Shown here: positions 1 to 64,000 of the stretch, in pieces
Numbering within the stretch: the first letter of the stretch is position 1
Layout of the letters: every line of letters starts with the position of its first letter
Source: Collimonas fungivorans
GTDB lineage: Bacteria > Pseudomonadota > Gammaproteobacteria > Burkholderiales > Burkholderiaceae_D
DNA: 64,000 nt
NCBI RefSeq assembly: GCF_001584145.1
Contig: NZ_CP013232.1
Coordinates: forward strand, 3,782,001 to 3,846,000
Reading direction: 5' to 3'
Notes under the pieces: generated by a model
The model's input: the letters and a program-made list of their open reading frames with translations, nothing else
Databases searched by the model: none
Told to the model about the DNA's origin: nothing
Made by a program: the position numbers and the translations under genes

Positions 1-46
1 CGCTGGCCTTCAAAAAACTGCGACGCGAAAGGTCGAGTTTTGTCAT
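1..46 (-). CDS. N-terminus of a Tat-exported protein (cut by window edge)
   Basis: Only the first 15 codons lie in the window. The peptide reads MTKLDLSRRSFLKAS, which carries the twin-arginine consensus S-R-R-x-F-L-K directly after a short n-region. The ATG (44-46 on the minus strand) is preceded by GAGGAG at good spacing. Proteins with this leader are exported folded, often holding a cofactor, but the enzyme itself cannot be identified from this fragment. It is divergent from the glycerophosphodiesterase gene, with about 310 bp between the two starts. Confidence 0.75.
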   Translation of the reverse strand, partial: MTKLDLSRRSFLKAS

Positions 47-358
47 GTATTTCTCCTCAAAAGCCAAGGAGCACCCCAACCGTCGTTCGCTAGCGGTTGT
101 TGCAGATGCTCATCGGATCCATCAAAAGCCCCTGCCGGGCATTCATCTGGGGGTCGGCATTTTATTACATTGGAGAACTGGCAACATAAGCACTATGACA
201 TGATGAGAATAGATGATTTGACAGCATACGCAATCGATTTTGTAGGTAATTGCCGCATGCCTGCAAGAATAACCGGTGATTTACTTGAGAAAATGTCATG
301 TCTGTGTAACAAGTTACCCATACAATAAAACACTCTTCTCCACTCCAACTATCCGATC
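47..358. promoter_or_regulatory. Divergent intergenic region with a 12-bp palindrome
   Basis: About 310 bp separates two divergent exported-protein genes and must hold both promoters. It becomes AT-rich towards the glycerophosphodiesterase gene. At 306-317 there is a palindrome with arms GTAAC and GTTAC around AA, about 40 bp upstream of that gene's ATG, where a repressor or activator could bind. No coding frame is convincing here. The palindrome is seen directly; its role is inference. Confidence 0.35.
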
Positions 359-1477
359 ATGATACGAATCCGCACCCTTGGCCTGGCGCTGGCCGGCCTG
401 TTTTCCCTGTCCGCCTGCGGCGGCGACGGCGGCGACCTGGCAAACAACGGCAATATCCTGGTCATCGGCCATCGCGGCGCCAGCGCATTGCGGCCGGAAC
501 ATACCCTGGCTTCCTATACCAAGGCGATCGAAGACGGCGCCGACGTGATCGAACCGGACCTGGTGGCAACCAAGGATGGTTTCCTGGTGGCGCGCCACGA
601 GAATGAAATCTCCGGGACCACCAACGTCGCGACGGTGGCCAAGTTTGCCGGCCGAAAGACCAAAAAGGTTATCGACGGCAATACGCTGGAGGGATGGTTC
701 ACCGAGGATTTCACGCTGGCGGAAATCAAGGAATTGCGCGCCAAGGAAAGAATCCCCCAGATCAGGCCGGACAATACCCAGTACGACGGCCAGTTCGAGA
801 TCCCTACCCTGCCCGAGATCATCGCCTTGGCCAAGAACATGTCGGCCAAGACCGGCCGCACCATCCACCTCTATCCTGAAACCAAGCATCCAAGTTACTT
901 CCAGTCGATCGGCCTGCCGCTGGAAGACCGCCTGCTGACAGCATTGGCGCAAGACGATTACAGCGCCAAGCGCGCCGTGATTTTCATCCAGTCGTTTGAA
1001 ACCGCCAACCTGAAAACCCTGCGCGGCAAGATCGGCAAGAATCATCCGACCTACCGGCTGGTCCAGCTGATGGACGACGGCAAGGCACAGCCGCCCGATT
1101 TTGTGCTGGCCGGCAGCAAACGGACTTACGGTGATCTGATGACTGTTGAGGGAATGAAGGAAGTGGCGGCTTACGCCGATGGCGTCGGCCCTAACAAGCT
1201 GAGCATCATCCCGCAGGACAGCAGCGGCAACCTGGGCCAGCCCACCGCACTGGTCAGCAACGCCCACGCCGCCGGCTTACGGGTGCATCCCTACACCTTC
1301 CGGCCGGAAAACAACTTCCTGCCGGCCAGCCTGAAAAGCAATGCGTCAGCCGCCACCCGCAATCCGGATGGCCTGGCGGCGGAAATCCAGGCTTACCTGA
1401 AAGCGGGCATCGATGGTTTCTTTACCGACGACCCGGCCGTTGGCCGGCGTGCGGTGGATACATTTAAACGCAGCTGA
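359..1477 (+). CDS. glpQ: Glycerophosphodiester phosphodiesterase, GlpQ type, lipoprotein
   Basis: 372 aa, close to E. coli GlpQ (358 aa). It hydrolyses deacylated phospholipid diesters to sn-glycerol 3-phosphate and an alcohol in the periplasm. A lipoprotein signal ends at lipobox LSAC (Cys20). The GDPD catalytic elements follow: HRG at 38-40, EPD at 65-67 and His80. The GlpQ-type insert (around 110-150, with ERIPQIRP) and the closing FFTDDP motif are present. The following PAAR gene is convergent. No glpT/ugp transporter is adjacent, so glycerol-3-phosphate uptake would be encoded elsewhere. Confidence 0.9.
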   Translation: MIRIRTLGLALAGLFSLSACGGDGGDLANNGNILVIGHRGASALRPEHTLASYTKAIEDGADVIEPDLVATKDGFLVARHENEISGTTNVATVAKFAGRKTKKVIDGNTLEGWFTEDFTLAEIKELRAKERIPQIRPDNTQYDGQFEIPTLPEIIALAKNMSAKTGRTIHLYPETKHPSYFQSIGLPLEDRLLTALAQDDYSAKRAVIFIQSFETANLKTLRGKIGKNHPTYRLVQLMDDGKAQPPDFVLAGSKRTYGDLMTVEGMKEVAAYADGVGPNKLSIIPQDSSGNLGQPTALVSNAHAAGLRVHPYTFRPENNFLPASLKSNASAATRNPDGLAAEIQAYLKAGIDGFFTDDPAVGRRAVDTFKRS

Positions 1478-1518
1478 TACCCGGCCACGCTTATTCTTTT
1501 CCAAGTGACGGGGAGTTG

Positions 1519-1554
1519 CGGTCGCTTTAGGGACGGGTAAGAGATGAGCGACCG
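1519..1554. terminator. Possible hairpin between convergent genes
   Basis: Arms CGGTCGCT (1519-1526) and AGCGACCG (1547-1554) are exact reverse complements, separated by 20 bases, between the stops of the glycerophosphodiesterase and PAAR genes. It could terminate transcription from either side. There is no T tract next to it, so the call is weak. Confidence 0.3.
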
Positions 1555-1818
1555 TCACGTCCTTCCTGACGACGTGATGCTAGAGATCAGCGCCGCCCCG
1601 CAGGATGTCTTGTGGCCGTCGAAAGCCACGTTCTTGCCGTCGATTTGCACAGCCGGGTCGCCTTCCACGATCACGCAGTCATGATGGCCCGGCATCGGAC
1701 AGGTGCAACGATCGCCGACGCAGGCCACAGGCCGCTCCATCACCAGCGATTTTTCCTGCCCGGTCACCACTTTGCCACCGTGACTGGTGGAATCCCCCAG
1801 ACGAATCACCCCGCGCAT
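1555..1818 (-). CDS. PAAR-domain spike-tip protein of type VI secretion
   Basis: 87 aa, made up of a single PAAR domain with no effector extension. The repeating Pro/Gly-rich pattern is visible: GDSTSHGGKV near the N-terminus, the Cys/His part CTCPMPGHHDC in the middle, and IDGKNVAFDGHKTSCGA at the C-terminus. PAAR proteins cap the VgrG trimer and sharpen the T6SS spike. It is the last gene of a four-gene minus-strand set, 10 bp after the DUF2875 gene, so it probably belongs to the same spike as the VgrG upstream. Confidence 0.88.
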   Translation of the reverse strand: MRGVIRLGDSTSHGGKVVTGQEKSLVMERPVACVGDRCTCPMPGHHDCVIVEGDPAVQIDGKNVAFDGHKTSCGAALISSITSSGRT

Positions 1819-1828
1819 CGCATCGCTC

Positions 1829-3499
1829 TCATTTGAACGGGCTCACGCTGCCGTGATTCTGCGCCCATGCGGCCTTGGTCGCCTCATCCGGCGGACTGAC
1901 CATCACAATGCTGGCCATACCATTCGGGCGCCGGTTCACCGTCGCGCTCGCCCCGCCCTGCTGATAACTGGCGATCAGTCCCAGCCCGATCTGTACCATG
2001 GGGGAACTTGTGCCGGTATTGCCGATGCGGGCGCCGATGTCGTAACCCTCTTTTACCTCGTCTGGATGGGGGGCGGAAGTACCCACTTGCGCCAGTGCCT
2101 GGTTCAGCGGAATCACCCATTGCTTGCTACCTGTGGTGTCGTAGAAAAGGCGCTTGGGTTCTTTATTGTCTGGGAGCACAGCGACGGCCTGTTCCCAGCC
2201 GGCCTTCAAGGCTTCGGCCTGCAGAGCGGTCTTCAGTGGCTGGCCGTGATCGTCGGTCAGCTTGACATCCACCGGGCGGTGTAAATAGCCCAACAAGGGC
2301 GCGCTGTCGAATTGCTTGAGCTGCCAGTCAGTCCAGCGCACCGGAATATAGGGTGTTGGTTTAAACTCGCCCGGGCCTTGGTTGCCTATCGTTTGCCACA
2401 ACTCCGGTAACTGCGACTGCCACCAGCTGGACGACATCGCACCTGCGGAAGGACTGGTAACCCCAGCGGCTTTTTCTTCCTTTCTGAATTGGGCCTCAAA
2501 ACTGTCAGGGCCTTGATCATCATTTTTTTTCCAAAAGAAATTCCACAGCTTGACGACGTCATACTCGGTATTGGTTTTATTGATATTGGCCGTCTGCGTG
2601 ACGGCAAACGGCCGGATCAATTTGTCTACACGATCCGAACGCGACACCAGAAACGCGCCGACACTGTCCGGCATGGCTGGAATAACGTGCCCTTCCTTCG
2701 GAGTATCCACGTTGCCTGGAGTCTCAACCAGCGAGCGCGTCATTGAACCGTCGGTGCTAAATAGCAGCGCCGCCGGCACATCCGGATGGGTATCGAAAAA
2801 TGCAAACAGCTTTTCGATCATGGCAGCGCCGTCATCAGTATTGGCATCTTCCTGCCACAACAGCAAGGTCACACCCAGGCTCGCCTGTTGGCGTAATCCC
2901 GCCAGGTCTCCCGCTGGCCGGGAAGCTCTTTTTGCCTTCGGCGGATACCAAATAATGACAGGCAGCGGCCACTGATCGACTGCATGGCGTGCGCCTTCTT
3001 TGAACGACAGGCCTGTTGAAACACCTAAATCGGACAAGCGTTGACCTGCGCTATTCGTGTAATCTTCTGGGTTCCGGGATGCATAGCTTGCGTAATTGTC
3101 GGCCTTTTCTTCAATAGCCTGCCAGATTTCCTCGTCGGCTTTATCGGCAACGACAACTCCCATTCCCCGTACTTCCAGCGCAAACTTCTTTCCCGTTTGC
3201 GCAAGCATCGCCTGGGCGCCGGGCAGACTCGACGCCACTGCAGCGGAAGCAGCCTGTTTTGGCGAAGACGAATCCGCGGAGGCATTCGACGACCGATGCA
3301 TCCACGCCAAACCCCCACCGTATGCAAGGATGGCAATGCCGAGCGCAGCCAATACACCATTTCGAATACTGCTTCCCATATACGACGTCTCCTGTCCTGT
3401 TGCTTGCCAATGATTATAATTCCCAACCATCACATAGATGGTCCAGATGATCGCCACCAGCAAGAATCCAGCAGCATATGGCCAAATACGCGGCCTCAT
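1829..3499 (-). CDS. tla3: DUF2875 protein, probable Tle3 adaptor (Tla3-like)
   Basis: 556 aa. Two hydrophobic segments lie near the N-terminus (about residues 8-26 and 50-64), followed by a long soluble part of the DUF2875 type. In Pseudomonas aeruginosa a DUF2875 protein, Tla3, acts as the adaptor that brings the phospholipase Tle3 to VgrG2b. Here the gene follows a Tle3-type lipase with a 4-base ATGA overlap (3496-3499), so translation is probably coupled. Family and order are well supported. The adaptor role is inferred from the Pseudomonas case, and the two membrane segments suggest it is membrane-tethered. Confidence 0.78.
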   Translation of the reverse strand: MRPRIWPYAAGFLLVAIIWTIYVMVGNYNHWQATGQETSYMGSSIRNGVLAALGIAILAYGGGLAWMHRSSNASADSSSPKQAASAAVASSLPGAQAMLAQTGKKFALEVRGMGVVVADKADEEIWQAIEEKADNYASYASRNPEDYTNSAGQRLSDLGVSTGLSFKEGARHAVDQWPLPVIIWYPPKAKRASRPAGDLAGLRQQASLGVTLLLWQEDANTDDGAAMIEKLFAFFDTHPDVPAALLFSTDGSMTRSLVETPGNVDTPKEGHVIPAMPDSVGAFLVSRSDRVDKLIRPFAVTQTANINKTNTEYDVVKLWNFFWKKNDDQGPDSFEAQFRKEEKAAGVTSPSAGAMSSSWWQSQLPELWQTIGNQGPGEFKPTPYIPVRWTDWQLKQFDSAPLLGYLHRPVDVKLTDDHGQPLKTALQAEALKAGWEQAVAVLPDNKEPKRLFYDTTGSKQWVIPLNQALAQVGTSAPHPDEVKEGYDIGARIGNTGTSSPMVQIGLGLIASYQQGGASATVNRRPNGMASIVMVSPPDEATKAAWAQNHGSVSPFK

Positions 3500-5784
3500 C
3501 GTAAGCTACCCAATCTTGCCATGCCCTGAGCGGCTTGGTTCTGGTAAAAACGCATTTCCGCTTCTCTCTGTAGATCCGCTGCCTGTTGCTGCGCTGCTGT
3601 AGCCTTTGGCGTCAGTTCACTGGTCACCAGCGGTGGCATTGTCATGGAGACAAATTGTTCACCAGGAAATATACCTTTCTGATAGTAGTCTCTGCATGCC
3701 TCAATAAAACCCCTTTCTTCCTGAGTAAGCCGATCTGTGTAGGCTTTGTTCTTCGCAATCACATTGAAAACCGCTGGAGACAATTTCCAGTCCGCAATGG
3801 CCACCAGCAACTCACGCCAGATTGGATCATCCATCGTCACGGCCTGTCCGATGGCGACATCCATCGCCGTTACCCAGCGGTGATTTTCTGCAGCATGCAG
3901 CAAGCCAGAATGATAGTTGTTGGCTTCGTAAGCGTCCTTGTCGGTTTGCATTCGTTCACGCGCTTCTTTCGGCGTCTCCTCGCGTTCCAGCGAAATTCCA
4001 CTCCAGCTCACGCGCCAATTCTGGGATTGCTCGTCGACAGGATTATTGGCATTGAACTTCGCTTTCTCTTTTTCCAGGGCCGAATAGGGATCGAAAAAGT
4101 GCCCCGCTGTTTTCCATTCCAGATCCGCGTACTGATTGCCCAAGATCACATTCTTGGTAACGTCGTCCGGTGTCATCATCCCAGCCCTATCAGCATGTCC
4201 AGGCCGGGAGCCACCGGTTTCACCCTTGACCTCGCCACCATACATGTCAGGTTCGCAGGGTGGTTTCAACTCTTCTCCGTTGATGAAACGAATATCGTTG
4301 TGCTTAAAGTTCGCCTGCAGAGCGATGTTCGTAGCCATATTCATCGCGCCGGCATCGGGACCTGGCGTCAAGCGCTCGTATTGATCACGAACCGGCACCC
4401 GTGCCGGCTTGCTGCCTACCAGCACCTTCTTGTACTTGCCATCGAAGTTGTGGTCGCGCGTCATCCGCGTCCACATCCGCTGAAAGAAGCGCTTGCTCTC
4501 CAGAATCTTCATGGCGTCCATGGTCTGCTTGTTTGCTTTTTTTGCCGCGCCGTCGGCAGGCACTACATCGGGAACCCCGAAGGTGCCGATGCCATGGACT
4601 GTCTTCAGCCCGACGACAGTATCCTCTGGACAAAAGTACAAATACACCTTGCCGCGGTTATCGCGTTCGTCAAAGGTCACCCAGTTCTTGCCGCTCTTGT
4701 CCAGGCGCTTGCCTTGCGTCTTGCTCCAGTCCGTCCCGGCGCGGCCACCGTGCTTGTCGTGATTGATCATCATGTCGGCCAGGTCGGGAATCGTGTAGGG
4801 CTTTTTGGTCACTTCGTTGACGATGTCGATCAGGGTCTTGAGTTTGGCATGGCCGGTTTGATTGCAGCCGTCCGTCTGGTAGAGGCTGTAGGGAGTATCG
4901 ACCATGATGATGCAATCGACGCAGCGCTGGCCCTTCTGTTTCAGGATCGCCTGCGCCAGCAAGGTCAGGATCGTTCCCTGGCTATGCCCCATGATGGTGA
5001 TCGTTTCATGTTCAGGCTGCATGCCTTGCGCCGCGGCGAGCGCAGAGGGCTTGACCGATCGAATCATGTTGATCAGATGCGCCAGACGCGTCGCCGCCAG
5101 GACAAAATAGCGACGCTCCGGTGCATCAGCGGCATACATCGAGTTCCCACCCAAGGCATGCTTGGTCACTGAGCGCGCGGCAAAGTCCGCCCTGAACCCC
5201 TCACCGTACATTTGTGGGATATTGTTCGTCGCGTTTGCGAAGAAGCCTCCCGCCTTGCCGAAATGCTTATCGAGGCGATTTCCGTGAATGTCCTGATACT
5301 GGTCCCGCATCATCAAATTGCCGTCCTTATCAGCGACACCACCTTTCACCTCTTTGGTGTTGCTTTGCCCCTTGGAGTTGAGCCGCGCAATTTCATCGTT
5401 TTGTGCGCGATACCCCCAGTAAAACGGAATGAAGCTGCTTTTGGTTGTGCCAGCAATTTCCTGACGCTGATACAGATAGGTATCGGGGTCGGACAGTACA
5501 TCATTGTCCGACTTACCGGGATTTTTCTTTGCTTTCAATTTGTTATATTGAGCGCCATAACTTCCCGCATGCAAGTCATTCCGCGATAGGCGCTCGTTGA
5601 GCCCTTTGAAAATCCCGTCTTCGACGAACGAATATACCGCGCCAGGATCGTTGACGCCATGGAGAAAAATCACGATGCCCGGCAGATCGCGAGGCAGTTG
5701 CGCCGGACGGTCGTTGCCCCGGTCTGCATAGGTGACGGCGCCGGCGGCGCCGACAACGTGGTAGTCGCTGTTGGTATCGGCCAT
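3496..5784 (-). CDS. tle3: T6SS lipase effector, Tle3 family (alpha/beta hydrolase plus DUF3274)
   Basis: 762 aa. The N-terminal half has an alpha/beta-hydrolase fold: a beta strand running into LHGVNDPG (41-48), the nucleophile elbow GHSQG at 266-270 (Ser268), and a likely acid, Asp388, in CPEDTVVG. The C-terminal half matches the DUF3274 region seen in Tle3 phospholipases. There is no signal peptide, as expected for cargo carried by a VgrG spike. It sits 20 bp downstream of vgrG and overlaps the DUF2875 gene. Tle3 is an antibacterial toxin acting in the target periplasm. The cognate periplasmic immunity protein (Tli3) is not seen in this cluster. Confidence 0.85.
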   Translation of the reverse strand: MADTNSDYHVVGAAGAVTYADRGNDRPAQLPRDLPGIVIFLHGVNDPGAVYSFVEDGIFKGLNERLSRNDLHAGSYGAQYNKLKAKKNPGKSDNDVLSDPDTYLYQRQEIAGTTKSSFIPFYWGYRAQNDEIARLNSKGQSNTKEVKGGVADKDGNLMMRDQYQDIHGNRLDKHFGKAGGFFANATNNIPQMYGEGFRADFAARSVTKHALGGNSMYAADAPERRYFVLAATRLAHLINMIRSVKPSALAAAQGMQPEHETITIMGHSQGTILTLLAQAILKQKGQRCVDCIIMVDTPYSLYQTDGCNQTGHAKLKTLIDIVNEVTKKPYTIPDLADMMINHDKHGGRAGTDWSKTQGKRLDKSGKNWVTFDERDNRGKVYLYFCPEDTVVGLKTVHGIGTFGVPDVVPADGAAKKANKQTMDAMKILESKRFFQRMWTRMTRDHNFDGKYKKVLVGSKPARVPVRDQYERLTPGPDAGAMNMATNIALQANFKHNDIRFINGEELKPPCEPDMYGGEVKGETGGSRPGHADRAGMMTPDDVTKNVILGNQYADLEWKTAGHFFDPYSALEKEKAKFNANNPVDEQSQNWRVSWSGISLEREETPKEARERMQTDKDAYEANNYHSGLLHAAENHRWVTAMDVAIGQAVTMDDPIWRELLVAIADWKLSPAVFNVIAKNKAYTDRLTQEERGFIEACRDYYQKGIFPGEQFVSMTMPPLVTSELTPKATAAQQQAADLQREAEMRFYQNQAAQGMARLGSLR

Positions 5785-5803
5785 AATTATCCTTGTTGGC
5801 TTC

Positions 5804-8596
5804 TCATAGTGCAGGTTTCAGGATGTCAATCTTGAGGATGCGCATGGCGTCGTCCTTGACCAGGTCGGTATGGCCGTTCGCATCGCTCTTGCCCTCGATC
5901 ACCCGCCCGTCGTCCATCGTGATACGGTAAGGCTGGTGAGCCGCAGCGGCCGCCGATTCTGGCGACTCGCCAGGGTAGTGCAGCTTGAAACGCTGATCGG
6001 TCGGTGCGTTGTTGAAATTTGCCTTGGCCGCCTGCTGCGTCGAAGGACCGCCCCACTGGTGCGACGCGGAGAGCAGTTTGATATCGCCGTTCGTGCCCAG
6101 CGTCACGCCGCCGCCGATCTTGATGTAACTGCCGTCTTCGGCAACGAAGCGAATCGTCGGCGCCGTGACCAGGACTTCATTTTCGTTGCTGCTGATCTTG
6201 ACGCCTTTTTGCGCGTTGGCCGTCAATGCATCCGTCTGCACCTGCAGCAGCATCGGCCCTTCGCCTGCGATCGCCTGGATGCCTTTGCCGCGCGCGAACA
6301 GTTGCATGCCCTGGCCCGCAGTGGCATTCAGGCGCTGGCCACTCATCAATTGCAGATGCTGCTGCGCTACCTGGTCGATGTTCTCGCCGGCATAGGTCAC
6401 ATGCGTTTTAGGCGTGACAGCGACGGACCCCGTGGCCGCGCCGAATGCCATGATGGCTGCTGTGTCCCCGGCGCCAGCAGATGTACTACCCGTGCCACTG
6501 CTGGTTGCATCCCAATTCTTGAGTGCTGCTGCGAGCTGGTTCTGGGCAGCGCCATCCGCGGCCTGGCCGCCATGCTGGCCGGCATAGTCACCTAGCGCCT
6601 TGAACAATTCCGTGCACTCGCCGAGCAACTGGTTCAGTTCATCGCGCTCAAGAAAGTGTCCGGTCGCCTTGTTACGTGCGTAGGTAGTCAGGAGGATGCC
6701 TTTCGCAGCGCGCAGCGAAGCCGCCGCATCCGTGCGCAATTCTGCGCCTTCACCGCGGGCCTCGCCACTGCCGTCGGTGCGCGGTTGCGTCAGAAAACCG
6801 AGGTTGAGCTCACTGGCCGCATGCTCGCTGGCCAGCTGGCTGCTGATCTGGCCCGCAGTGTCATCAAAACGCAACTGGTTGTAGCGGTTTCCTTTGATCT
6901 CTTTCGTCTTCACGCCGGATAAAAAACGATTGCCCGGCAACGCGCCGGTATGACTGAATGTCGCTGGCATGTTCGGCCCATTGTGCAGGACGCCGGTGAC
7001 GAACATCTTATCCGGATCGCCATTCAGGAAATCCAGGGCAACCTCCATCCCTACCCGCGGCACGGTGTCGTGGCCATAGTTTTTACCGGCCCAGCTGCTG
7101 CTGACCCGCACATAGGCGCTGTCTGTCTGCGTTCCGCTGGTTCCCGCGCCTTGCGCATGCGCATGATCGTCCGGATTCAAGCCCTGTATCTGTATCTTGA
7201 TGCGACCGAATTCGTCACAGTGAACTTCTTCCCCTTGCGGTCCGACTACCAGCGCCGTGATCGGATAGACACGCGGCAGATCGATGCGAGGATCGTATGC
7301 CGGAGTCAATGCGACGCCACGCCGTACGCAGGTAAAGGTGTTGTTGTAACGGGTGTCGGGTGTTCCTGGTGAGAGTGCCTGGGTGACGGCTGCCAACGAA
7401 CCGGCGTGCCAGCGGCTGCTGTCAAACAATGATTGCGCGCGCTCGTTGAGCTCCTTCGGCAAGTTATTCTCGCCGCGATGATGCAAGGCGGTGACCATGA
7501 ACTGCCGCTGCTCCTGCGGTTGCAGATCCACATCGGGATGGCCAGTCAGTTCGAACCAGCGGCCGACCGCCAGATCGCGCACGCCACTTGCGCCGTCGAC
7601 GCTGGCGGCCCGTAATTCGTGCGACAGCATCCGCGCCTTGGTCAGCCGGTCGTAATCCGCCCAGGAATCCCCAGCGTGCGGCACATCAATGACGCTATCG
7701 GAGAGAAGTTGCGCGAGATCGTTGCCGGCTTGCCCTTGGTCGATGATACTGGTTTGCGACGCCTTCGCCATCTTGCCGCTCTTGTAATCTGCGCTGGCAC
7801 GATTGACACTGCCGGAAACCAGTTGTTGCGAGGCTGACCACAGCGTCACTGAATCGCGTTCTTCAGTAGCGGCATCACGGTGATAGCGGATCGTGCCGGC
7901 GCCCGATTGCGGCAATTTCATCGGGTCATCGAAAAACACCAGCGTATGTATCGGTAAATCGTTTTTATTGCTGGAAGACGAATCCTGTTCCCGTTGGCCG
8001 GCTGCCGTGAACCAGGCAATACCTTCGCGGCGGCAGAGCCGGCGGATAAAATCGGCATCAGATTCATGAAACTGCACCGTGAGTTCGCGCACAGGGTACT
8101 GGCTTCGATCTGTGCCGGACAGATCAAAGTCGAAGGCCCGAGCAAGTGCGGGACTTTTCTTCTGCCATTCCTTCAGCAAGATATCAATCACGTCCACCAC
8201 ATTTTTAGTGCGGAACATGCGGGTATTGATCCGTCGCTCCAGCACCGACAATGCATCGCGGATAGTTAATTGATAGGTAGCGAGCGATCCATCCGATTGC
8301 CCCGCACGCGCGTCCGTGATGATCCCGCAAATCTGATGCAGTGCGCCCCGGTCGTTAACCAGCTGAACCGATACCGGCAGCCCGATAAACGCGTTGAGCG
8401 GCAGGTTGGAGCGCGTTGACAGACAGGTCAAATGCCCTTCGATACCTGAACAGAGGCCCTCGGTAATGTCGATGCGCTGAATGACCAGGACCTGTTCGAG
8501 GGTAGCCTGGGCATTGCCCCAGTGCAGACGAATAGGCCGGTTTTCCTGACTCAACGAACCGGAGGCAAACGCTTGCAATGCGTCGGCGAGATTCAC
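5804..8596 (-). CDS. vgrG: VgrG spike protein with C-terminal extension
   Basis: 930 aa from the GTG at 8596. An upstream TTG at 8656 is possible, but it is preceded directly by a stop and has no ribosome-binding site, whereas the GTG has AGAGAG upstream and gives the usual MNLADALQAF start. Order: gp27-like N-terminal part, gp5-like OB fold (around DEFGRIKIQIQ and RVGMEVALDFLNGDPD), DUF2345 beta-helix (near SGQRLNATAGQGMQLFARG), then about 60 extra residues ending in a beta-rich piece (PYRITMDDGRVIEGKSD) resembling the transthyretin-like tails of effector-loading VgrGs. It is first in the vgrG-tle3-DUF2875-PAAR set, with no structural tss genes in the window. Confidence 0.9.
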   Translation of the reverse strand: MNLADALQAFASGSLSQENRPIRLHWGNAQATLEQVLVIQRIDITEGLCSGIEGHLTCLSTRSNLPLNAFIGLPVSVQLVNDRGALHQICGIITDARAGQSDGSLATYQLTIRDALSVLERRINTRMFRTKNVVDVIDILLKEWQKKSPALARAFDFDLSGTDRSQYPVRELTVQFHESDADFIRRLCRREGIAWFTAAGQREQDSSSSNKNDLPIHTLVFFDDPMKLPQSGAGTIRYHRDAATEERDSVTLWSASQQLVSGSVNRASADYKSGKMAKASQTSIIDQGQAGNDLAQLLSDSVIDVPHAGDSWADYDRLTKARMLSHELRAASVDGASGVRDLAVGRWFELTGHPDVDLQPQEQRQFMVTALHHRGENNLPKELNERAQSLFDSSRWHAGSLAAVTQALSPGTPDTRYNNTFTCVRRGVALTPAYDPRIDLPRVYPITALVVGPQGEEVHCDEFGRIKIQIQGLNPDDHAHAQGAGTSGTQTDSAYVRVSSSWAGKNYGHDTVPRVGMEVALDFLNGDPDKMFVTGVLHNGPNMPATFSHTGALPGNRFLSGVKTKEIKGNRYNQLRFDDTAGQISSQLASEHAASELNLGFLTQPRTDGSGEARGEGAELRTDAAASLRAAKGILLTTYARNKATGHFLERDELNQLLGECTELFKALGDYAGQHGGQAADGAAQNQLAAALKNWDATSSGTGSTSAGAGDTAAIMAFGAATGSVAVTPKTHVTYAGENIDQVAQQHLQLMSGQRLNATAGQGMQLFARGKGIQAIAGEGPMLLQVQTDALTANAQKGVKISSNENEVLVTAPTIRFVAEDGSYIKIGGGVTLGTNGDIKLLSASHQWGGPSTQQAAKANFNNAPTDQRFKLHYPGESPESAAAAAHQPYRITMDDGRVIEGKSDANGHTDLVKDDAMRILKIDILKPAL

Positions 8597-8656
8597 GCTA
8601 CTGCTCTCTTGTAGCGAAGAACATATACGATCGGCATTTTGGTGTCCTAGTTGCAA

Positions 8657-9105
8657 TTAATGGAAAATGCAGCGGTCAGGTGGATCCGGGGCGAAAACGA
8701 AACGCGCCTTACTTAAATTGGTACGCACCCTACACGCTTGAATATTCTTGTGTAACTGTCAAAATTATCAGGTGTTGTTTCTGAAAATGCGATTATCAAA
8801 CGAGCATCTTTATAAGTGAGGAACAAGACATTCAGTGAACTCTAGCACTGGATCAGAGGGTATCTCGATGGGAAAAGACTAACATCTTTTTACAGCTCTT
8901 ATTGCCCAGTAGGAATATATGTGTACTGTATTCATGCCGCTTCCAGATTGCCTCTTAAAGAAACGCACATTGCCGCATCACAATTTTACCTGCCATGGCC
9001 AGATGACATTGCAAACAATTGTGGCATCCATATATCGCAAGGCATGGCCCAAAAAACCGCTCCACTGCAACGCAGCGCATTGGCGAAGCGGCTCAATCCG
9101 GATAA
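8657..9105. other. Intergenic stretch, no gene supported
   Basis: About 450 bp, clearly more AT-rich than its surroundings, between vgrG and the SymE-like gene (both minus strand). It should contain the vgrG promoter. Short plus-strand frames run through it, but they lack family features and overlap symE antisense. The lower GC fits the edge of a transferred effector cassette, which is inference. Confidence 0.4.
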
Positions 9106-9318
9106 TCAGTTATCGGTGATCACCAGGCAGCCAATCATGATCCTGATGCGCAATGGAGTCTCCGGCATGAAACCGGCTTGCCTGACGGTGGAACCGCATA
9201 GGCGGACCCAGAGTGCCTCGAGATCGTCCTCCTGATGGAAGGAGGCTGTGGGCCGCTGCACCTGCGTATCAACTGCTATCGGCGTGCGGGTGTCTCGCGT
9301 ATGATTGCGCTTAGCCAT
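9106..9318 (-). CDS. symE: SymE-like small protein (toxin family)
   Basis: 70 aa from the ATG at 9318, which is preceded by AAGGAGTTGAAT, an excellent ribosome-binding site; a longer frame to 9375 has no such support. The C-terminal half (LWVRLCGSTVRQAGF, then TPLRIRIMIGCLVIT) matches the AbrB-like swapped-hairpin fold of SymE: L-x-G-x-W-L-x-x-A-G-F followed by a V/I-R-V-x-x-G-x-L-V-I strand. E. coli SymE is an SOS-induced RNA-associated toxin controlled by antisense RNA SymR. I see no clear LexA box here, so regulation is open. It may be an isolated, domesticated copy. Confidence 0.65.
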   Translation of the reverse strand: MAKRNHTRDTRTPIAVDTQVQRPTASFHQEDDLEALWVRLCGSTVRQAGFMPETPLRIRIMIGCLVITDN

Positions 9319-9461
9319 ATTCAACTCCTTAGACTTTAGTTGTTTGTGGTTAGCGGTGCGGGGATGTTGACGCATCCTCGCGCCGCGTTTGTTGCCGTGC
9401 CTGCCAGGTCTTTGCAGGCCTGGCGTTTAATACAGTAGCACCATCAACACAAAAAATATCG

Positions 9462-9489
9462 CTTAAAACGCGCCCGCCTCGTTTTTAAG
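9462..9489 (-). terminator. Probable terminator of the ABC importer operon
   Basis: On the minus strand, arms CTTAAAAACG and CGTTTTAAG enclose a GC-rich loop, and the sequence then runs into a T-rich stretch. It lies about 50 bp beyond the permease stop codon at 9541. One base is unpaired in the stem. Confidence 0.45.
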
Positions 9490-9540
9490 AAAAAGCATAG
9501 AACAAAGGCCCGATACCAATCACGCCGCTTGCGATCATGC

Positions 9541-10392
9541 TCACAAACGCTCGGTCTCGCCACTCTTAGGCTGCCATTTCATCAGGCGCTTTTCCACCAT
9601 GCCCACCACGGTATCGAGCACCAGCGCAAATGCCGTCAACACCAGGATGCCGGCAAACACGGTATTGATGTCGAAACTGCCTTCGGCCTGCAGGATCAGG
9701 TAACCGACACCGCGTGCAGAACCGAGATATTCACCGACGATGACGCCGACAAACGCCAGGCCGACCGAGGTATGCAGGCTGGAAAACACCCAGGAAGTGG
9801 CCGACGGCAGGTATACCGTGCGCAGCAGCTGGCGCTGGTTGGCGCCCAGCATGCGGGCATTGGCCAGCACTACCGGGCTGACTTCCTTGACGCCCTGGTA
9901 GACGTTGAAGAACACGATGAAGAACACCAGCGTCACCGCCAGCGCCACCTTGGACCAGATGCCGAGCCCGAACCACATCGCAAAGATCGGCGCCAGGATC
10001 ACGCGCGGCATGGCGTTGGATGCCTTGATGTAGGGATCGAGGATGGCCGATGTCAGCGGCGACAAGGCCAGCCACAAGCCGACGCCGAGGCCGAGCACCG
10101 TGCCTATGCCGAACGCCAGCATGGTTTCGGTCAGGGTCACCAGCAGGTGCGAATAAATCTCCGCCGGAAAAGTCAGGGTGAACCAGGTGTGGTCGCCGAA
10201 GCCGACTTCCACCGAACCGCTGCCGACGGTGAACCACTGCCAGATGCGCTGCAGCACCTTGACCGGCTCGCCGAAGAAAAACGCGGTCTGCGGATTGCGC
10301 GTGGCGAGGTGCCAGATGAGAAAAAACACCAGCAGCACCAATACTTGATAGATGCGCAGATTCCTGTAATTCGGCTTGATGGCTTTCCACAT
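9541..10392 (-). CDS. ABC transporter permease, SsuC/TauC type
   Basis: 283 aa. About six membrane segments and the binding-protein-dependent permease signature (around EVSPVVLANARMLGANQRQLL). The family moves sulfonates, taurine, nitrate or thiamine/pyrimidine precursors with a SsuA-like receptor. It is the third gene of a minus-strand set (receptor, ATPase, permease), starting 34 bp after the ATPase stop. No desulfonating monooxygenase (ssuD, tauD) lies nearby, so the substrate cannot be fixed. Confidence 0.88.
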   Translation of the reverse strand: MWKAIKPNYRNLRIYQVLVLLVFFLIWHLATRNPQTAFFFGEPVKVLQRIWQWFTVGSGSVEVGFGDHTWFTLTFPAEIYSHLLVTLTETMLAFGIGTVLGLGVGLWLALSPLTSAILDPYIKASNAMPRVILAPIFAMWFGLGIWSKVALAVTLVFFIVFFNVYQGVKEVSPVVLANARMLGANQRQLLRTVYLPSATSWVFSSLHTSVGLAFVGVIVGEYLGSARGVGYLILQAEGSFDINTVFAGILVLTAFALVLDTVVGMVEKRLMKWQPKSGETERL

Positions 10393-10426
10393 GATCTTGT
10401 TTTATCCCTGTTTCCCGATGCCGCCT

Positions 10427-11236
10427 TCAGGCGGCTTTTTTCTGTTGCTGGTAACCCTTCAGCACTTCGTCGCGCAGCACGCTCCAGATCTGCTGGTGCA
10501 GCTCTACAAAACGCGGCTCGCTACGGATTTCCGCGACGTCGCGCGGCCGCGGCAGGTCGATCACGAATTCGCCGATAGGATGGGTGCCGGGTCCCGCTGA
10601 CAGTACGATCACCCGGTCCGACATGGCGATCGCCTCATCCAGGTCATGGGTGATGAACAGCACCGCCTTGCGCTTGGCGCTCCACAGTTCCAGCACTTCG
10701 TTTTCCATCAGCTGCCGGGTCTGGATATCGAGCGCCGAGAACGGCTCGTCCATCAGGATGATGTCGGGATCGAGGATCAGGGTCTGGGCCAGCGCCACGC
10801 GCTTGCGCATGCCGCCCGAGAGCTGGTGCGGATAGCGGTCGCCGAAGCCTTGCAGGCCGACCCGCGCCAGCCATTCTTCTCCGAGCTGGCGCGCCTTGCT
10901 TTCATCGGTCTCGCGGTACTGCAGGCCGGCGATGACGTTCTGCAGCGCGCTACGCCACGGCATCAAGGCTTCGGCCTGGAACATATAGCCGGCGCGGCGG
11001 TTGATGCCGAGCAGCGGCTCGCCGAACACCTGGACGCTGCCGGTCGACGGTTGCAGCAGACCGGCGCCAACGTTGAGCAATGTCGATTTGCCGCAGCCGG
11101 TCGGACCGACCACGGAAACGAATTCGCCCGGCGCGATCGACAGGCTGGTATCGGCCACCGCGGTATAACGCTGGGAACGGTCATCCTTGGAGATGAAGGT
11201 GCAGCTGACGTTGTCGAGAAAAAGGGCTGGTGTCAT
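10427..11236 (-). CDS. ABC transporter ATPase, SsuB/TauB type
   Basis: 269 aa from the ATG at 11236. The open frame extends to 11311, but that extension lies inside a repeat element, so the shorter start is preferred although its ribosome-binding site is weak. Walker A is GPTGCGKST (44-52), the signature is LSGGMRKR, Walker B is ILMDEPF, and a switch histidine follows (FITHDLDEA). It energises the adjacent permease. About 110 bp containing an 81-bp palindromic repeat separate it from the receptor gene. Confidence 0.9.
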   Translation of the reverse strand: MTPALFLDNVSCTFISKDDRSQRYTAVADTSLSIAPGEFVSVVGPTGCGKSTLLNVGAGLLQPSTGSVQVFGEPLLGINRRAGYMFQAEALMPWRSALQNVIAGLQYRETDESKARQLGEEWLARVGLQGFGDRYPHQLSGGMRKRVALAQTLILDPDIILMDEPFSALDIQTRQLMENEVLELWSAKRKAVLFITHDLDEAIAMSDRVIVLSAGPGTHPIGEFVIDLPRPRDVAEIRSEPRFVELHQQIWSVLRDEVLKGYQQQKKAA

Positions 11237-11269
11237 GGGAGTCGGGATGAGCTTGTAGCGATAAGCCGG

Positions 11270-11350
11270 TAGGGTGGGCAGGGTTTTTTCCCACGCGGAC
11301 ACCCGATTCAAAAAATGTGAGGTTCCGCGTGGGCACAGGCGCCCGCCCTA
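11270..11350. repeat. Composite palindromic repeat inside the ABC operon (REP/MITE-like)
   Basis: Outer arms: TAGGGTGGGCA (11270-11280) and the imperfect complement GCCCGCCCTA (11341-11350). Inner arms: CCCACGCGGA (11290-11299) and TCCGCGTGGG (11324-11333), an exact 10-bp inverted repeat. The outer motif is the one found in the repeats at 17649 and 30304. The TAG stop of the receptor gene (11348-11350) lies within the right outer arm. The transcript would fold into a nested cruciform that could protect or attenuate the mRNA between receptor and ATPase genes. Confidence 0.7.
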
Positions 11351-12385
11351 CTTGTATTTGGCGTTGGCCTTCTTTACAAACTCGTTGGTATAAGTTTGCG
11401 ACAGGTCGATATTCTTGCCGGCCAGGTCGGGATCGAAGGCCTGCAAGGTGCGCAGCGCGACTTGCGGGCCAGCGTCAGGAATGGTGCCGTCCGGTGAAAT
11501 CGCCTCGCGCACTTTCATGAAGGCTTCGATGTACAGGGCGCGATCGCCTAGCTGGTAGCTTTCCGGCACTGTCTTGACGATGTCGGACGGACCGGCTTTC
11601 TGCAGCCATTTCAGCGCGCGCACCATGGCGTTGGTCAAGGCTTGCGTGGTGTTCGGATATTTCTTGATGAAGTCGGCCGAGGCGTACAAGGTGGCAGCCG
11701 GCATCGGGCCGCCGAATACGGCATTGGTGTCTTTCAGGGTGCGGGTGTCGGCGATGATCCTGATCTCGTTATTCTGCTGCATCATGGTGATCAGCGGATC
11801 GAGGTTGGCGATCACGTCGATCGAACCGGAACGCAGCGCCGACAAGGCGCCGGCCGAAGCGCCGACGCCGATGTAGGAAACATCGGTCGGCTTCAGGCCA
11901 CCCTTGGCCAGCACGAAATTGGACATCATGCTGGTCGAGGAACCCGGCGCGGTGACGCCGATCTTCTTGCCTTTCAGGTCGGCGATCGACTTGTAGTTAG
12001 GCATGGTCTTGTTGGACACGCCCATGACGATCTGCGGCGCCCTGCCTTGCAATACGAAGGCGACGATATGCTGGTTCTTGGCCTGCATGCTGATGGTGTG
12101 TTCGAACGCGCCCGAGACCACGTCGGCGCTGCCGCCGACCAGCGCCTGCAGCGCCTTGGCGCCGCCGGCAAAATCGGAAATCGTGACATCCAGGCCTTCA
12201 TCCTTGAAGTAACCGAGCTGCTCGGCGATTGTCAGCGGCAGGTAATAAAACAGGTTCTTGCCGCCCACGGCGATCGCTACCTTGGTTTTCTCGGGGGTCT
12301 GCGCAAACAGTTTGCCATTGAAGGTAAAGTACCCCGCCAAGAATAGGCAAAGGGCGATGCCGAACTGCTTCCAGCTGAATTTCAT
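11348..12385 (-). CDS. ABC transporter substrate-binding protein, SsuA/NMT1-like
   Basis: 345 aa. A signal peptide (hydrophobic part about 9-22, cleavage probably near FAQ, 27-29) precedes a type-II periplasmic binding fold with the family landmarks YYLPLTIAEQLGYFKDEGLDV and FAGGAKALQALVGGSADVV. It delivers a small anionic or heterocyclic ligand to the permease and ATPase encoded downstream. First gene of the set; the 180-bp gap upstream should hold the promoter. I looked for a TPP-riboswitch pattern there and saw none. Confidence 0.87.
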   Translation of the reverse strand: MKFSWKQFGIALCLFLAGYFTFNGKLFAQTPEKTKVAIAVGGKNLFYYLPLTIAEQLGYFKDEGLDVTISDFAGGAKALQALVGGSADVVSGAFEHTISMQAKNQHIVAFVLQGRAPQIVMGVSNKTMPNYKSIADLKGKKIGVTAPGSSTSMMSNFVLAKGGLKPTDVSYIGVGASAGALSALRSGSIDVIANLDPLITMMQQNNEIRIIADTRTLKDTNAVFGGPMPAATLYASADFIKKYPNTTQALTNAMVRALKWLQKAGPSDIVKTVPESYQLGDRALYIEAFMKVREAISPDGTIPDAGPQVALRTLQAFDPDLAGKNIDLSQTYTNEFVKKANAKYK

Positions 12386-12562
12386 ATTGTCTCCTCGTAT
12401 ATCCAGGGTTATTTCACTGCTGTTTGTTTTTGCAATGTATGTTTTCTTTGCCGTCTTGGCGCGGCTGTCTCGAAACTGGTTACTAGTCTTCTATGATAAT
12501 ACTGCCCGAGCCGGTTTAATTCGGACTACTGCTATGTTTTTTTGGCATGGCGCTCCGTTTTG

Positions 12563-13159
12563 TCAGGTTGCGCGCCGGTCCAGCATGGCGCGCGCGATGG
12601 TGCCGGCGTCGACATACTCCAGCTCGCCGCCTACCGGCACGCCGCGCGCCAAACGGCTGACCTGCAGGCCGCGGGCTTTCATCGTCTCGCTGATGTAATG
12701 GGCAGTGGCTTCGCCTTCGTTGGTGAAATTGGTGGCCAGCACCACTTCCTTGACGACGCCGTCGGTGGCGCGGCTGATCAGCTTCTCCAGCTGGATGTCT
12801 TTGGGGCCGATGCCGTCCAGCGGCGACAGGCGTCCCATCAGCACAAAATACAAACCCTTGAAAGTCAGCGTCTGTTCGATCATCAGCTGGTCGGTAGGCG
12901 TCTCCACCACGCACAGCAAACTCGGATCGCGCTCCGGATCGAGGCAGGTTTCGCACACCTCGTTCTCGGTGAAGGTATTGCACAGCGCGCAGTGGCGGAT
13001 CTGGTCGACCGCCTGCGTCAGCGCCCGCCCCAGCAAGGCCGCACCGTCGCGGTCATGCTGCAGCAAGTGATAAGCCATGCGCTGAGCCGACTTGGGGCCG
13101 ACACCGGGCAGATGACGCAAGGCTTCGGTCAGCAAGGTGAGACTGGAAGGAATTTTCAC
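12563..13159 (-). CDS. recR: Recombination mediator RecR
   Basis: 198 aa, standard length, with a GTG start. Helix-hairpin-helix region near [17 protein letters not shown] (17-33), a C4 zinc finger (Cys57, Cys60, Cys69, Cys72), then a Toprim domain beginning [15 protein letters not shown]. RecR works with RecO and RecF to load RecA on gapped DNA. It follows ybaB and dnaX on the same strand, the usual dnaX-ybaB-recR order. Confidence 0.97.
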
Positions 13160-13221
13160 GGCTGGCCCTGCATCAGGTTACAAGCGTCATGCGGTCGGTG
13201 CTCAATCAATGATACGGTTGA

Positions 13222-13542
13222 TCAGAATGGCAGTTTGAAGCCGGCAGGCATGCCAGCGGTCAGGCCGGACATTTTTTCAGCCGACAGCGCTTCAGCCTTG
13301 CGCACTGCATCGTTGAACGCGGCGGCTACCAGGTCTTCCAGCATGTCCTTGTCGTCAGCCAGCAGCGAAGCGTCGATTGCCACCCGCTTGACTGCGTTCT
13401 TGCAAGTCATCACGACTTTCACCAGGCCTGCGCCCGACTCGCCTTCGACTTCGATCAAGGCCAGTTGGTCTTGCATCTTCTTCATGTTGTCCTGCATTGC
13501 CTGGGCTTGTTTCATCAGCCCTGCCAGTTGGCCCTTCATCAT
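13222..13542 (-). CDS. ybaB: Nucleoid-associated protein, YbaB/EbfC family
   Basis: 106 aa. The N-terminus is a coiled-coil-like helix ([23 protein letters not shown]), followed by a small sheet with [18 protein letters not shown], typical of the family. The dimer binds DNA. GGAGAAGCACC precedes the ATG. It lies 84 bp after dnaX and 62 bp before recR, so the three are probably cotranscribed. Confidence 0.95.
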
Positions 13543-13626
13543 GGTGCTTCTCCTATAAAAACAGATAATCTGACTGGTATTTCAAACGGGCCAAGCCGAT
13601 GCCGGCCCGCGTTGCTTCCGGCTGCT

Positions 13627-15753
13627 TCAGCCCAGAGGCTTGATCGATCCCGGCACGATCGATGCGCCGAATTCACGCATCATGCTCTGGATGAAGGGAT
13701 CGCTCTGCGCGGTCAGTTCCGCCAGGCGCTGGCGCTCTGCCTGCGCCGCCAGCATCTGCGCGTTGGCGGTATGGCGCACCGTACCGAGCTCGGTTTCCAC
13801 TTTGACCGGACGGCCGAAATGCTCGCTCAGCGCAAGCTCCAACTTATCGACACTGCCAGCCGAGCGCAGTGTATCGAACGGAATCCGCAGATGAAACTGG
13901 GTCGCCGGGCCGCTGCTGTCGGACTTGACCAGTTCGCTCTGCTGCGCCAGCTGATGTGCCACGCCGCGCACCGCAAGGGTGGAAGCCAGCAAGGGCCAGT
14001 TGCCGTCCCAGTTCAGGTTCGGATCGGGCTGCAGCACCAGCGGCGGCAGCGGCTCCGGCGCAGCTGCCGGCTGCTGCACCACCGGTTCGGCGCGCACAGG
14101 CTGGCGGCCATTGCTCACTGCGCCGTTGGCGGCAGCTGGGCGCGACGGAGGGGCTGGCGATGAATACGACTCAGTTTTTTTTTCAGCCGCCGAACTGGAA
14201 AATTCGGTGTCCGGCAAATCCATGGGCAGCGGGATCTCTTCTTCCCAAGGCGGCACCGAAGAATTCTGCGGCACTTGCTGCACATAGGCCGGCGCCGCCG
14301 GTTTGGCGTCCGCTACGTCCGCTACGGCCGCCGCGGCTGGCTGGCTGACCGGTGCTGCCGGCGCCTGGCTTGACTGCGGCCGTGCCGGTGCGCCGCCCTT
14401 GCGGGAAGACGCGGCGCGCGCTGCTTCCAGCGCCGCCCGGGCCGGACTCATGGCGCCGTTGCCGGCGGCTGGCGCAAGAGGTACAACTGGTGCGCTGGTG
14501 CTGAGTGTCGGCGGTGCGCTGCTCAGGCGGGCGGCGGTTGGCGCCGCCTGTGCTGGCGGCCTCGTCGATGCAGCAGGCGCGGCTGTGGCTGGCGCAGTGC
14601 TTGCCTGCGGCCGCGGACGGCTGACCGGCGGCGGCGCCGCGATGCTGCCGCCGGCTTGCGGCCGGAACGCCAGCATGCGCAGCAGGGTCATCGAAAAACC
14701 GGCGTATTCGTCCGGCGCCAGGCCAAGTTCATTGCGGCCGTGTACGGCGATCTGGTAAAACAGCTGTATTTCTTCGGCATCGAACAAGGCCGACAGCCGG
14801 ATCACTTCTTCGCGTTCCGGCAAATCGTCGGCCAGGGCTGCCGGCACGCTTTGCGCCAGCGCTACCCGATGCAGCAACGTGCCCAGGTCTTGCAGCGCCG
14901 CGCTGTACGACAAGCTGCGGCTGGCCATGTCGTCGGCCACCGCCAGCAAGCCGGGGCCGTCTTTCGCCACCAGCGCATCCAGCACGCGGATCAGGTAAGA
15001 CTGGTCGAGCGCACCGAGCATGCCCTGCACCGCTTCCAGGGTCACCTTGCCGGCGGCATAGGCGATCGCCTGGTCGGTCAGCGACAGCGCATCGCGCATC
15101 GAGCCGTGCGCGCCTTGCGCCAGCAAGCGCAGCGCCGGGGTTTCGAATTCGATCTGTTCCTGGCCCAGGATATTGTCCAGGTGACTGATGATATGGCCGG
15201 GCGGCATCTGCTTCAAATTGAACTGCAGGCAACGCGACAGCACCGTCACCGGGATTTTTTGCGGGTCGGTGGTGGCCAGGATGAACTTGACATGTTCAGG
15301 CGGCTCTTCCAGCGTCTTCAGCATCGAATTGAAAGCGTGGTTGGTGAGCATGTGCACTTCGTCGATCATGTAGACCTTGAAGCGCGCATTGGACGGCGCA
15401 TACACAGCCTGCTCCAGCAACTGCGCCATTTCGTCGACGCCGCGGTTCGAGGCCGCGTCCATCTCGATATAGTCGACAAAGCGCCCGGCGTCGATCGCCA
15501 CGCACGCTTCGCACACGCCGCACGGCGTCGCGGTGATGCCGCCGTTGCCGTCGGCGCCGATGCAATTCAGCGATTTCGCCAGGATCCGCGACAAGGTGGT
15601 CTTGCCGACGCCGCGCGTGCCGGTAAATAAATAGGCGTGGTGCAGGCGCTGCTGCTCCAAGGCATGCGTCAAGGCCCTTACGACGTGTTCCTGGCCGACC
15701 AGCGTATCGAAACTCCTGGGGCGATATTTACGGGCGAGAACTTGGTAGGACAT
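13627..15753 (-). CDS. dnaX: DNA polymerase III subunits tau/gamma
   Basis: 708 aa full-length tau. The clamp-loader AAA+ module occupies about 1-370: Walker A GTRGVGKTT (45-53), zinc ligands Cys64, Cys78, Cys81, Cys84, Walker B DEVH (131-134) and the SRC motif. A long Ala/Pro-rich linker (about 370-550) leads to the tau-specific C-terminal part (about 560-708) that binds the polymerase alpha subunit and DnaB. An A9 tract in the coding strand at codons 524-527 could make a short gamma form (separate entry). First gene of dnaX-ybaB-recR. Confidence 0.97.
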   Translation of the reverse strand: MSYQVLARKYRPRSFDTLVGQEHVVRALTHALEQQRLHHAYLFTGTRGVGKTTLSRILAKSLNCIGADGNGGITATPCGVCEACVAIDAGRFVDYIEMDAASNRGVDEMAQLLEQAVYAPSNARFKVYMIDEVHMLTNHAFNSMLKTLEEPPEHVKFILATTDPQKIPVTVLSRCLQFNLKQMPPGHIISHLDNILGQEQIEFETPALRLLAQGAHGSMRDALSLTDQAIAYAAGKVTLEAVQGMLGALDQSYLIRVLDALVAKDGPGLLAVADDMASRSLSYSAALQDLGTLLHRVALAQSVPAALADDLPEREEVIRLSALFDAEEIQLFYQIAVHGRNELGLAPDEYAGFSMTLLRMLAFRPQAGGSIAAPPPVSRPRPQASTAPATAAPAASTRPPAQAAPTAARLSSAPPTLSTSAPVVPLAPAAGNGAMSPARAALEAARAASSRKGGAPARPQSSQAPAAPVSQPAAAAVADVADAKPAAPAYVQQVPQNSSVPPWEEEIPLPMDLPDTEFSSSAAEKKTESYSSPAPPSRPAAANGAVSNGRQPVRAEPVVQQPAAAPEPLPPLVLQPDPNLNWDGNWPLLASTLAVRGVAHQLAQQSELVKSDSSGPATQFHLRIPFDTLRSAGSVDKLELALSEHFGRPVKVETELGTVRHTANAQMLAAQAERQRLAELTAQSDPFIQSMMREFGASIVPGSIKPLG
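14175..14183 (-). promoter_or_regulatory. A9 slippery tract in dnaX, candidate gamma-forming frameshift site
   Basis: The coding strand has nine consecutive A within GCT GAA AAA AAA ACT GA, in an otherwise GC-rich Ala/Pro linker. A -1 slip reads AAC and then TGA, ending the protein after residue 527 and leaving the clamp-loader domains without the tau tail. A +1 shift meets a stop about 20 codons later. The arrangement resembles dnaX of E. coli (ribosomal) and Thermus (transcriptional slippage on an A9 run). The tract and stop are seen directly; use is inferred. Confidence 0.6.
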
Positions 15754-15986
15754 AGGCAGCGGATAGGGGCAGCAAGTTGTGAAAGCAAATTGTGAAATAC
15801 AGACAGCATTTTACCTGACAGACGAAGCCCGCACAGCTTTTAAACTTGCCGGCATTTCATTGGGGAAGCGCCGACTGAAGCGCCGCTCTAGATAATTGCC
15901 TGACAACACCTTCCAGAGAACCCGGGCAAGGGGTAAAGTCAAGGTAAAGCCAAGCAACACAGCCCCATAAAATCAGGAGATCACTC

Positions 15987-17633
15987 ATGCAAGGGCAGAC
16001 CCACGAAGTCACCAATCAGGTGCCTGAACTGTATGGCAACAACCTGTACCTGGACGACACCATCTTGCAAGCTGGCGTGCAGCGCCTGCACGGACAATGG
16101 CGCGCCGAGCAGCTGGCGCGCTACGGCGCCGAGCTCGGCAGCAAGGAAAGCTGGCAGCTGGCTGAACTGGCCAACCGCCACCAGCCCGAACTGAATACTT
16201 TCGACCGCCTCGGCAACCGCATCGACGCCGTCGAATTCCACCCGGCCTGGCACGCCCTGCTAGGCATGCTGCGCCGCGAAGGTTTGCATGCCCTGCCCTG
16301 GATCAAGCCGCAAAGCGGCAGCCACGTGGCGCGCGCCGCCGGTTATTTCCTGCACGCCCAGCTGGAAGCCGGATCGCTCTGCCCCACCACCATGACTTTC
16401 GCCTCGATCCCGGTGCTGCAGCAGGAACCAGCCTTGTTTGCCGCCCTGCAGGCAAAACTGTTGTCATGTGAACATGACAGCCGCGACCTGGCGCTGGAAC
16501 ACAAGAACTCTATCCTGCTCGGCATGGGCATGACGGAAAAACAAGGCGGCTCCGACGTGCGCAGCAATACCACCACGGCCATCCCGCTCGAGGGCGGCGG
16601 CGGACGCGGCGCCGGTTACCTGCTGACCGGACATAAATGGTTTTTTTCGGCGCCGATGTGCGACGCCCACATGGTGCTGGCGCGTACCGAGATGGGCTTG
16701 AGCTGTTTTTTCGTGCCACGCTGGCGGCCTGACGGCAGCAAGAACCCGGTGCAGATCCAGCGCCTGAAAGACAAGCTCGGCAACCGTTCCAATTCCAGCA
16801 GCGAGGTGGAATTCCGGGAAGCCTTCGGCATCATGGTCGGCGACGAAGGCCGCGGCATCCCGACCATCATCGAAATGGCCAACCACACGCGCCTCGATTG
16901 CGTCATCGGTTCCGCCGGCCTGATGCGCCAGGCGCTGGTGCAGGCGCTGCATCATGCGCGCCACCGCAGCGCTTTCGGCCGCCATCTGGCAGAACAGCCG
17001 CTGATGCAAAACGTCTTGTCCGACCTGGCGCTGGAAAGCGAGGCGGCGACACTGCTGATGCTGCAGCTGGCTAGCGCTTTCGAACATCCGGACGATCCGC
17101 TGCAGCGCGCCTGGCGCCGTATCGTCACGCCCGCCGCCAAGTTCTGGGTCTGCAAGCGGGCGCTGGAATTCAGCGGCGAATGCATGGAAATCTGGGGCGG
17201 CAACGGCTATGTCGAAACCGGTCCGATGGCGCGTCTTTACCGCGAAGCGCCGGTCAACTCGATCTGGGAAGGTTCGGGCAACGTCATGTGCCTGGACGTG
17301 CTGCGCGCCATTGAACGCGAGCCGGCCAGTTTCGGCTTGCTGCTGGCGCAGCTGGCTGAAACGGCGCGCGACCATCTGGGCCTGCGCGGGATGCTGGACG
17401 ATTTGCAGAAGGATCTGGCGGCGCCAGCCGAACAGCGCGAGATGCTGGGACGCCGCTTCGTGCAGCGCCTGGTGCTGACGGTCCAGGGCGCTTTGATGCT
17501 GCAGCACACGCCTTCAGTCATTGCCGACGCTTTCATCGCCAGCCGCAGCGAAGCGATGGGCGGACGGGTCTATGGAACCTTGGCGGCGGCGCATCTGCAG
17601 CAGCAGATTTTGCAGCGGACCTGGGCCAGCTAA
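15987..17633 (+). CDS. aidB: Acyl-CoA dehydrogenase family protein, AidB-like
   Basis: 548 aa, the length of AidB (541 aa in E. coli). The N-terminal AidB extension (NQVPELYGNNLYLDD) precedes the flavin-binding acyl-CoA dehydrogenase fold (MGMTEKQGGSDVRSN, then a C-terminal CMEIWGGNGYVETGPMARLYREAPVNSIWEGSGNVM). AidB is a FAD protein induced by alkylating agents, binding DNA and reported to protect it; its enzyme activity is weak. AGGAGATCACTC precedes the ATG. No ada or alk genes are near, so it stands alone, divergent from dnaX and convergent with mrcA. Confidence 0.88.
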   Translation: MQGQTHEVTNQVPELYGNNLYLDDTILQAGVQRLHGQWRAEQLARYGAELGSKESWQLAELANRHQPELNTFDRLGNRIDAVEFHPAWHALLGMLRREGLHALPWIKPQSGSHVARAAGYFLHAQLEAGSLCPTTMTFASIPVLQQEPALFAALQAKLLSCEHDSRDLALEHKNSILLGMGMTEKQGGSDVRSNTTTAIPLEGGGGRGAGYLLTGHKWFFSAPMCDAHMVLARTEMGLSCFFVPRWRPDGSKNPVQIQRLKDKLGNRSNSSSEVEFREAFGIMVGDEGRGIPTIIEMANHTRLDCVIGSAGLMRQALVQALHHARHRSAFGRHLAEQPLMQNVLSDLALESEAATLLMLQLASAFEHPDDPLQRAWRRIVTPAAKFWVCKRALEFSGECMEIWGGNGYVETGPMARLYREAPVNSIWEGSGNVMCLDVLRAIEREPASFGLLLAQLAETARDHLGLRGMLDDLQKDLAAPAEQREMLGRRFVQRLVLTVQGALMLQHTPSVIADAFIASRSEAMGGRVYGTLAAAHLQQQILQRTWAS

Positions 17634-17648
17634 ACGGCAAATCGGCAC

Positions 17649-17676
17649 GTAGGGTGGGCACCTGTACTCACCCTAC
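17649..17676. repeat. GTAGGGTG palindrome between convergent genes
   Basis: Arms GTAGGGTG (17649-17656) and CACCCTAC (17669-17676) around a 12-base loop, in the 75-bp gap between the stops of aidB and mrcA. It belongs to the same repeat family as those at 11270 and 30304 and probably acts as a hairpin end for both transcripts. Confidence 0.7.
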
Positions 17677-17708
17677 CGAAAACAATACGCTTCTATCCGC
17701 AAGCAGCG

Positions 17709-20156
17709 TCAATGACCGCTGAACAACTTCAGGATATTCTGCTTCTCGTCTTCCTGCGGATTGGTTTGCGGCACAGGCGCAGGAACAGGCGTCCCGTCCG
17801 GACCGATTTCTACTGGCGCTCCGCTCGCGCCGGCACCCAAGCCAAGCGAAGCGATGAAGCCGTTGCCCGGGGTGAAATTGTCGAAGTAAAACTCGTTGTT
17901 GATGGTGGCGACGCCGGGCGGCATAGGCATCTGGTATTCCGGCACGCCACGCAAGGCACGGCCCATGTACTCGGTCCAGATCGGCAGCGCCAGCTGGGCG
18001 CCGAATTCGCGGCTGCCCAGGCTCTTCGGCTGGTCGTAGCCCATCCAGGCCACCGCCACCAGGCTGTTCTGGTAACCGGCGAACCAGCCGTCGAAAGCAT
18101 CGTTGGTGGTGCCGGTCTTGCCGGCCAGGTCGGTGCGGCGCAGCACATTGGTGCCGGCGCCGGTGCCGCGCTGCGCCACCGATTGCAGCAAGCTGGTCAT
18201 GATGTAGCTGTTGCGCGCATCCAGCACCCGCGTCGCGTTCTGGCCGGCGACCTGCGGCTCGACCTTGGACAATACGGCGCCGCGGGAATCGGTCACTTGC
18301 GAAATCAGGTAGGGATTGACACGGTAGCCGCCATTCGCCAGCACCGCGTAGGCGCCGACCAGTTGCAGCGGCGTCACCTGCCCCGCACCTAAAGCCAAAG
18401 GCAGGTAAGGCGGGGTCTTGTCGAGATCGAAGCCGAAATGGCTGGTGACAAATTCCTGGGCGTACTTGACGCCGATCGCATCCAGCAGGCGGATCGACAC
18501 CAGGTTCTTCGAACGCTGCAAGCCGGTGCGAAGCGGCATCGGGCCGTCAGGCTGGTCGTCGTCCTTCGGTTCCCATGGTCCCTGGCCAGGCGCGCCGGGG
18601 AACGACACCGGGGCGTCGTTGATGATGGAAGCCGGGCCAAAACCCTTTTCCAGCGCGGCCGAATAGATGAACGGCTTGAAAGTCGAACCAGGCTGGCGCC
18701 AGGCTTGGGTGACGTGGTTGAATTTATTCTGGTTGAAATCGAAACCGCCGACCAGGGAACGGATGGCGCCGGTCTGCGGCGTCAGCGACACCATGGTGGC
18801 TTCGACCTGCGGCAGCTGGGTGATCTGCCAGCCCTTGGCGGCATTGATGACGCGGATCACCGAACCCTTCTGGATCTTAAGGTTCTTGCCGGCTTTTGCA
18901 CTCAAGGCCGAAGCGGCAAGACGCAATCCCTCGCCGCTGATGGTGACCACGGTATCGTTGCGCAGCATTGCCTGCACCTGCTTGGAATCAGCGCTCAACA
19001 CCACGGCGGGCAAGATGTCGTCATTGTCGGGCTTGTCTTGCAGGGCGTCTTCGATGGCCTGGTCGCGCTCGTCGCCGCCGGCCGGCAGCTCGATGGTGGC
19101 TTCCGGTCCGCGGTAGCCGTGGCGGCGGTCGTAGTCCATCACACCTTTGCGAACCGCGTCATATGCTGCCTGCTGGTCGGCGGCATTGAGGGTGGTAGTC
19201 ACGCTCAAGCCGCGCGTGTAAGTATCTTCCTTGAATTGCGCGTACAGCATCTGGCGCACCATTTCGATGGCGTACTCGGCATGCACGCTGTAGTTGTTGC
19301 CCTTGGTCTTGACCTGGATGTCTTCCGCCATGGCCTGGTCGTACTGTTCCGGGGTGATGAATCCGAGGTCGCGCATGCGTTTCAGGATGTATTCCTGGCG
19401 CACCCTGGCGCGCTTCGGATTGACCACCGGGTTGTAGGCGGAAGGCGCTTTCGGCAAACCGGCCAGCATCGCCGCCTGCGCCAGCGTGATGTCCTTCAGA
19501 TCCTTGCCGAAATAGGTGCGCGCTGCGGCGGCAAAACCAAACGAGCGCTGCCCCAGGTAGATCTGGTTCATGTAGACCTCGAGGATCTGGTCCTTGCTCA
19601 ACGCCGTCTCGATCTTGTAGGCCAGCAGGATTTCATAGATCTTGCGCGAGTAGGTTTTTTCGCTGGACAGGAAAACGTTGCGCGCCACCTGCATGGTGAT
19701 GGTGCTGGCGCCTTGCGAAGCACCGCCGTGCATGATGTCGGCCAGGCCGGCGCGCAGGATGCCGATGACATCGATGCCGCCATGCTGGTAGAAACGCGCA
19801 TCTTCGATCGCCAGCACCGCATTCTTCATGTCAGCCGGGATGTCATCCAGCTTGACCAGGCTGCGCCGCTCCTCGCCGAACTCGCCGATCAGGACGTGGT
19901 CGGCGGTGTAGATGCGCAGCGGCACCTTCGGCCTGTAGTCGGTGATTGCGTCCAGCGCCGGCAGCTGCGGCGTCATGACCACCAGCGCATATGTCACCAG
20001 CAAACCGGCTATCACCACGCCGGCCAGGACCAGGCCGCCGATGGTGAGCAACAGTGCGTGCGCCACGCTGCCCTTGCCGTTTTTACGGGCCTGGCCAGAA
20101 CGGGACTTGTTTCCGAACCTGTTTGTATCTTGCTGGGTTTTCTTTGTTGATGACAT
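17709..20156 (-). CDS. mrcA: Penicillin-binding protein 1A (bifunctional peptidoglycan synthase)
   Basis: 815 aa. A basic cytoplasmic tail and one membrane segment (about 33-60), then the GT51 transglycosylase with Glu118 in EDARFYQHGG and the GASTITMQ motif (149-156), an OB-like insert (about 340-460), and the transpeptidase with S491-TFK494, S548-K-N550 and K679-T-G681. It polymerises and cross-links peptidoglycan at the outer face of the inner membrane. Catalytic residues of both activities are intact. It is flanked by an unrelated hydrolase rather than the pil genes that often neighbour mrcA. Confidence 0.96.
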   Translation of the reverse strand: MSSTKKTQQDTNRFGNKSRSGQARKNGKGSVAHALLLTIGGLVLAGVVIAGLLVTYALVVMTPQLPALDAITDYRPKVPLRIYTADHVLIGEFGEERRSLVKLDDIPADMKNAVLAIEDARFYQHGGIDVIGILRAGLADIMHGGASQGASTITMQVARNVFLSSEKTYSRKIYEILLAYKIETALSKDQILEVYMNQIYLGQRSFGFAAAARTYFGKDLKDITLAQAAMLAGLPKAPSAYNPVVNPKRARVRQEYILKRMRDLGFITPEQYDQAMAEDIQVKTKGNNYSVHAEYAIEMVRQMLYAQFKEDTYTRGLSVTTTLNAADQQAAYDAVRKGVMDYDRRHGYRGPEATIELPAGGDERDQAIEDALQDKPDNDDILPAVVLSADSKQVQAMLRNDTVVTISGEGLRLAASALSAKAGKNLKIQKGSVIRVINAAKGWQITQLPQVEATMVSLTPQTGAIRSLVGGFDFNQNKFNHVTQAWRQPGSTFKPFIYSAALEKGFGPASIINDAPVSFPGAPGQGPWEPKDDDQPDGPMPLRTGLQRSKNLVSIRLLDAIGVKYAQEFVTSHFGFDLDKTPPYLPLALGAGQVTPLQLVGAYAVLANGGYRVNPYLISQVTDSRGAVLSKVEPQVAGQNATRVLDARNSYIMTSLLQSVAQRGTGAGTNVLRRTDLAGKTGTTNDAFDGWFAGYQNSLVAVAWMGYDQPKSLGSREFGAQLALPIWTEYMGRALRGVPEYQMPMPPGVATINNEFYFDNFTPGNGFIASLGLGAGASGAPVEIGPDGTPVPAPVPQTNPQEDEKQNILKLFSGH

Positions 20157-20218
20157 AGCAATATTCGAGGGAAATAGCCCTGTATCCTACAACATGCCGG
20201 GGATCGGACCTCGAATGG

Positions 20219-21058
20219 CTACGAATTGTTACGAATCGATGGCCCGGGAGCCCGCTGCCCCAGCAGGGATTGGATCATCTGACGCGTGGTGGCCGCCGCC
20301 AGTTCCGGCGTTTCCATCGGAAACAGGTGGCCGCCGGGAATTTGCCTGAAATATTTGCCGACCAGGCGCTCGGTGGCATCCAGCCCGGCCTGCCGGCATT
20401 CGACCGAATCGACGCCGCCGACAAAACCGATAGGCACCGGGAAACCGCCTTTCAACACATTGCCCATGTCGTGCGGCAGGGTCCGGTAGACGGCGGTTTC
20501 GATATCGCGCCGGAAACGCAGGACCACATTGCCCCGCTCTTCTTCCAGTCCGTAGGTGATGTAGTCGCGCAAGACTTCAGGCGCCCAGCTGGCGAATACC
20601 TGCTTGCCGGCGAAATGCTGGTAGGCCGCCTCCGCGCTGGGCCACAGGTTGCGCCGCTTCACCGAAAACCGCGCTTGCGAGACCCGCTTGTCCAGCCCCA
20701 GCGCCTTGGCGCCGCGCAGCAGGCTGGCGCGCCAGCCGACCACCACCGGCGTGTCCAGCATCACCACGCAGCTGACCAGGTCGGGACGCTGCTGCGCCGC
20801 CAGCAAAGCCAGGCCGCCGCCCATCGAGTGGCCGACCAGGATCACCGGCTCGGCATAACGCGCCGCCAGCTCGTCGATCAGCTCCTGCACCAGCGCCGGC
20901 CAGCCGTCTGTGACCGGGTATTTCGGATTATGGGCGTGGATGTCGAGCGAACGCACGTCGTAGTCGTGGCCGAGGAAGTCAAGGAACTGGCGGTAAGTCC
21001 CCGCCGGAAAACTGTTGCCGTGGATGAAGTGCAAAATCGGATGCATAGCGTGTTTCAT
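20219..21058 (-). CDS. Alpha/beta hydrolase
   Basis: 279 aa from the ATG at 21058; an ATG at 21094 is also open, without a better ribosome-binding site. The fold is clear: oxyanion strand HFIHGNSFPAGTY, nucleophile elbow GHSMGG (Ser78), and a late His in GGHLFP. The substrate is unknown; length and motif fit esterases and haloperoxidase-like enzymes. It is monocistronic, between mrcA and comEC. Confidence 0.8.
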   Translation of the reverse strand: MKHAMHPILHFIHGNSFPAGTYRQFLDFLGHDYDVRSLDIHAHNPKYPVTDGWPALVQELIDELAARYAEPVILVGHSMGGGLALLAAQQRPDLVSCVVMLDTPVVVGWRASLLRGAKALGLDKRVSQARFSVKRRNLWPSAEAAYQHFAGKQVFASWAPEVLRDYITYGLEEERGNVVLRFRRDIETAVYRTLPHDMGNVLKGGFPVPIGFVGGVDSVECRQAGLDATERLVGKYFRQIPGGHLFPMETPELAAATTRQMIQSLLGQRAPGPSIRNNS

Positions 21059-21193
21059 GAATAAAACAGAAAACCTGTCTTGATGGGGTCTCATTTAAAA
21101 CCGAAAGTAGCCATGTTCCAAAGGGAATTTTAGAGCTTGCGCTCAGGACTGGAGAAAAAAAACCGGCATGGAATTCCTGTTTTACCGGGCAGG

Positions 21194-23629
21194 TCAGCGG
21201 CCGTACCAGTAGCGCCGGTGCCGGTTCCTGTATGTATCGACGCTGACGGCATCGCCGAATTTCAGCAAAATTGCACCGCCTGTGTCGTTGCGCAGATTGG
21301 TGCTTCCCAATGCCTGGTAACGTTCCAGGATTTGCTGTTTCGGATGGCGGAAACGATTGCGGTAGCCAACCTGGAACAGGACGATTTGCGGATCGACGGC
21401 AGCCAGGAACGCGGCTGTCGACGACGTGCCGCTGCCGTGATGCGGCGCCAGCAGCACGGTCGATTTCAGTTGACCGGCATGGCTGGCGAGCAGCTGTTTT
21501 TCCTGCGCCGCTTCGATATCGCCCGGCAGTAACACCGTATGCTGGCCGTGGCTGATCTTGAGCGTGCAGCTGACCGTATTCGCCTTGGTTTTGGCAACGG
21601 TCGCCGGCGTCGCCGATGCCGGATACTGCCCAATATCCGGATACAGCATTTCGAATTTCACGCTGCCCCACTGCCACGCCTGGCCGCTATGGCAACGCTG
21701 GTGCACGGCTGCGGCCCTGGCGATAGCATGGTCCGGCGCCAGCGAGGAATATACCTTGGCCACCTTGATGCTGGCCATGACCGACAGGGCGCCGCCGGAA
21801 TGATCATTATCGGCATGCGACACAATCAGCGCATCCAGCGCAGCGATGCCGCGCGCCCTCAGGTAAGGCACGATGATGCGGCTGCCGGCATCCGATGCCG
21901 GTGAATAATAGGGCCCGCTGTCGTACAGCAAACGGTGCTCGGCGGTCTCCACCAATACCGCCATGCCCTGGCCGACATCGAGCGCCGTGACCCACATTTC
22001 TCCTGGTGCGGGACGGCTGCCGTGATCCAGCAGCAGCGGCAGCCAGCCGGCCAGCGCCAGCCAGCGCAACGGCCATCCGCGCGGCGCCAGCAGCCAAAGG
22101 GTGGCCAGCAGCGCCAGCGCAAAAGTCCACGCTTGCGGCAGCGGCGCCTGCCATACCGCAAACGGCAACAGGCTCAGCCAGTTCAGGAACAGCGCCAGCT
22201 GCTCCACCAGGACATGGGCGCCGCGCCACAGCCAGGTCGATAGCGGCACCGGCAGCAGACCGGCGATCAAGGTCAGCGGCGTCACCGCCAGGCCAATCAG
22301 CGGAATCGCCAGCGCATTGGCGAGCGGGCCGATCAGCGAAACGCGGCCGAACAGCAAGGCCGTCAGCGGCAGCAAGCCGATCGTCACCGCATACTGGGTG
22401 GAGCCGGCCGCTTTCAAATTTTTCCGCCAGCGCGTCAGCCACGACTGGTTCTCGGCCGGAGCGGCCAGGCTGCGGCCGACGCTGGTGTACAGGATCACGC
22501 CGACCGCGCAGAAAGACAGCCAGAATCCCGGCCACAGCAACGCCCAGGGATCGGCCAGCAAGACCGCCGCCAGCGCCGCGCACAACACATGCGAGACACT
22601 GGCGATGCGTCCGCTCCACAAGGCCAGCGCCACCACCAGCAGCATGTACAAGGTGCGCTGCGCGGGTATGCCGAAACCGGCCAGCGCGACATAACACAGG
22701 GCCGCCAGCGCGCCGCCCAGCGCCGCCGCTTTTTGCGCCGGCAGCAGTAGCGGCAAGGCTGCAGCGGTAAAAAAGGAACGGCGCCACAGCGCCGCCGTGA
22801 TGGCGGCGAACATGCCGGCAATCATCGTGATGTGCAAGCCGGAAATGGCGACCAGGTGACTGATGCCGGTACGGTTGAACACTTCCCAATCGGATTGCTC
22901 TATCGCGCGCTGGTCGCCTACCGCCAGCGCCACCAGCACGCCGGCATAACGATGTTCGGGCAAGGCTTGCAAGATCCGGTCACGCAGGCGGCTGCGCAGC
23001 ACTTCGACCAGGTTGCCCGGACTGAACACAAACGCCTGCAGCTGCCGGTTCTGCTGGTTGGAACGGACATAGCCGGTAGCGCGCAGGTTGCGTTCCAGCA
23101 GCCATGCCTCATAGTCGAACCCGTGGGGATTGGCATTACCGTGCGGACGCTTCAGGCGCACCGTCAACTGCCAGCGCGCACCAGCCCCCACCCGGGGCTG
23201 TTCACCGTTTTCCGCCTGGTACCAGCCCAGCGCCAGGCGTCGCGGAACAGGTGGTGGTTCGCCACTCGGCGCTCCTCCATCCTGATCCAGCACTTTTTCC
23301 ACGGCAAAAGTAAAACGGACGCCGCTCTCCGAATATGAGGGCAAGCTGTCGACCGTACCGATCACGGTGATATCGCGCCCCTCCCATGCCGGCGGCAATT
23401 CATTCCTCAAATAATATTGTGCGAACAATCCGGCCCAGGCAAAACCGAACAGGGCGCCGGCCAGCACGCAGGCAGCCGATCTGAAATACGGACCAGGGAT
23501 TTTGCGAGAAATCGCCAGCAGCACCGGCCCCAAGGCCAATAAGCCGCACAGCAGCCAGACCGCGGGCAATACCGCCAGGGTTTGCAAAAAGCCAACACCA
23601 AGGACAAAACCGATAACGGCGCTGCGCAT
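21194..23629 (-). CDS. comEC: DNA internalisation channel ComEC/Rec2
   Basis: 811 aa with the three family parts in order: N-terminal DUF4131 region after two membrane helices, the multi-helix competence domain (about 220-500, with GISHLVAISGLHITMIAGM), and a C-terminal metallo-beta-lactamase-like domain (from about 540; SHADNDHSGG and LLAPHHGSGTSS). It carries one strand of incoming DNA across the inner membrane and suggests a capacity for natural transformation. No other com genes are in the window. It sits 17 bp downstream of tatD on the same strand. Confidence 0.94.
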   Translation of the reverse strand: MRSAVIGFVLGVGFLQTLAVLPAVWLLCGLLALGPVLLAISRKIPGPYFRSAACVLAGALFGFAWAGLFAQYYLRNELPPAWEGRDITVIGTVDSLPSYSESGVRFTFAVEKVLDQDGGAPSGEPPPVPRRLALGWYQAENGEQPRVGAGARWQLTVRLKRPHGNANPHGFDYEAWLLERNLRATGYVRSNQQNRQLQAFVFSPGNLVEVLRSRLRDRILQALPEHRYAGVLVALAVGDQRAIEQSDWEVFNRTGISHLVAISGLHITMIAGMFAAITAALWRRSFFTAAALPLLLPAQKAAALGGALAALCYVALAGFGIPAQRTLYMLLVVALALWSGRIASVSHVLCAALAAVLLADPWALLWPGFWLSFCAVGVILYTSVGRSLAAPAENQSWLTRWRKNLKAAGSTQYAVTIGLLPLTALLFGRVSLIGPLANALAIPLIGLAVTPLTLIAGLLPVPLSTWLWRGAHVLVEQLALFLNWLSLLPFAVWQAPLPQAWTFALALLATLWLLAPRGWPLRWLALAGWLPLLLDHGSRPAPGEMWVTALDVGQGMAVLVETAEHRLLYDSGPYYSPASDAGSRIIVPYLRARGIAALDALIVSHADNDHSGGALSVMASIKVAKVYSSLAPDHAIARAAAVHQRCHSGQAWQWGSVKFEMLYPDIGQYPASATPATVAKTKANTVSCTLKISHGQHTVLLPGDIEAAQEKQLLASHAGQLKSTVLLAPHHGSGTSSTAAFLAAVDPQIVLFQVGYRNRFRHPKQQILERYQALGSTNLRNDTGGAILLKFGDAVSVDTYRNRHRRYWYGR

Positions 23630-23645
23630 GCCCGCAGCGTGCTGA

Positions 23646-24455
23646 TTAAGCCAGAGCCGCCAGGCGCGGCAAAGCAGCGCGGGCGTTATCGGCTGTCGCC
23701 TGCGCCAGTTCAGGCACAGCCATTCCGCGCAGCTCGGCCAGCACGGCGCCGATGCGGGGAACCTGCTGAGGCTGGTTGATCGGCCGACTGAGTTCCGAAT
23801 GCAGCCAGGCCGGCGACATGTCGGGCGCGTCGGTCTCCAGCACCAGCGCTGCCAGCGGCAGCTGGACCGCCAGCCGGCGGATCTGCAAAGCGCGGGTAAA
23901 CGTCATGGCACCGCCAAAACCGAGCCGGAAGCCAAGCCCGATGAAGGCTTCGGCCTGCTGGAAACTGCCGTTGAAAGCATGGGCGATGCCACCCTGCACC
24001 TTGATCCGGCGCAAATGCTTGAGCAGGATGTCCTGCGAGCGGCGCACATGGAGCAGCACCGGCAGGTCGAATTCGCGCGCCAGCTTCAATTGTTCGACGT
24101 AGAAATGCTCCTGCTTTTCGCGATTGGGCCCGCTATCCATGCCCGGAACAAAAAAATCGAGGCCGATTTCGCCTATCGCCACAAAACGCGGATCGCCCAT
24201 TGCCGCGGCGATCGCCGTGCGCAGCGCCAGCAAATCGGCTTCCTCGGCCTGCGGCACGTAGAGCGGATGTATGCCGAGCGCATAAGTGCAATTCGGCAGT
24301 TGTCCGGCCAGCGTCGCGACCGTGGCGAAATTGGCGCGTTCGACCGCCGGGATCACAATCCAGGCTACACCCTGCTGCGCCGCCGCTGCCGCCGCTTGCG
24401 CCTGTCCACCGCCGAATTCGGCAGCGTCAAGATGGCAGTGGGTATCTATCCACAT
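23646..24455 (-). CDS. tatD: TatD family metal-dependent hydrolase (DNase)
   Basis: 269 aa from the ATG at 24455, which gives the family start MWIDTHCHLDAAEF; a longer frame to 24581 only adds unrelated residues. Metal ligands His6 and His8 are followed by GEIGLDFF, HVRR, HAFNGS and LVLETDAPD, the usual TatD ligand string. These enzymes are 3'-5' nucleases acting on single-stranded or damaged DNA; despite the name they are not needed for Tat export. Just upstream of comEC, so probably cotranscribed. Confidence 0.93.
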   Translation of the reverse strand: MWIDTHCHLDAAEFGGGQAQAAAAAAQQGVAWIVIPAVERANFATVATLAGQLPNCTYALGIHPLYVPQAEEADLLALRTAIAAAMGDPRFVAIGEIGLDFFVPGMDSGPNREKQEHFYVEQLKLAREFDLPVLLHVRRSQDILLKHLRRIKVQGGIAHAFNGSFQQAEAFIGLGFRLGFGGAMTFTRALQIRRLAVQLPLAALVLETDAPDMSPAWLHSELSRPINQPQQVPRIGAVLAELRGMAVPELAQATADNARAALPRLAALA

Positions 24456-24615
24456 CGTATCCACATCGGCAGGTCTTTTCAAAAGAGATTGATAGATTGC
24501 CATCCTAGCATGGGCAAACATTGCCTTGCATAAGCATGCGGATAAACAATCCCCTCGTTCCGGCCCAGAGCCTGATAACATGATGCCAAAAAGTATTTGT
24601 TAGAAAGCAATGTAG

Positions 24616-25605
24616 ATGTCCAAACCGTCCACCCCGTTCGACCAGCGTGAATTCCGCAATGCGCTGGGAACCTTCACCACCGGCGTCACCATCATTACCG
24701 CCTGCCAGGCCGACGGCAAGCTGGTCGGCGTTACCGCCAACAGCTTCAATTCGGTCTCGCTCGATCCGCCGCTGGTGTTGTGGAGCTTGTCCAAATCCTC
24801 GAACAGCCTGGCAGCCTTCGAAGCCGCCGAATACTGGGCGGTGCATATCCTGTCGCACGACCAGGACCAGCTGGCCACCCATTTCAGCAAACGCGCGCAC
24901 GACAAATTCGCCGGCCTCGACCTCGAAACCGGCATGGGCGGCGCGCCGCTGCTGGACGGCTGCACCACCCGCATGCAATGCAAGACCGCCTACCGCTATG
25001 ATGGCGGCGACCATATCATCATGGTCGGCGAAGTCATGCATTTCGAACACTCCGACATCGCTCCCCTGGTGTACCAGCGCGGCAATTACGCCGTCGCCAC
25101 CCGCAAGGAACTGGCCGATGAAGCCGAAGCCCTGATCAAGGCCACCGCCGCTTCCGACAGCTTCGATGAAAACTCGATGAGCTACCTGCTCGGCAGCGCT
25201 TATTTCCATCTGTACGGGAAACTGCGCGAATTCGGCGCCCTGCAAGGCTTGAACGACGCCGAATTCTTCGTGCTCAACACGCTGGCCGCCCGCAACGGCC
25301 GCAGCCTGGCGGAACTGAACCGCCTGTTCGTGTATGCCGGCCATACGCCGCTGATCAATGTGCTGGACGACATGACCGCGCGCGGCTTGCTGCAAGTAGT
25401 GGTAGACCAGGGCGAGCGCACCGAGCGCGGGCTGTTTTACCTGACCGCCATGGGCCAGGCCATGGCACAGGAAATCGCCAACGCCGGCAAAAAAACCGAA
25501 CTGGCTTTGCTAGGCAGCCTGGGCGCGGTCGACACCATCGCCTTGCGCACGCTGCTGCGGCGTTTCATCACGCTTACCGACGACGGCAAGCTGCCGGGCG
25601 AATAA
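24616..25605 (+). CDS. Flavin reductase fused to a winged-helix (MarR-like) domain
   Basis: 329 aa. Residues 1-165 form a HpaC-type flavin reductase (FRNALGTFTTGVTIIT, VTANSFNSVSLDPPLVLWSLSKSS), which supplies reduced FMN/FAD to a partner monooxygenase. Residues about 190-325 look like a winged helix (LNDAEFFVLNTLAARNGRSLAELNRL, then NVLDDMTARGLLQV). The same layout occurs in the reductase C1 of Acinetobacter 4-hydroxyphenylacetate hydroxylase, whose C-domain senses the substrate. No monooxygenase gene is adjacent, which is odd. It precedes a LysR gene and a transporter-amidase group on the same strand. Confidence 0.83.
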   Translation: MSKPSTPFDQREFRNALGTFTTGVTIITACQADGKLVGVTANSFNSVSLDPPLVLWSLSKSSNSLAAFEAAEYWAVHILSHDQDQLATHFSKRAHDKFAGLDLETGMGGAPLLDGCTTRMQCKTAYRYDGGDHIIMVGEVMHFEHSDIAPLVYQRGNYAVATRKELADEAEALIKATAASDSFDENSMSYLLGSAYFHLYGKLREFGALQGLNDAEFFVLNTLAARNGRSLAELNRLFVYAGHTPLINVLDDMTARGLLQVVVDQGERTERGLFYLTAMGQAMAQEIANAGKKTELALLGSLGAVDTIALRTLLRRFITLTDDGKLPGE

Positions 25606-25667
25606 GCTGCCGGCACGGCGGCGATGCGCTACACTGGAACCTCACTGATGGATTGCCGACGGCACCG

Positions 25668-26618
25668 ATGAACATTCGCTTCCTCGAAACCTTCGTCTGG
25701 CTGGCGAAATTGAAAAACTTCCGGCTGACGGCGGAAAAACTGCACACTACCCAGGCCGCGGTATCCAGCCGCATCGCCACGCTGGAGCAGGATTTCGGCG
25801 TGCGCCTGTTCGACCGCGGTGCGCGCGAGGTAGCCCTGACCACCGACGGCAGCAAAGCGCTGGTGTATGCAGAACGCATCGTCAAGCTGATGCGCGAAAT
25901 GAAGGACGACATGTCGGCGCGCGACAACTATTCCGGCGTGCTGCGCATAGGCGTGATCGAATCGATCGTGCACAGCTGGTTCCCGGACTTGATCGGCCGC
26001 ATCCACAAGCTGTTTCCGCAGCTGGAAATCGAAATCGCCAGCGACACCACCATCCACCTGCGCGAGCAGTTCAGCAAGGGCGACCTCGACCTGGTGCTGC
26101 AGGCGGAACCGGTGATCGCGCCCAACATCCGCAACCTCAAGCTGTGCGAACTGCCGATGCGCTGGGTCGGCAGCAGCAAGCTGGAGATCGGCAACGAAAC
26201 CCTGAGCCTGTCGGACCTGGCGGCCTTCCCGCTGGTCAGCTTCGCCCGCAATTCCGGGCCGCACACCATCATCGAGCAGCTGTTCTCCAACAGCGAGCGC
26301 GGTTCGCTGCACATCAACTGCATCACTTCGGTGGCGACCATGATACGGCTAGTCAGCGACGGTTTCGGCGTCGCCGTGGTGCCGCCGGCGATCATCCAGC
26401 GCGAGCTCAACGACGGCAGCCTGCAGCTGCTGCGCGTGGATGCCGATTTCCCGGCCCTGCTGCTGATGGCCTCATTCCGCAACGACCCGGAAAACGCCCT
26501 GACCGAGACTATCGCCAGCATTGCCCAGGAAACAGCCTCCGAATTCGCACTGAATTGGGGCCCGGAAATCGCCCGGTTGCCTGCCGGACCGCTGGAACTG
26601 CCCTTTCCGCCGGCCTGA
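25668..26618 (+). CDS. LysR-family transcriptional regulator
   Basis: 316 aa from the ATG at 25668 (MNIRFLETFVWLAKLKNF), preferred over an in-frame TTG at 25653. The N-terminal winged helix (about 1-60, with TTQAAVSSRIATLEQDFGVRLFDR) is followed by the two-lobed ligand-binding domain. Located 62 bp after the flavin-reductase fusion and 228 bp before the MFS gene. In this position it most likely controls one or both; the inducer is unknown. Confidence 0.88.
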   Translation: MNIRFLETFVWLAKLKNFRLTAEKLHTTQAAVSSRIATLEQDFGVRLFDRGAREVALTTDGSKALVYAERIVKLMREMKDDMSARDNYSGVLRIGVIESIVHSWFPDLIGRIHKLFPQLEIEIASDTTIHLREQFSKGDLDLVLQAEPVIAPNIRNLKLCELPMRWVGSSKLEIGNETLSLSDLAAFPLVSFARNSGPHTIIEQLFSNSERGSLHINCITSVATMIRLVSDGFGVAVVPPAIIQRELNDGSLQLLRVDADFPALLLMASFRNDPENALTETIASIAQETASEFALNWGPEIARLPAGPLELPFPPA

Positions 26619-26846
26619 CCACAGCTGGCACCATTTGCGCGCACAGGCTTTCCAGGCGCCCCACTTTTGCTCATAAGATTTTCCAATCAATCGCGCTGAG
26701 AATTTCTTGTTGGACAGCTGCCGGCCGGCTGCGCATACTCGATTCATCCGGCGGCCAGTCCTGGCTGCCGGTGACGGACGCCAGAGAAGCGCCGCGCTAT
26801 CCTTCGCCAGCCATGGCGGAGCAAATCTATTTCCGGGTGACATCAT

Positions 26847-28133
26847 ATGAGCAACAACCTCAACATAGCGCCGGACGCGCTGGAAGCGACCTACAAGAAA
26901 ATCGCCTGGCGCCTGATCCCCTTCCTGGTCTTCTTGTTCGTCCTGGCCTGGATCGATCGCGTCAACGTCGGTTTCGCCAAGCTGCAAATGTTGCAAGACC
27001 TGCAGTTCAGCGAAGCGGTCTACGGTCTCGGCGCCGGCATCTTTTTCATCGGTTATTTCCTGTTCGAAGTGCCAAGCAACCTGCTGCTGGAAAAAATCGG
27101 CGCCCGCAAGACCCTGGCCCGCATCACTATCCTGTGGGGGCTGACCTCGATGGCGATGGTGTATGTCAAGACGCCGGCCACTTTCTATGTGATCCGTTTT
27201 TTCCTGGGCGTGTTCGAAGCCGGCTTCTTCCCTGGCGTGGTGCTGTACCTGACCTACTGGTTCCCGGCCGCCAAGCGGGCCCGCGTCAACGGCTTGTTCA
27301 TGACCTCGTTCGCGATCGCCGGCGTGGTGGGCGGGCCGGTCGCCGGTTTCATCATGAGCCGCATGGATGGCGTCGGCCATTACGCCAACTGGCAATGGCT
27401 GTTCCTGCTGGAAGGCATCCCGTCGGTGCTGGCCGGCATCGCGGTGCTGCTGTACCTGCCGGAAAAGCCGGCCAACGCAAAATGGTTGAGCCTGCCTGAA
27501 CAACAGGCCGTAAGCAAGGCGCTAGCGGCGGAAAACCATGACCACAAACACGCCTCCCTGCGCGACGCCTGCCGCAACTACCGGGTCTGGATCTGCGCCG
27601 CGGTGTATTTCTGCGTGGTCAGCGGCAATGCCACGATCGCCTTCTGGTCGCCGTCCATCATCAAGGAAATCGGCGTGGCCGGCAACCTGCAGATCGGCCT
27701 GATCTCGGCAGTGCCTTTCCTGGCGGGCACCATCGCCATGATCTGGAACGGCATCCACTCTGACCGCAGCGGCGAGCGGCGCCTGCACTGCGCCATGGCG
27801 ACGCTGGTAGCCAGCATCGGCCTGATACTGACCGGCTTTTTCATCGGCAATGCAGTGCTGGCGCTGTGTGCCCTGACCCTGGCGGCAGTCGGCATCCTGG
27901 CAGCATTCCCGGTGTTCTGGTCGATTCCTGCCGCATTCCTGACCGGCACCGCGGCCGCCGGCGGCATTGCGCTGATCAATTCGATCGGCAACCTGGCCGG
28001 TTTCGCTGCGCCTTACCTGATCGGCTCGCTGAAAACCACTACCGGCAGCGTCGCCTCCGGTTTGTATTTCGTCGCCGCGCTGGAATTTTGCGCGACGATC
28101 CTGGTCTTGCTGTTCATCAAAAAAGTTCGCTAA
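26847..28133 (+). CDS. MFS transporter, anion:cation symporter (ACS) family
   Basis: 428 aa with about 12 membrane segments. Family landmarks: RLIPFLVFLFVLAWIDRVNVGFAKL in helix 1, FFIGYFLFEVPSNLLLEKIGAR in helices 2-3, and GVFEAGFFPGVVLYLTYWFP in helix 4. Relatives import phthalate, glucarate, galactonate, tartrate and other organic anions with protons. It starts the run MFS, DUF2848, amidase, with gaps of 67 and 43 bp, so these are likely one transcript. Confidence 0.87.
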   Translation: MSNNLNIAPDALEATYKKIAWRLIPFLVFLFVLAWIDRVNVGFAKLQMLQDLQFSEAVYGLGAGIFFIGYFLFEVPSNLLLEKIGARKTLARITILWGLTSMAMVYVKTPATFYVIRFFLGVFEAGFFPGVVLYLTYWFPAAKRARVNGLFMTSFAIAGVVGGPVAGFIMSRMDGVGHYANWQWLFLLEGIPSVLAGIAVLLYLPEKPANAKWLSLPEQQAVSKALAAENHDHKHASLRDACRNYRVWICAAVYFCVVSGNATIAFWSPSIIKEIGVAGNLQIGLISAVPFLAGTIAMIWNGIHSDRSGERRLHCAMATLVASIGLILTGFFIGNAVLALCALTLAAVGILAAFPVFWSIPAAFLTGTAAAGGIALINSIGNLAGFAAPYLIGSLKTTTGSVASGLYFVAALEFCATILVLLFIKKVR

Positions 28134-28200
28134 TCCCTAACTCTCCATTCACCGGCGCCGGGGCTTTCCGCCGGCTGCCTTCTTTAAAGCTGGAACCATC

Positions 28201-28887
28201 ATGCACATTTCCTTTCAGGTCGACAGCGAGCAAGGCTCGTCTCAGCTCGACACCGACATCCACACCTTGGTCGTGGCCGGCTGGGCCGGGCGCGACCATG
28301 CGGCCATCGAACATCACATCGAAGAGCTGGCGGCGCTCGGCATCTCGCGTCCCAGCGCCGTGCCGCTGTATTATCGCATCGCCAGCAACCAGCTGACCCA
28401 GGCCGGACAAGTGCAGGTGGTCGGCCCCGATTCGTCGGGCGAAGTGGAAACCTTTGTGTTTGCCGTCGACGGCGAACTGTATGTCAGCATCGCTTCCGAC
28501 CATACCGACCGCAAGCTGGAAGCGCACAGCGTAGCGCTGTCGAAACAGGCATGCGTCAAGCCTGTCGCCGCCGGCGCCTGGCGCCTGGCCGAGGTCGCCG
28601 ATTATTGGGATGAGCTGGTGATCCGCTCCTACATCGAGGAAAACGGCGAGACAGTGCTTTATCAGGAAGGCCCGCTGGCCTCGCTGCGCACGCCACAGGA
28701 CCTGATCGCCGGCTATACCAACGGCGCCGCCACGCTGCCGGCAGGCAGCGGCATGACCTGCGGCACCGTCGCCGCGATCGGCGGCATCCGTCCGGCACAG
28801 TCATTTACAATGGAACTGTTCGACCCGCGCCGGCAACGCACTTTGCGTCATCACTACCAGGTTGAAGTGCTGCCCGAAGTTGCTTGA
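28201..28887 (+). CDS. DUF2848 family protein
   Basis: 228 aa, matching the DUF2848 family in length and pattern (HTLVVAGWAGRDHAAIEHHIEELAALGI, then VPLYYRIA and SDHTDRKLE). The EALGI/PLFYR-like blocks recall the fumarylacetoacetate-hydrolase group, so a C-C hydrolase or lyase role is conceivable, but no activity is established. Its position between a transporter and an amidase suggests a role in breaking down the imported compound. Confidence 0.78.
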   Translation: MHISFQVDSEQGSSQLDTDIHTLVVAGWAGRDHAAIEHHIEELAALGISRPSAVPLYYRIASNQLTQAGQVQVVGPDSSGEVETFVFAVDGELYVSIASDHTDRKLEAHSVALSKQACVKPVAAGAWRLAEVADYWDELVIRSYIEENGETVLYQEGPLASLRTPQDLIAGYTNGAATLPAGSGMTCGTVAAIGGIRPAQSFTMELFDPRRQRTLRHHYQVEVLPEVA

Positions 28888-28930
28888 AGCTTGCTTGAAT
28901 ACCGGATTCCACACCATTTCACGAGGCCGC

Positions 28931-30289
28931 ATGACTACCAAGCCACCTACCCTGCAATCCCTGGCCACAGCCCTAAGCCAGAATGCCGTCAGTTCGGCCG
29001 CCCTCACCGAAGCCGCGCTGCAACGCGCGCTGGAGCCATCCGGCGAAGGCAGCCGGGTGTTTACTGAACTGTATGCCGCGCCGGCACGGGCGGCGGCGCA
29101 AGCTTCCGACCTGCTGCGCGCCAGCGGCCAGCTGCGTTCGCCGATAGACGGCTTGCCGATTTCAGTCAAAGACCTGTTCGACGTCGCCGGCAGCACCACG
29201 CTGGCCGGTTCGGTGGCGCTGCGCGACGCCGCTCCGGCCAGCGTCAGTTCGGTGGCGGTACAGCGTCTGCTGGCAGCCGGCGCGGTCATCGTGGGCCGCA
29301 CCAACATGACCGAATTCGCCTATTCCGGCCTCGGCATCAATCCGCACTACGGCACCCCCCGCAATCCTTGGGACAGAAGCACCGGCCGCATACCGGGCGG
29401 CTCCTCGTCCGGCGCCGCGGTTTCGGTCAGCGATGCCATGGCAGTCGCCGCCATCGGTTCCGATACCGGCGGTTCGGTGCGCATCCCGGCCGCGCTGTGC
29501 GGGCTGACCGGCTTCAAACCGACCGCGCGCCGGGTCTCGCTGCAGGGCGTATTGCCGCTGTCGACGCAACTGGATTCGATTGGCCCTATCGCCAACAGCG
29601 TCGCCTGTTGCGCCACCCTCGATGCGATACTGGCCGGTGAACCGGTAGTGCCGCTGCAGCCGTATTCGCTGCGCGGCCTGCGCCTGGCGCTGCCGACCAC
29701 GCTGGTGCTGGACGGCATGGACCAGCACGTCGCAGCGGCGTTTGCCAGCGCACGCCAGCGGCTGCAAGCGGCGGGGGCTCTGATCGAAGAAATCGAGATA
29801 CCCGAATTTGCAGCGCTGGGAGCAATCAACGCCAAAGGCGGGTTTACCGGCGCCGAAGCCTATGCCTGGCATCGCGCGCTGATCGCCGAGCGCGCCGCCG
29901 CTTACGATCCGCGCGTGATTTCGCGCATCTTGCGCGGCAAGGAAATCAGCGCAGCCGACCTGATCGACCTGTTCGCGGCGCGCAAGCAGTGGATCGCGGC
30001 GGTCGAACGCAGGATCGCGGGTTACGATGCGCTGCTGTTGCCGACCGTGCCTGTCGTCGCGCCGCTGATTACCGAGCTGGAAGCCAGCGATGAAGCGTAT
30101 TTCGCCGCCAACGGCCTGATCTTGCGCAATCCGTCGGTGATCAACTTTCTCGACGGCTGCGCGCTCTCCTTGCCTTGTCATGCCGCGGGCACTGCGCCGG
30201 TCGGCCTGATGCTGGCCGGCGCCGGCGGCAATGACCGCAAGATCCTGGAAATCGGGCTGGCGGTTGAGGCTGCGCTAGCCGCGGCCTGA
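28931..30289 (+). CDS. Amidase (amidase-signature family)
   Basis: 452 aa from the ATG at 28931, shortly after ACGAGG; an earlier frame start overlaps the DUF2848 gene and is not preferred. The Ser-cisSer-Lys triad is present: Lys80 in ISVKD, a serine within GGSSSG (156-161), and nucleophile Ser182 in GSDTGGSVR. These enzymes cleave carboxamides, arylamides or carbamates. With the MFS and DUF2848 genes it forms a likely catabolic unit. It is followed by a perfect palindromic repeat that probably ends the transcript. Confidence 0.9.
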   Translation: MTTKPPTLQSLATALSQNAVSSAALTEAALQRALEPSGEGSRVFTELYAAPARAAAQASDLLRASGQLRSPIDGLPISVKDLFDVAGSTTLAGSVALRDAAPASVSSVAVQRLLAAGAVIVGRTNMTEFAYSGLGINPHYGTPRNPWDRSTGRIPGGSSSGAAVSVSDAMAVAAIGSDTGGSVRIPAALCGLTGFKPTARRVSLQGVLPLSTQLDSIGPIANSVACCATLDAILAGEPVVPLQPYSLRGLRLALPTTLVLDGMDQHVAAAFASARQRLQAAGALIEEIEIPEFAALGAINAKGGFTGAEAYAWHRALIAERAAAYDPRVISRILRGKEISAADLIDLFAARKQWIAAVERRIAGYDALLLPTVPVVAPLITELEASDEAYFAANGLILRNPSVINFLDGCALSLPCHAAGTAPVGLMLAGAGGNDRKILEIGLAVEAALAAA

Positions 30290-30303
30290 CGCTGATCGAC
30301 ATG

Positions 30304-30331
30304 GTAGGGTGGGCACAGGTGCCCACCCTAC
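30304..30331. repeat. Perfect GTAGGGTGGGCAC palindrome between convergent genes
   Basis: Arms GTAGGGTGGGCAC (30304-30316) and GTGCCCACCCTAC (30319-30331) around AG: a perfect 13-bp inverted repeat, 14 bp after the amidase stop and 4 bp before the DUF1223 stop. It is the cleanest copy of the family also seen at 11270 and 17649, and is likely a bidirectional transcript end. Confidence 0.75.
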
Positions 30332-30335
30332 TTCT

Positions 30336-31148
30336 TCAGTGATCGACCGCCAGCCTGGCTACCTGCAATACTTCCCCGCTGCGGGCATTCTGGACAAAGG
30401 CGACAATGCCGAAACGGTCGGCGCGGACGTCCGTGCCTATGCTGTCGAGCGCGATCTTCTCATTGATCTGCACCATGCCATCCGTCAATGCAAACGGACC
30501 AAGCCAGCGCCGCACTACATAGTCGTGGTGCAGGGTCACGCCATCGTTCTCGCCAGCAGCCACCTTGGATACCAGCTGGTTTTCGTAGAGCGCGACGTAG
30601 GCGTTATGGCCATCTTTGGAAGGCTGACGCAGCTTGACCTTGGTCGACAAGTCGAAATTGCGCGCCGCCGTGCCGGACAACTTGATGGCGATGTCTGCCG
30701 GCGACGGCTGCTCCGTGATTTTGGCGACCGCGGCGTCAAATGCCTTGTTCGCGCTCCACTGCCTCAGCTCGCGGCCGCCGACGAAAATTTCCGGCGTGTA
30801 GACCACGCGACTGTTGGTGAACGCCGCCAGTTCCTGCTGCCGCACGGTGAAGCGGTGGTCGCCGAACCTGTCCTTCCAGCCCAGGTCGTCCCAATAATCG
30901 ACATGCAGGGCCAGCGGCACGATGCGCTCCGGTCCGGCCTGGCCTGGCTTGGCTTGCGCGCCTTGCCTGGACAGCCACTGGTCGGCCGGCGGGCAGCTGT
31001 TGCAGCCTTCGCTGGAATACAGTTCGACCAGCGCCACCCGGTTGGCCGGGCTCTGCGCGCTGTAGTCCTGCGCCTGGGCGGCGGATGCAAGTCCGAACCC
31101 AAGCATCGTCAATACAAGCTGTTTTGAAACATCGATAAGGATCTGCAC
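30336..31148 (-). CDS. DUF1223 secreted thioredoxin-fold protein
   Basis: 270 aa from a GTG at 31148 preceded by AGGAGAG at six-base spacing; ATG starts at 31169 and 31217 are also open. A signal peptide (KQLVLTMLGFGLASAAQAQ) leads to a mature domain beginning VALVELYSSEGCNSCPPAD, with the CxxC site typical of DUF1223, a thioredoxin-like family exported to the periplasm. Function is unknown, possibly thiol redox. The open frame continues upstream to 31691 only because it runs antisense-like through the next gene. Confidence 0.82.
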   Translation of the reverse strand: MQILIDVSKQLVLTMLGFGLASAAQAQDYSAQSPANRVALVELYSSEGCNSCPPADQWLSRQGAQAKPGQAGPERIVPLALHVDYWDDLGWKDRFGDHRFTVRQQELAAFTNSRVVYTPEIFVGGRELRQWSANKAFDAAVAKITEQPSPADIAIKLSGTAARNFDLSTKVKLRQPSKDGHNAYVALYENQLVSKVAAGENDGVTLHHDYVVRRWLGPFALTDGMVQINEKIALDSIGTDVRADRFGIVAFVQNARSGEVLQVARLAVDH

Positions 31149-31243
31149 CTGACTCTCCTGGCTGTTCATCTGTAGCTTGGTCGCGCTGGGCGTCACTTCC
31201 TTACAGATCAGCTTCATTTCAAGCCCGGCCTCTTGCCAGTGCC

Positions 31244-32056
31244 CTATGGCGCCCGATACAAATTGATCACGTCGCGCTCGACCCGCACCAGGTTTTGCCC
31301 GGCATCCACCACAAACTCTGCGCCATTGAAAGACGGCCTGGTCAGCAGCAGGATGGCATCGGCGATTTCCGCGATCGGCGCGATATATCCGAGCGGCGTA
31401 GAACGGGCCGAGGAATATTCGAAATCGGCCTGGCTCTGGTCGCCGCTGGTTGTCATCAGGCCGGGATACAAGGCATTGACGCGCAGCACCGGCGCCGCCG
31501 ACATCGCCAGCATCGCGGTCAGGTTGCCCAGCGCGGCTTTCGCCACGGTGTAGCTGAAATCCTCCGGATGAAAATTGGCGTGCACCTTCTGGTCCACCAC
31601 ATTGATCACCACACCCTGCTGGGCGCGCTGCATGGCTTGCCGGTGAAATGCCTGGGTCAGCAACAGCGGCGCGCGGCAGTTCACCTGCCATGAACGCTCC
31701 AGGTCCGGCAGGGCAAAATCGGCCAGCGTATCCGGGAAAAAAACCGCAGCGCAGTTCACCAGCACATCGAGCCGGCCGAACCTGGCGTAGACCGCCTCTA
31801 TCATTGCCGTCAGCTGCTCCGGCGCTTGCAGGTCGGCCTGCAGGGCGAGCGCACTGCCGCCGCCGGCTTCGATGGCTTGCACCGTATCCAGCGCTTCTTG
31901 CCGCGAACTTCCGTAGTGCACTGCCACCGTATAACCGGCTTGCGCAAACCGCTCGGCGATCACGCGCCCGACCCGCTTGGCGGCGCCAGTGATCAGCACC
32001 ACGGCGGGCGCCGTATCGGCCTGCGGGTTGACCTGCATCTCAGCGTGCTTGTTCAA
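31244..32056 (-). CDS. folM: Short-chain dehydrogenase, pteridine/dihydromonapterin reductase-like
   Basis: 270 aa from a TTG at 32056 that overlaps the phhB stop (TTGA); an ATG at 32038 is an alternative. The Rossmann motif TGAAKRVG followed by HYGSSR fits NADPH-preferring pteridine reductases. The catalytic YTVAK and the closing [18 protein letters not shown] are present. FolM makes tetrahydromonapterin, the pterin cofactor of bacterial phenylalanine hydroxylase. The neighbouring pterin carbinolamine dehydratase gene strengthens the assignment. Confidence 0.82.
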
Positions 32057-32355
32057 TTTTTGACGGCAGCGGCGGCGTGACGGTCCATGAATTGCGCCAG
32101 GCGCACGTCGAGATCGGTAACGCCGTTGGCGTCATGGGTCGTCAGCAGCACGACCACGCGGTTATAGACGTTGGACCACTCGGGGTGATGGTCCATTTTT
32201 TCCGCCAGCAAAGCCGCCTGGGTCATGAAGCCGAAAGCCGCGTTGAAGTCGGCAAACAGGAAAGTCTTTTGAATCGCATCGCGGCCATCGGTTGCGGTCC
32301 AGCCGTTCAGGCCCTGGATTGCGGCTGCAGCGCCGATGTGGGTGGAGCTTGGCAT
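32053..32355 (-). CDS. phhB: Pterin-4-alpha-carbinolamine dehydratase
   Basis: 100 aa from the ATG at 32355; the frame extends to 32484 but that part overlaps the hydrolase gene upstream. The active-site string [23 protein letters not shown] with the paired His is diagnostic. It dehydrates the 4a-hydroxypterin released by aromatic amino acid hydroxylases so that it can be reduced again. It overlaps the pteridine reductase by four bases, making a compact pterin-recycling pair. No phhA is in the window. Confidence 0.94.
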
Positions 32356-32434
32356 TGAAGTATCCGTTCGTGAAAACTTCAATTCTATAACCGGAAGCAG
32401 CCGAATGCTTAAAAGATGCGCGACCCAGGGCTGT

Positions 32435-33433
32435 TCAATCGGGTTTCGGCAGTTTTCGGTTAAAAAAGTCGACAATTTCGGCATTTAATTGCGCATGCTC
32501 CGCAACCCGGTCCACTCCAGGGGCGTCCACGCACAAGTATGGCGTCCTGGACTTCATGACAGCGCTGCAAGGCGCAATGAATACGTAATGGCCGCCGGCC
32601 AGCTCGCCACGTTCGACGCTGGCCGGCAGCAGGCTCAGCAGATGGTCGGTGTTCCATTGATTGCGCAAGACCTGGTCGTCGCTGGCTTTATAGATGCGCA
32701 ACGGTATCGTCACATCCGCCACGCTTTTTGCATCGAACATGATGCTGAACGGCGCCATGGCTACCGCGGCGCGCACCCGTTTATCGGCCGGCACGCTCCA
32801 GCCGGGACGGGTAATCCGGAGTTTCGCATGGCTGCCGTCCGGACACACTTCATGATCGTCGACGTGCGCCGCGCAATAGGCACTGTATAAAGCGGGGTCC
32901 GGTTTGGCGCCGGCCATCACCATGGTGGTATAGGCGCCGGCAGAGAAGCCGGCCATGCCGATGCGCCCGGCGTCGATCGCCGCACCGATCCGCTGGTCGG
33001 CCAGGACCGCATCCAGCGTTGCTGCTGCCTGCCACGGACGGCCGATGATCTGCACGTCGGTGAACCTGCCCTCAGGCTGGTCATAGCTGTCGCCAAGATG
33101 GCGCGGCGCCGCCACTACATAACCGTGTCCGGCCAGGGCTTCTGCCAGGTCGCTGTGGCCGAATTCGCTGCCGCCGCTGCCGTGCGACAGGATGATCAGC
33201 GGATGTAGTCCAGAGGTGATGGCGGCGCCGCGAGTGGCGTGGATAGTATAGGGGCCGGCCTGCCATTCGACCTGCGGCTCGGCGGTCGGATACCAGACCG
33301 CCACCGGCACGGCATACTCGCCGCTGGTGGTGAGGCTGAGGAAGCCTATATTCGTCTGCTCGCCGCGGGCCGATGCCGGCGCCGTGAACATGCTGCAAAT
33401 CAGGGTCAATACCGCCGCGGACAGAAAACGCAT
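32435..33433 (-). CDS. Secreted alpha/beta hydrolase (dienelactone hydrolase/PAF-acetylhydrolase-like)
   Basis: 332 aa. Signal peptide 1-22 ([17 protein letters not shown]). Oxyanion region ILSHGSGGS (81-89), nucleophile elbow GFSAG (162-166, Ser164), a likely acid in YKASDDQV and a His in GGHYVF. Members are periplasmic or secreted hydrolases with broad esterase activity; the substrate is unknown. It lies 79 bp upstream of phhB on the same strand and may share its transcript. Confidence 0.85.
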
Positions 33434-33578
33434 GTCGTCTCCAGGTTAAACGAAAGATCCGGACCGCATGCTGCAATCCGGCATAGCGGCAATTGTATGG
33501 CGTGGCCGCATGACGCAACTGACCAGGATTGCTGATTTGCTTGGCATAATGGCGGTCTGTGAAACTTCCTCGGGCGCC

Positions 33579-34118
33579 ATGAAATTCCTCGCCATCTCAG
33601 GCAGCCTGCGTGCTGCCTCCCACAATTCGGCCCTGTTGCGGGCCATGGCGCGCCTGGCGCCGGCCGGCGCCAGCGTGACGCTGTACCGTGGCCTGGGCGA
33701 CTTGCCCCTGTTTAATCCCGATATCGAAGCCAGCGACCCGGCCCCTGTGGCAGATCTGCGCAGCCGGATCGTGGCCGCCGACGCCCTGCTGATCGCCAGC
33801 CCGGAGTATGCGCACGGCATTACCGGCGCCATGAAGAATGCTCTCGACTGGATGGTGGGTTGCGAAGCTTTTGTGCTGAAGCCGGTGGCATTGCTGAATG
33901 CCTCGCCGAGGGCGGTGCACGCCCAGGCATCCTTAAGGGAAATCGTGACGATGATGTCGGCGCAGATTGTCGAAGCGGCATCGGTCACCGTCCCCATCCT
34001 TGGTTCGCACCTCAGCGAAGACGAGATCGTCCTGCACCCGGAGATTTCGGCAACGCTGCGCGGCGCCCTGCTCTCGTTGCATGCCGCCGTGCTGGCGGCA
34101 CGCTCGCAGCCACAATAA
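33579..34118 (+). CDS. NADPH-dependent FMN reductase family protein
   Basis: 179 aa from the ATG at 33579 (MKFLAISGSLRAASHNSALL), the usual family start; upstream in-frame ATGs at 33510 and 33549 would add atypical residues. The flavodoxin-like fold is marked by GSLRAASHN (phosphate loop) and SPEYAHGITGAMKNALDWMVG. Such enzymes reduce FMN, quinones, azo dyes or chromate. Its TAA abuts the TAA of the next, oppositely oriented gene with no bases between. Confidence 0.88.
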   Translation: MKFLAISGSLRAASHNSALLRAMARLAPAGASVTLYRGLGDLPLFNPDIEASDPAPVADLRSRIVAADALLIASPEYAHGITGAMKNALDWMVGCEAFVLKPVALLNASPRAVHAQASLREIVTMMSAQIVEAASVTVPILGSHLSEDEIVLHPEISATLRGALLSLHAAVLAARSQPQ

Positions 34119-34475
34119 TTACGCCAGTGTCAGCAAGCCGAGAGCGACGATAGCCGGCACTGCCTGTATGTACAAGATCTTGCGGCTGACCGTGAGCGCA
34201 CCGAAGATGCCGGCGATGACCACGCAGGCCAGGAAAAAGATCTTGATCGCATACCCCGGCGTACCCAGGCACAAACCCCAGGCCAGGCCGGCAGCCAGGA
34301 AGCCGTTGTACAAACCCTGGTTGGCGGCCAGCGCCTTGGAGGCGGCGGCGAACTCCGGCGTCAGCCTGAAAGTCTTGAGGCCGAACGGCTTATCCCACAA
34401 GAACATTTCAAGCACCAGGAAATACACGTGTAGCAAGGCGACCAGGGCAATCAGCAGGTTGGTGACAGTATTCAA
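34119..34475 (-). CDS. DUF1304 small membrane protein
   Basis: 118 aa with four predicted membrane helices and the family landmarks HVYFLVLEMFLWDKP and NQGLYNGFLAAGLAWG. Function is unknown across the family. It converges stop-to-stop with the FMN reductase gene (34118/34119), so there is no room for a terminator and the two transcripts must overlap. Confidence 0.85.
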   Translation of the reverse strand: MNTVTNLLIALVALLHVYFLVLEMFLWDKPFGLKTFRLTPEFAAASKALAANQGLYNGFLAAGLAWGLCLGTPGYAIKIFFLACVVIAGIFGALTVSRKILYIQAVPAIVALGLLTLA

Positions 34476-34557
34476 GGCAGGCTCCGTTTTTTAATGTTAG
34501 TGCCTGCCGCCCCTGTTTTATTAGCAGAACGGCGGCAGGCGTTGTGAAAGTCTGCTT

Positions 34558-35208
34558 TCAGGCCTTGGCCGCGACTTGGCTGGCATGCTGCGCCGCCAGT
34601 TCGGCGTCGAGGGCCTTGACGCGCTGTGCGGCCGGGCGTGCATTGACCCGGTCGATATAAGCCTGGATCAGCGGCGACATAGGCACCAGCTGGAAAGCCG
34701 TGGTCCAGGTCAGTGCGGTGCCCCACAGTACATCGGCGGCGCTGAATTTTTCACCCAGGATATAGGGTCCGCTGGCCAACTGGTCAGTCAAGGTCTTCAG
34801 CATCGTATCGAAATCGCCGTAAGGGCAAGTCGACGGCGCCACCGGCGGGTGCTTTTGCGCCCGGTCGACCACCGCCGGCTCGAAACAGGAACCGTAGTAC
34901 ACCATCCAGCGCAGGTACGGGCCGCGCAGCGGATCGTCCAGCGCGGGCGCCAGGCCGGCATCCTGGTACAGGTCGGCCAGGTACAGGAAGACCGCGACCT
35001 GTTCTGTAATCAGCGCTTCGCCATGGCGGATCGCGGGCACTTTGCCCATGGGATTGATCGCCAGGTATGCAGGACCGCGCTGCTCGCCCGCCTTCATGTT
35101 GAGCGCGTGCAGCTGGTAGTCGGCGCCCAGCTCCTCAAGCAGGATGCGGGCGCCCGTCGAGCGGGTGTTCGGCGAATGGAAAAATGTTACGCGGCGGTTC
35201 GGTGTCAT
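34558..35208 (-). CDS. Glutathione S-transferase family protein
   Basis: 216 aa from the ATG at 35208, preceded by AGGAGATGCC. N-terminal thioredoxin-like domain with FFHSPNTRSTGARILLEELGADY and the cis-Pro/ESQ-like region GKVPAIRHGEALITEQVAV. The C-terminal helical domain has the N-capping motif GEKFSAADVLWG. It conjugates glutathione to small electrophiles or isomerises them; the substrate is unknown. Confidence 0.9.
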   Translation of the reverse strand: MTPNRRVTFFHSPNTRSTGARILLEELGADYQLHALNMKAGEQRGPAYLAINPMGKVPAIRHGEALITEQVAVFLYLADLYQDAGLAPALDDPLRGPYLRWMVYYGSCFEPAVVDRAQKHPPVAPSTCPYGDFDTMLKTLTDQLASGPYILGEKFSAADVLWGTALTWTTAFQLVPMSPLIQAYIDRVNARPAAQRVKALDAELAAQHASQVAAKA

Positions 35209-35578
35209 GGCATCTCCTGGTTTTATTTTTATGGCGCTTCGGTCAGTAATATATCCCAAGCGTGGCCGACACATAGCGAAACAACTAGATAAAATTTTTA
35301 CCTTGCATTAGTCGGAATCCTCTATTCGGGCTGCACCGGATCGTGCTTTATTAATCTATTTGCAAGCCCGCCGCGGTGGCCGCAGCCGCTGCCGCTGCCT
35401 CTGCAAAAACAGGAATTTTCATAGAGAAACCGCGCGGGGACGCGGCTCCGCGCCGCGCTCGACATACCGGCCTGGCGCTGTAAGTCAACTGTGAAAAGTG
35501 TAAGCAAATGCACGGGACACATTCCTGAAATTCGCGCTTCGTAGAATCGATAGCACTGGACAACTTCAGGAGCGCAAA
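35209..35578. other. Divergent intergenic region, nothing distinct
   Basis: About 370 bp between the GST gene and the WxxGxW gene. It must hold both promoters. Its centre (around 35365-35470) is GC-rich, with imperfect CGCGGCTCCGCG-type self-complementarity. I see no gene, RNA or convincing operator. Confidence 0.35.
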
Positions 35579-35980
35579 TTGAAACACCCTCTGAGCATCG
35601 CAGCGATCATCGCCGGCCGCTTTTCATCGTTCGCCAGCTTGCCGTCAAGGACCCAGGGCGGTCCCGACATCATTCTCAAGAACGCGCCGCCGGCACCAAA
35701 AACGGAAGCCGAGCCGGCCCCGCGCGCCGGGCTGGTGTGGAGTCCTGGATTCTGGAATTATGTGGGTGGCTGGTATGTATGGGAAGCCGGCCACTGGGAG
35801 CTGGAGCGCGACAATCAGCTTTACCTGAAACCGGGCTGGCAGAAAGTGATACACGGCTGGCAGCTGCAGCGCGGCGAATGGCGCGTCACTTCAGTCAGCT
35901 TCATCAAGCGGGGAAATCCTGCCAAGGCGGCAGACGATGCTCCGGAACCGCAATACGATCCGCTTGCGGCGTTTCGCTAG
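35579..35980 (+). CDS. WxxGxW-repeat (BcpO-related) exported protein
   Basis: 133 aa, starting at a TTG with AGGAGC six bases upstream. A short signal-like N-terminus (SIAAIIAGRFSSFA) is followed by the Trp-rich repeat region: WSPGFWNYVGGWYVWEAGHW, then YLKPGWQKVIHGWQLQRGEW. These YxWxGxW repeats occur in small periplasmic or envelope proteins of Burkholderiales; function is unknown. The signal peptide is poor, which together with the TTG start hints that the N-terminus may be misjudged. Confidence 0.68.
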   Translation: MKHPLSIAAIIAGRFSSFASLPSRTQGGPDIILKNAPPAPKTEAEPAPRAGLVWSPGFWNYVGGWYVWEAGHWELERDNQLYLKPGWQKVIHGWQLQRGEWRVTSVSFIKRGNPAKAADDAPEPQYDPLAAFR

Positions 35981-35992
35981 CACAAAGAATTA

Positions 35993-36208
35993 TTATCCGA
36001 CCTGTTTGGCCAGTGCATCGCGGCGCTGGCGGCTGCGTTCCTGGCAACGGAAACAGATCCAGCGCTTGGATTTATTGCGCAACACGAAATCGCCTTCCGT
36101 CACCGAGACTTCACCCTGGTGATGCGAGCAGAATCGCTTGCCGGTAACGTTTGCCGTGGCCTGTGTCACCAGCGCCAGCCGGTCTTGTCGTTGCAGATAT
36201 GCGGTCAT
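35993..36208 (-). CDS. Small putative zinc-binding protein
   Basis: 71 aa. A CSHH element (Cys27, His29, His30) and a CFRC element (Cys52, Cys55) could bind one zinc. The rest is basic (RQERSRQRRDALAKQ-like C-terminus). It is not a named family I recognise. The TTG-initiated neighbour ends 12 bp away in the opposite direction. Coding status rests on the paired Cys/His motifs and normal codon use. Confidence 0.55.
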   Translation of the reverse strand: MTAYLQRQDRLALVTQATANVTGKRFCSHHQGEVSVTEGDFVLRNKSKRWICFRCQERSRQRRDALAKQVG

Positions 36209-36255
36209 TGCTGGTTCTTCCTTGATTGCTTGCCCGGTTCAGGCCCGGGCGATTA

Positions 36256-36480
36256 CTATTTTCCAAATGGATTGATATTTACGGCGTCTTGCGCCTTCGC
36301 CGACAATCCCGGCGATGCGGTCGTCGCTGCGGCGGCTGAGGAGCCGCCCTGCGCATGGGCCGCAAGCGCGGCCTGAGTTCCGGTTTGCGCGATCGAATCG
36401 TCCACCGAAAAAACGGCATAGATACCGCCGGCGCCCAGCACAAGGGCGGCAACAATCCATCTGAAATTCGATTTGTTCAT
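36256..36480 (-). CDS. Small membrane-anchored Ala-rich protein
   Basis: 74 aa from the ATG at 36480 (AGGA seven bases upstream). One N-terminal hydrophobic segment (RWIVAALVLGAGGIYAVFSV, about 6-25), then an Ala/Gly/Ser-rich tail ending NINPFGK. It may be an uncleaved anchor or a secreted peptide. It lies 124 bp downstream of the S53 protease gene on the same strand, so it could be on the same transcript. No known family is recognised. Confidence 0.55.
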   Translation of the reverse strand: MNKSNFRWIVAALVLGAGGIYAVFSVDDSIAQTGTQAALAAHAQGGSSAAAATTASPGLSAKAQDAVNINPFGK

Positions 36481-36603
36481 CTCCGGTTCCTCGCATGCAA
36501 ACACAATCCGATCACTGCAGGTACCGCCATTTCGTCGCCGCCGCGGACCGGATCGAACCGCGGCGGCGATTTCAAACAAGCTAACTACAAAAACCGCGGA
36601 CGA

Positions 36604-38493
36604 TTAACGTGCAAAGTCCGTGGTGTTCTTGACGAAGGTATTCAGGTTGCCGATATTCAGGCTACCGAAACCAGTAGTTGCATCCCAGCCTGCTGCTGCC
36701 TTGTAGCCGTACGAGCTGCTGGCGCCGTTGGTGCCGGAAGTCACGTCATGCAATAGCGAAGCGTTGGCGGCAACCGGGAAATACTTGTAGAAGCTGGCTG
36801 CCGGGAAACCCAGGGCATTGTTGTTGGCCGATTGCAGGCGGGCCCAGACGCCGGCGAAAATCGGCGCCGACAAGCTGGTGCCGCCGACCGTACCGGTCTG
36901 GGTGTTGTAGTAGATGGTGGCGCCGCTGGCGCTGGCGGCATCAAACGCGATGTCCGGCAGGCCGCGGGTGGTCTTGCCGGAAGCAATCACACCTGTTTGG
37001 TAAGTTGGCGCCGTTTCGTATTTGCTGTAGCCGCCGCCAGTTGCCCACAGGCGCTTGGTGGAATCGTAGTCGCCTGCGTCGTCGTAGGTGCCGATCGCGC
37101 TCAGGCCTTCGTTCCACACGGTTTCGCTGCTGTAGGCGCCGGAGTTGGTGTACAGGGTCGTGCCGCCGACAGCGATGACGTAAGGCGAAGTAGCCGGTTC
37201 GCTGACATCATAGGTCGACTTGTTTTTCGGTACGCCAGGCGCACCGGAAATCGAGCTGGTCTGGCAGTTGTAAGTACCAGCATCTCCGGTCGAAATGGAG
37301 AATGTCTGGCCTTGCGCCACAGCCTGCTTGAACACCTTGTCGTCAGCTGCCTGGGTGCCGTCGCTATGGGTATCCGATTCGCAGCCGCCGAGCGAAACGT
37401 TGATGACCTTGGCCACGTTGTCAGTCACTGCACGGTTGTAGGCTGCAGTGATGCCGCTGAAGCTCATGTCAGGCGACGCGTAGAAAATCAGCTGCTTGAC
37501 GCCGCCGGAAGTGCCTGTGATGGTCTGGCTGTCGAGGTTCCATTCGACTTGGCCGGAAGTGTCGCTATAGTCGGCGCCGGCAGCACCGGTTTTCACCACC
37601 AGGGTATTGACGGTGGCAAGGCCCTTGGCTGTAGTGAAGGTTTTCAGGTCGGTAATCGTCGGGCTGAGATCGCCTGCCGAGATGATGCCGACCACGGTGT
37701 TCGAAGCAGTCGGCGTGGTGCCGACGTTATAGATCGCAGGGAATTGCACCGGGCTGTGCGCTGTCGCCACCGGCGTTGCATTGACCGTGACTTTAGCCTG
37801 TGCGCTCACGCCGGCTTCAGGCGTCTGCACCCAGCGATGGTGGGTCTGGGCGATCGCAACGTTTTGCAAACCCAGCACCGAATCGACGATGCCGCTCAAT
37901 GCGGCAGGCACTTGTGCTGCATCGGTATTGGCAAACACCTTGCGGCCGTCTTGCTGGAAGCGTTTCAGCGCAGTGCGGAAGCCGGTTTGCACGGTGGCTG
38001 CAGTGCCGTCGGCTGTCACCAGCTGGCGGTTCGGCGCGACCTGGATGTTGACAAAACCGGACTTGCTCAGATGGGCAACCACTTTGGCCACATCTTTTTC
38101 CGTAGGCGCATATTCCGCGGCGAATTGCGCCGGTGTCAGGAATTTGCCGTAGGAAGCGGTGCCAGGTGTGTGCAGGTCCTGCAGGAACTTGTCGAGCTTG
38201 GCTTCATTGCGCAGGTTCAGGCTGAGCGTCACATGGACCGGTTCGCCTTGCGCCAGCTGCACGGCGGTTGCGGCTGGGGTTACCACGCTGGCATCGGCTG
38301 CCACGCTCTTTTGATTCGCTTGGACTTGCGGCAAGAACGCTTGGGTCTTGGTGGTGACCCAAGCGCTGTTGTCCGCCACGGCTGCGTGGACAGACAATGA
38401 TGCAAACACCAGGGACAGCGCCAATGACAACGCCGAAGCCTGGGGAATCGCAAAATTTGCTGCTAGTACTTTCGCTGATATTTCCGATTTCAT
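36604..38493 (-). CDS. S53 family serine-carboxyl peptidase (sedolisin/pseudomonalisin type), secreted
   Basis: 629 aa from the ATG at 38493, preceded by GAGGAA; the frame extends to 38589 without support. Signal peptide to about residue 40 (VHA-AVA), an activation prodomain (about 60-240), then the catalytic domain. The S53 triad reads Glu317 and Asp321 (VEWNLDSQ), Asp404 (STGDAG, oxyanion) and Ser540 (GGTSLSAP). The C-terminal calcium loop is visible (HDVTSGTNG and GWDATTGFG). These endopeptidases are active at acid pH and self-process, fitting a soil organism that acidifies its surroundings. Confidence 0.93.
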   Translation of the reverse strand: MKSEISAKVLAANFAIPQASALSLALSLVFASLSVHAAVADNSAWVTTKTQAFLPQVQANQKSVAADASVVTPAATAVQLAQGEPVHVTLSLNLRNEAKLDKFLQDLHTPGTASYGKFLTPAQFAAEYAPTEKDVAKVVAHLSKSGFVNIQVAPNRQLVTADGTAATVQTGFRTALKRFQQDGRKVFANTDAAQVPAALSGIVDSVLGLQNVAIAQTHHRWVQTPEAGVSAQAKVTVNATPVATAHSPVQFPAIYNVGTTPTASNTVVGIISAGDLSPTITDLKTFTTAKGLATVNTLVVKTGAAGADYSDTSGQVEWNLDSQTITGTSGGVKQLIFYASPDMSFSGITAAYNRAVTDNVAKVINVSLGGCESDTHSDGTQAADDKVFKQAVAQGQTFSISTGDAGTYNCQTSSISGAPGVPKNKSTYDVSEPATSPYVIAVGGTTLYTNSGAYSSETVWNEGLSAIGTYDDAGDYDSTKRLWATGGGYSKYETAPTYQTGVIASGKTTRGLPDIAFDAASASGATIYYNTQTGTVGGTSLSAPIFAGVWARLQSANNNALGFPAASFYKYFPVAANASLLHDVTSGTNGASSSYGYKAAAGWDATTGFGSLNIGNLNTFVKNTTDFAR

Positions 38494-38539
38494 TTGCTTA
38501 TTCCTCTTGAATGGAACAGATAAAAGACGCCGCAGCCCG

Positions 38540-38558
38540 GCATTGCGATCGGCAATGC
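38540..38558. promoter_or_regulatory. Inverted repeat upstream of the S53 protease (1)
   Basis: Arms GCATTGC (38540-38546) and GCAATGC (38552-38558) around GATCG, about 47 bp upstream of the protease ATG. It could be an mRNA leader hairpin or an operator. Confidence 0.4.
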
Positions 38559-38580
38559 AAAGTTGATTTGGCGCTGGAGT

Positions 38581-38603
38581 CTGCATCACCGGTTGTGATG
38601 CAG
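38581..38603. promoter_or_regulatory. Inverted repeat upstream of the S53 protease (2)
   Basis: Arms CTGCATCAC (38581-38589) and GTGATGCAG (38595-38603), a perfect 9-bp inverted repeat around five bases, 22 bp beyond the first inverted repeat. The pair suggests two operator sites or two leader stem-loops controlling the secreted protease. Confidence 0.45.
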
Positions 38604-38996
38604 GGTTTTAACGAGACGTGATGTCCGTTAACTGGATGGCCGCAGCGAGAGCGCTGGCGATGCCGGAAGATCGGGAGCTGCCGCGGTGCTGTGCGCTGCA
38701 ATTGATGAGCAGCGCGAGCGGCACGGGCGGATGGAGATCGAATTGAATCTGGTGCAAATCATGAGACTTCCCTCTTGAGGATTAACCACGGCATCGATGA
38801 CTCTTTTGGAGCGGATGCCGTGTGAAAAATCAACGCTTCACATCTTTTTTTATGATTCAAAACTATCTGTCTGACGATCCAGAATAAATCAATTGCGCTC
38901 AAGAAACAATAGAAATTGAACTGATATTTTCTTCTATCGAATCATGTATTTCGCTGCATCCATGTTTTCGTTAAAACCCCGTTAAAACCCTTGTAT
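38604..38996. other. Intergenic region, AT-rich, promoter of the S53 protease
   Basis: About 390 bp between the protease gene and the 3' end of the DMT exporter gene, with its AT-rich part at about 38820-38990. No coding frame of any quality. It should contain the protease promoter; I cannot point to a specific -35/-10 pair. Confidence 0.35.
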
Positions 38997-39989
38997 TCAT
39001 TGGCTCGAATCGATTCCCGCACCGATGATGGGAGCACTCTCCGGCTTGATATTCCGCGTCGAAAAAAACGCACCAAAATTAATCATCGAACGCGGCAATG
39101 TGGCCCATAAAGTGGCGCCGACAATCAGCGCGCCGCCGACCCAGGACAGCGCGCCAAGTTTTTCGCCGAGCCAGAAAGATGCGAACAGTGCGCCGAATAC
39201 CGGCTCGCTTCCCATCAACAGGGAAACCCGGGTCGGGTTGCTGCGCCGCAGTCCATAGTTCTGCGCAAAAAAAGCAAAGATGGTGCAAAACAACACCAGG
39301 TAAACCGTGCTCACCCAGAAGCTCGGGTCGCTTGGCAGCGGCGGCAATCCGCCTTGCATGAACAGGCTGGCGACCAGCAGGCAGCCGAAACCGACTACGC
39401 CGGATTGCACCGCGGTCAGGGTCAGGTTGGACATATCCTTGTCGACCGTCAGGCGTTTGGTCATGACCATCATGAAGGCGCGCAATAAAGCCGCCGCCAG
39501 CATCAGGCCGTCGCCCAGGTTGAATGTGAGGTTACTGCCGATGGTCAGCAGCCAGGTGCCGAAGAGCGAGACAAAAGCCACCACGAAGGCGCTGACCGGC
39601 GGCCGTTGCGCCATCACCAGCCATTCGACGAAAGGCGTGAAAACCACGCACAGGCTGATCAGGAAAGCGGCGTTCGAAGCCTGCGTCAGCGCTACGCCGA
39701 AGGTTTCGCAAATAAAGATGGCAAGCAGGATCAGGCCCAGCGGCACGCCGGCACGCAATGCCGCCCGTCCTTCCGGCCTGGCCAGCTGGCGCAGGCTGGG
39801 CAGCAGCAAAAAAAAGGTCATGCAAAACCGGATCGCGACAAATCCCAGCACCGGATAAAACACCAGCGCGTCCTTGGCGACGCCATAGCTGGTGCCCCAG
39901 ACGATCGCAACCAGCAGCAACAGCAAGTCGGCGAACCAGAGACCTTTGGCAGATGAGTTGGGGGATCGGCTGGCAGATGAGATCGTCAC
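38997..39989 (-). CDS. DMT-family exporter (EamA/RhtA-like)
   Basis: 330 aa from a GTG with CCGGAG upstream. About ten membrane helices in two EamA repeats (WGTSYGVAKDALVFYPVLGFVAIRF in the first; GLRRSNPTRVSLLMGSEPVFGALFASFWLGE in the second). RhtA-type members export threonine, homoserine and hydroxylated or unusual amino acids. It is downstream of, and on the same strand as, the amino-acid hydroxylase and ArgG-like genes, although a terminator-like hairpin lies between. A role in exporting their product is inferred. Confidence 0.85.
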   Translation of the reverse strand: MTISSASRSPNSSAKGLWFADLLLLLVAIVWGTSYGVAKDALVFYPVLGFVAIRFCMTFFLLLPSLRQLARPEGRAALRAGVPLGLILLAIFICETFGVALTQASNAAFLISLCVVFTPFVEWLVMAQRPPVSAFVVAFVSLFGTWLLTIGSNLTFNLGDGLMLAAALLRAFMMVMTKRLTVDKDMSNLTLTAVQSGVVGFGCLLVASLFMQGGLPPLPSDPSFWVSTVYLVLFCTIFAFFAQNYGLRRSNPTRVSLLMGSEPVFGALFASFWLGEKLGALSWVGGALIVGATLWATLPRSMINFGAFFSTRNIKPESAPIIGAGIDSSQ

Positions 39990-40031
39990 TTCGCTTTACT
40001 CCGGATAGCGCCACCGGCGCTATCAGTTAAG

Positions 40032-40070
40032 AAAAAAAAACGTTCCGCCTAGGTGGAGGCTGAGCGGAAC
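40032..40070 (-). terminator. Rho-independent terminator after the dioxygenase gene
   Basis: On the minus strand, arms GTTCCGC (40070-40064) and GCGGAAC (40048-40042) form a hairpin followed by G and then nine T. It lies about 80 bp beyond the dioxygenase stop (40153) and about 40 bp before the exporter start, so it should stop or attenuate transcription entering the exporter gene. Confidence 0.72.
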
Positions 40071-40152
40071 AAACGGCGGGAGCACCGAGGATATTGGTCA
40101 GGGGTAGATCACACTTAACTAAGCACACTCAATCAAGCACGCCTGGTTAAGC

Positions 40153-40902
40153 TTAAGTTCTGGTATAGGCAATCACCAGCACGTCTCTGAATGCTTCACG
40201 CTTGGCTTCATACGGCAGCACCTTGGTCACGCCGTGCATGGTGCGGGCATCGTCGGCCAGCATCAGGTCCATCGGATCGGTCAAGGTATAGCGGCACATC
40301 AGCTTGCCGGCGACATCGGTAATATAAGTTTCGCCGCCGGCCACGTTATGACGGCGCACCATCATGGTCACGATGTAGTCGACGCCGTCGCGGTGCAGCC
40401 CTTCCGGCGTCGGGTTGCCCGGAACATGGGAGCTGGCGCGTATGCGGTAAGGGTGCAGGCGGATATTCCATTTGCCGCTGTCGCCCTCGACCCTGTCGAA
40501 CACTTGCGCCAGCGACAGCAGCAGGCCGGACAGGAAAGGGTTATCGATGAAGTGCTGCTCGAGCGGCTCGAAATGGCGGGCAATATCGCCATTCAGTTTA
40601 TTGATGTAGCTTGGCTGCACGTATGGCGCATGCGGCAGCTGCTGCAGCACGCCTTCGGCACTGTCCAGTTCGAATGCGCTGTAGCGACGGAAACGATAGT
40701 TGCCGTTGTCGCCCATGTACTTGTCTTGCGGCAGGTTGTTCCAGCAGCTGGCGAACTCGTCCCAGGTCGCCGGATCGACATCGCAGGCAGCTTGCACGGC
40801 GCGGCCCGACATCACGCTGAATTGCCGCTGGCGCAGCTCGCTGCTGAGATGGTCGATAATGGGCGGGGCGATCCTGATGGGCGCCAAGACGTCGATTTCC
40901 AT
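40153..40902 (-). CDS. 2-oxoglutarate/Fe(II) dioxygenase, isoleucine-dioxygenase (IDO) type
   Basis: 249 aa of the 2OG-Fe dioxygenase family that includes L-isoleucine 4-hydroxylase of Bacillus thuringiensis (about 240 aa). The iron ligands are H170-x-D172 (GLHRDGVDY) and His223 (TMHGVTKV), with a likely 2OG-binding Arg239 (FRDVLVIAY). Known members hydroxylate free aliphatic or sulfur amino acids. Its ATG directly follows the TAA of the ArgG-like gene, implying coupled translation and a joint pathway. The actual substrate is unknown. Confidence 0.85.
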   Translation of the reverse strand: MEIDVLAPIRIAPPIIDHLSSELRQRQFSVMSGRAVQAACDVDPATWDEFASCWNNLPQDKYMGDNGNYRFRRYSAFELDSAEGVLQQLPHAPYVQPSYINKLNGDIARHFEPLEQHFIDNPFLSGLLLSLAQVFDRVEGDSGKWNIRLHPYRIRASSHVPGNPTPEGLHRDGVDYIVTMMVRRHNVAGGETYITDVAGKLMCRYTLTDPMDLMLADDARTMHGVTKVLPYEAKREAFRDVLVIAYTRT

Positions 40903-42141
40903 TTAGTTTTCCTCGGCCAGCAGCTTGCTGGCATCCAGCACGGAATTCGTCGGCAAAGAAAGCTGCCGGCTGGAGCGCTGCGCGGCAATATCCTTTTCCC
41001 AGCTGTCGCGGTCGGTCAGGTACAGCGGCGCATCGGCGCGGATCGCGCAGACATCGGCAGCGCCGGCGCGCAAGCGGTAGTTGACGGTGCCGCTGACATA
41101 TTGCACGGTTTCCTGGATGAAGCGATCGGTAGCGGCGCGCAGAGGCGTGAACCAGCGTCCTTCGATGGCTTCCCGCACCCACAATTGTTCCATGTGCAGT
41201 TTTTCGCGCAGCAGTTCAGCATCCAGCACCGCGGTCTCCAGGTGCCGGTACGCTTCCAGCAGCACCATGGCGGCCGGCGCTTCGCGTACTTCCAGCACCT
41301 TCTCGCCCTGCTCCAGATGTTCCAGGCCGCAATAGCGGCCGATGCCGAAGGCGCCGACACGGCGGTTCAGGTGTGCGATCAGTTCCACCAGCGGCAGAGC
41401 CTCGCCGTCGATGGCGACCGGGCGGCCGCCGTCGAACCTGATCGACAGCTCGCTGCTGACAGGCGCCGGATCGACCGCGGCAGTCCAGTCAAACAACGAT
41501 TCCGGCACCCAGAACGATTCCGGATTGTCGAGCGAACCGGATTCGAATTCTCGGCACCACAGGTTGGCGTCGCCGCTGATGCCGCGCGCCTGGAAGTGCG
41601 GCAGGCCGGCTGCGCGCAAGGCTTCGATTTTTTCTTCGCGGGAGATCGCGGTGTATTCGTAAGGCGTGCCGTAATAACCGGCGTAACCGAGTTGCGCAAT
41701 CGCGCCGTTCAGGCGGCGCAGGGTGTTCTGCGACTGGTTGGCGGTATGGACGATGGCGTTGCAGCCGAGGCGCAAGGCGGTTTCGACCGCGAAGCGGGCG
41801 ATGATCGGGCGCGACAGCGACGAGCTGATCGGATAGATGCCCATGTAGCGGGCATTGGCGCGGATCGCCGGCAGCACGGCATCTTCGGCGAACGCTTGCT
41901 GGCCGTCGATCACCAGCAGCTCGGCGCCGAAGTGCGCTGTGATCTGCTGCAGGTCGGCGGCGTTGATGCCCTCGCCCAGGTCCACCGTCAGCGCCGTGAC
42001 GCGGCAACCGCTGTCGACCAGGCACTTCAAGGCATAGGTACTATCCAGTCCACCACTGAACAAAGTCAGGACATGCTCGCAGTGAGCCGCAACCAGTTTC
42101 AGGTCGTCGATGCTGCGTATTCTTTTTAGCGGCTGAATCAT
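40903..42141 (-). CDS. Argininosuccinate synthase-like ATP-dependent ligase (divergent)
   Basis: 412 aa from the ATG at 42141, preceded by GGAG. The ATP-pyrophosphatase loop FSGGLDST (28-35) and the NLWCREFESGSLDNPE block match argininosuccinate synthase throughout. However, the segment that is normally AHGCTGKGNDQVRFE and contacts aspartate/citrulline reads VHTANQSQNTLRR (131-143). The catalytic scaffold is kept while the substrate pocket differs, so it probably joins other partners, for example an amino acid to a carbonyl or ureido group via adenylation. Fused to the dioxygenase gene (TAA then ATG). A housekeeping argG would be elsewhere. Confidence 0.8.
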   Translation of the reverse strand: MIQPLKRIRSIDDLKLVAAHCEHVLTLFSGGLDSTYALKCLVDSGCRVTALTVDLGEGINAADLQQITAHFGAELLVIDGQQAFAEDAVLPAIRANARYMGIYPISSSLSRPIIARFAVETALRLGCNAIVHTANQSQNTLRRLNGAIAQLGYAGYYGTPYEYTAISREEKIEALRAAGLPHFQARGISGDANLWCREFESGSLDNPESFWVPESLFDWTAAVDPAPVSSELSIRFDGGRPVAIDGEALPLVELIAHLNRRVGAFGIGRYCGLEHLEQGEKVLEVREAPAAMVLLEAYRHLETAVLDAELLREKLHMEQLWVREAIEGRWFTPLRAATDRFIQETVQYVSGTVNYRLRAGAADVCAIRADAPLYLTDRDSWEKDIAAQRSSRQLSLPTNSVLDASKLLAEEN

Positions 42142-42277
42142 GGGCGCTCCGACATTCAAAAACTAGATAGTATGAATAAATCAATAAAAACAATCACTAA
42201 TGAATGTAATTATGTTTTATTCCAGCAAATACGATAATCTATGTATTCAGAACAACACTTGTGCACGGCGGGAACAA
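42142..42277. promoter_or_regulatory. Divergent promoter region, ArgG-like operon and LysR gene
   Basis: 136 bp, strongly AT-rich against the GC-rich surroundings, separating the divergent ArgG-like and LysR genes. This is the classical place for a LysR regulator to act on its neighbour. An ATTCA (42154-42158)/TGAAT (42173-42177) pair and several T-N11-A choices exist; none stands out. Sites are inferred, the low-GC gap is seen. Confidence 0.5.
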
Positions 42278-43231
42278 ATGGGAGCTAATCGATATATCAA
42301 GCTGATGCCGGACATGGCAGTGTTCGTCCGGGTAGTGGAAACCGGCAGTTTTTCGACTGCGGCGCTGGAGCTTGGCATGACGCCCTCGGCTGTCAGCCGC
42401 CAGGTGTCGCGTTTGGAACAGGCATTATCCGTCAGATTGCTGGAACGCACCACCCGCAAGCTGCGCCTGAGCGAATCCGGCAGCGAAGCCTACCAGCGCT
42501 GCCTGGAGATGGTGGGCGCGGCCAAGGCGGCGATGGAGGTCGCAGACAAGTTCGTTGCGGTGCCGCAGGGCCTGCTGCGGGTCGGCATGCCGAAAGCCTT
42601 CGGCAAGGGCGTGGTGACGCCGCTGATTGCCAGTTTCCTCGAAAAATACCCGCAGGTCGATGTGCAGCTGATACTCACCGACCGCCACGTCGACCTGATC
42701 AACGACGACGCCGACCTGGTGATCCGCATTACCAGCCAGCCGGCCGACGGCCTGGTGGCGCGGCCGCTGATGTCGATCGACCAGGTGCTGTGCGCCACCC
42801 CCAGCTACCTGGCCCAGCACGGCACGCCGAAACAGCCGCAAGACCTGTGCAGCCACAGTTGTCTCTATCTGGGCGAAAATCCAGGCGACTCCGACTGGCA
42901 CTTCATGCGCCAGGGCGAAACCACCATCATCAAGGTGCGCGGCCGTTATATCGTCAACCACAGCGAAGCGCGCCTGGACGGCGTGCTGCAGAACCTGGGC
43001 ATCGGCTGCCTGCCCTACTTCATCGTGCGCAACGCCCTTGAGCAAGGGCTGGTCAAAGCCGTGCTCACCGACTGGGAATTCATCGCCGCCTACCAGGGCA
43101 CGGCTTTCATACAGTACTTGCCGACGCGCTACCTGGCGCCAAAAATGCGTGTCTTCATCGACCATCTGGCGTCGCACATGGAAGCCGACCTGAAACCCCT
43201 GGACCGGCGGCGCCTGGCGTCCGACAAATGA
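42278..43231 (+). CDS. LysR-family transcriptional regulator
   Basis: 317 aa from the ATG at 42278 with GGGA upstream; the frame opens at 42200 but the extra residues are atypical. Winged helix at the N-terminus (FVRVVETGSFSTAALELGMTPSAVSRQVSRLEQALSVRLLERTTRKLRL), with the subgroup pattern MPDMAVFVRVVE, then the effector domain. Divergent from the ArgG-like/dioxygenase operon, which it probably controls. Its TGA overlaps the ATG of an amidase gene. Confidence 0.9.
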   Translation: MGANRYIKLMPDMAVFVRVVETGSFSTAALELGMTPSAVSRQVSRLEQALSVRLLERTTRKLRLSESGSEAYQRCLEMVGAAKAAMEVADKFVAVPQGLLRVGMPKAFGKGVVTPLIASFLEKYPQVDVQLILTDRHVDLINDDADLVIRITSQPADGLVARPLMSIDQVLCATPSYLAQHGTPKQPQDLCSHSCLYLGENPGDSDWHFMRQGETTIIKVRGRYIVNHSEARLDGVLQNLGIGCLPYFIVRNALEQGLVKAVLTDWEFIAAYQGTAFIQYLPTRYLAPKMRVFIDHLASHMEADLKPLDRRRLASDK

Positions 43232-43938
43232 AGCGGCTGGCCGGCGGCAAGCTGGTCCTGGCGGCTGCCGGCCTGGTTTTACTATACGGCCTCCCGGCCG
43301 CCGGCTGCGGCGCCCAGCAGGTGGTGGTCGATACCGGCCATACCACGGAGAATCCCGGCGCCACCGGCCCCGGCGGCAGCCGCGAGTTCGACCTCAACCG
43401 GCAATTCACCCTCGCCCTCGGCCTGGCATTAAAAGCGCAGGGACTGGATGTGATCGATGTCGCCGCGCAAGGCTCGCCGCCCTCCTTGCCGGCGCGGACC
43501 AAAGCCAGCGCCAAGGCGGCGCTGTTCGTTTCCATCCATCACGATTCGATGCAGCAAGCCTGGCTCGACGCCGGCAGGAGCCGCGAATTTTCCGGCTACG
43601 CATTGTTTGTTTCCGCCAGCAAGCCATACTACGCGCGCAGCCTGGACTGCGCCAAAAGCATCGGCCTCCGCCTGCAGGACATCGGCGAACACCCTTCGCT
43701 GTATCACGCCGTTCCTGTCCCGGGTGAAAACCGCCCTTTGCTTGACCGCCAGCTGGGCATCCATCGCTTCGACGAACTGGCGGTGCTGAGGACCGCCGAA
43801 TCACCAGCCTTGCTGATCGAGGTCGGCGTGCTGGCCAATCCCGACCAGGAGCCGCGCCTGGCGTCGCCGCAGTTTGCCGGCAAAGCCGCCCGCGCCGTCG
43901 CCGCCGGCATACGGCAGTGCCTGCCCGCGACGCCCTAG
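43228..43938 (+). CDS. N-acetylmuramoyl-L-alanine amidase (Amidase_3), exported
   Basis: 236 aa. A signal sequence (KLVLAAAGLVLLYGLPAAGCGA; the Cys may make it a lipoprotein) precedes a single Amidase_3 domain with zinc ligands in VVDTGHT, the Glu of SREFDLN, the His of VSIHHDS and the catalytic Glu of LLIEVGVLANP. It cleaves the amide between MurNAc and L-Ala. It lacks the AMIN domain of AmiB/AmiC. It overlaps the LysR stop by four bases (ATGA), although the two functions look unrelated. Confidence 0.88.
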   Translation: MKRLAGGKLVLAAAGLVLLYGLPAAGCGAQQVVVDTGHTTENPGATGPGGSREFDLNRQFTLALGLALKAQGLDVIDVAAQGSPPSLPARTKASAKAALFVSIHHDSMQQAWLDAGRSREFSGYALFVSASKPYYARSLDCAKSIGLRLQDIGEHPSLYHAVPVPGENRPLLDRQLGIHRFDELAVLRTAESPALLIEVGVLANPDQEPRLASPQFAGKAARAVAAGIRQCLPATP

Positions 43939-43952
43939 CAATCCCCCTGGCT

Positions 43953-44207
43953 TCAGCGATGCCGCTCGACAAAAGCCTGCAAGACCGGATCGCGCAGCGC
44001 GAATACCTCGAACAAGCCTAGTGCATCCAGCGTCGCAACGGCTTCCGCCATATGCTGCTCCGCTTGGCGGCGGCTGGCGGTCGTGGCCGACGGATCGAGG
44101 AAGGTACGGGCGTTGACCAGGAAAGCGCCGACAGTGCCCTTGCGCACCACTGTACCGTTGAAATCGCCGCTATCGACGTGGTTTGGAAGAATGTCTTCTG
44201 CTCGCAT
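43953..44207 (-). CDS. Small conserved protein of unknown function
   Basis: 84 aa with an even, protein-like composition: NHVDSGDFNGTVVRKGTVGAFLVNARTFLD, then an amphipathic helix (ASRRQAEQHMAEAVATLDALGLFEVFALRDPVLQAFVERH). I do not recognise the family. It is divergent from an AraC-type regulator with 83 bp between the starts, the arrangement of a regulator and its target. Confidence 0.6.
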   Translation of the reverse strand: MRAEDILPNHVDSGDFNGTVVRKGTVGAFLVNARTFLDPSATTASRRQAEQHMAEAVATLDALGLFEVFALRDPVLQAFVERHR

Positions 44208-44290
44208 GTTTGTGCTCCTTTTAATATGGAGCCTTTAGTATGCGATGCAGAAAATGGCCTGGCTTGCGCTATTAAGCCATAATATGTCGC

Positions 44291-45091
44291 ATGCAAGCCA
44301 AACCACACACCCTGCTGGACCCGGCCCGCGCCGATGGCCAGGACGGGCCGGAAGTCATTGCGGTGCATTGCCGCAGCGACGACTTCCGCGCCACGCCGCG
44401 CCATAACCATGCGCGCGGCCAGCTGATCGCCGCCGCCAGCGGTTTGCTCAGCATAGATACCGGCGCCGAGCGGCTGGTGGTGCCGCCCAGCCACGCCGTC
44501 TGGATACCCGGCGGGCAGCCGCACAGCCTGCGGTCGCACGGCCCGTTCGACGGCTGGAGCGTTTATGTCTCGCCTGCCGCCCATGCGCAGCTGCCGCGGC
44601 AAGCGCTGGTGCTGCAGGTTTCCGGCTTGTTGCGCGCAGCGGCATTGCGGGCGGCAGGCTGGTCGGATGCACTCACTGTCAATCAAATGCAGGCACGTGT
44701 ACTGGCTGTCATCCTTGACGAAATCGCCAGCCTGCCGCGAGAAAAACTGGCGCTGCCGTTGCCGGCCGAGCGACGCCTGAAAAAAATCGCCCTGGCCCTG
44801 GCCGACAACCCGGCGGACCAGCGCAGCCTGCAGCAGTGGGCCGAGTGGGCTGCGATTGCACCCAGGACCCTGACCCGGCGTTTCGCCGCGGAAACCGGCA
44901 TGCCCTTCTCCGAATGGCGCCAGCGCGCGCGCCTGATGCGCGCCCTGGAACTGCTGATGGCGGGACAGCCGGTCACCGCCATCGCCATCGATCTCGGTTA
45001 TGACAGCCTGAGTGCATTCATCGCCATGTTCAGGCGCTCGCTGGGAGTCTCTCCGAGCAAATACCTGTCTGCAAAAAACAGCGTAGCCTGA
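44291..45091 (+). CDS. AraC-family transcriptional regulator with cupin sensor
   Basis: 266 aa. N-terminal AraC-type cupin (HCRSDDFRATPRHNHARGQLIAA, VVPPSHAVWIPGGQPHSL), C-terminal double helix-turn-helix (about 165-262; WAEWAAIAPRTLTRRFAAETGMPFSEWRQRARLMRALELL, then AIAIDLGYDSLSAFIAMFRRSLGVSPSKY). This cupin/HTH type often controls the adjacent divergent gene, here the 84-aa protein. The effector is unknown. Confidence 0.9.
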   Translation: MQAKPHTLLDPARADGQDGPEVIAVHCRSDDFRATPRHNHARGQLIAAASGLLSIDTGAERLVVPPSHAVWIPGGQPHSLRSHGPFDGWSVYVSPAAHAQLPRQALVLQVSGLLRAAALRAAGWSDALTVNQMQARVLAVILDEIASLPREKLALPLPAERRLKKIALALADNPADQRSLQQWAEWAAIAPRTLTRRFAAETGMPFSEWRQRARLMRALELLMAGQPVTAIAIDLGYDSLSAFIAMFRRSLGVSPSKYLSAKNSVA

Positions 45092-45354
45092 ACCATTGGC
45101 GGGACAGGAACAGCACGCAATTTTTACGCGGCGTTTACATGCCCGCCATCCCTTTTTAGAGAATCTTTACGTCCTGCCTGCTAATCTGTAATCATCAAAA
45201 CGACCAGTAGATACTCTCTATGAATCAGGCAATTCCCGCAGCATGGCGCTTCTCTTCGCTTCCCGCTGCCGTCTCAAGAAAAATCCAGGTTCCTGCCTTG
45301 CCTTTCCCTTCGCATACGTATCGCCAGCCGACACTTCCCGTTCAAAAAGATTTC

Positions 45355-45585
45355 ATGATGCGCATCACCGTGGATGCCGCTTCTGTGGCAGAGCTGCGCC
45401 GCGTCATCGTCAGCACCTGCGGCGACCTCATGATCTATATGCGGGTCAAGCCAGTTGACCACGCCAGCAAGATGAAATTCTGGCTGTGCCTGAGCAAGAA
45501 CTCGATCGACGCCGTCATCGGCAACATCATGCGCGCCTTGCCGCAGGCAGAATTCGGCCGCATCACACCGCTGCTGCCGGCATGA
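45355..45585 (+). CDS. Small conserved protein upstream of dapA paralogue
   Basis: About 76 aa from the ATG at 45355; a frame opening at 45220 adds a Pro/Ser-rich piece that looks non-coding. MRITVDAASVAELRRVIVSTCGDLMIYMRVKPVDHASKMKFWLCLSKNSIDAVIGNIMRALPQAEFGRI suggests a beta-alpha-beta-beta-alpha layout like a lone ACT-type ligand domain. It lies 45 bp upstream of the dapA-like gene, so it may be a small regulator or partner of it. Family not recognised. Confidence 0.55.
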   Translation: MMRITVDAASVAELRRVIVSTCGDLMIYMRVKPVDHASKMKFWLCLSKNSIDAVIGNIMRALPQAEFGRITPLLPA

Positions 45586-45630
45586 GCGCCGCCGCCAAAT
45601 TTCTCCCACTCCTACTGAAAACAGCAAACC

Positions 45631-46575
45631 ATGTCCATATTTGAAGGTATCTGGGTTCCTCTCGTCACGCCTTTCCGACAAGGCAAACTCGATCTCTACG
45701 GCGCCCAGCAGCTAGCCCTGAACCTGTCCGCCGCCGGTGTCCACGGCCTGGTGGTGTGCGGTACCACCGGCGAGGCCGCGACCTTGAGCGAGCACGAGCA
45801 AGAAAAAATGTTGTGCAGCGTGATGGAAGCGACGCAGGACCGCTGCCCGGTGGCGATGGGCATCAGCGGCAGCGACACGCGCGCGGTCACGGAAAAAATC
45901 GAGCGCCTGAACGCATTGCGCCCGGCCGCTTTCCTGGTTTCGGCGCCGTCATACGTACGACCGTCGCAGGAAGGCATACGGCTGCATTTCGAAGCGCTGG
46001 CCGCGGTCGCCGAGAGTCCGCTGATCTTGTACAACATCCCTGCCAGGACCGGTGTCAATATTGATATCGCTACCGTAAGCGCGCTGGAACAGCACGCCAA
46101 TATCGTAGCGATCAAGGAAAGCAGCGGCAACCTGGCGCAAACCATGGAACTGATCAACCGCACCGACCTGCGTATCCTGTGCGGCGACGACAGTTTGCTG
46201 TTCAATACGCTGTGCCTGGGTGGACACGGCGCCATTTCCGCCGCCGCGCACATACGGCCTGACCTGTTTGTGCATTTGTTCGAACTGGTGCGCACCGCAC
46301 AGCTCGGCTCGGCGCGCGCCCTGTTCAAGCAGTTGCTGCCGATGATCCAGCTGCTGTTTTCGGAACCGAATCCTGGTCCGGTCAAAGCAGCGTTGGCCAT
46401 GCAAGGCCAGATACAGGACGAACTGCGCCTGCCGATGACAAGGATGTCGGCGGCGGGCCGGGTCAAGCTGGCCAGGGCGCTGGAAAAATTGATGACGGTG
46501 CCGGTTGCAGGAAAAAGCGCGCAGCCGGAATCCGCCATGCGCGGCAAATCCCGGTTACTGGGCCTGGTGCGGTGA
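45631..46575 (+). CDS. dapA: DapA-family aldolase/synthase (dihydrodipicolinate synthase-like)
   Basis: 314 aa class-I lyase barrel. The residues of genuine DapA are present: GTTGE (44-48, Thr44/Thr45 pair), Tyr134, Arg139 in YNIPART and the Schiff-base Lys162 (AIKESSG). It condenses pyruvate with aspartate semialdehyde in the lysine/diaminopimelate pathway. The C-terminal tail (about 20 extra residues) and a setting without purA or bamC suggest a second copy, possibly with a different aldehyde substrate; this is uncertain. Confidence 0.85.
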   Translation: MSIFEGIWVPLVTPFRQGKLDLYGAQQLALNLSAAGVHGLVVCGTTGEAATLSEHEQEKMLCSVMEATQDRCPVAMGISGSDTRAVTEKIERLNALRPAAFLVSAPSYVRPSQEGIRLHFEALAAVAESPLILYNIPARTGVNIDIATVSALEQHANIVAIKESSGNLAQTMELINRTDLRILCGDDSLLFNTLCLGGHGAISAAAHIRPDLFVHLFELVRTAQLGSARALFKQLLPMIQLLFSEPNPGPVKAALAMQGQIQDELRLPMTRMSAAGRVKLARALEKLMTVPVAGKSAQPESAMRGKSRLLGLVR

Positions 46576-46581
46576 GCAGCT

Positions 46582-46947
46582 CTACCCTTGGCGGTGGCTG
46601 ATTTCTATCCGGATCCCGCCCGGCGCTTGCAGGAAGAACACGCAGGCGCCGCGCGATTCCTGCACCAGACTGATCTGCTCGAACGGCGCAGCGGCCAGCC
46701 GGGCGTAAGCATCGTGCACCGCCTGGTCTGAATCCAGCAGGAAGCCGATATGGAATGAGTCCGGGAAAGCGCCGCTGTCCGTGGCGGCCTTGCGGTTGAG
46801 CACCAGCACCAGGCCGCCCTCGCCGCGCAGGATGACCATCTCATGGTCGCCCATGGTTTGCAGGTGCTGGAAGCCCAGGTACTCCTGGAAAAAAGCCGAG
46901 GTAGCCGCAACGTCGGGTACGGGCAGGTCGATGTGGTTCAATTGCAT
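46582..46947 (-). CDS. VOC superfamily (glyoxalase-like) protein
   Basis: 121 aa from the ATG at 46947, preceded by CGGAGAACCGCC. MQLNHIDLPVPDVAATSAFFQEYLGF opens the first beta-alpha-beta-beta-beta unit, and GIRIEISHRQG closes the second, with possible metal ligands His4 and the late Glu. Members include glyoxalase I, extradiol dioxygenases and drug-binding proteins. No specific substrate can be named. Convergent with the dapA paralogue, 6 bp between stops. Confidence 0.85.
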   Translation of the reverse strand: MQLNHIDLPVPDVAATSAFFQEYLGFQHLQTMGDHEMVILRGEGGLVLVLNRKAATDSGAFPDSFHIGFLLDSDQAVHDAYARLAAAPFEQISLVQESRGACVFFLQAPGGIRIEISHRQG

Positions 46948-47227
46948 GGCGGTTCTCCGAAAGTCAAAACCGGGTTCGACCGTGGAATGCGGAGAGATGG
47001 AAGCTGCATGCCCGAACGAACCCGTTGGGCGCACAAGCGCCGGGTTCGCCGCGGGTTCTCATGCAGGCACGAGAGCAGGGCTTCCTGGAAACAGGAAGGG
47101 AGCGGGCTTACCAATTACCGCTCCGGCCTTTTTCGACCAGGAAATTATATAACCGGCGCTGCACTCGGTCAAACGGGCTTTCCACGCAATACTTGCAAAA
47201 AATGCTTGATGCGTGTCCAATCGCCAT

Positions 47228-48310
47228 ATGAAAATTTCCCCTGCACTCCCCATATGGTCCATCGCGGCTCCGGTCGTCGGCTGGCTCTTGCTTGGCGGCT
47301 CAAGCTTTAATCTTGGCGGCTTTTATACGATATTGCTGGTGGCGGGCTTGCTCGGCAGCGTGCTGGCGGCGGTATATCACGCCGAGGTGGTTGCGCACCG
47401 GGTCGGCGAACCGTACGGCACGCTGGTGCTGGCGCTGGCGGTAACCCTGATCGAAGTAGCGCTGATCGTCTCGCTGATGCTGGCCGGCGGCGAAGAAACC
47501 ACGGGGCTGGCGCGCGATACCGTGTTTGCAGCCATCATGATCATCCTCAACGGCATCGTCGGCATCTGCCTGCTGGTCGGCGCCAGCCGCCACAAGGAAC
47601 AGAGCTTCGGCCAGCTGGGCGTCAGCGCTTCGCTGGCGACGCTGGCGGCGATCGCGGTGCTGACGCTGGTGCTGCCCAACTACACCTCGACGGCAGTCGG
47701 TCCGTACTACAGCGCCAGCCAGCTGGCGTTCATCGCCATCATCTCGCTGATACTGTACGGCACCTTCGTGCTGGTGCAGACCGTGCGCCACCGCGACTAC
47801 TTTTTGCCGACGGAAGCAGTCAACGACGAAGATGTCCACGCAGCGCCGCCGACGATCAAGGTAGCGGCGATCAGCGGCGGCCTGCTGCTGGTTTGCCTGG
47901 GAGCGGTAGTGCTGCTGGCAAAGTCGCTGGCGCCGGCCCTGGAAACCGCGGTGGCAAGCGTCGGCGCGCCCAAGACACTGGTCGGCATCATCATTGCCGC
48001 GGTGGTGCTGCTGCCGGAAGGACTGGCCGCGGTGCGGGCCGCGCGCGCCAACCGCCTGCAGACCAGCCTCAACCTGGCGCTGGGTTCGGCGCTGGCCAGC
48101 ATCGGCCTGACCATTCCGGCGGTGGCCATCGTCTCGCTCACCACCGGCTGGACCTTGTCGCTCGGCCTGGACGTCAAATCGACCGTGCTGTTGCTGCTGT
48201 CGTTCATCGTCGCCACGCTGTCGCTCGGCACCGGCCGCACCACGGTCATGCAAGGCACGGTGCACCTGGTGATTTTTGCGGTCTACCTGTTTACCACCAT
48301 CGTTCCTTGA
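47228..48310 (+). CDS. chaA: Calcium/cation:proton antiporter, ChaA type
   Basis: 360 aa from the ATG at 47228 (a GTG at 47213 is also open). About eleven membrane helices with two CaCA alpha-repeats: VTLIEVALIVSLMLAGG in the first and LLPEGLAAVRAARANRLQTSLNLALGSALASIGLTIP in the second. It exports Ca2+ (and Na+/K+ in some ChaA proteins) at alkaline pH. It directly precedes the urea locus; since urease raises pH, a link is possible but is only speculation. Confidence 0.88.
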   Translation: MKISPALPIWSIAAPVVGWLLLGGSSFNLGGFYTILLVAGLLGSVLAAVYHAEVVAHRVGEPYGTLVLALAVTLIEVALIVSLMLAGGEETTGLARDTVFAAIMIILNGIVGICLLVGASRHKEQSFGQLGVSASLATLAAIAVLTLVLPNYTSTAVGPYYSASQLAFIAIISLILYGTFVLVQTVRHRDYFLPTEAVNDEDVHAAPPTIKVAAISGGLLLVCLGAVVLLAKSLAPALETAVASVGAPKTLVGIIIAAVVLLPEGLAAVRAARANRLQTSLNLALGSALASIGLTIPAVAIVSLTTGWTLSLGLDVKSTVLLLLSFIVATLSLGTGRTTVMQGTVHLVIFAVYLFTTIVP

Positions 48311-48400
48311 ATTAAAGACCGGGGCTGGCCAGCCAGCTCCGGATTTCCTGCACCAATCGACATCATTTCCGCGCTGGCCATTGCGTCACCGCATGGAGCG

Positions 48401-48415
48401 GCACCACACTGGTGC
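48401..48415. promoter_or_regulatory. NtrC-type activator site upstream of urtA
   Basis: GCACC (48401-48405), five bases, GGTGC (48411-48415): a near-perfect match to the NtrC consensus TGCACC-N5-GGTGCA. Further half-sites lie at 48349 (TGCACC), 48424 (TGCACC) and 48514 (GGTGCA). It sits about 125 bp upstream of a sigma-54-type promoter, the distance expected for an enhancer-binding protein. Confidence 0.68.
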
Positions 48416-48538
48416 GCTTATCCTGCACCAAAATCTCATCTCACCAAATATGGGCGCCGCCTGTCTCGCTTGCGCCAATATTGCTCCAAATTCAAGTAGT
48501 TCTCCCTGAATCCGGTGCACGGCGCCTCCCCTCCTCAC

Positions 48539-48554
48539 TGGCATGCATTCTGCT
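48539..48554 (+). promoter_or_regulatory. Sigma-54 (-24/-12) promoter of the urt-ure locus
   Basis: TGGCATGCATTCTGCT matches TGGCAC-N5-TTGCT, with GG and GC exactly ten bases apart. Transcription would start near 48566, giving a leader of about 90 nt before urtA. With the NtrC-type sites upstream it predicts nitrogen-limitation control of urea uptake. Confidence 0.68.
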
Positions 48555-48657
48555 AATCCCATTGTGTAATCAACGCATCCCCGTTCCAGGCTTGCCGCGT
48601 GCTTTCTTTACTCGTGTTTTTTCTGTTTTTTATAACTCACTACCGGAGGAGAAATTC

Positions 48658-49911
48658 ATGTCACGTCGCACCGTTCTGAAAGCTACCGCACTCGGCGCTT
48701 TCGCCTTGGCCGCCAGCGCATGGCTGCCGTCTGCCTTTGCCGCGGACACCATCAAGGTAGGCATCCTGCATTCATTATCGGGCACCATGGCTATCTCCGA
48801 AACTTCGCTCAAGGATGTAGCCCTGATGGCGATCGAAGAGATCAATGCCAACGGCGGCGTGATGGGCAAGAAACTGGAACCGGTGGTGGTCGATCCGGCC
48901 TCCAACTGGCCGCTGTTCGCAGAAAAGGCGCGCCAGCTGATTTCGCAGGACAAGGTGTCGGTGGTGTTCGGCTGCTGGACCTCGGTCTCGCGCAAATCGG
49001 TGCTGCCGGTATTCAAGGAGCTCAACAGCCTGCTGTTCTATCCGGTGCAGTATGAAGGCGAAGAACTGGAAAAGAATGTGTTCTACACCGGCGCAGCGCC
49101 TAACCAGCAAGCGATCCCGGCCACCGAATACCTGATGTCGAAGGAAGGCGGCGGCGCCAAGCGCTTCGTGCTGCTGGGCACCGACTATGTGTACCCGCGC
49201 ACCACCAACAAGATCCTGCGTTCCTTCCTGCACAGCAAGGGCGTGAAAGATGCGGACATCGACGAAGTCTACACACCGTTCGGCCACTCCGATTACCAGA
49301 CCATCGTCGCCAACATCAAGAAGTTCTCCGCCGGCGGTAAAACCGCTGTGATCTCGACCATCAACGGCGATTCCAACGTGCCGTTCTACAAGGAACTGGG
49401 CAACGCCGGCCTGAAGGCAACCGATGTGCCGGTGGTAGCGTTCTCGGTGGGCGAAGAAGAACTGCGCGGCGTCGACGCCAAGCCGCTGGTGGGCCACCTG
49501 GCTGCATGGAATTATTTCGAGTCGGTGAAGAATCCGGTCAACACTGCCTTCATCAAGAAATGGAAAGCCTACGCCGTCGCCAAGAAATTGCCGAATGCCA
49601 GCACCGTAGTCACCAACGATCCGATGGAAGCGACCTACGTCGGCATCTACATGTGGAAACAGGCGGTGGAAAAAGCCAAGTCGACAGACACCGACAAAGT
49701 CATCGCCGCCATGTCCGGCCAGAAATTCAAAGCGCCGTCCGGCTATGAACTGGAAATGGACGCTACCAACCATCACCTGCACAAACCCGTAATGATCGGC
49801 GAAATCAAGGCTGACGGCCAGTTCAACGTCGTCAACAAGACCAAGACCACGATCCGTGCGCAGCCTTGGAGTCCCTACATTCCGGGCAATGAAGGCAAGC
49901 AGAAGCTGTAA
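48658..49911 (+). CDS. urtA: Urea ABC transporter, substrate-binding protein
   Basis: 417 aa from the ATG at 48658 with GGAGGAG upstream. The signal peptide carries a twin-arginine motif (SRRTVLK), so export is probably via Tat, as in other UrtA proteins. The mature part has the type-I binding fold with UrtA landmarks IKVGILHSLSGTMAISETSLKD, LNSLLFYPVQYEGEE and GTDYVYPRTTN. It captures urea at low concentration. First gene of the locus, behind NtrC/sigma-54 sites. Confidence 0.96.
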   Translation: MSRRTVLKATALGAFALAASAWLPSAFAADTIKVGILHSLSGTMAISETSLKDVALMAIEEINANGGVMGKKLEPVVVDPASNWPLFAEKARQLISQDKVSVVFGCWTSVSRKSVLPVFKELNSLLFYPVQYEGEELEKNVFYTGAAPNQQAIPATEYLMSKEGGGAKRFVLLGTDYVYPRTTNKILRSFLHSKGVKDADIDEVYTPFGHSDYQTIVANIKKFSAGGKTAVISTINGDSNVPFYKELGNAGLKATDVPVVAFSVGEEELRGVDAKPLVGHLAAWNYFESVKNPVNTAFIKKWKAYAVAKKLPNASTVVTNDPMEATYVGIYMWKQAVEKAKSTDTDKVIAAMSGQKFKAPSGYELEMDATNHHLHKPVMIGEIKADGQFNVVNKTKTTIRAQPWSPYIPGNEGKQKL

Positions 49912-50000
49912 CGCTGGCTGCTTTGAATTTCATAAGGGAACGTATGCGTGTCAGCTAGCGGCAAACCAAACCGTATGGAAACGTAATTACTCCGTGGCCC

Positions 50001-50062
50001 GTTAAATGGGGTCAGAGTAATTTTCGCAAAAGGCGCGAAAAAAAACTCTGACCCCATTTAAC
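50001..50062. repeat. 62-bp palindromic element between urtA and urtB
   Basis: Perfect 18-base arms: 50001-50018 (starting GTTAAATGGGG) and 50045-50062 (ending CCCCATTTAAC). Inside, TTTTCGC (50021-50027) pairs with GCGAAAA (50035-50041), so the whole element folds into one long hairpin. The GGGGTCAGAGT core resembles dispersed palindromes known near REP-associated transposases. It lies 28 bp before the urtB start and could limit read-through from the abundant binding-protein message or protect its 3' end. Confidence 0.75.
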
Positions 50063-50089
50063 TGCTTTCAGGTGGCGCTAAACAGACTA

Positions 50090-51694
50090 ATGAAAATTTC
50101 AAGAAAAATTCTTCTCATTGCAAGTTTGTGCCTGCAGATCACGCTGGCGCATGCCAAGATCGATCCGGCGCTGCTCAAGCCGCTGGCCGGCGACGATCCT
50201 GACGCGCGCATTGTTGCCGTCAACCAGATCGCGGCGCTGGCCAACGACGACGCGCTGAAGATTCTGAATGCCCTGAATACCGACGCCCTGTACGCTCAAC
50301 CCGACGGCACGGTGCTGATCGTCGACGACACTCACGCGTTCAATCCTGCCACCGACCAGACCTTGCCCACTCCCGACGATGCAGAGGGCATCAGCGTCAA
50401 CAACCGTCTGCGCGGCGTAGTCGAAGGCGCTCTGTCCGGCCTGAAGCTGTTTTCGGCCAACCGCAACCAGCGCATTGCCGCCGCCACAGAACTGATAAAA
50501 ACCGCCGACCCGGCGCAAATTCCCTTGGTCAGCAAAGCCCTGCACCAGGAAAGCGATCCCGAAATCCAGGCCGTCCTGCAACAGGTGATCGCTACGGCCA
50601 ACCTGCATTCGGCCGACCCAGCTACCCGCAAGGCCGCTGTGCAGACCCTGGCCGGCAGCACCAACGCCAACCTGCGTCCGGCGCTGCAAAACCTGCTCGA
50701 CAAGAATCCCGATGGCAGCTACATCGAGCCTGATCCGGCAGTGCGCATCGAAGCGGTGCGCACCCTGGGCGTACTGGACCGCCACCTGGCGACGGTCGAC
50801 TTCATCGGCAAGGTGTTTTACGGCATCTCGCTCGGCAGCGTGCTGCTGCTGGCAGCGCTCGGACTGGCCATCACTTTCGGCCTGATGGGCATCATCAACA
50901 TGGCGCACGGAGAACTGCTGATGATAGGCGCCTACACTACCTATGTCTGCCAGCTGCTGTTCCGCCAGTATTTCCCGGGCGCGCTGGACGGTTACCTGCT
51001 GGTCGCGCTGCCGGCCGCCTTCATCGTCACCGCCGCGGTCGGCATCGTGCTGGAGCGGCTGGTGCTGCGCTGGCTGTATGGCCGGCCGCTGGAAACCCTG
51101 CTTTGCACCTGGGGCATCAGCCTGATGCTGATGCAGCTGGTGCGTTCCGTCTTCGGCGCGCAGAACGTCGAGGTCGCCAATCCCAGCTGGATGTCGGGCG
51201 GCGTCACCGTGCTCGGTTCGCTGGTGCTGTCGTATAACCGCATCGTCATCATTTTCTTCGCGCTGTTTGTGGTGCTGGCGGTGTGGCTGATCCTGAACAA
51301 GACGCGGCTCGGCCTGTTTGTGCGGGCGGTGATGCAGAACCGCCGTATGGCGTCCTGTGTCGGCGTCTCCACCGGCAAGATCGACATGATGACTTTCGGC
51401 CTCGGCTGCGGTATCGCCGGCCTCGGCGGCGTGGCGCTGTCGCAGCTTGGCAACGTCGGCCCGGACCTGGGGCAAGGTTATATCGTCGATTCCTTCATGG
51501 TGGTGGTGCTGGGCGGCGTCGGCCAGTTGGCCGGCACCGTGATCGCCGCTTTCGGCCTGGGCGAGGTCAACAAGTTCCTGGAACCGGTGGCCGGCGCGGT
51601 GCTGGCCAAGATCGCCATCCTGGTATTCATCATCGTCTTCATTCAAAAACGTCCGCAAGGCCTGTTTGCACTGAAAGGCAGGAGCGTCGAATGA
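50090..51694 (+). CDS. urtB: Urea ABC transporter, permease UrtB
   Basis: 534 aa from the ATG at 50090. A signal peptide (LLIASLCLQITLAHA) and an N-terminal periplasmic region of about 230 residues with HEAT-like helical repeats, specific to UrtB, precede a LivH-type permease (from about 240; GLMGIINMAHGELLMIGAYTTY, GGVGQLAGTVIAAFGLG). Its stop overlaps the urtC start (ATGA). A long palindrome sits just upstream. Confidence 0.95.
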   Translation: MKISRKILLIASLCLQITLAHAKIDPALLKPLAGDDPDARIVAVNQIAALANDDALKILNALNTDALYAQPDGTVLIVDDTHAFNPATDQTLPTPDDAEGISVNNRLRGVVEGALSGLKLFSANRNQRIAAATELIKTADPAQIPLVSKALHQESDPEIQAVLQQVIATANLHSADPATRKAAVQTLAGSTNANLRPALQNLLDKNPDGSYIEPDPAVRIEAVRTLGVLDRHLATVDFIGKVFYGISLGSVLLLAALGLAITFGLMGIINMAHGELLMIGAYTTYVCQLLFRQYFPGALDGYLLVALPAAFIVTAAVGIVLERLVLRWLYGRPLETLLCTWGISLMLMQLVRSVFGAQNVEVANPSWMSGGVTVLGSLVLSYNRIVIIFFALFVVLAVWLILNKTRLGLFVRAVMQNRRMASCVGVSTGKIDMMTFGLGCGIAGLGGVALSQLGNVGPDLGQGYIVDSFMVVVLGGVGQLAGTVIAAFGLGEVNKFLEPVAGAVLAKIAILVFIIVFIQKRPQGLFALKGRSVE

Positions 51695-52838
51695 GCACAG
51701 CAACTATCCCGGCATCAGGGCCCACCCTGCAGCAAATCGCGGCAGCCAAGACTCCTTTGTTTTCACGCCCGGCGTGGACCGGCATCATCTTCTGCAGCGT
51801 GATCCTGGCCTTGCTGCCCGTGCTCAACCTGGCCTTCCCTGCCGGCCATGCGCTGCACATTTCCAGCTACACGGTGGCCCTGGTCGGCAAGTTCATGTGC
51901 TACGCCATGGCGGCGCTGGCGCTCGACCTGGTGTGGGGCTATACCGGCATCCTGTCGCTCGGCCACGGCGTGTTTTTTGCGCTGGGCGGCTACGCCCACG
52001 GCATGTACCTGATGCGTGCCATCGGCCGCGATGGCGTCTATCAAAGCAACCTGCCCGACTTCATGGTGTTCCTCGACTGGAAAACCTATCCCTGGTTCTG
52101 GTCGCTGACCGATCATTTCTGGTACTGCATGGCGCTGGTGGTGCTGGTGCCTGGCGTGCTGGCCTTCGTGTTCGGTTATTTCGCCTTCCGTTCGCGCATC
52201 AAGGGCGTCTACTTCTCGATTATCACGCAGGCGATGACCTTCGCCTTCATGCTGCTGTTCTTCCGCAACAATACCGGCTTCGGCGGCAACAACGGCTTCA
52301 CCGATTTCAAGCGCATCCTGGGTTATTCGATCACCGCGCCGTCGACCAAGGCGGCGCTGTACCTGATCACTCTGGTTTTCCTGCTCGGCGCCCTGTTGCT
52401 GTGCCGCTGGATCGTCACTTCCAAATTGGGACGTGTGCTGCAAGCGGTGCGCGATTCCGAATCGCGCCTGATGTTCATCGGCTACAACCCGCTCTGGTTC
52501 AAGCTGTTCGTGTGGACCTTGTCGGCAGTGTTGTGCGGCATCGCCGGCGCCCTGTATGTACCGCAAGTCGGCATCATCAATCCGTCCGAGATGTCGCCTG
52601 CGAATTCGATCGAAATGGTGATCTGGGCCGCGGTCGGCGGCCGCGGTTCGCTGCTGGGGCCGATCATCGGCGCCTTCTCGGTGAACGGCCTGAAAAGCTG
52701 GTTCACCGGCGCTTTCCCTGATTTGTGGCTGTATGCCCTAGGCTTGATTTTCATCCTGGTCACGCTGTTCATGCCGCAGGGCATCCTGGGCCTGGCCGAC
52801 AAGTTGAAAAGCAAGTTCAAGAGCGGCAAGGAGACGGC

Positions 52839-52842
<4 letters not shown>
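51691..52842 (+). CDS. urtC: Urea ABC transporter, permease UrtC
   Basis: 383 aa from the ATG at 51691, which overlaps the urtB stop and follows AGGAGCGTCGA. LivM-type permease with about ten helices: MAALALDLVWGYTGILSLGHGVFFALGGYAHGMYLMR and WAAVGGRGSLLGPIIGAF. The loop with DFMVFLDWKTYPWFW is characteristic of UrtC. It overlaps urtD by four bases. Confidence 0.95.
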
Positions 52843-53705
<863 letters not shown>

Positions 53706-53711
53706 AAGACT

Positions 53712-54410
53712 ATGCTGAACGTTGAACAACTGAACCAGTATTACGGCTCCTCGCATACCCTGCGCGGCGTCTCGCTGTCCCTGGAAAAAGGCAAATGCCT
53801 GGCTCTGCTGGGCCGCAATGGCGTCGGCAAGACCACCCTGCTGAAATGCCTGATGGGCGTGCTGCCCAGCGCCAGCGGCAAGGTGACGCTGGAAGGGCGC
53901 GACATCACCAGCCTCAAGCCGCACCAGCGCGCCGCCCTCGGCATCGCCTATGTGCCGCAGGGACGTGAAATCTTCGCCCGCCTGTCGGTGGAAGAAAACC
54001 TGCTGATGGGCATGGCCACCAAATCGGGCAAGAAGGCTCTGCTGATCAAGGATGAGGTCTACGAACTGTTCCCGGTGCTGAAGGAAATGCTGCAACGGCG
54101 CGGCGGCGACCTGTCCGGCGGCCAGCAGCAGCAGCTGGCGATTGCCCGCGCCCTGCTGGCCGAACCCAAGCTGATCATCCTGGACGAGCCGACCGAAGGC
54201 ATCCAGCCCTCCATCATCAAGGACATCGGCCGCGTGATCCGCCTGCTGCGCGAACGCGGCGACATCGGCATCCTGCTATGCGAACAGTACTTCGATTTCG
54301 CGCGTGACCTGGCAGACAACTTTGTGGTGCTGTCGCGCGGCGAAGTGGTGGCCGCCGGCAGCCAGGACAGCATGGATGACGACAGCGTGAAACGGCACTT
54401 GGCGGTATAG
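53712..54410 (+). CDS. urtE: Urea ABC transporter, ATPase UrtE
   Basis: 232 aa. LivF-type ATPase: Walker A GRNGVGKTT, signature LSGGQQQQLAIARAL, Walker B LIILDEPTEGIQPS and the UrtE-type YGSSHTLRGVSLSLEKG opening. Pairs with UrtD. Six bases separate it from both urtD and ureD, so transporter and enzyme genes are likely one message. Confidence 0.96.
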   Translation: MLNVEQLNQYYGSSHTLRGVSLSLEKGKCLALLGRNGVGKTTLLKCLMGVLPSASGKVTLEGRDITSLKPHQRAALGIAYVPQGREIFARLSVEENLLMGMATKSGKKALLIKDEVYELFPVLKEMLQRRGGDLSGGQQQQLAIARALLAEPKLIILDEPTEGIQPSIIKDIGRVIRLLRERGDIGILLCEQYFDFARDLADNFVVLSRGEVVAAGSQDSMDDDSVKRHLAV

Positions 54411-54416
54411 TGCTCC

Positions 54417-55337
54417 ATGGATAATTTCACTGCTCAGCCCATGCCGGCTAGCGCCGAGCCCGTTGTGCCCACAACCCTGCCCGCAGCCCCGTCCGACGCG
54501 GTGCGGGGCGCCGGCAACCAGGCCTGGCTGTCGCTGCGCTTTGGCGACGACCAGGGCACCACGCGCCTGCTGGAGCGCGCCCATTACGGTCCCTTGCGCG
54601 TGCAAAAGGCGCTGTATCCGGAACATCCCTCGATCTGCCACGCCATCATCGTCCATCCGCCCGGCGGCGTAGTGGGCGGCGACCAGCTGGCCATCAAGGC
54701 CGACGTCGGCGCCGGCGCCCATGCTTTCCTCACCACGCCCGGCGCCGCCAAGTGGTACCAGGCCAACGGCAAGCTTTCGCAGCAGCAGGTCAAACTGCAG
54801 CTTGCCGATTCGGCAACGCTGGAATGGCTACCGCAGGAAACCATTTTTTTCGACCAGGCCGAGGTTGCGCTGGTCCATGAAGTCGAACTGCAAGGCGAAG
54901 CCCGCTACATCGGCGGCGAAATCCTGTGCTTCGGCCGCACCGCCTCGGGCGAAACATTCAACAACGGCCGCATCTCGCAGCAGACCAGCATCCGCCGCGA
55001 CGGCAAACTATTATGGTTTGAACAAGGCGCGCTGAGCGGCGCCAGCCCGGCCATGCACAACCACCTGGGATTGGCGGGCTGTACTGTCTGCGCCACCCTG
55101 GTGGTGGCCGGCAAGCCGTTTTCACCTGGCTTCGTACAACAGTTGCGTGAACTCTCGAACCAGCTGGCGGCAGGCCAGGCCGGCGTCGGCGTCACGCAGG
55201 TGAAGTCGGTCCTGGTGCTGCGCCACCTGGGTCACTCCAGCGAACTGGCGCGGCAGTGGATGATGCAAGCCTGGCAGCTGATCCGCCCGCAACTGCTTGG
55301 ACATGAAGCATTGATACCGCGTATCTGGAACACATGA
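54417..55337 (+). CDS. ureD: Urease accessory protein UreD (UreH)
   Basis: 306 aa. Landmarks: LLERAHYGPLRVQKALYPEHPSICHAIIVHPPGGVVGGDQL, TTPGAAKWYQANG, LEWLPQETIFFDQA. UreD forms the platform that binds UreABC and, with UreF and UreG, guides nickel into the active site. It begins 6 bp after urtE. Confidence 0.95.
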   Translation: MDNFTAQPMPASAEPVVPTTLPAAPSDAVRGAGNQAWLSLRFGDDQGTTRLLERAHYGPLRVQKALYPEHPSICHAIIVHPPGGVVGGDQLAIKADVGAGAHAFLTTPGAAKWYQANGKLSQQQVKLQLADSATLEWLPQETIFFDQAEVALVHEVELQGEARYIGGEILCFGRTASGETFNNGRISQQTSIRRDGKLLWFEQGALSGASPAMHNHLGLAGCTVCATLVVAGKPFSPGFVQQLRELSNQLAAGQAGVGVTQVKSVLVLRHLGHSSELARQWMMQAWQLIRPQLLGHEALIPRIWNT

Positions 55338-55377
55338 ATCGACACCACCAACGTCATAGAAAAGAAAGAAAAGCCAC

Positions 55378-55680
55378 ATGGACTTGACGCCGAGAGAGAA
55401 AGACAAGCTGCTGATCTTCACCGCCGCCCTGCTGGCGGAACGACGCCTGGCGCGCGGCCTGAAGCTGAACTACCCGGAAGCGATCGCTCTGATCAGCGCC
55501 GCCATCATGGAAGGCGCGCGCGACGGCAAGAGCGTCGCCGAACTGATGTCCTACGGCAGCCAGATCCTGACGCGCGCCGACGTGATGGACGGCATCGCCG
55601 AAATGATTCCCGACATCCAGGTCGAAGCCACTTTCCCGGATGGCAGCAAGCTGGTCACCGTGCATCACCCCATTCCCTAA
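55378..55680 (+). CDS. ureA: Urease gamma subunit
   Basis: 100 aa, exact family length. [39 protein letters not shown] and the C-terminal [14 protein letters not shown] segment are characteristic. Structural subunit of the (UreABC)3 trimer. Separate ureA and ureB genes, as in most proteobacteria, with 17 bp between. Confidence 0.97.
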
Positions 55681-55697
55681 CCAGCGCCGGAGCCAAC

Positions 55698-56017
55698 ATG
55701 ATTCCAGGAGAAATGCAGATCCAGAGCGGCGACATCGAACTCAATGTCGGCCGCCGCTGCAGCAGCGTCACCGTCGCCAACAGCGGCGACCGGCCGATCC
55801 AGATCGGCTCGCATTTTCATTTTTACGAAGTCAACCCGGCCCTGCTGTTCGAGCGCGAGGATGCCTACGGCATGCGGCTCAATATCGCGGCCGGCACCGC
55901 CGTACGTTTCGAGCCGGGCCAGAAACGCACGGTGGAACTGGTGGAACTGGCGGGCGACCGCATCGTCTACGGCTTCAACGGCAAGGTCATGGGTGCATTG
56001 GCGAAACGAGTAAAATC

Positions 56018-56021
<4 letters not shown>
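55698..56021 (+). CDS. ureB: Urease beta subunit
   Basis: 107 aa. Typical sequence: [19 protein letters not shown], then [28 protein letters not shown] and the C-terminal [10 protein letters not shown]. Short compared with some UreB proteins, but complete. Its stop overlaps the ureC start (ATGA at 56018-56021). Confidence 0.97.
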
Positions 56022-57721
<1,700 letters not shown>

Positions 57722-57742
57722 TTTTATTGCGACGAAAACAAG

Positions 57743-58273
57743 ATGTTAATCCTCAACACAAAAGTAGAACATGCCGACTTGATCGACGGCGAACTGGTCC
57801 TGCCCTATGAGCTGCGCGAGAAAAGCCGCCTGCGCGCGACCCTGAGCAGCGGCGAAGAAGTAGGCGTATTCACGGTGCGCGGCACCGTATTGCGCCATGG
57901 CGACCTGCTCAAGGGCAGCGACGACAGCGGCGCGGAGCGCGTGGTCAAGGTCATGGCGGCCGCGGAAGCGACCTACCGTATCGAGTGCGCCAGTCCGCAC
58001 GCCCTGCTGCGCTGCGCTTTCCACCTGGGCAACCGGCATACCCAGGCCCACGTCGGCGACGGCTTCCTGCGCATACGCAAGGATGCGGTGCTGAAGGAAA
58101 TGCTGCAGGGCCTGCAGGCCACGGTCACCGAGGAACTGGCGGCGTTCGAGCCGGAATCGGGAGCCTACGGCGGCGGCCACCACCATCATCACGACGGCCT
58201 GCTGGCGCCGGTGCCGTTGCGCCAGAAAATCCACCGGCCCAGCGACAAGCCCAACCAAGAGCCCGGCGCCTAA
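57743..58273 (+). CDS. ureE: Urease accessory nickel chaperone UreE
   Basis: 176 aa. N-terminal peptide-binding domain, then the metal-binding domain with the conserved His in GNRHTQAHV, and a C-terminal tail with a GGGHHHHHDG run that stores extra nickel ions. UreE hands nickel to UreG. The modest His tail is shorter than that of Klebsiella UreE. Confidence 0.95.
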   Translation: MLILNTKVEHADLIDGELVLPYELREKSRLRATLSSGEEVGVFTVRGTVLRHGDLLKGSDDSGAERVVKVMAAAEATYRIECASPHALLRCAFHLGNRHTQAHVGDGFLRIRKDAVLKEMLQGLQATVTEELAAFEPESGAYGGGHHHHHDGLLAPVPLRQKIHRPSDKPNQEPGA

Positions 58274-58287
58274 GCCCGGCAGGCAAG

Positions 58288-58968
58288 ATGAACGCGACCG
58301 CGCTGCTCCACCTGCTGCAACTGGCCAGCCCATCGTTGCCGATCGGCGCCTACAGCTATTCGCAGGGACTGGAAACGGCGATCGACAGGGGCTGGGTCAA
58401 GGATCCGGAATCCGCGCGCGACTGGATCAGCAACAACCTGCGGCAAGTGGTGGCGCTATTCGAGGCGCCCGTCTTGTGGCGCCTGCTGCAAGCGTTCGAA
58501 GGCCGCGACGGCGCCGCGGTTGCACTGTGGACTGAACGCTTCATCGCAGCGCGCGACACGGCGGAATTCCGCGCTGAAACCATACAGATGGGATATTCGC
58601 TGGGCAAGCTGGCGATCGAATTGCAGGTAGGCGACGCCAGCCTGCTGGCGATCCTGCAGGCGCAGCCGGAACTGCCGCTGCCGACCGCCTACGCCTACGC
58701 CGCGGTGGCGCTGCAGGTGCCGCATGAGGCGGCGCTGCTGGGCATGCTGTTTTCCTGGGCGGAAAACCAGGTGCTGGTATGCGTCAAGTCGGTCCCGCTG
58801 GGCCAGGTTGCGGGCCAGCGCCTGTTGCTGTCTTTGCAGGCGGAACTGCAGCTGGCCGCACGGCATGCGCAAGAACTGGCCGACCATGAACTGTCCAACT
58901 GGGCGCCGGGCCTGTCATTGCTGTCGATGCAGCATGAAGAACAATACAGCCGTCTCTACCGCTCCTGA
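58288..58968 (+). CDS. ureF: Urease accessory protein UreF
   Basis: 226 aa from the ATG at 58288 (the GGCAGGC-rich lead gives a weak ribosome-binding site). All-helical UreF with LLQLASPSLPIGAYSYSQGLETAIDRGWV and the C-terminal SMQHEEQYSRLYRS. It acts with UreD and UreG as the gate controlling nickel delivery. Confidence 0.95.
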   Translation: MNATALLHLLQLASPSLPIGAYSYSQGLETAIDRGWVKDPESARDWISNNLRQVVALFEAPVLWRLLQAFEGRDGAAVALWTERFIAARDTAEFRAETIQMGYSLGKLAIELQVGDASLLAILQAQPELPLPTAYAYAAVALQVPHEAALLGMLFSWAENQVLVCVKSVPLGQVAGQRLLLSLQAELQLAARHAQELADHELSNWAPGLSLLSMQHEEQYSRLYRS

Positions 58969-59003
58969 AACCAAACATTCAATATTTTTAAGCGAATCTC
59001 AAA

Positions 59004-59633
59004 ATGACCACTTCCTCAATATCCAATCCACTGCGCGTCGGCATCGGCGGCCCGGTCGGCTCCGGCAAGACCGCCCTGTGCGAAATGCTGTGCAAAGGCA
59101 TGCGCGACCGTTACGACATGGCGGTCATCACCAACGACATCTACACCAAGGAAGACATGGAGATCCTGCTGCGCGCCGATGCCTTGCCGGCGGAGCGCCT
59201 GATGGGCGTGGAAACCGGCGGCTGCCCGCACACCGCGATACGCGAAGATGCTTCGATCAACCTGGAAGCGATTTCGCGCATGAGCGCCGACTTCCCCAAT
59301 CTCGACCTGATCCTGCTGGAGTCCGGTGGCGACAACCTGGCAGCCACCTTCAGCCCTGAGCTGTCCGATCTGACCATCTACGTGATCGATGTCGCCGGCG
59401 GAGAAAAAATACCGCGCAAGGGCGGCCCCGGCATCACTCGCTCCGACCTGCTGATCATCAACAAGACCGACCTCGCCCCCTACGTCGGCGCCAACCTGGA
59501 TGTGATGGCGCACGATGCCAAAAAGATGCGCGGCGAACGGCCGTTCATTTTCACCAACCTGCGCAGCGGCGACGGCGTTGAGCAAGTGATCGCTTTTATC
59601 CGCCAGCAAGGTTTGCTTGATCAACCTAAGTGA
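59004..59633 (+). CDS. ureG: Urease accessory GTPase UreG
   Basis: 209 aa SIMIBI GTPase. P-loop GPVGSGKT (16-23), the metal-binding Cys74-Pro-His76 motif in [32 protein letters not shown], and the guanine motif NKTD. GTP hydrolysis drives nickel transfer into the urease active site. Confidence 0.97.
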
Positions 59634-59696
59634 GCAGCCTAAATGAGCACTCAAATGAATTCTTCAAATAAACAGCCATTTTCAAGGAGCCCTGCC

Positions 59697-60299
59697 ATGT
59701 CCCATCCCTCCGCCAGTACTTATGGCCGCCTCAGCGCGCTGGCTTTTGCCGCCCTCAGCGTCGCCCCGGCCTTCGCTCATCCCGGCCATCCCGATGCGTT
59801 CGGCTTCAACAACGGTTTTGCCCATCCATTCTCCGGCATCGACCATTTGCTGGCGATGCTGGCGGTCGGCTTGTGGGCAGCGCAAAACAAGCGCTCCGCG
59901 CTATGGGTGTTGCCGCTGGCGTTTCCGCTGATGATGGTGGTCGGCGCGCTACTGGCGTTCGCCGGCTTGCAGATGCCCGGGGTTGAAACCGGCATCGCGG
60001 CATCGGTCGCCGTGCTGGGCCTGCTGATCGCTTTCGCCATCCGCATGCCGCTCTGGGCCAGCGCCAGCGTTGTCTCCGTCTTTGCGCTGTTCCACGGTTA
60101 TGCGCACGGCAGCGAGTTGCCGCACGGCGCCTCGGCGCTTTGGTATGGCGTCGGTTTTGTGGCAGCGACGGCGCTGCTGCATCTGCTCGGCCTGGCGATC
60201 GGCCTGGTCGCCGGGCAAAAAATGGCGACGCAGGCAGTGCGGCTGGGCGGCGTGGCGATTGCGGCGGTAGGCGGCTATTTGCTGTCCGGCGCATTCTAG
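59697..60299 (+). CDS. ureJ: HupE/UreJ family nickel permease-like protein
   Basis: 200 aa from the ATG at 59697 with CAAGGAGC upstream; an ATG at 59643 is less likely. A signal-like segment ends at AFAHPGHPDAF, placing a His-rich HPGH at the mature N-terminus, followed by about six helices (GIDHLLAMLAVGLWAAQ, FALFHGYAHGSELP). HupE/UreJ proteins carry nickel or cobalt across a membrane. Last gene of the urea locus, before a strong terminator. Confidence 0.92.
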   Translation: MSHPSASTYGRLSALAFAALSVAPAFAHPGHPDAFGFNNGFAHPFSGIDHLLAMLAVGLWAAQNKRSALWVLPLAFPLMMVVGALLAFAGLQMPGVETGIAASVAVLGLLIAFAIRMPLWASASVVSVFALFHGYAHGSELPHGASALWYGVGFVAATALLHLLGLAIGLVAGQKMATQAVRLGGVAIAAVGGYLLSGAF

Positions 60300-60316
60300 A
60301 AAAACAAGCATCTACT

Positions 60317-60341
60317 GAGCAGCCGCGGCTTGCGGCTGCTC
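60317..60341 (+). other. Stem-loop after ureJ without T tract
   Basis: Arms GAGCAGCCGC (60317-60326) and GCGGCTGCTC (60332-60341): a perfect 10-bp stem with a five-base loop, 8 bp before the main terminator. Likely an mRNA 3' protecting hairpin or part of a double terminator. Confidence 0.55.
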
Positions 60342-60349
60342 AAACAAAA

Positions 60350-60396
60350 AGCCAGGTTCTTCCGCAGTTTTGCTGCGGAGACCTGGCTCTTTTTTT
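60350..60396 (+). terminator. Rho-independent terminator of the urt-ure locus
   Basis: Outer arms AGCCAGGT (60350-60357) and ACCTGGCT (60381-60388), inner arms TCCGCAG (60361-60367) and CTGCGGA (60373-60379), loop TTTT(G), then seven T. A long, stable hairpin with a good T tract, 50 bp after the ureJ stop. Confidence 0.9.
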
Positions 60397-60486
60397 GTAC
60401 GGTTCCCGATCCATTCAAATATGCTAATGTCTCTTAGCGTGACAAATCATTGCACTCCTTTTTTGCTCATCTGGACTGGACATAAC

Positions 60487-61359
60487 ATGACTACCTCGAT
60501 TGCATACCGGATACCCGGCCGCGCCCGCGATCTCGGCGAACTGGTGGTGCGCCGCGTACTGCCCGCCGGCCGCCACCAAAGCGTGGGGCCTTTCCTGTTT
60601 TTCGACCACATGGGGCCGGTCGACTTCCCCAGCGGCAAGGGCATCGATGTCCGCCCGCATCCGCACATCGGCCTGGCGACGGTCACCTATCTGTTCGAAG
60701 GCGCGATCCGCCACCATGACAGCCTGGGCAACGACCAGGAAATCATTCCCGGCGACGTCAACTGGATGACGGCCGGGCGCGGCATCGTCCACGCCGAACG
60801 CACGCCCGCGGCGCAGCGCGCCAATGGCTGGCGCTTGCACGGCATCCAGACCTGGGTGGCGCTGCCGCTGGCCGACGAACAAGGGCCGCCGGCTTTCGTC
60901 CACCATCCGGCCGCCAGCCTGCCCTTGGTCCAGGGCGACGGTTACCGGCTGCGCATCATCGCCGGCCGCGCTTTTGGCCGGCAGGCGCCGGTCAAAGTCC
61001 TGGCGCCGACCTTGTATGTCGCCGCCGAAATGCAGGCCGGCGCGCAGTTCACGCTGGAGCCGGAATATCCGCAGCAAGCCGTGTATGTCGCCAGCGGCAG
61101 CGTGACCATCGATGGCGAAGTGCTGGGAATGGGTGAGCTGGCCGTGCTGGAACCGGATCGGGCGGTCAATATCGCTGCCAGCGAAACGGCCCAGGTCATG
61201 CTGCTGGGCGGCGCTCCTATTGACGGGCCGCGCACCATCTGGTGGAATTTTGTCGCCAGCGATCCGCAACTGATCGAGGCCGCCAAAGACAACTGGCGCG
61301 AACAACGCTTCGATCCGGTGCCGGGCGACGATGAACGAATCCCCCTGCCGGAAGCATAA
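60487..61359 (+). CDS. Pirin family protein
   Basis: 290 aa from the ATG at 60487. Two cupin domains; the N-terminal metal site is intact, with His58 and His60 (RPHPHIGLATVTYLFEG), His102 and Glu104 (GIVHAERT). Some bacterial pirins open quercetin (2,4-dioxygenase), others affect central metabolism; the role here is unknown. Separate transcript after the urease terminator, upstream of a TetR gene. Confidence 0.9.
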   Translation: MTTSIAYRIPGRARDLGELVVRRVLPAGRHQSVGPFLFFDHMGPVDFPSGKGIDVRPHPHIGLATVTYLFEGAIRHHDSLGNDQEIIPGDVNWMTAGRGIVHAERTPAAQRANGWRLHGIQTWVALPLADEQGPPAFVHHPAASLPLVQGDGYRLRIIAGRAFGRQAPVKVLAPTLYVAAEMQAGAQFTLEPEYPQQAVYVASGSVTIDGEVLGMGELAVLEPDRAVNIAASETAQVMLLGGAPIDGPRTIWWNFVASDPQLIEAAKDNWREQRFDPVPGDDERIPLPEA

Positions 61360-61418
61360 GCATAGATTTCAAGTTCCATTTCCAGACCTTGCAAAAGTCA
61401 ACAGCCGATGACAAAATA

Positions 61419-61434
61419 TGTGGTGTAGTCCACA
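61419..61434. promoter_or_regulatory. Palindrome, possible TetR-family operator
   Basis: TGTGG (61419-61423), six bases, CCACA (61430-61434), just upstream of the ribosome-binding site and GTG start of the TetR gene. A self-repressing operator would sit exactly here. The arms are only five bases. Confidence 0.4.
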
Positions 61435-61447
61435 CAAGGAAAAATTG

Positions 61448-62011
61448 GTGAAATCACCCACGAGAAATGCAGGCGAAACCCGCGAGCGCATCCTGGCGGC
61501 GGCACGCATATGGTTTTCGCGCGACAACTACCAGAACGTCGGCATCCGCGACATTGCAGCCGACGCCGGCGTCGATGCGGCGCTGGTGAACCGCTATTTC
61601 GGGAGCAAGGAAAAGCTGTTTGCGAAAGTGCTGGAAGGCGGCTTCCTGCTGGAAGAACATCTGACGGGAGATCTCTGCGATTTTGGCGCATACATGGTGG
61701 CGCGGATCATGGCCGATGCCGAACCGCAGCCGGACCGGGAGTTCGATGCCTTGCGCGTGCTGTTGCGCGCAGCCGGCAGCCAGCTGACCGCACCCATCGT
61801 CGCCGAACGCTTCCATGCCGAATTCGTGCAGCCGCTGGCGGCACGGCTGCGTGGACCTGATGCGGAGTTGCGGGCGGCGCTGGCGGCGTCCTACATCATC
61901 GGCCTGGCCACCATGCGCCATGCCCTGCTCTCGCCTTTTCTCCCGCACACCAGCCTGGACCAGGTTGCCGCCCGGACCGGCAGCGCGATCCAGGCCTGCA
62001 TCGATTCATAA
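61448..62011 (+). CDS. TetR-family transcriptional regulator
   Basis: 187 aa from a GTG at 61448 with AAGGA seven bases upstream; an ATG at 61418 is open but overlaps the palindrome at 61419, so the GTG is preferred. HTH: RERILAAARIWFSRDNYQNVGIRDIAADAGVDAALVNRYFGSKEKLF. The C-terminal region (LRVLLRAAGSQLTAPIVAERFHAEFVQPLAARL) is of the TetR_C type found in several repressors of oxidoreductase or efflux genes. The likely target is itself and/or the upstream pirin gene. Confidence 0.87.
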   Translation: MKSPTRNAGETRERILAAARIWFSRDNYQNVGIRDIAADAGVDAALVNRYFGSKEKLFAKVLEGGFLLEEHLTGDLCDFGAYMVARIMADAEPQPDREFDALRVLLRAAGSQLTAPIVAERFHAEFVQPLAARLRGPDAELRAALAASYIIGLATMRHALLSPFLPHTSLDQVAARTGSAIQACIDS

Positions 62012-62166
62012 GCGCAACCTGCTCAGAATTCAAGGACGGCTTTGCCCCGGCCGCGCCCGGAGTACGCATAGTCGATTGCCTACTGTATTCGAGCCAGCGC
62101 CATGTCAACAGCAGGCTGCGCGCGCCCTGACTTAAGGGCCTCGTTGAAATACCGCGGCGACGGCGG

Positions 62167-63054
62167 TCACTGCATTTGCACCTTCGGTTTCCACAGCGAC
62201 CAGCCGAGGTTCATGCCGGCCGCCGCGATCAGGATAGCGGCGGCGCCGGCCAGCTGGCTCAGCTGCAGCCGGTGGCCGAAGGCCAGGAAATCCACCGCGA
62301 TCGCCACGATGGGATAGATGAAAGACAGCGATCCGGTCAGGTAGGTCGGCAATTTCTGGATCGCGCCATACAGCAGGATATACATCAGCCCGGTATGCAC
62401 CACGCCGACCGTCACCAGAATGCTCCATGTGCCGATATCGGAAGGCAGCGCCGACAAGCGCGCAAAAGGCGCCAGCATCAGCATGCCGACACAGACCTGG
62501 ACCAGGGCGATCAGGTGCGGCGGCGTGCCGGCCAGTTTCTTGGTGATGATGGCGGCCACCGCATAGAAAAAAGCCGCGCCCAGGGCCATCAGTATCCCCG
62601 CCAGATAATTGCTGCCGCCATCGGCGGCGCCCGGCTGCGCCAGCACGATCAGCAGCATGCCGCCGAAGGCGATCGCGAGCCAGGTCAGCTTGTTGAGGGT
62701 CAGCCGCTCGGAAAAGAACACTGCGCCCAGGCCTACCAGCATGAACGGCTGGGTGTTGTAGACCGCGGTGGAGATCGAGATCGAAGCGTGCGAATAAGAA
62801 ATGAACAGCAACAGCCAGTTGATGACGATGGCGACCCCGCCCAGCGCGGCCAGGGCCAGCAGGCGCAAGGTGATGGCGCCGCGCAGTAAACCCATGGCGG
62901 CGCAGACCAGCAGCAAGGTCGCCGCGCCGAATACGCAGCGCCAGAACACCACGTCCAGCACCGGCTGCCCGGACACCACGACGAACCAGCCTATGGTTCC
63001 CGAAATAATCATGGCGGCGGTCATTTCAACCGTGCCGCTTACCTTCTTGTTCAT
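62167..63054 (-). CDS. DMT-family (EamA) transporter
   Basis: 295 aa from the ATG at 63054 with GGGG upstream. Ten helices in two EamA repeats (ISGTIGWFVVVSGQPVLDVVFWRCVFGA; LYGAIQKLPTYLTGSLSFIYPIVAIAVDFLAFGHRL). Members export amino acids or other small metabolites. Divergent from an Lrp/AsnC regulator (134 bp between starts), the usual layout of an amino-acid exporter and its regulator. Confidence 0.88.
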   Translation of the reverse strand: MNKKVSGTVEMTAAMIISGTIGWFVVVSGQPVLDVVFWRCVFGAATLLLVCAAMGLLRGAITLRLLALAALGGVAIVINWLLLFISYSHASISISTAVYNTQPFMLVGLGAVFFSERLTLNKLTWLAIAFGGMLLIVLAQPGAADGGSNYLAGILMALGAAFFYAVAAIITKKLAGTPPHLIALVQVCVGMLMLAPFARLSALPSDIGTWSILVTVGVVHTGLMYILLYGAIQKLPTYLTGSLSFIYPIVAIAVDFLAFGHRLQLSQLAGAAAILIAAAGMNLGWSLWKPKVQMQ

Positions 63055-63187
63055 ATAAAGCCCCAAAAAGTCGTCAGAGCCTGATAATCTCACTTTATAA
63101 CTGCGTTTTCCATGCCCAATAAAAGGAAATATACTGTCAATACCTTAATATATTAGGCAATATCGCCGATATCCGGAGAAATCTAAA

Positions 63188-63631
63188 ATGCTGAACAATG
63201 TCGACCAGCGCATCCTCGAAACCCTGCTCAAAGATGCCCGCATTTCGCTGAAAGAACTAGGCCAGCAGGTCGGCCTGTCCTCGCCCAGCGTGTCGGAACG
63301 GTTGCACCGGCTCGAGGAACGCGGCGTCATCCGCGGCTTCACGGTAGATATCGATCCGCAGGCGCTGGGCTACCAGATGCAAGCCATCGTGCGCATCCGC
63401 CCTTTGCCTGGCAAGCTGCAGATCGTGCAGAAGCTGATCGAAGACACGCCCGAATTCTGCGAATGCGACAAGGTGACCGGAGAGGATTGTTATATCGCGC
63501 GCCTGTTCGTGCGTTCCATCGCCGAGCTGGACCAGATCATCGACCGCATCGCCGACAAGGCCGAGACCAATACCGCGATCGTCAAGGCGCAGCCGATCAA
63601 GCGGCGGCCGCCGCCGTTCAGGGCCGAATAG
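63188..63631 (+). CDS. Lrp/AsnC-family transcriptional regulator
   Basis: 147 aa. N-terminal HTH (VDQRILETLLKDARISLKELGQQVGLSSPSVSERLHRLEERGVIRGF), C-terminal RAM ligand domain (YQMQAIVRIRPLPGKLQIVQKLIEDTPEFCECDKVTGEDCYIARLFVRSI). CCGGAGAAATCTAAA precedes the ATG. Probably senses an amino acid and controls the divergent DMT exporter gene. Confidence 0.92.
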   Translation: MLNNVDQRILETLLKDARISLKELGQQVGLSSPSVSERLHRLEERGVIRGFTVDIDPQALGYQMQAIVRIRPLPGKLQIVQKLIEDTPEFCECDKVTGEDCYIARLFVRSIAELDQIIDRIADKAETNTAIVKAQPIKRRPPPFRAE

Positions 63632-63924
63632 ATAAAACGTCGAGGGAGCAGATAGCAAAACGACCCGGCCGCAGCTGCGAACGAGTCGTTGGATGAATAC
63701 TGGCGCATGAATGCAGGGAAGCATCCGGCGACGGCAGTTTACCGATAAAGGAGAAGACTCCCGGAACCCAGTCCTATCTGGAAAGTGGCCCCGGCGAAAG
63801 ATGAATCTACTCTTGTATCGGCACCTTGCGGAGAACGACGGCAAGACTCCGGAAAAACCATGCGCGCAGGAATTCTGCGAGGCAAATCAGGAGAAAATCA
63901 AGGCAGGATTTTTTACTGAAACGA
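63632..63924. other. Intergenic, no gene seen
   Basis: About 290 bp after the Lrp/AsnC gene and before the tRNA. Short frames on both strands lack ribosome-binding sites and family features. Confidence 0.35.
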
Positions 63925-63950
63925 CAAGGAAGACATGTTCATCTTCCTTG
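63925..63950 (-). terminator. Stem-loop downstream of tRNA-Gly
   Basis: Arms CAAGGAAGA (63925-63933) and TCTTCCTTG (63942-63950) are exact complements around eight bases. It lies 9 bp beyond the tRNA 3' end on the minus strand. The following sequence on that strand has only a few T, so termination may be weak or the hairpin may serve tRNA processing. Confidence 0.5.
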
Positions 63951-63959
63951 CCTGGAATA

Positions 63960-64000
63960 TGGAGCGGGAGAAGAGTCTCGAACTCTCGACCTCAACCTTG
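63960..64000 (-). tRNA. tRNA-Gly (probably GCC), 3' half, cut by window end
   Basis: On the minus strand the fragment ends in encoded CCA (63962-63960), preceded by discriminator T and the acceptor strand CTCCCGC, which would pair with GCGGGAG typical of tRNA-Gly. The T arm is GAGAG-TTCGAGA-CTCTT. The first visible base is C followed by AA and the stem GGTTG, so the third anticodon base is C, consistent with GCC. The 5' half lies outside the window. Confidence 0.85.

What the first reader, a model, noticed from the sequence alone, without database searches (positions are those of the whole stretch)
38997..43231. Possible new amino-acid metabolite pathway: ArgG-like ligase + IDO-type hydroxylase + RhtA-like exporter + LysR
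Seen: an argininosuccinate-synthase homologue keeping the FSGGLDST ATP loop and the NLWCRE block but with the aspartate/citrulline segment (normally TGKGNDQVRFE) replaced at residues 131-143; its TAA is directly followed by the ATG of a 2OG-Fe dioxygenase with intact H170/D172/H223; a DMT exporter follows and a LysR gene is divergent across an AT-rich gap. Known: IDO-family enzymes hydroxylate free amino acids and RhtA-type proteins export such compounds. Inference: the cell makes a modified amino acid (hydroxylated, then ligated, or the reverse) and secretes it. I know of no described pathway with this pairing.
Basis: partly seen in the sequence, partly recalled or inferred. Interest (0 to 1): 0.75.

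Follow-up and report, generated by a model that had tools for sequence, protein, structure and literature searches.

The report
Predicted exported nitrile amino-acid cassette
A soil bacterium carries a small gene set that most likely turns the side-chain amide of a common amino acid into a nitrile, oxidises the molecule and pumps it out; similar sets recur in distantly related bacteria, so it may be a widespread way to make a secreted amino-acid weapon or signal.

Summary
The genes are as described. The ArgG-like protein (ASSL) is not the housekeeping argG; the genome has a canonical one elsewhere. 'Ligase' is probably wrong. ASSL's closest solved sequences are 'nitrile synthetase' 9lei/9leh (E 1e-102; taken to be ArtA). 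It scores 624.6 against NF038212 (cut-off 425) and falls below the cut-off of the five canonical ArgG models listed. It keeps ArtA's amide-contacting residues at the same spacing, has lost the GKGND motif, and that sequence nests inside its clade. Best reading: an ATP-dependent amide-to-nitrile dehydratase, probably on Gln or Asn. The pairing is real: dioxygenase near ASSL in 64 of 86 loci, exporter in 59; fused in Rhizobium; both genes in the same 10 of 15 Collimonas genomes, while four others keep only regulator and exporter. Model: a hydroxylated nitrile amino acid, exported by a DMT pump under LysR control. Activity, substrate and product are untested. The parts are known kinds; the combination was not seen in the listings of my literature searches.

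The parts
38997..39989 (-). EamA/DMT-family exporter, 330 aa (GTG start)
   Evidence: Pfam PF00892, 2 stretches, 115.7 bits; homologue within 3 kb of ASSL in 59 of 86 loci; kept without ASSL-DIOX in 4 Collimonas genomes
40031..40100 (-). Conserved Collimonas-only non-coding element: C-rich 5' part, then an inverted repeat (40070-40041) followed by a run of T (40040-40032); candidate small RNA or terminator between dioxygenase and exporter
   Evidence: matched in 14 of 15 Collimonas genomes; 27-nt core in 14 of 245 family genomes, all Collimonas; no Rfam match up to E 1.
40153..40902 (-). DIOX: 2OG-Fe(II) dioxygenase of family PF10014, 249 aa, Fe ligands H170/D172/H223, R239 invariant
40903..42141 (-). 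ASSL: argininosuccinate-synthase-related protein, predicted ATP-dependent nitrile synthetase, 412 aa (long ORF from TTG 42159 is 418 aa); its TAA abuts the ATG of DIOX
   Evidence: NF038212 624.6 bits, cut-off 425; 9lei/9leh E 1e-102; Q144/S195/D197 in 418-aa numbering; column counts; tree
42142..42277 (.). AT-rich divergent intergenic region; the block 42210-42241 is nearly invariant in 8 Collimonas sequences and lies in the stretch that still aligns in four genomes without ASSL-DIOX; candidate LysR operator/promoter
   Evidence: no sigma-70 consensus match found in 38800-43300
42278..43231 (+). LysR-type regulator, divergent (likely start 42278; the ORF opens at ATG 42200)
   Evidence: PF00126 and PF03466; homologue within 3 kb of ASSL in 41 of 86 loci; start argument

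Best explanation
A cassette that makes and secretes an oxidised side-chain-nitrile amino acid. Step 1 (ASSL, inferred from the ArtA family): the side-chain amide of Gln or Asn, or of its hydroxylated form, is adenylated by ATP; because the aspartate site of ArgG is gone, no nucleophile adds, and AMP is eliminated to leave a nitrile. Step 2 (DIOX, inferred from PF10014): Fe(II)/2OG oxidation of an aliphatic carbon, most likely hydroxylation, before or after step 1. Step 3 (EamA/DMT exporter, inferred): efflux of the free amino acid, which also protects the producer. LysR, divergent, controls the unit. In other lineages the pair sits beside peptide synthetases, where the residue would go into a peptide. 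Shown here: gene order, family assignment, residue conservation, co-occurrence and fusion. Inferred: substrate, product, order of steps, export, regulation, biological role (antimetabolite or signal).
For: Nearest PDB chains are 'nitrile synthetase' 9lei/9leh (E 1.2e-102, 1.6e-102), ahead of the canonical ArgG chain 4u7j (3.5e-47). NF038212 624.6 bits over a cut-off of 425; the five canonical ArgG equivalog models listed are below cut-off. ArtA's amide contacts Q146/S197/D199 (named in PMC13060819) have their spacing matched once in ASSL, as Q144/S195/D197. In 91 family rows against 15 canonical ArgG rows: position 144 is Q in 90 against G in 15; 143 is S in 91 against K in 15; 146 is S or T in 91 against D in 15; WCREF is present in 91. 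Canonical ArgG forms one side of the tree (support 100) and 9lei nests inside the ASSL clade next to four rhizobial plasmid ASSL (100). DIOX near ASSL in 64 of 86 loci, exporter in 59, all three partners in 40; 0 of 15 canonical argG loci have any of them. Phylum sample: 5 of 398 genomes carry ASSL over the cut-off, and all 5 have DIOX and exporter beside it (for the window); two of the five are Collimonas and two share one genus with the same fused protein, so three independent cases. ASSL-DIOX in one open frame in L089 (Pfam) and in L143/L144. Both families in exactly the same 10 of 15 Collimonas genomes. Precedent for a PF10014 enzyme with an RhtA exporter making a presumably excreted antimicrobial amino acid: IDO operon (PMC3684760 passages).
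Against: No activity, substrate or metabolite was measured. Two of the three ArtA residues (S195, D197) are also invariant in the 15 canonical rows, so only Q144 and the neighbouring block discriminate. Position 281 is H in 91 of 91 ASSL rows but P in 9lei, so the pockets differ and the substrate may too. 22 of 86 loci have no detected DIOX within 3 kb, so ASSL does not need it. ASSL and DIOX distances correlate only moderately (r 0.58, against 0.87 for ASSL-exporter). In Collimonas a terminator-like element separates DIOX from the exporter. The loci are the best 80 of 147, biased to near relatives. That 9lei is ArtA is inferred; the ArtA papers were not read.
Confidence: 0.62

Rival explanations
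1. ASSL activates the amide as an adenylate, but a group of the same molecule (the alpha-amine or the hydroxyl set by DIOX) attacks it, giving a cyclic amidine or cyclic imidate amino acid instead of a nitrile.
For: Activation chemistry would be the same; DIOX could supply a hydroxyl; co-conservation and fusion suit a coupled substrate.
Against: ArtA/NitB are described as catalysing only amide-to-nitrile dehydration (PMC13060819), and ASSL keeps the amide-contacting residues.
Confidence: 0.12
2. One reading: ASSL remains a condensing ligase joining an amino acid to a different nucleophile.
For: ATP loop and ArgG-type domains retained.
Against: The GKGND motif is lost in all 91 rows (D at 146 in 0 of 91, K at 143 in 0 of 91); the nitrile synthetase 9lei nests inside the clade.
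Confidence: 0.1
3. DIOX does ring formation rather than hydroxylation, as its relatives HrmJ and BelL do on a nitro amino acid, giving for instance a cyano-cyclopropane amino acid.
Confidence: 0.08
4. The exporter and LysR are an unrelated older unit, and ASSL-DIOX is a cargo whose product stays inside the cell.
For: Four Collimonas genomes have LysR-exporter without ASSL-DIOX; terminator-like element before the exporter.
Against: Exporter beside the pair in 59 of 86 loci and in several phyla, also with a different gene order on rhizobial plasmids; exporter and LysR trees place those four genomes as one clade inside a 12-row Collimonas clade with the cassette-bearing ones, which fits loss of the pair.
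Confidence: 0.08

Closest known systems
ArtA / NitB ATP-dependent nitrile synthetases (auranthine pathway; PDB 9lei, 9leh taken to be ArtA)
   Same: Closest solved sequences; same amide-contact pattern; 9lei nests inside the bacterial family
   Different: Described for an NRPS product; here paired, and in some genomes fused, with a PF10014 dioxygenase and an exporter; H281 replaced by P in 9lei
IDO and Hil operons (Bacillus thuringiensis; Pantoea, Pseudomonas)
   Same: PF10014 dioxygenase on a free amino acid, RhtA-type exporter in some, LysR in Hil; proposed excreted antimicrobial amino acids (PMC3684760 passages)
   Different: Those have a reductase, and in Hil a second dioxygenase; no ArgG-related protein is named in the passages seen. 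DIOX scores 34.8 against the HilB model (cut-off 350)
Canonical argininosuccinate synthase (ArgG)
   Same: Arginosuc_synth and C-terminal domains
   Different: The five ArgG equivalog models listed are below cut-off; GKGND block lost; separate side of the tree, support 100
HrmJ / BelL cyclopropanases and TqaL aziridine enzyme
   Different: About 26-32% identity; act on 6-nitronorleucine or on valine/isoleucine (PMC10764440 passages); partner enzymes differ

Membership tests
ArtA-type nitrile synthetases / NF038212 argG_rel | Score over the NF038212 cut-off (425) | tested here: met
   624.6 bits
ArtA-type nitrile synthetases / NF038212 argG_rel | Amide-contacting residues equivalent to Q146, S197, D199 | tested here: met
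   Q144, S195, D197 at spacing 51 and 53; only Q144 discriminates from ArgG
ArtA-type nitrile synthetases / NF038212 argG_rel | Same clade as 9lei, apart from canonical ArgG | tested here: met
   Quick IQ-TREE tree, canonical on one side with support 100, 9lei nested; several long branches
ArtA-type nitrile synthetases / NF038212 argG_rel | ATP-dependent conversion of an amide to a nitrile | not testable with these tools
   needs an enzyme assay
Canonical argininosuccinate synthase | Score over an ArgG equivalog cut-off | tested here: not met
   227.6/334, 218.7/268.2, 217.5/512, 121.4/603, 58.9/657
Canonical argininosuccinate synthase | GKGND aspartate-binding motif (role recalled) | tested here: not met
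   QSQNT in its place
PF10014 amino-acid dioxygenases | HxD...H iron ligands and family score | tested here: met
   230.9 bits; H170, D172, H223 in 29 of 29
PF10014 amino-acid dioxygenases | Oxidation of a free L-amino acid | not testable with these tools
   needs an enzyme assay
HilB isoleucine dioxygenase | Score over the NF042428 cut-off (350) | tested here: not met
   34.8 bits
RhtA exporters | Match to an RhtA-specific model | tested here: inconclusive
   No RhtA model listed at E 0.01; TIGR00950 80.9 against 230.2, YedA 56.5 against 270; EamA domain met
IDO / Hil operon | Reductase (and, in Hil, HilA and HilP) beside the PF10014 gene | tested here: not met
   The next genes outside the cassette are a sedolisin-type peptidase and an amidase; only the immediate flanks were looked at

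The most novel reading that the evidence does not exclude
If DIOX puts the hydroxyl on the carbon that carries the nitrile, the exported compound is an amino-acid cyanohydrin, which would break down outside or inside a competitor to release hydrogen cyanide: a secreted, amino-acid-shaped cyanide carrier made in two steps from Gln or Asn, with the exporter as self-protection. The four Collimonas species that keep exporter and regulator but lack the two biosynthetic genes would then be immune non-producers.
Probability: 0.06. Interest if true: 0.9.

Novelty: new variant of a known kind. Interest (0 to 1): 0.62.

Why it matters
It assigns a testable reaction to a protein family that NCBI names only 'argininosuccinate synthase-related' and that several sources call argininosuccinate synthase, and it ties that family to a dioxygenase and exporter in three phyla, four if a cyanobacterial MAG contig is trusted. 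If right, free nitrile amino acids made by bacteria are an overlooked class of secreted metabolite, with an ATP-dependent nitrile synthetase as a genome-mining handle. The Collimonas contrast (10 genomes with the pair, four with exporter and regulator only) gives a ready test of whether the exporter is an immunity gene.

Tried and rejected
Rejected: ASSL as the housekeeping ArgG; ASSL as an ordinary ligase; DIOX as HilB; a known RNA family before the exporter (no Rfam match up to E 1). Led nowhere: A-domain specificity codes of neighbouring NRPS genes, read by hand-made motifs, gave no clear Asn- or Gln-like prediction; the promoter scan found no sigma-70 match, and its terminator scan listed 9 sites (shuffles mean 4.6) but not the stem I point to. 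The first ORF caller and clustering were poor in GC-rich loci and were replaced.

Literature: searches (20 of 727 listed; 1 of 2; 0; 20 of 58; 15 of 141; 5 of 6) were listings of titles and abstract starts; none of those listed describes the pair. The library holds open-licence papers only, so absence from print is not shown. Searches were for the dioxygenase family, auranthine, PDB codes and HrmJ/BelL. Papers seen beyond listings: PMC13060819 (passages; part 1 of 2 of the Discussion); passages of PMC10764440, PMC3684760, PMC8948231 and PMC11637627. Zeng 2025 and Kishimoto 2025 on ArtA/NitB were seen only as citations inside PMC13060819. That auranthine's nitrile comes from Gln is recalled; its formula C19H14N4O2 fits.
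Full report
WHAT IS THERE. The window lies in a 5.6-Mb one-contig genome. The nearest ASSL loci are Collimonas; L003, a Collimonas fungivorans MAG contig, is 99.8% identical over 418 residues. On the minus strand run ASSL (40903-42141), DIOX (40153-40902; the TAA of ASSL abuts its ATG) and an EamA/DMT exporter (38997-39989); a LysR gene diverges. The likely starts, ATG 42141 for ASSL and ATG 42278 for LysR, differ from the longest ORFs.

ASSL IS NOT ARGG. The genome has a second gene at C1:4226081-4227301 that scores 512.5 against TIGR00032, where ASSL scores 218.5 against a cut-off of 268.2. ASSL passes NF038212 'argininosuccinate synthase-related' at 624.6 (cut-off 425) and none of the five canonical models listed. 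The best PDB chains are 9lei and 9leh, named nitrile synthetase (E 1.2e-102 and 1.6e-102), then canonical ArgG 4u7j (3.5e-47).

WHY A NITRILE SYNTHETASE. [quoted passage not shown] That 9lei/9leh are ArtA is inferred from the molecule name. A Q with S 51 and D 53 residues further on occurs once in ASSL (Q144, S195, D197) and once in the stretch of 9lei searched (chain position 175); the offset of 29 from the paper's numbering is inferred from the spacing. S195 and D197 are invariant in both groups, so they do not discriminate; H281 (91 of 91) is P in 9lei. The tree (104 rows; three near-identical Collimonas rows of the 91 left out) puts the 15 canonical rows on one side (100) and 9lei inside the ASSL clade, next to four rhizobial plasmid proteins (100); several branches are long. 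That the GKGND block binds aspartate in ArgG is recalled. The inference is that the amide is adenylated but no aspartate can add, so AMP leaves and a nitrile forms.

THE PAIR AND THE CASSETTE. Of 86 loci outside the window genome (80, which kept the best 80 of 147, and 6 of the 8 plasmid hits), a DIOX homologue lies within 3 kb in 64, an EamA homologue in 59, LysR in 41, and all three in 40. None of the three is found in 15 canonical argG loci of 3.0-4.2 kb. A sample of 398 genomes of the phylum had ASSL over the cut-off in 5: the window's, another Collimonas, one of the same class, and two of one genus with the same protein; all five have DIOX and exporter beside it. Loci with pair plus exporter come from Pseudomonadota, Actinomycetota, Myxococcota and, as one MAG contig that groups with Dyella and could be misbinned, Cyanobacteriota. 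On rhizobial plasmids typed conjugative the order is exporter-ASSL-DIOX (L087-L090); in Bradyrhizobium (L086) the pair stands without an adjacent exporter. Distances of ASSL correlate with those of exporter (r 0.87, 35 loci), LysR (0.91, 24) and, less, DIOX (0.58, 40); 0 of 999 permutations reached any of these.

DISTRIBUTION AND LOSS. ASSL is rare: 1 of 369 genomes of the class sample, 3 of 399 of the order sample, 10 of 15 of the genus. PF10014 occurs in exactly the same 10 of 15. Four of the other five keep LysR and the exporter, divergent, at the same place between the amidase and the sedolisin gene, without the pair; the fifth has a 1.7-Mb genome without the non-coding element either and was not looked at further. 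Exporter and LysR of those four form one clade (96, 99) inside a 12-row Collimonas clade (99 in both trees). Since other genera share the four-gene order, loss of the pair as a unit with exporter and regulator kept is the simpler reading; gain is not excluded, and the non-coding element sits before the exporter in one group and after it in the other, so it was not one clean deletion. Retention of the exporter fits an immunity role.

OTHER CONTEXTS. After an NRPS with at least three adenylation domains and before a seryl-tRNA-synthetase-like gene (Salmonella enterica subsp. diarizonae, L030), and with TauD, an AMP-ligase and an NRPS (Burkholderia cenocepacia, L085); near an NRPS in Mesorhizobium (L088); without DIOX next to an adenylation-carrier protein and an ATP-grasp protein in Streptomyces (L056). 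These suggest that the residue is built into peptides elsewhere.

VERDICT. My estimates: nitrile formation by ASSL about 0.8; free Gln or Asn (or hydroxylated form) as substrate about 0.65; oxidation by DIOX in the same pathway about 0.85, as hydroxylation about 0.65; export of the product about 0.7; the model in outline 0.62. The parts are known kinds; none of the papers listed describes the combination, but those listings were capped and leave out most subscription journals.

Noticed in passing
window 40031-40100 (-); L124-L127: A roughly 70-nt non-coding element with a C-rich stretch and terminator-like end, one match in each of 14 of 15 Collimonas genomes and none in the 230 other genomes of the family sample; it lies before the exporter when ASSL-DIOX is present and after it when absent. 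Candidate small RNA.
   Followed up: partly
window 40004-40024 (-): Perfect 9-bp inverted repeat GATAGCGCC/GGCGCTATC just upstream of the exporter start.
   Followed up: no
window 43228-43938 (+): N-acetylmuramoyl-L-alanine amidase gene overlapping the LysR stop by 4 bp; also beside LysR in the four Collimonas genomes without the cassette.
   Followed up: no
window 36604-38589 (-): Pro-kumamolisin/sedolisin-type peptidase gene downstream of the exporter, at the same place in the five other Collimonas genomes looked at.
   Followed up: no
L030 9986-11374: Seryl-tRNA-synthetase-like gene directly after ASSL-DIOX in an NRPS cluster of Salmonella enterica subsp. diarizonae; could be a self-protection or aminoacyl-transfer part.
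   Followed up: no
L024 9380-9881: The dioxygenase match in Pandoraea horticolens falls into two pieces in different frames: broken gene or sequencing error.
   Followed up: no
P0118 (protein only): An ASSL relative (63% identity) is listed as shared by the Pseudomonas syringae group; its neighbourhood was not seen.
   Followed up: no
L016, L029: Two Burkholderia loci have ASSL without DIOX, followed by a fumarylacetoacetate-hydrolase-like gene and, on the other strand, an aldehyde dehydrogenase gene (families by Pfam on L016; homologues in L029 by clustering).
   Followed up: no
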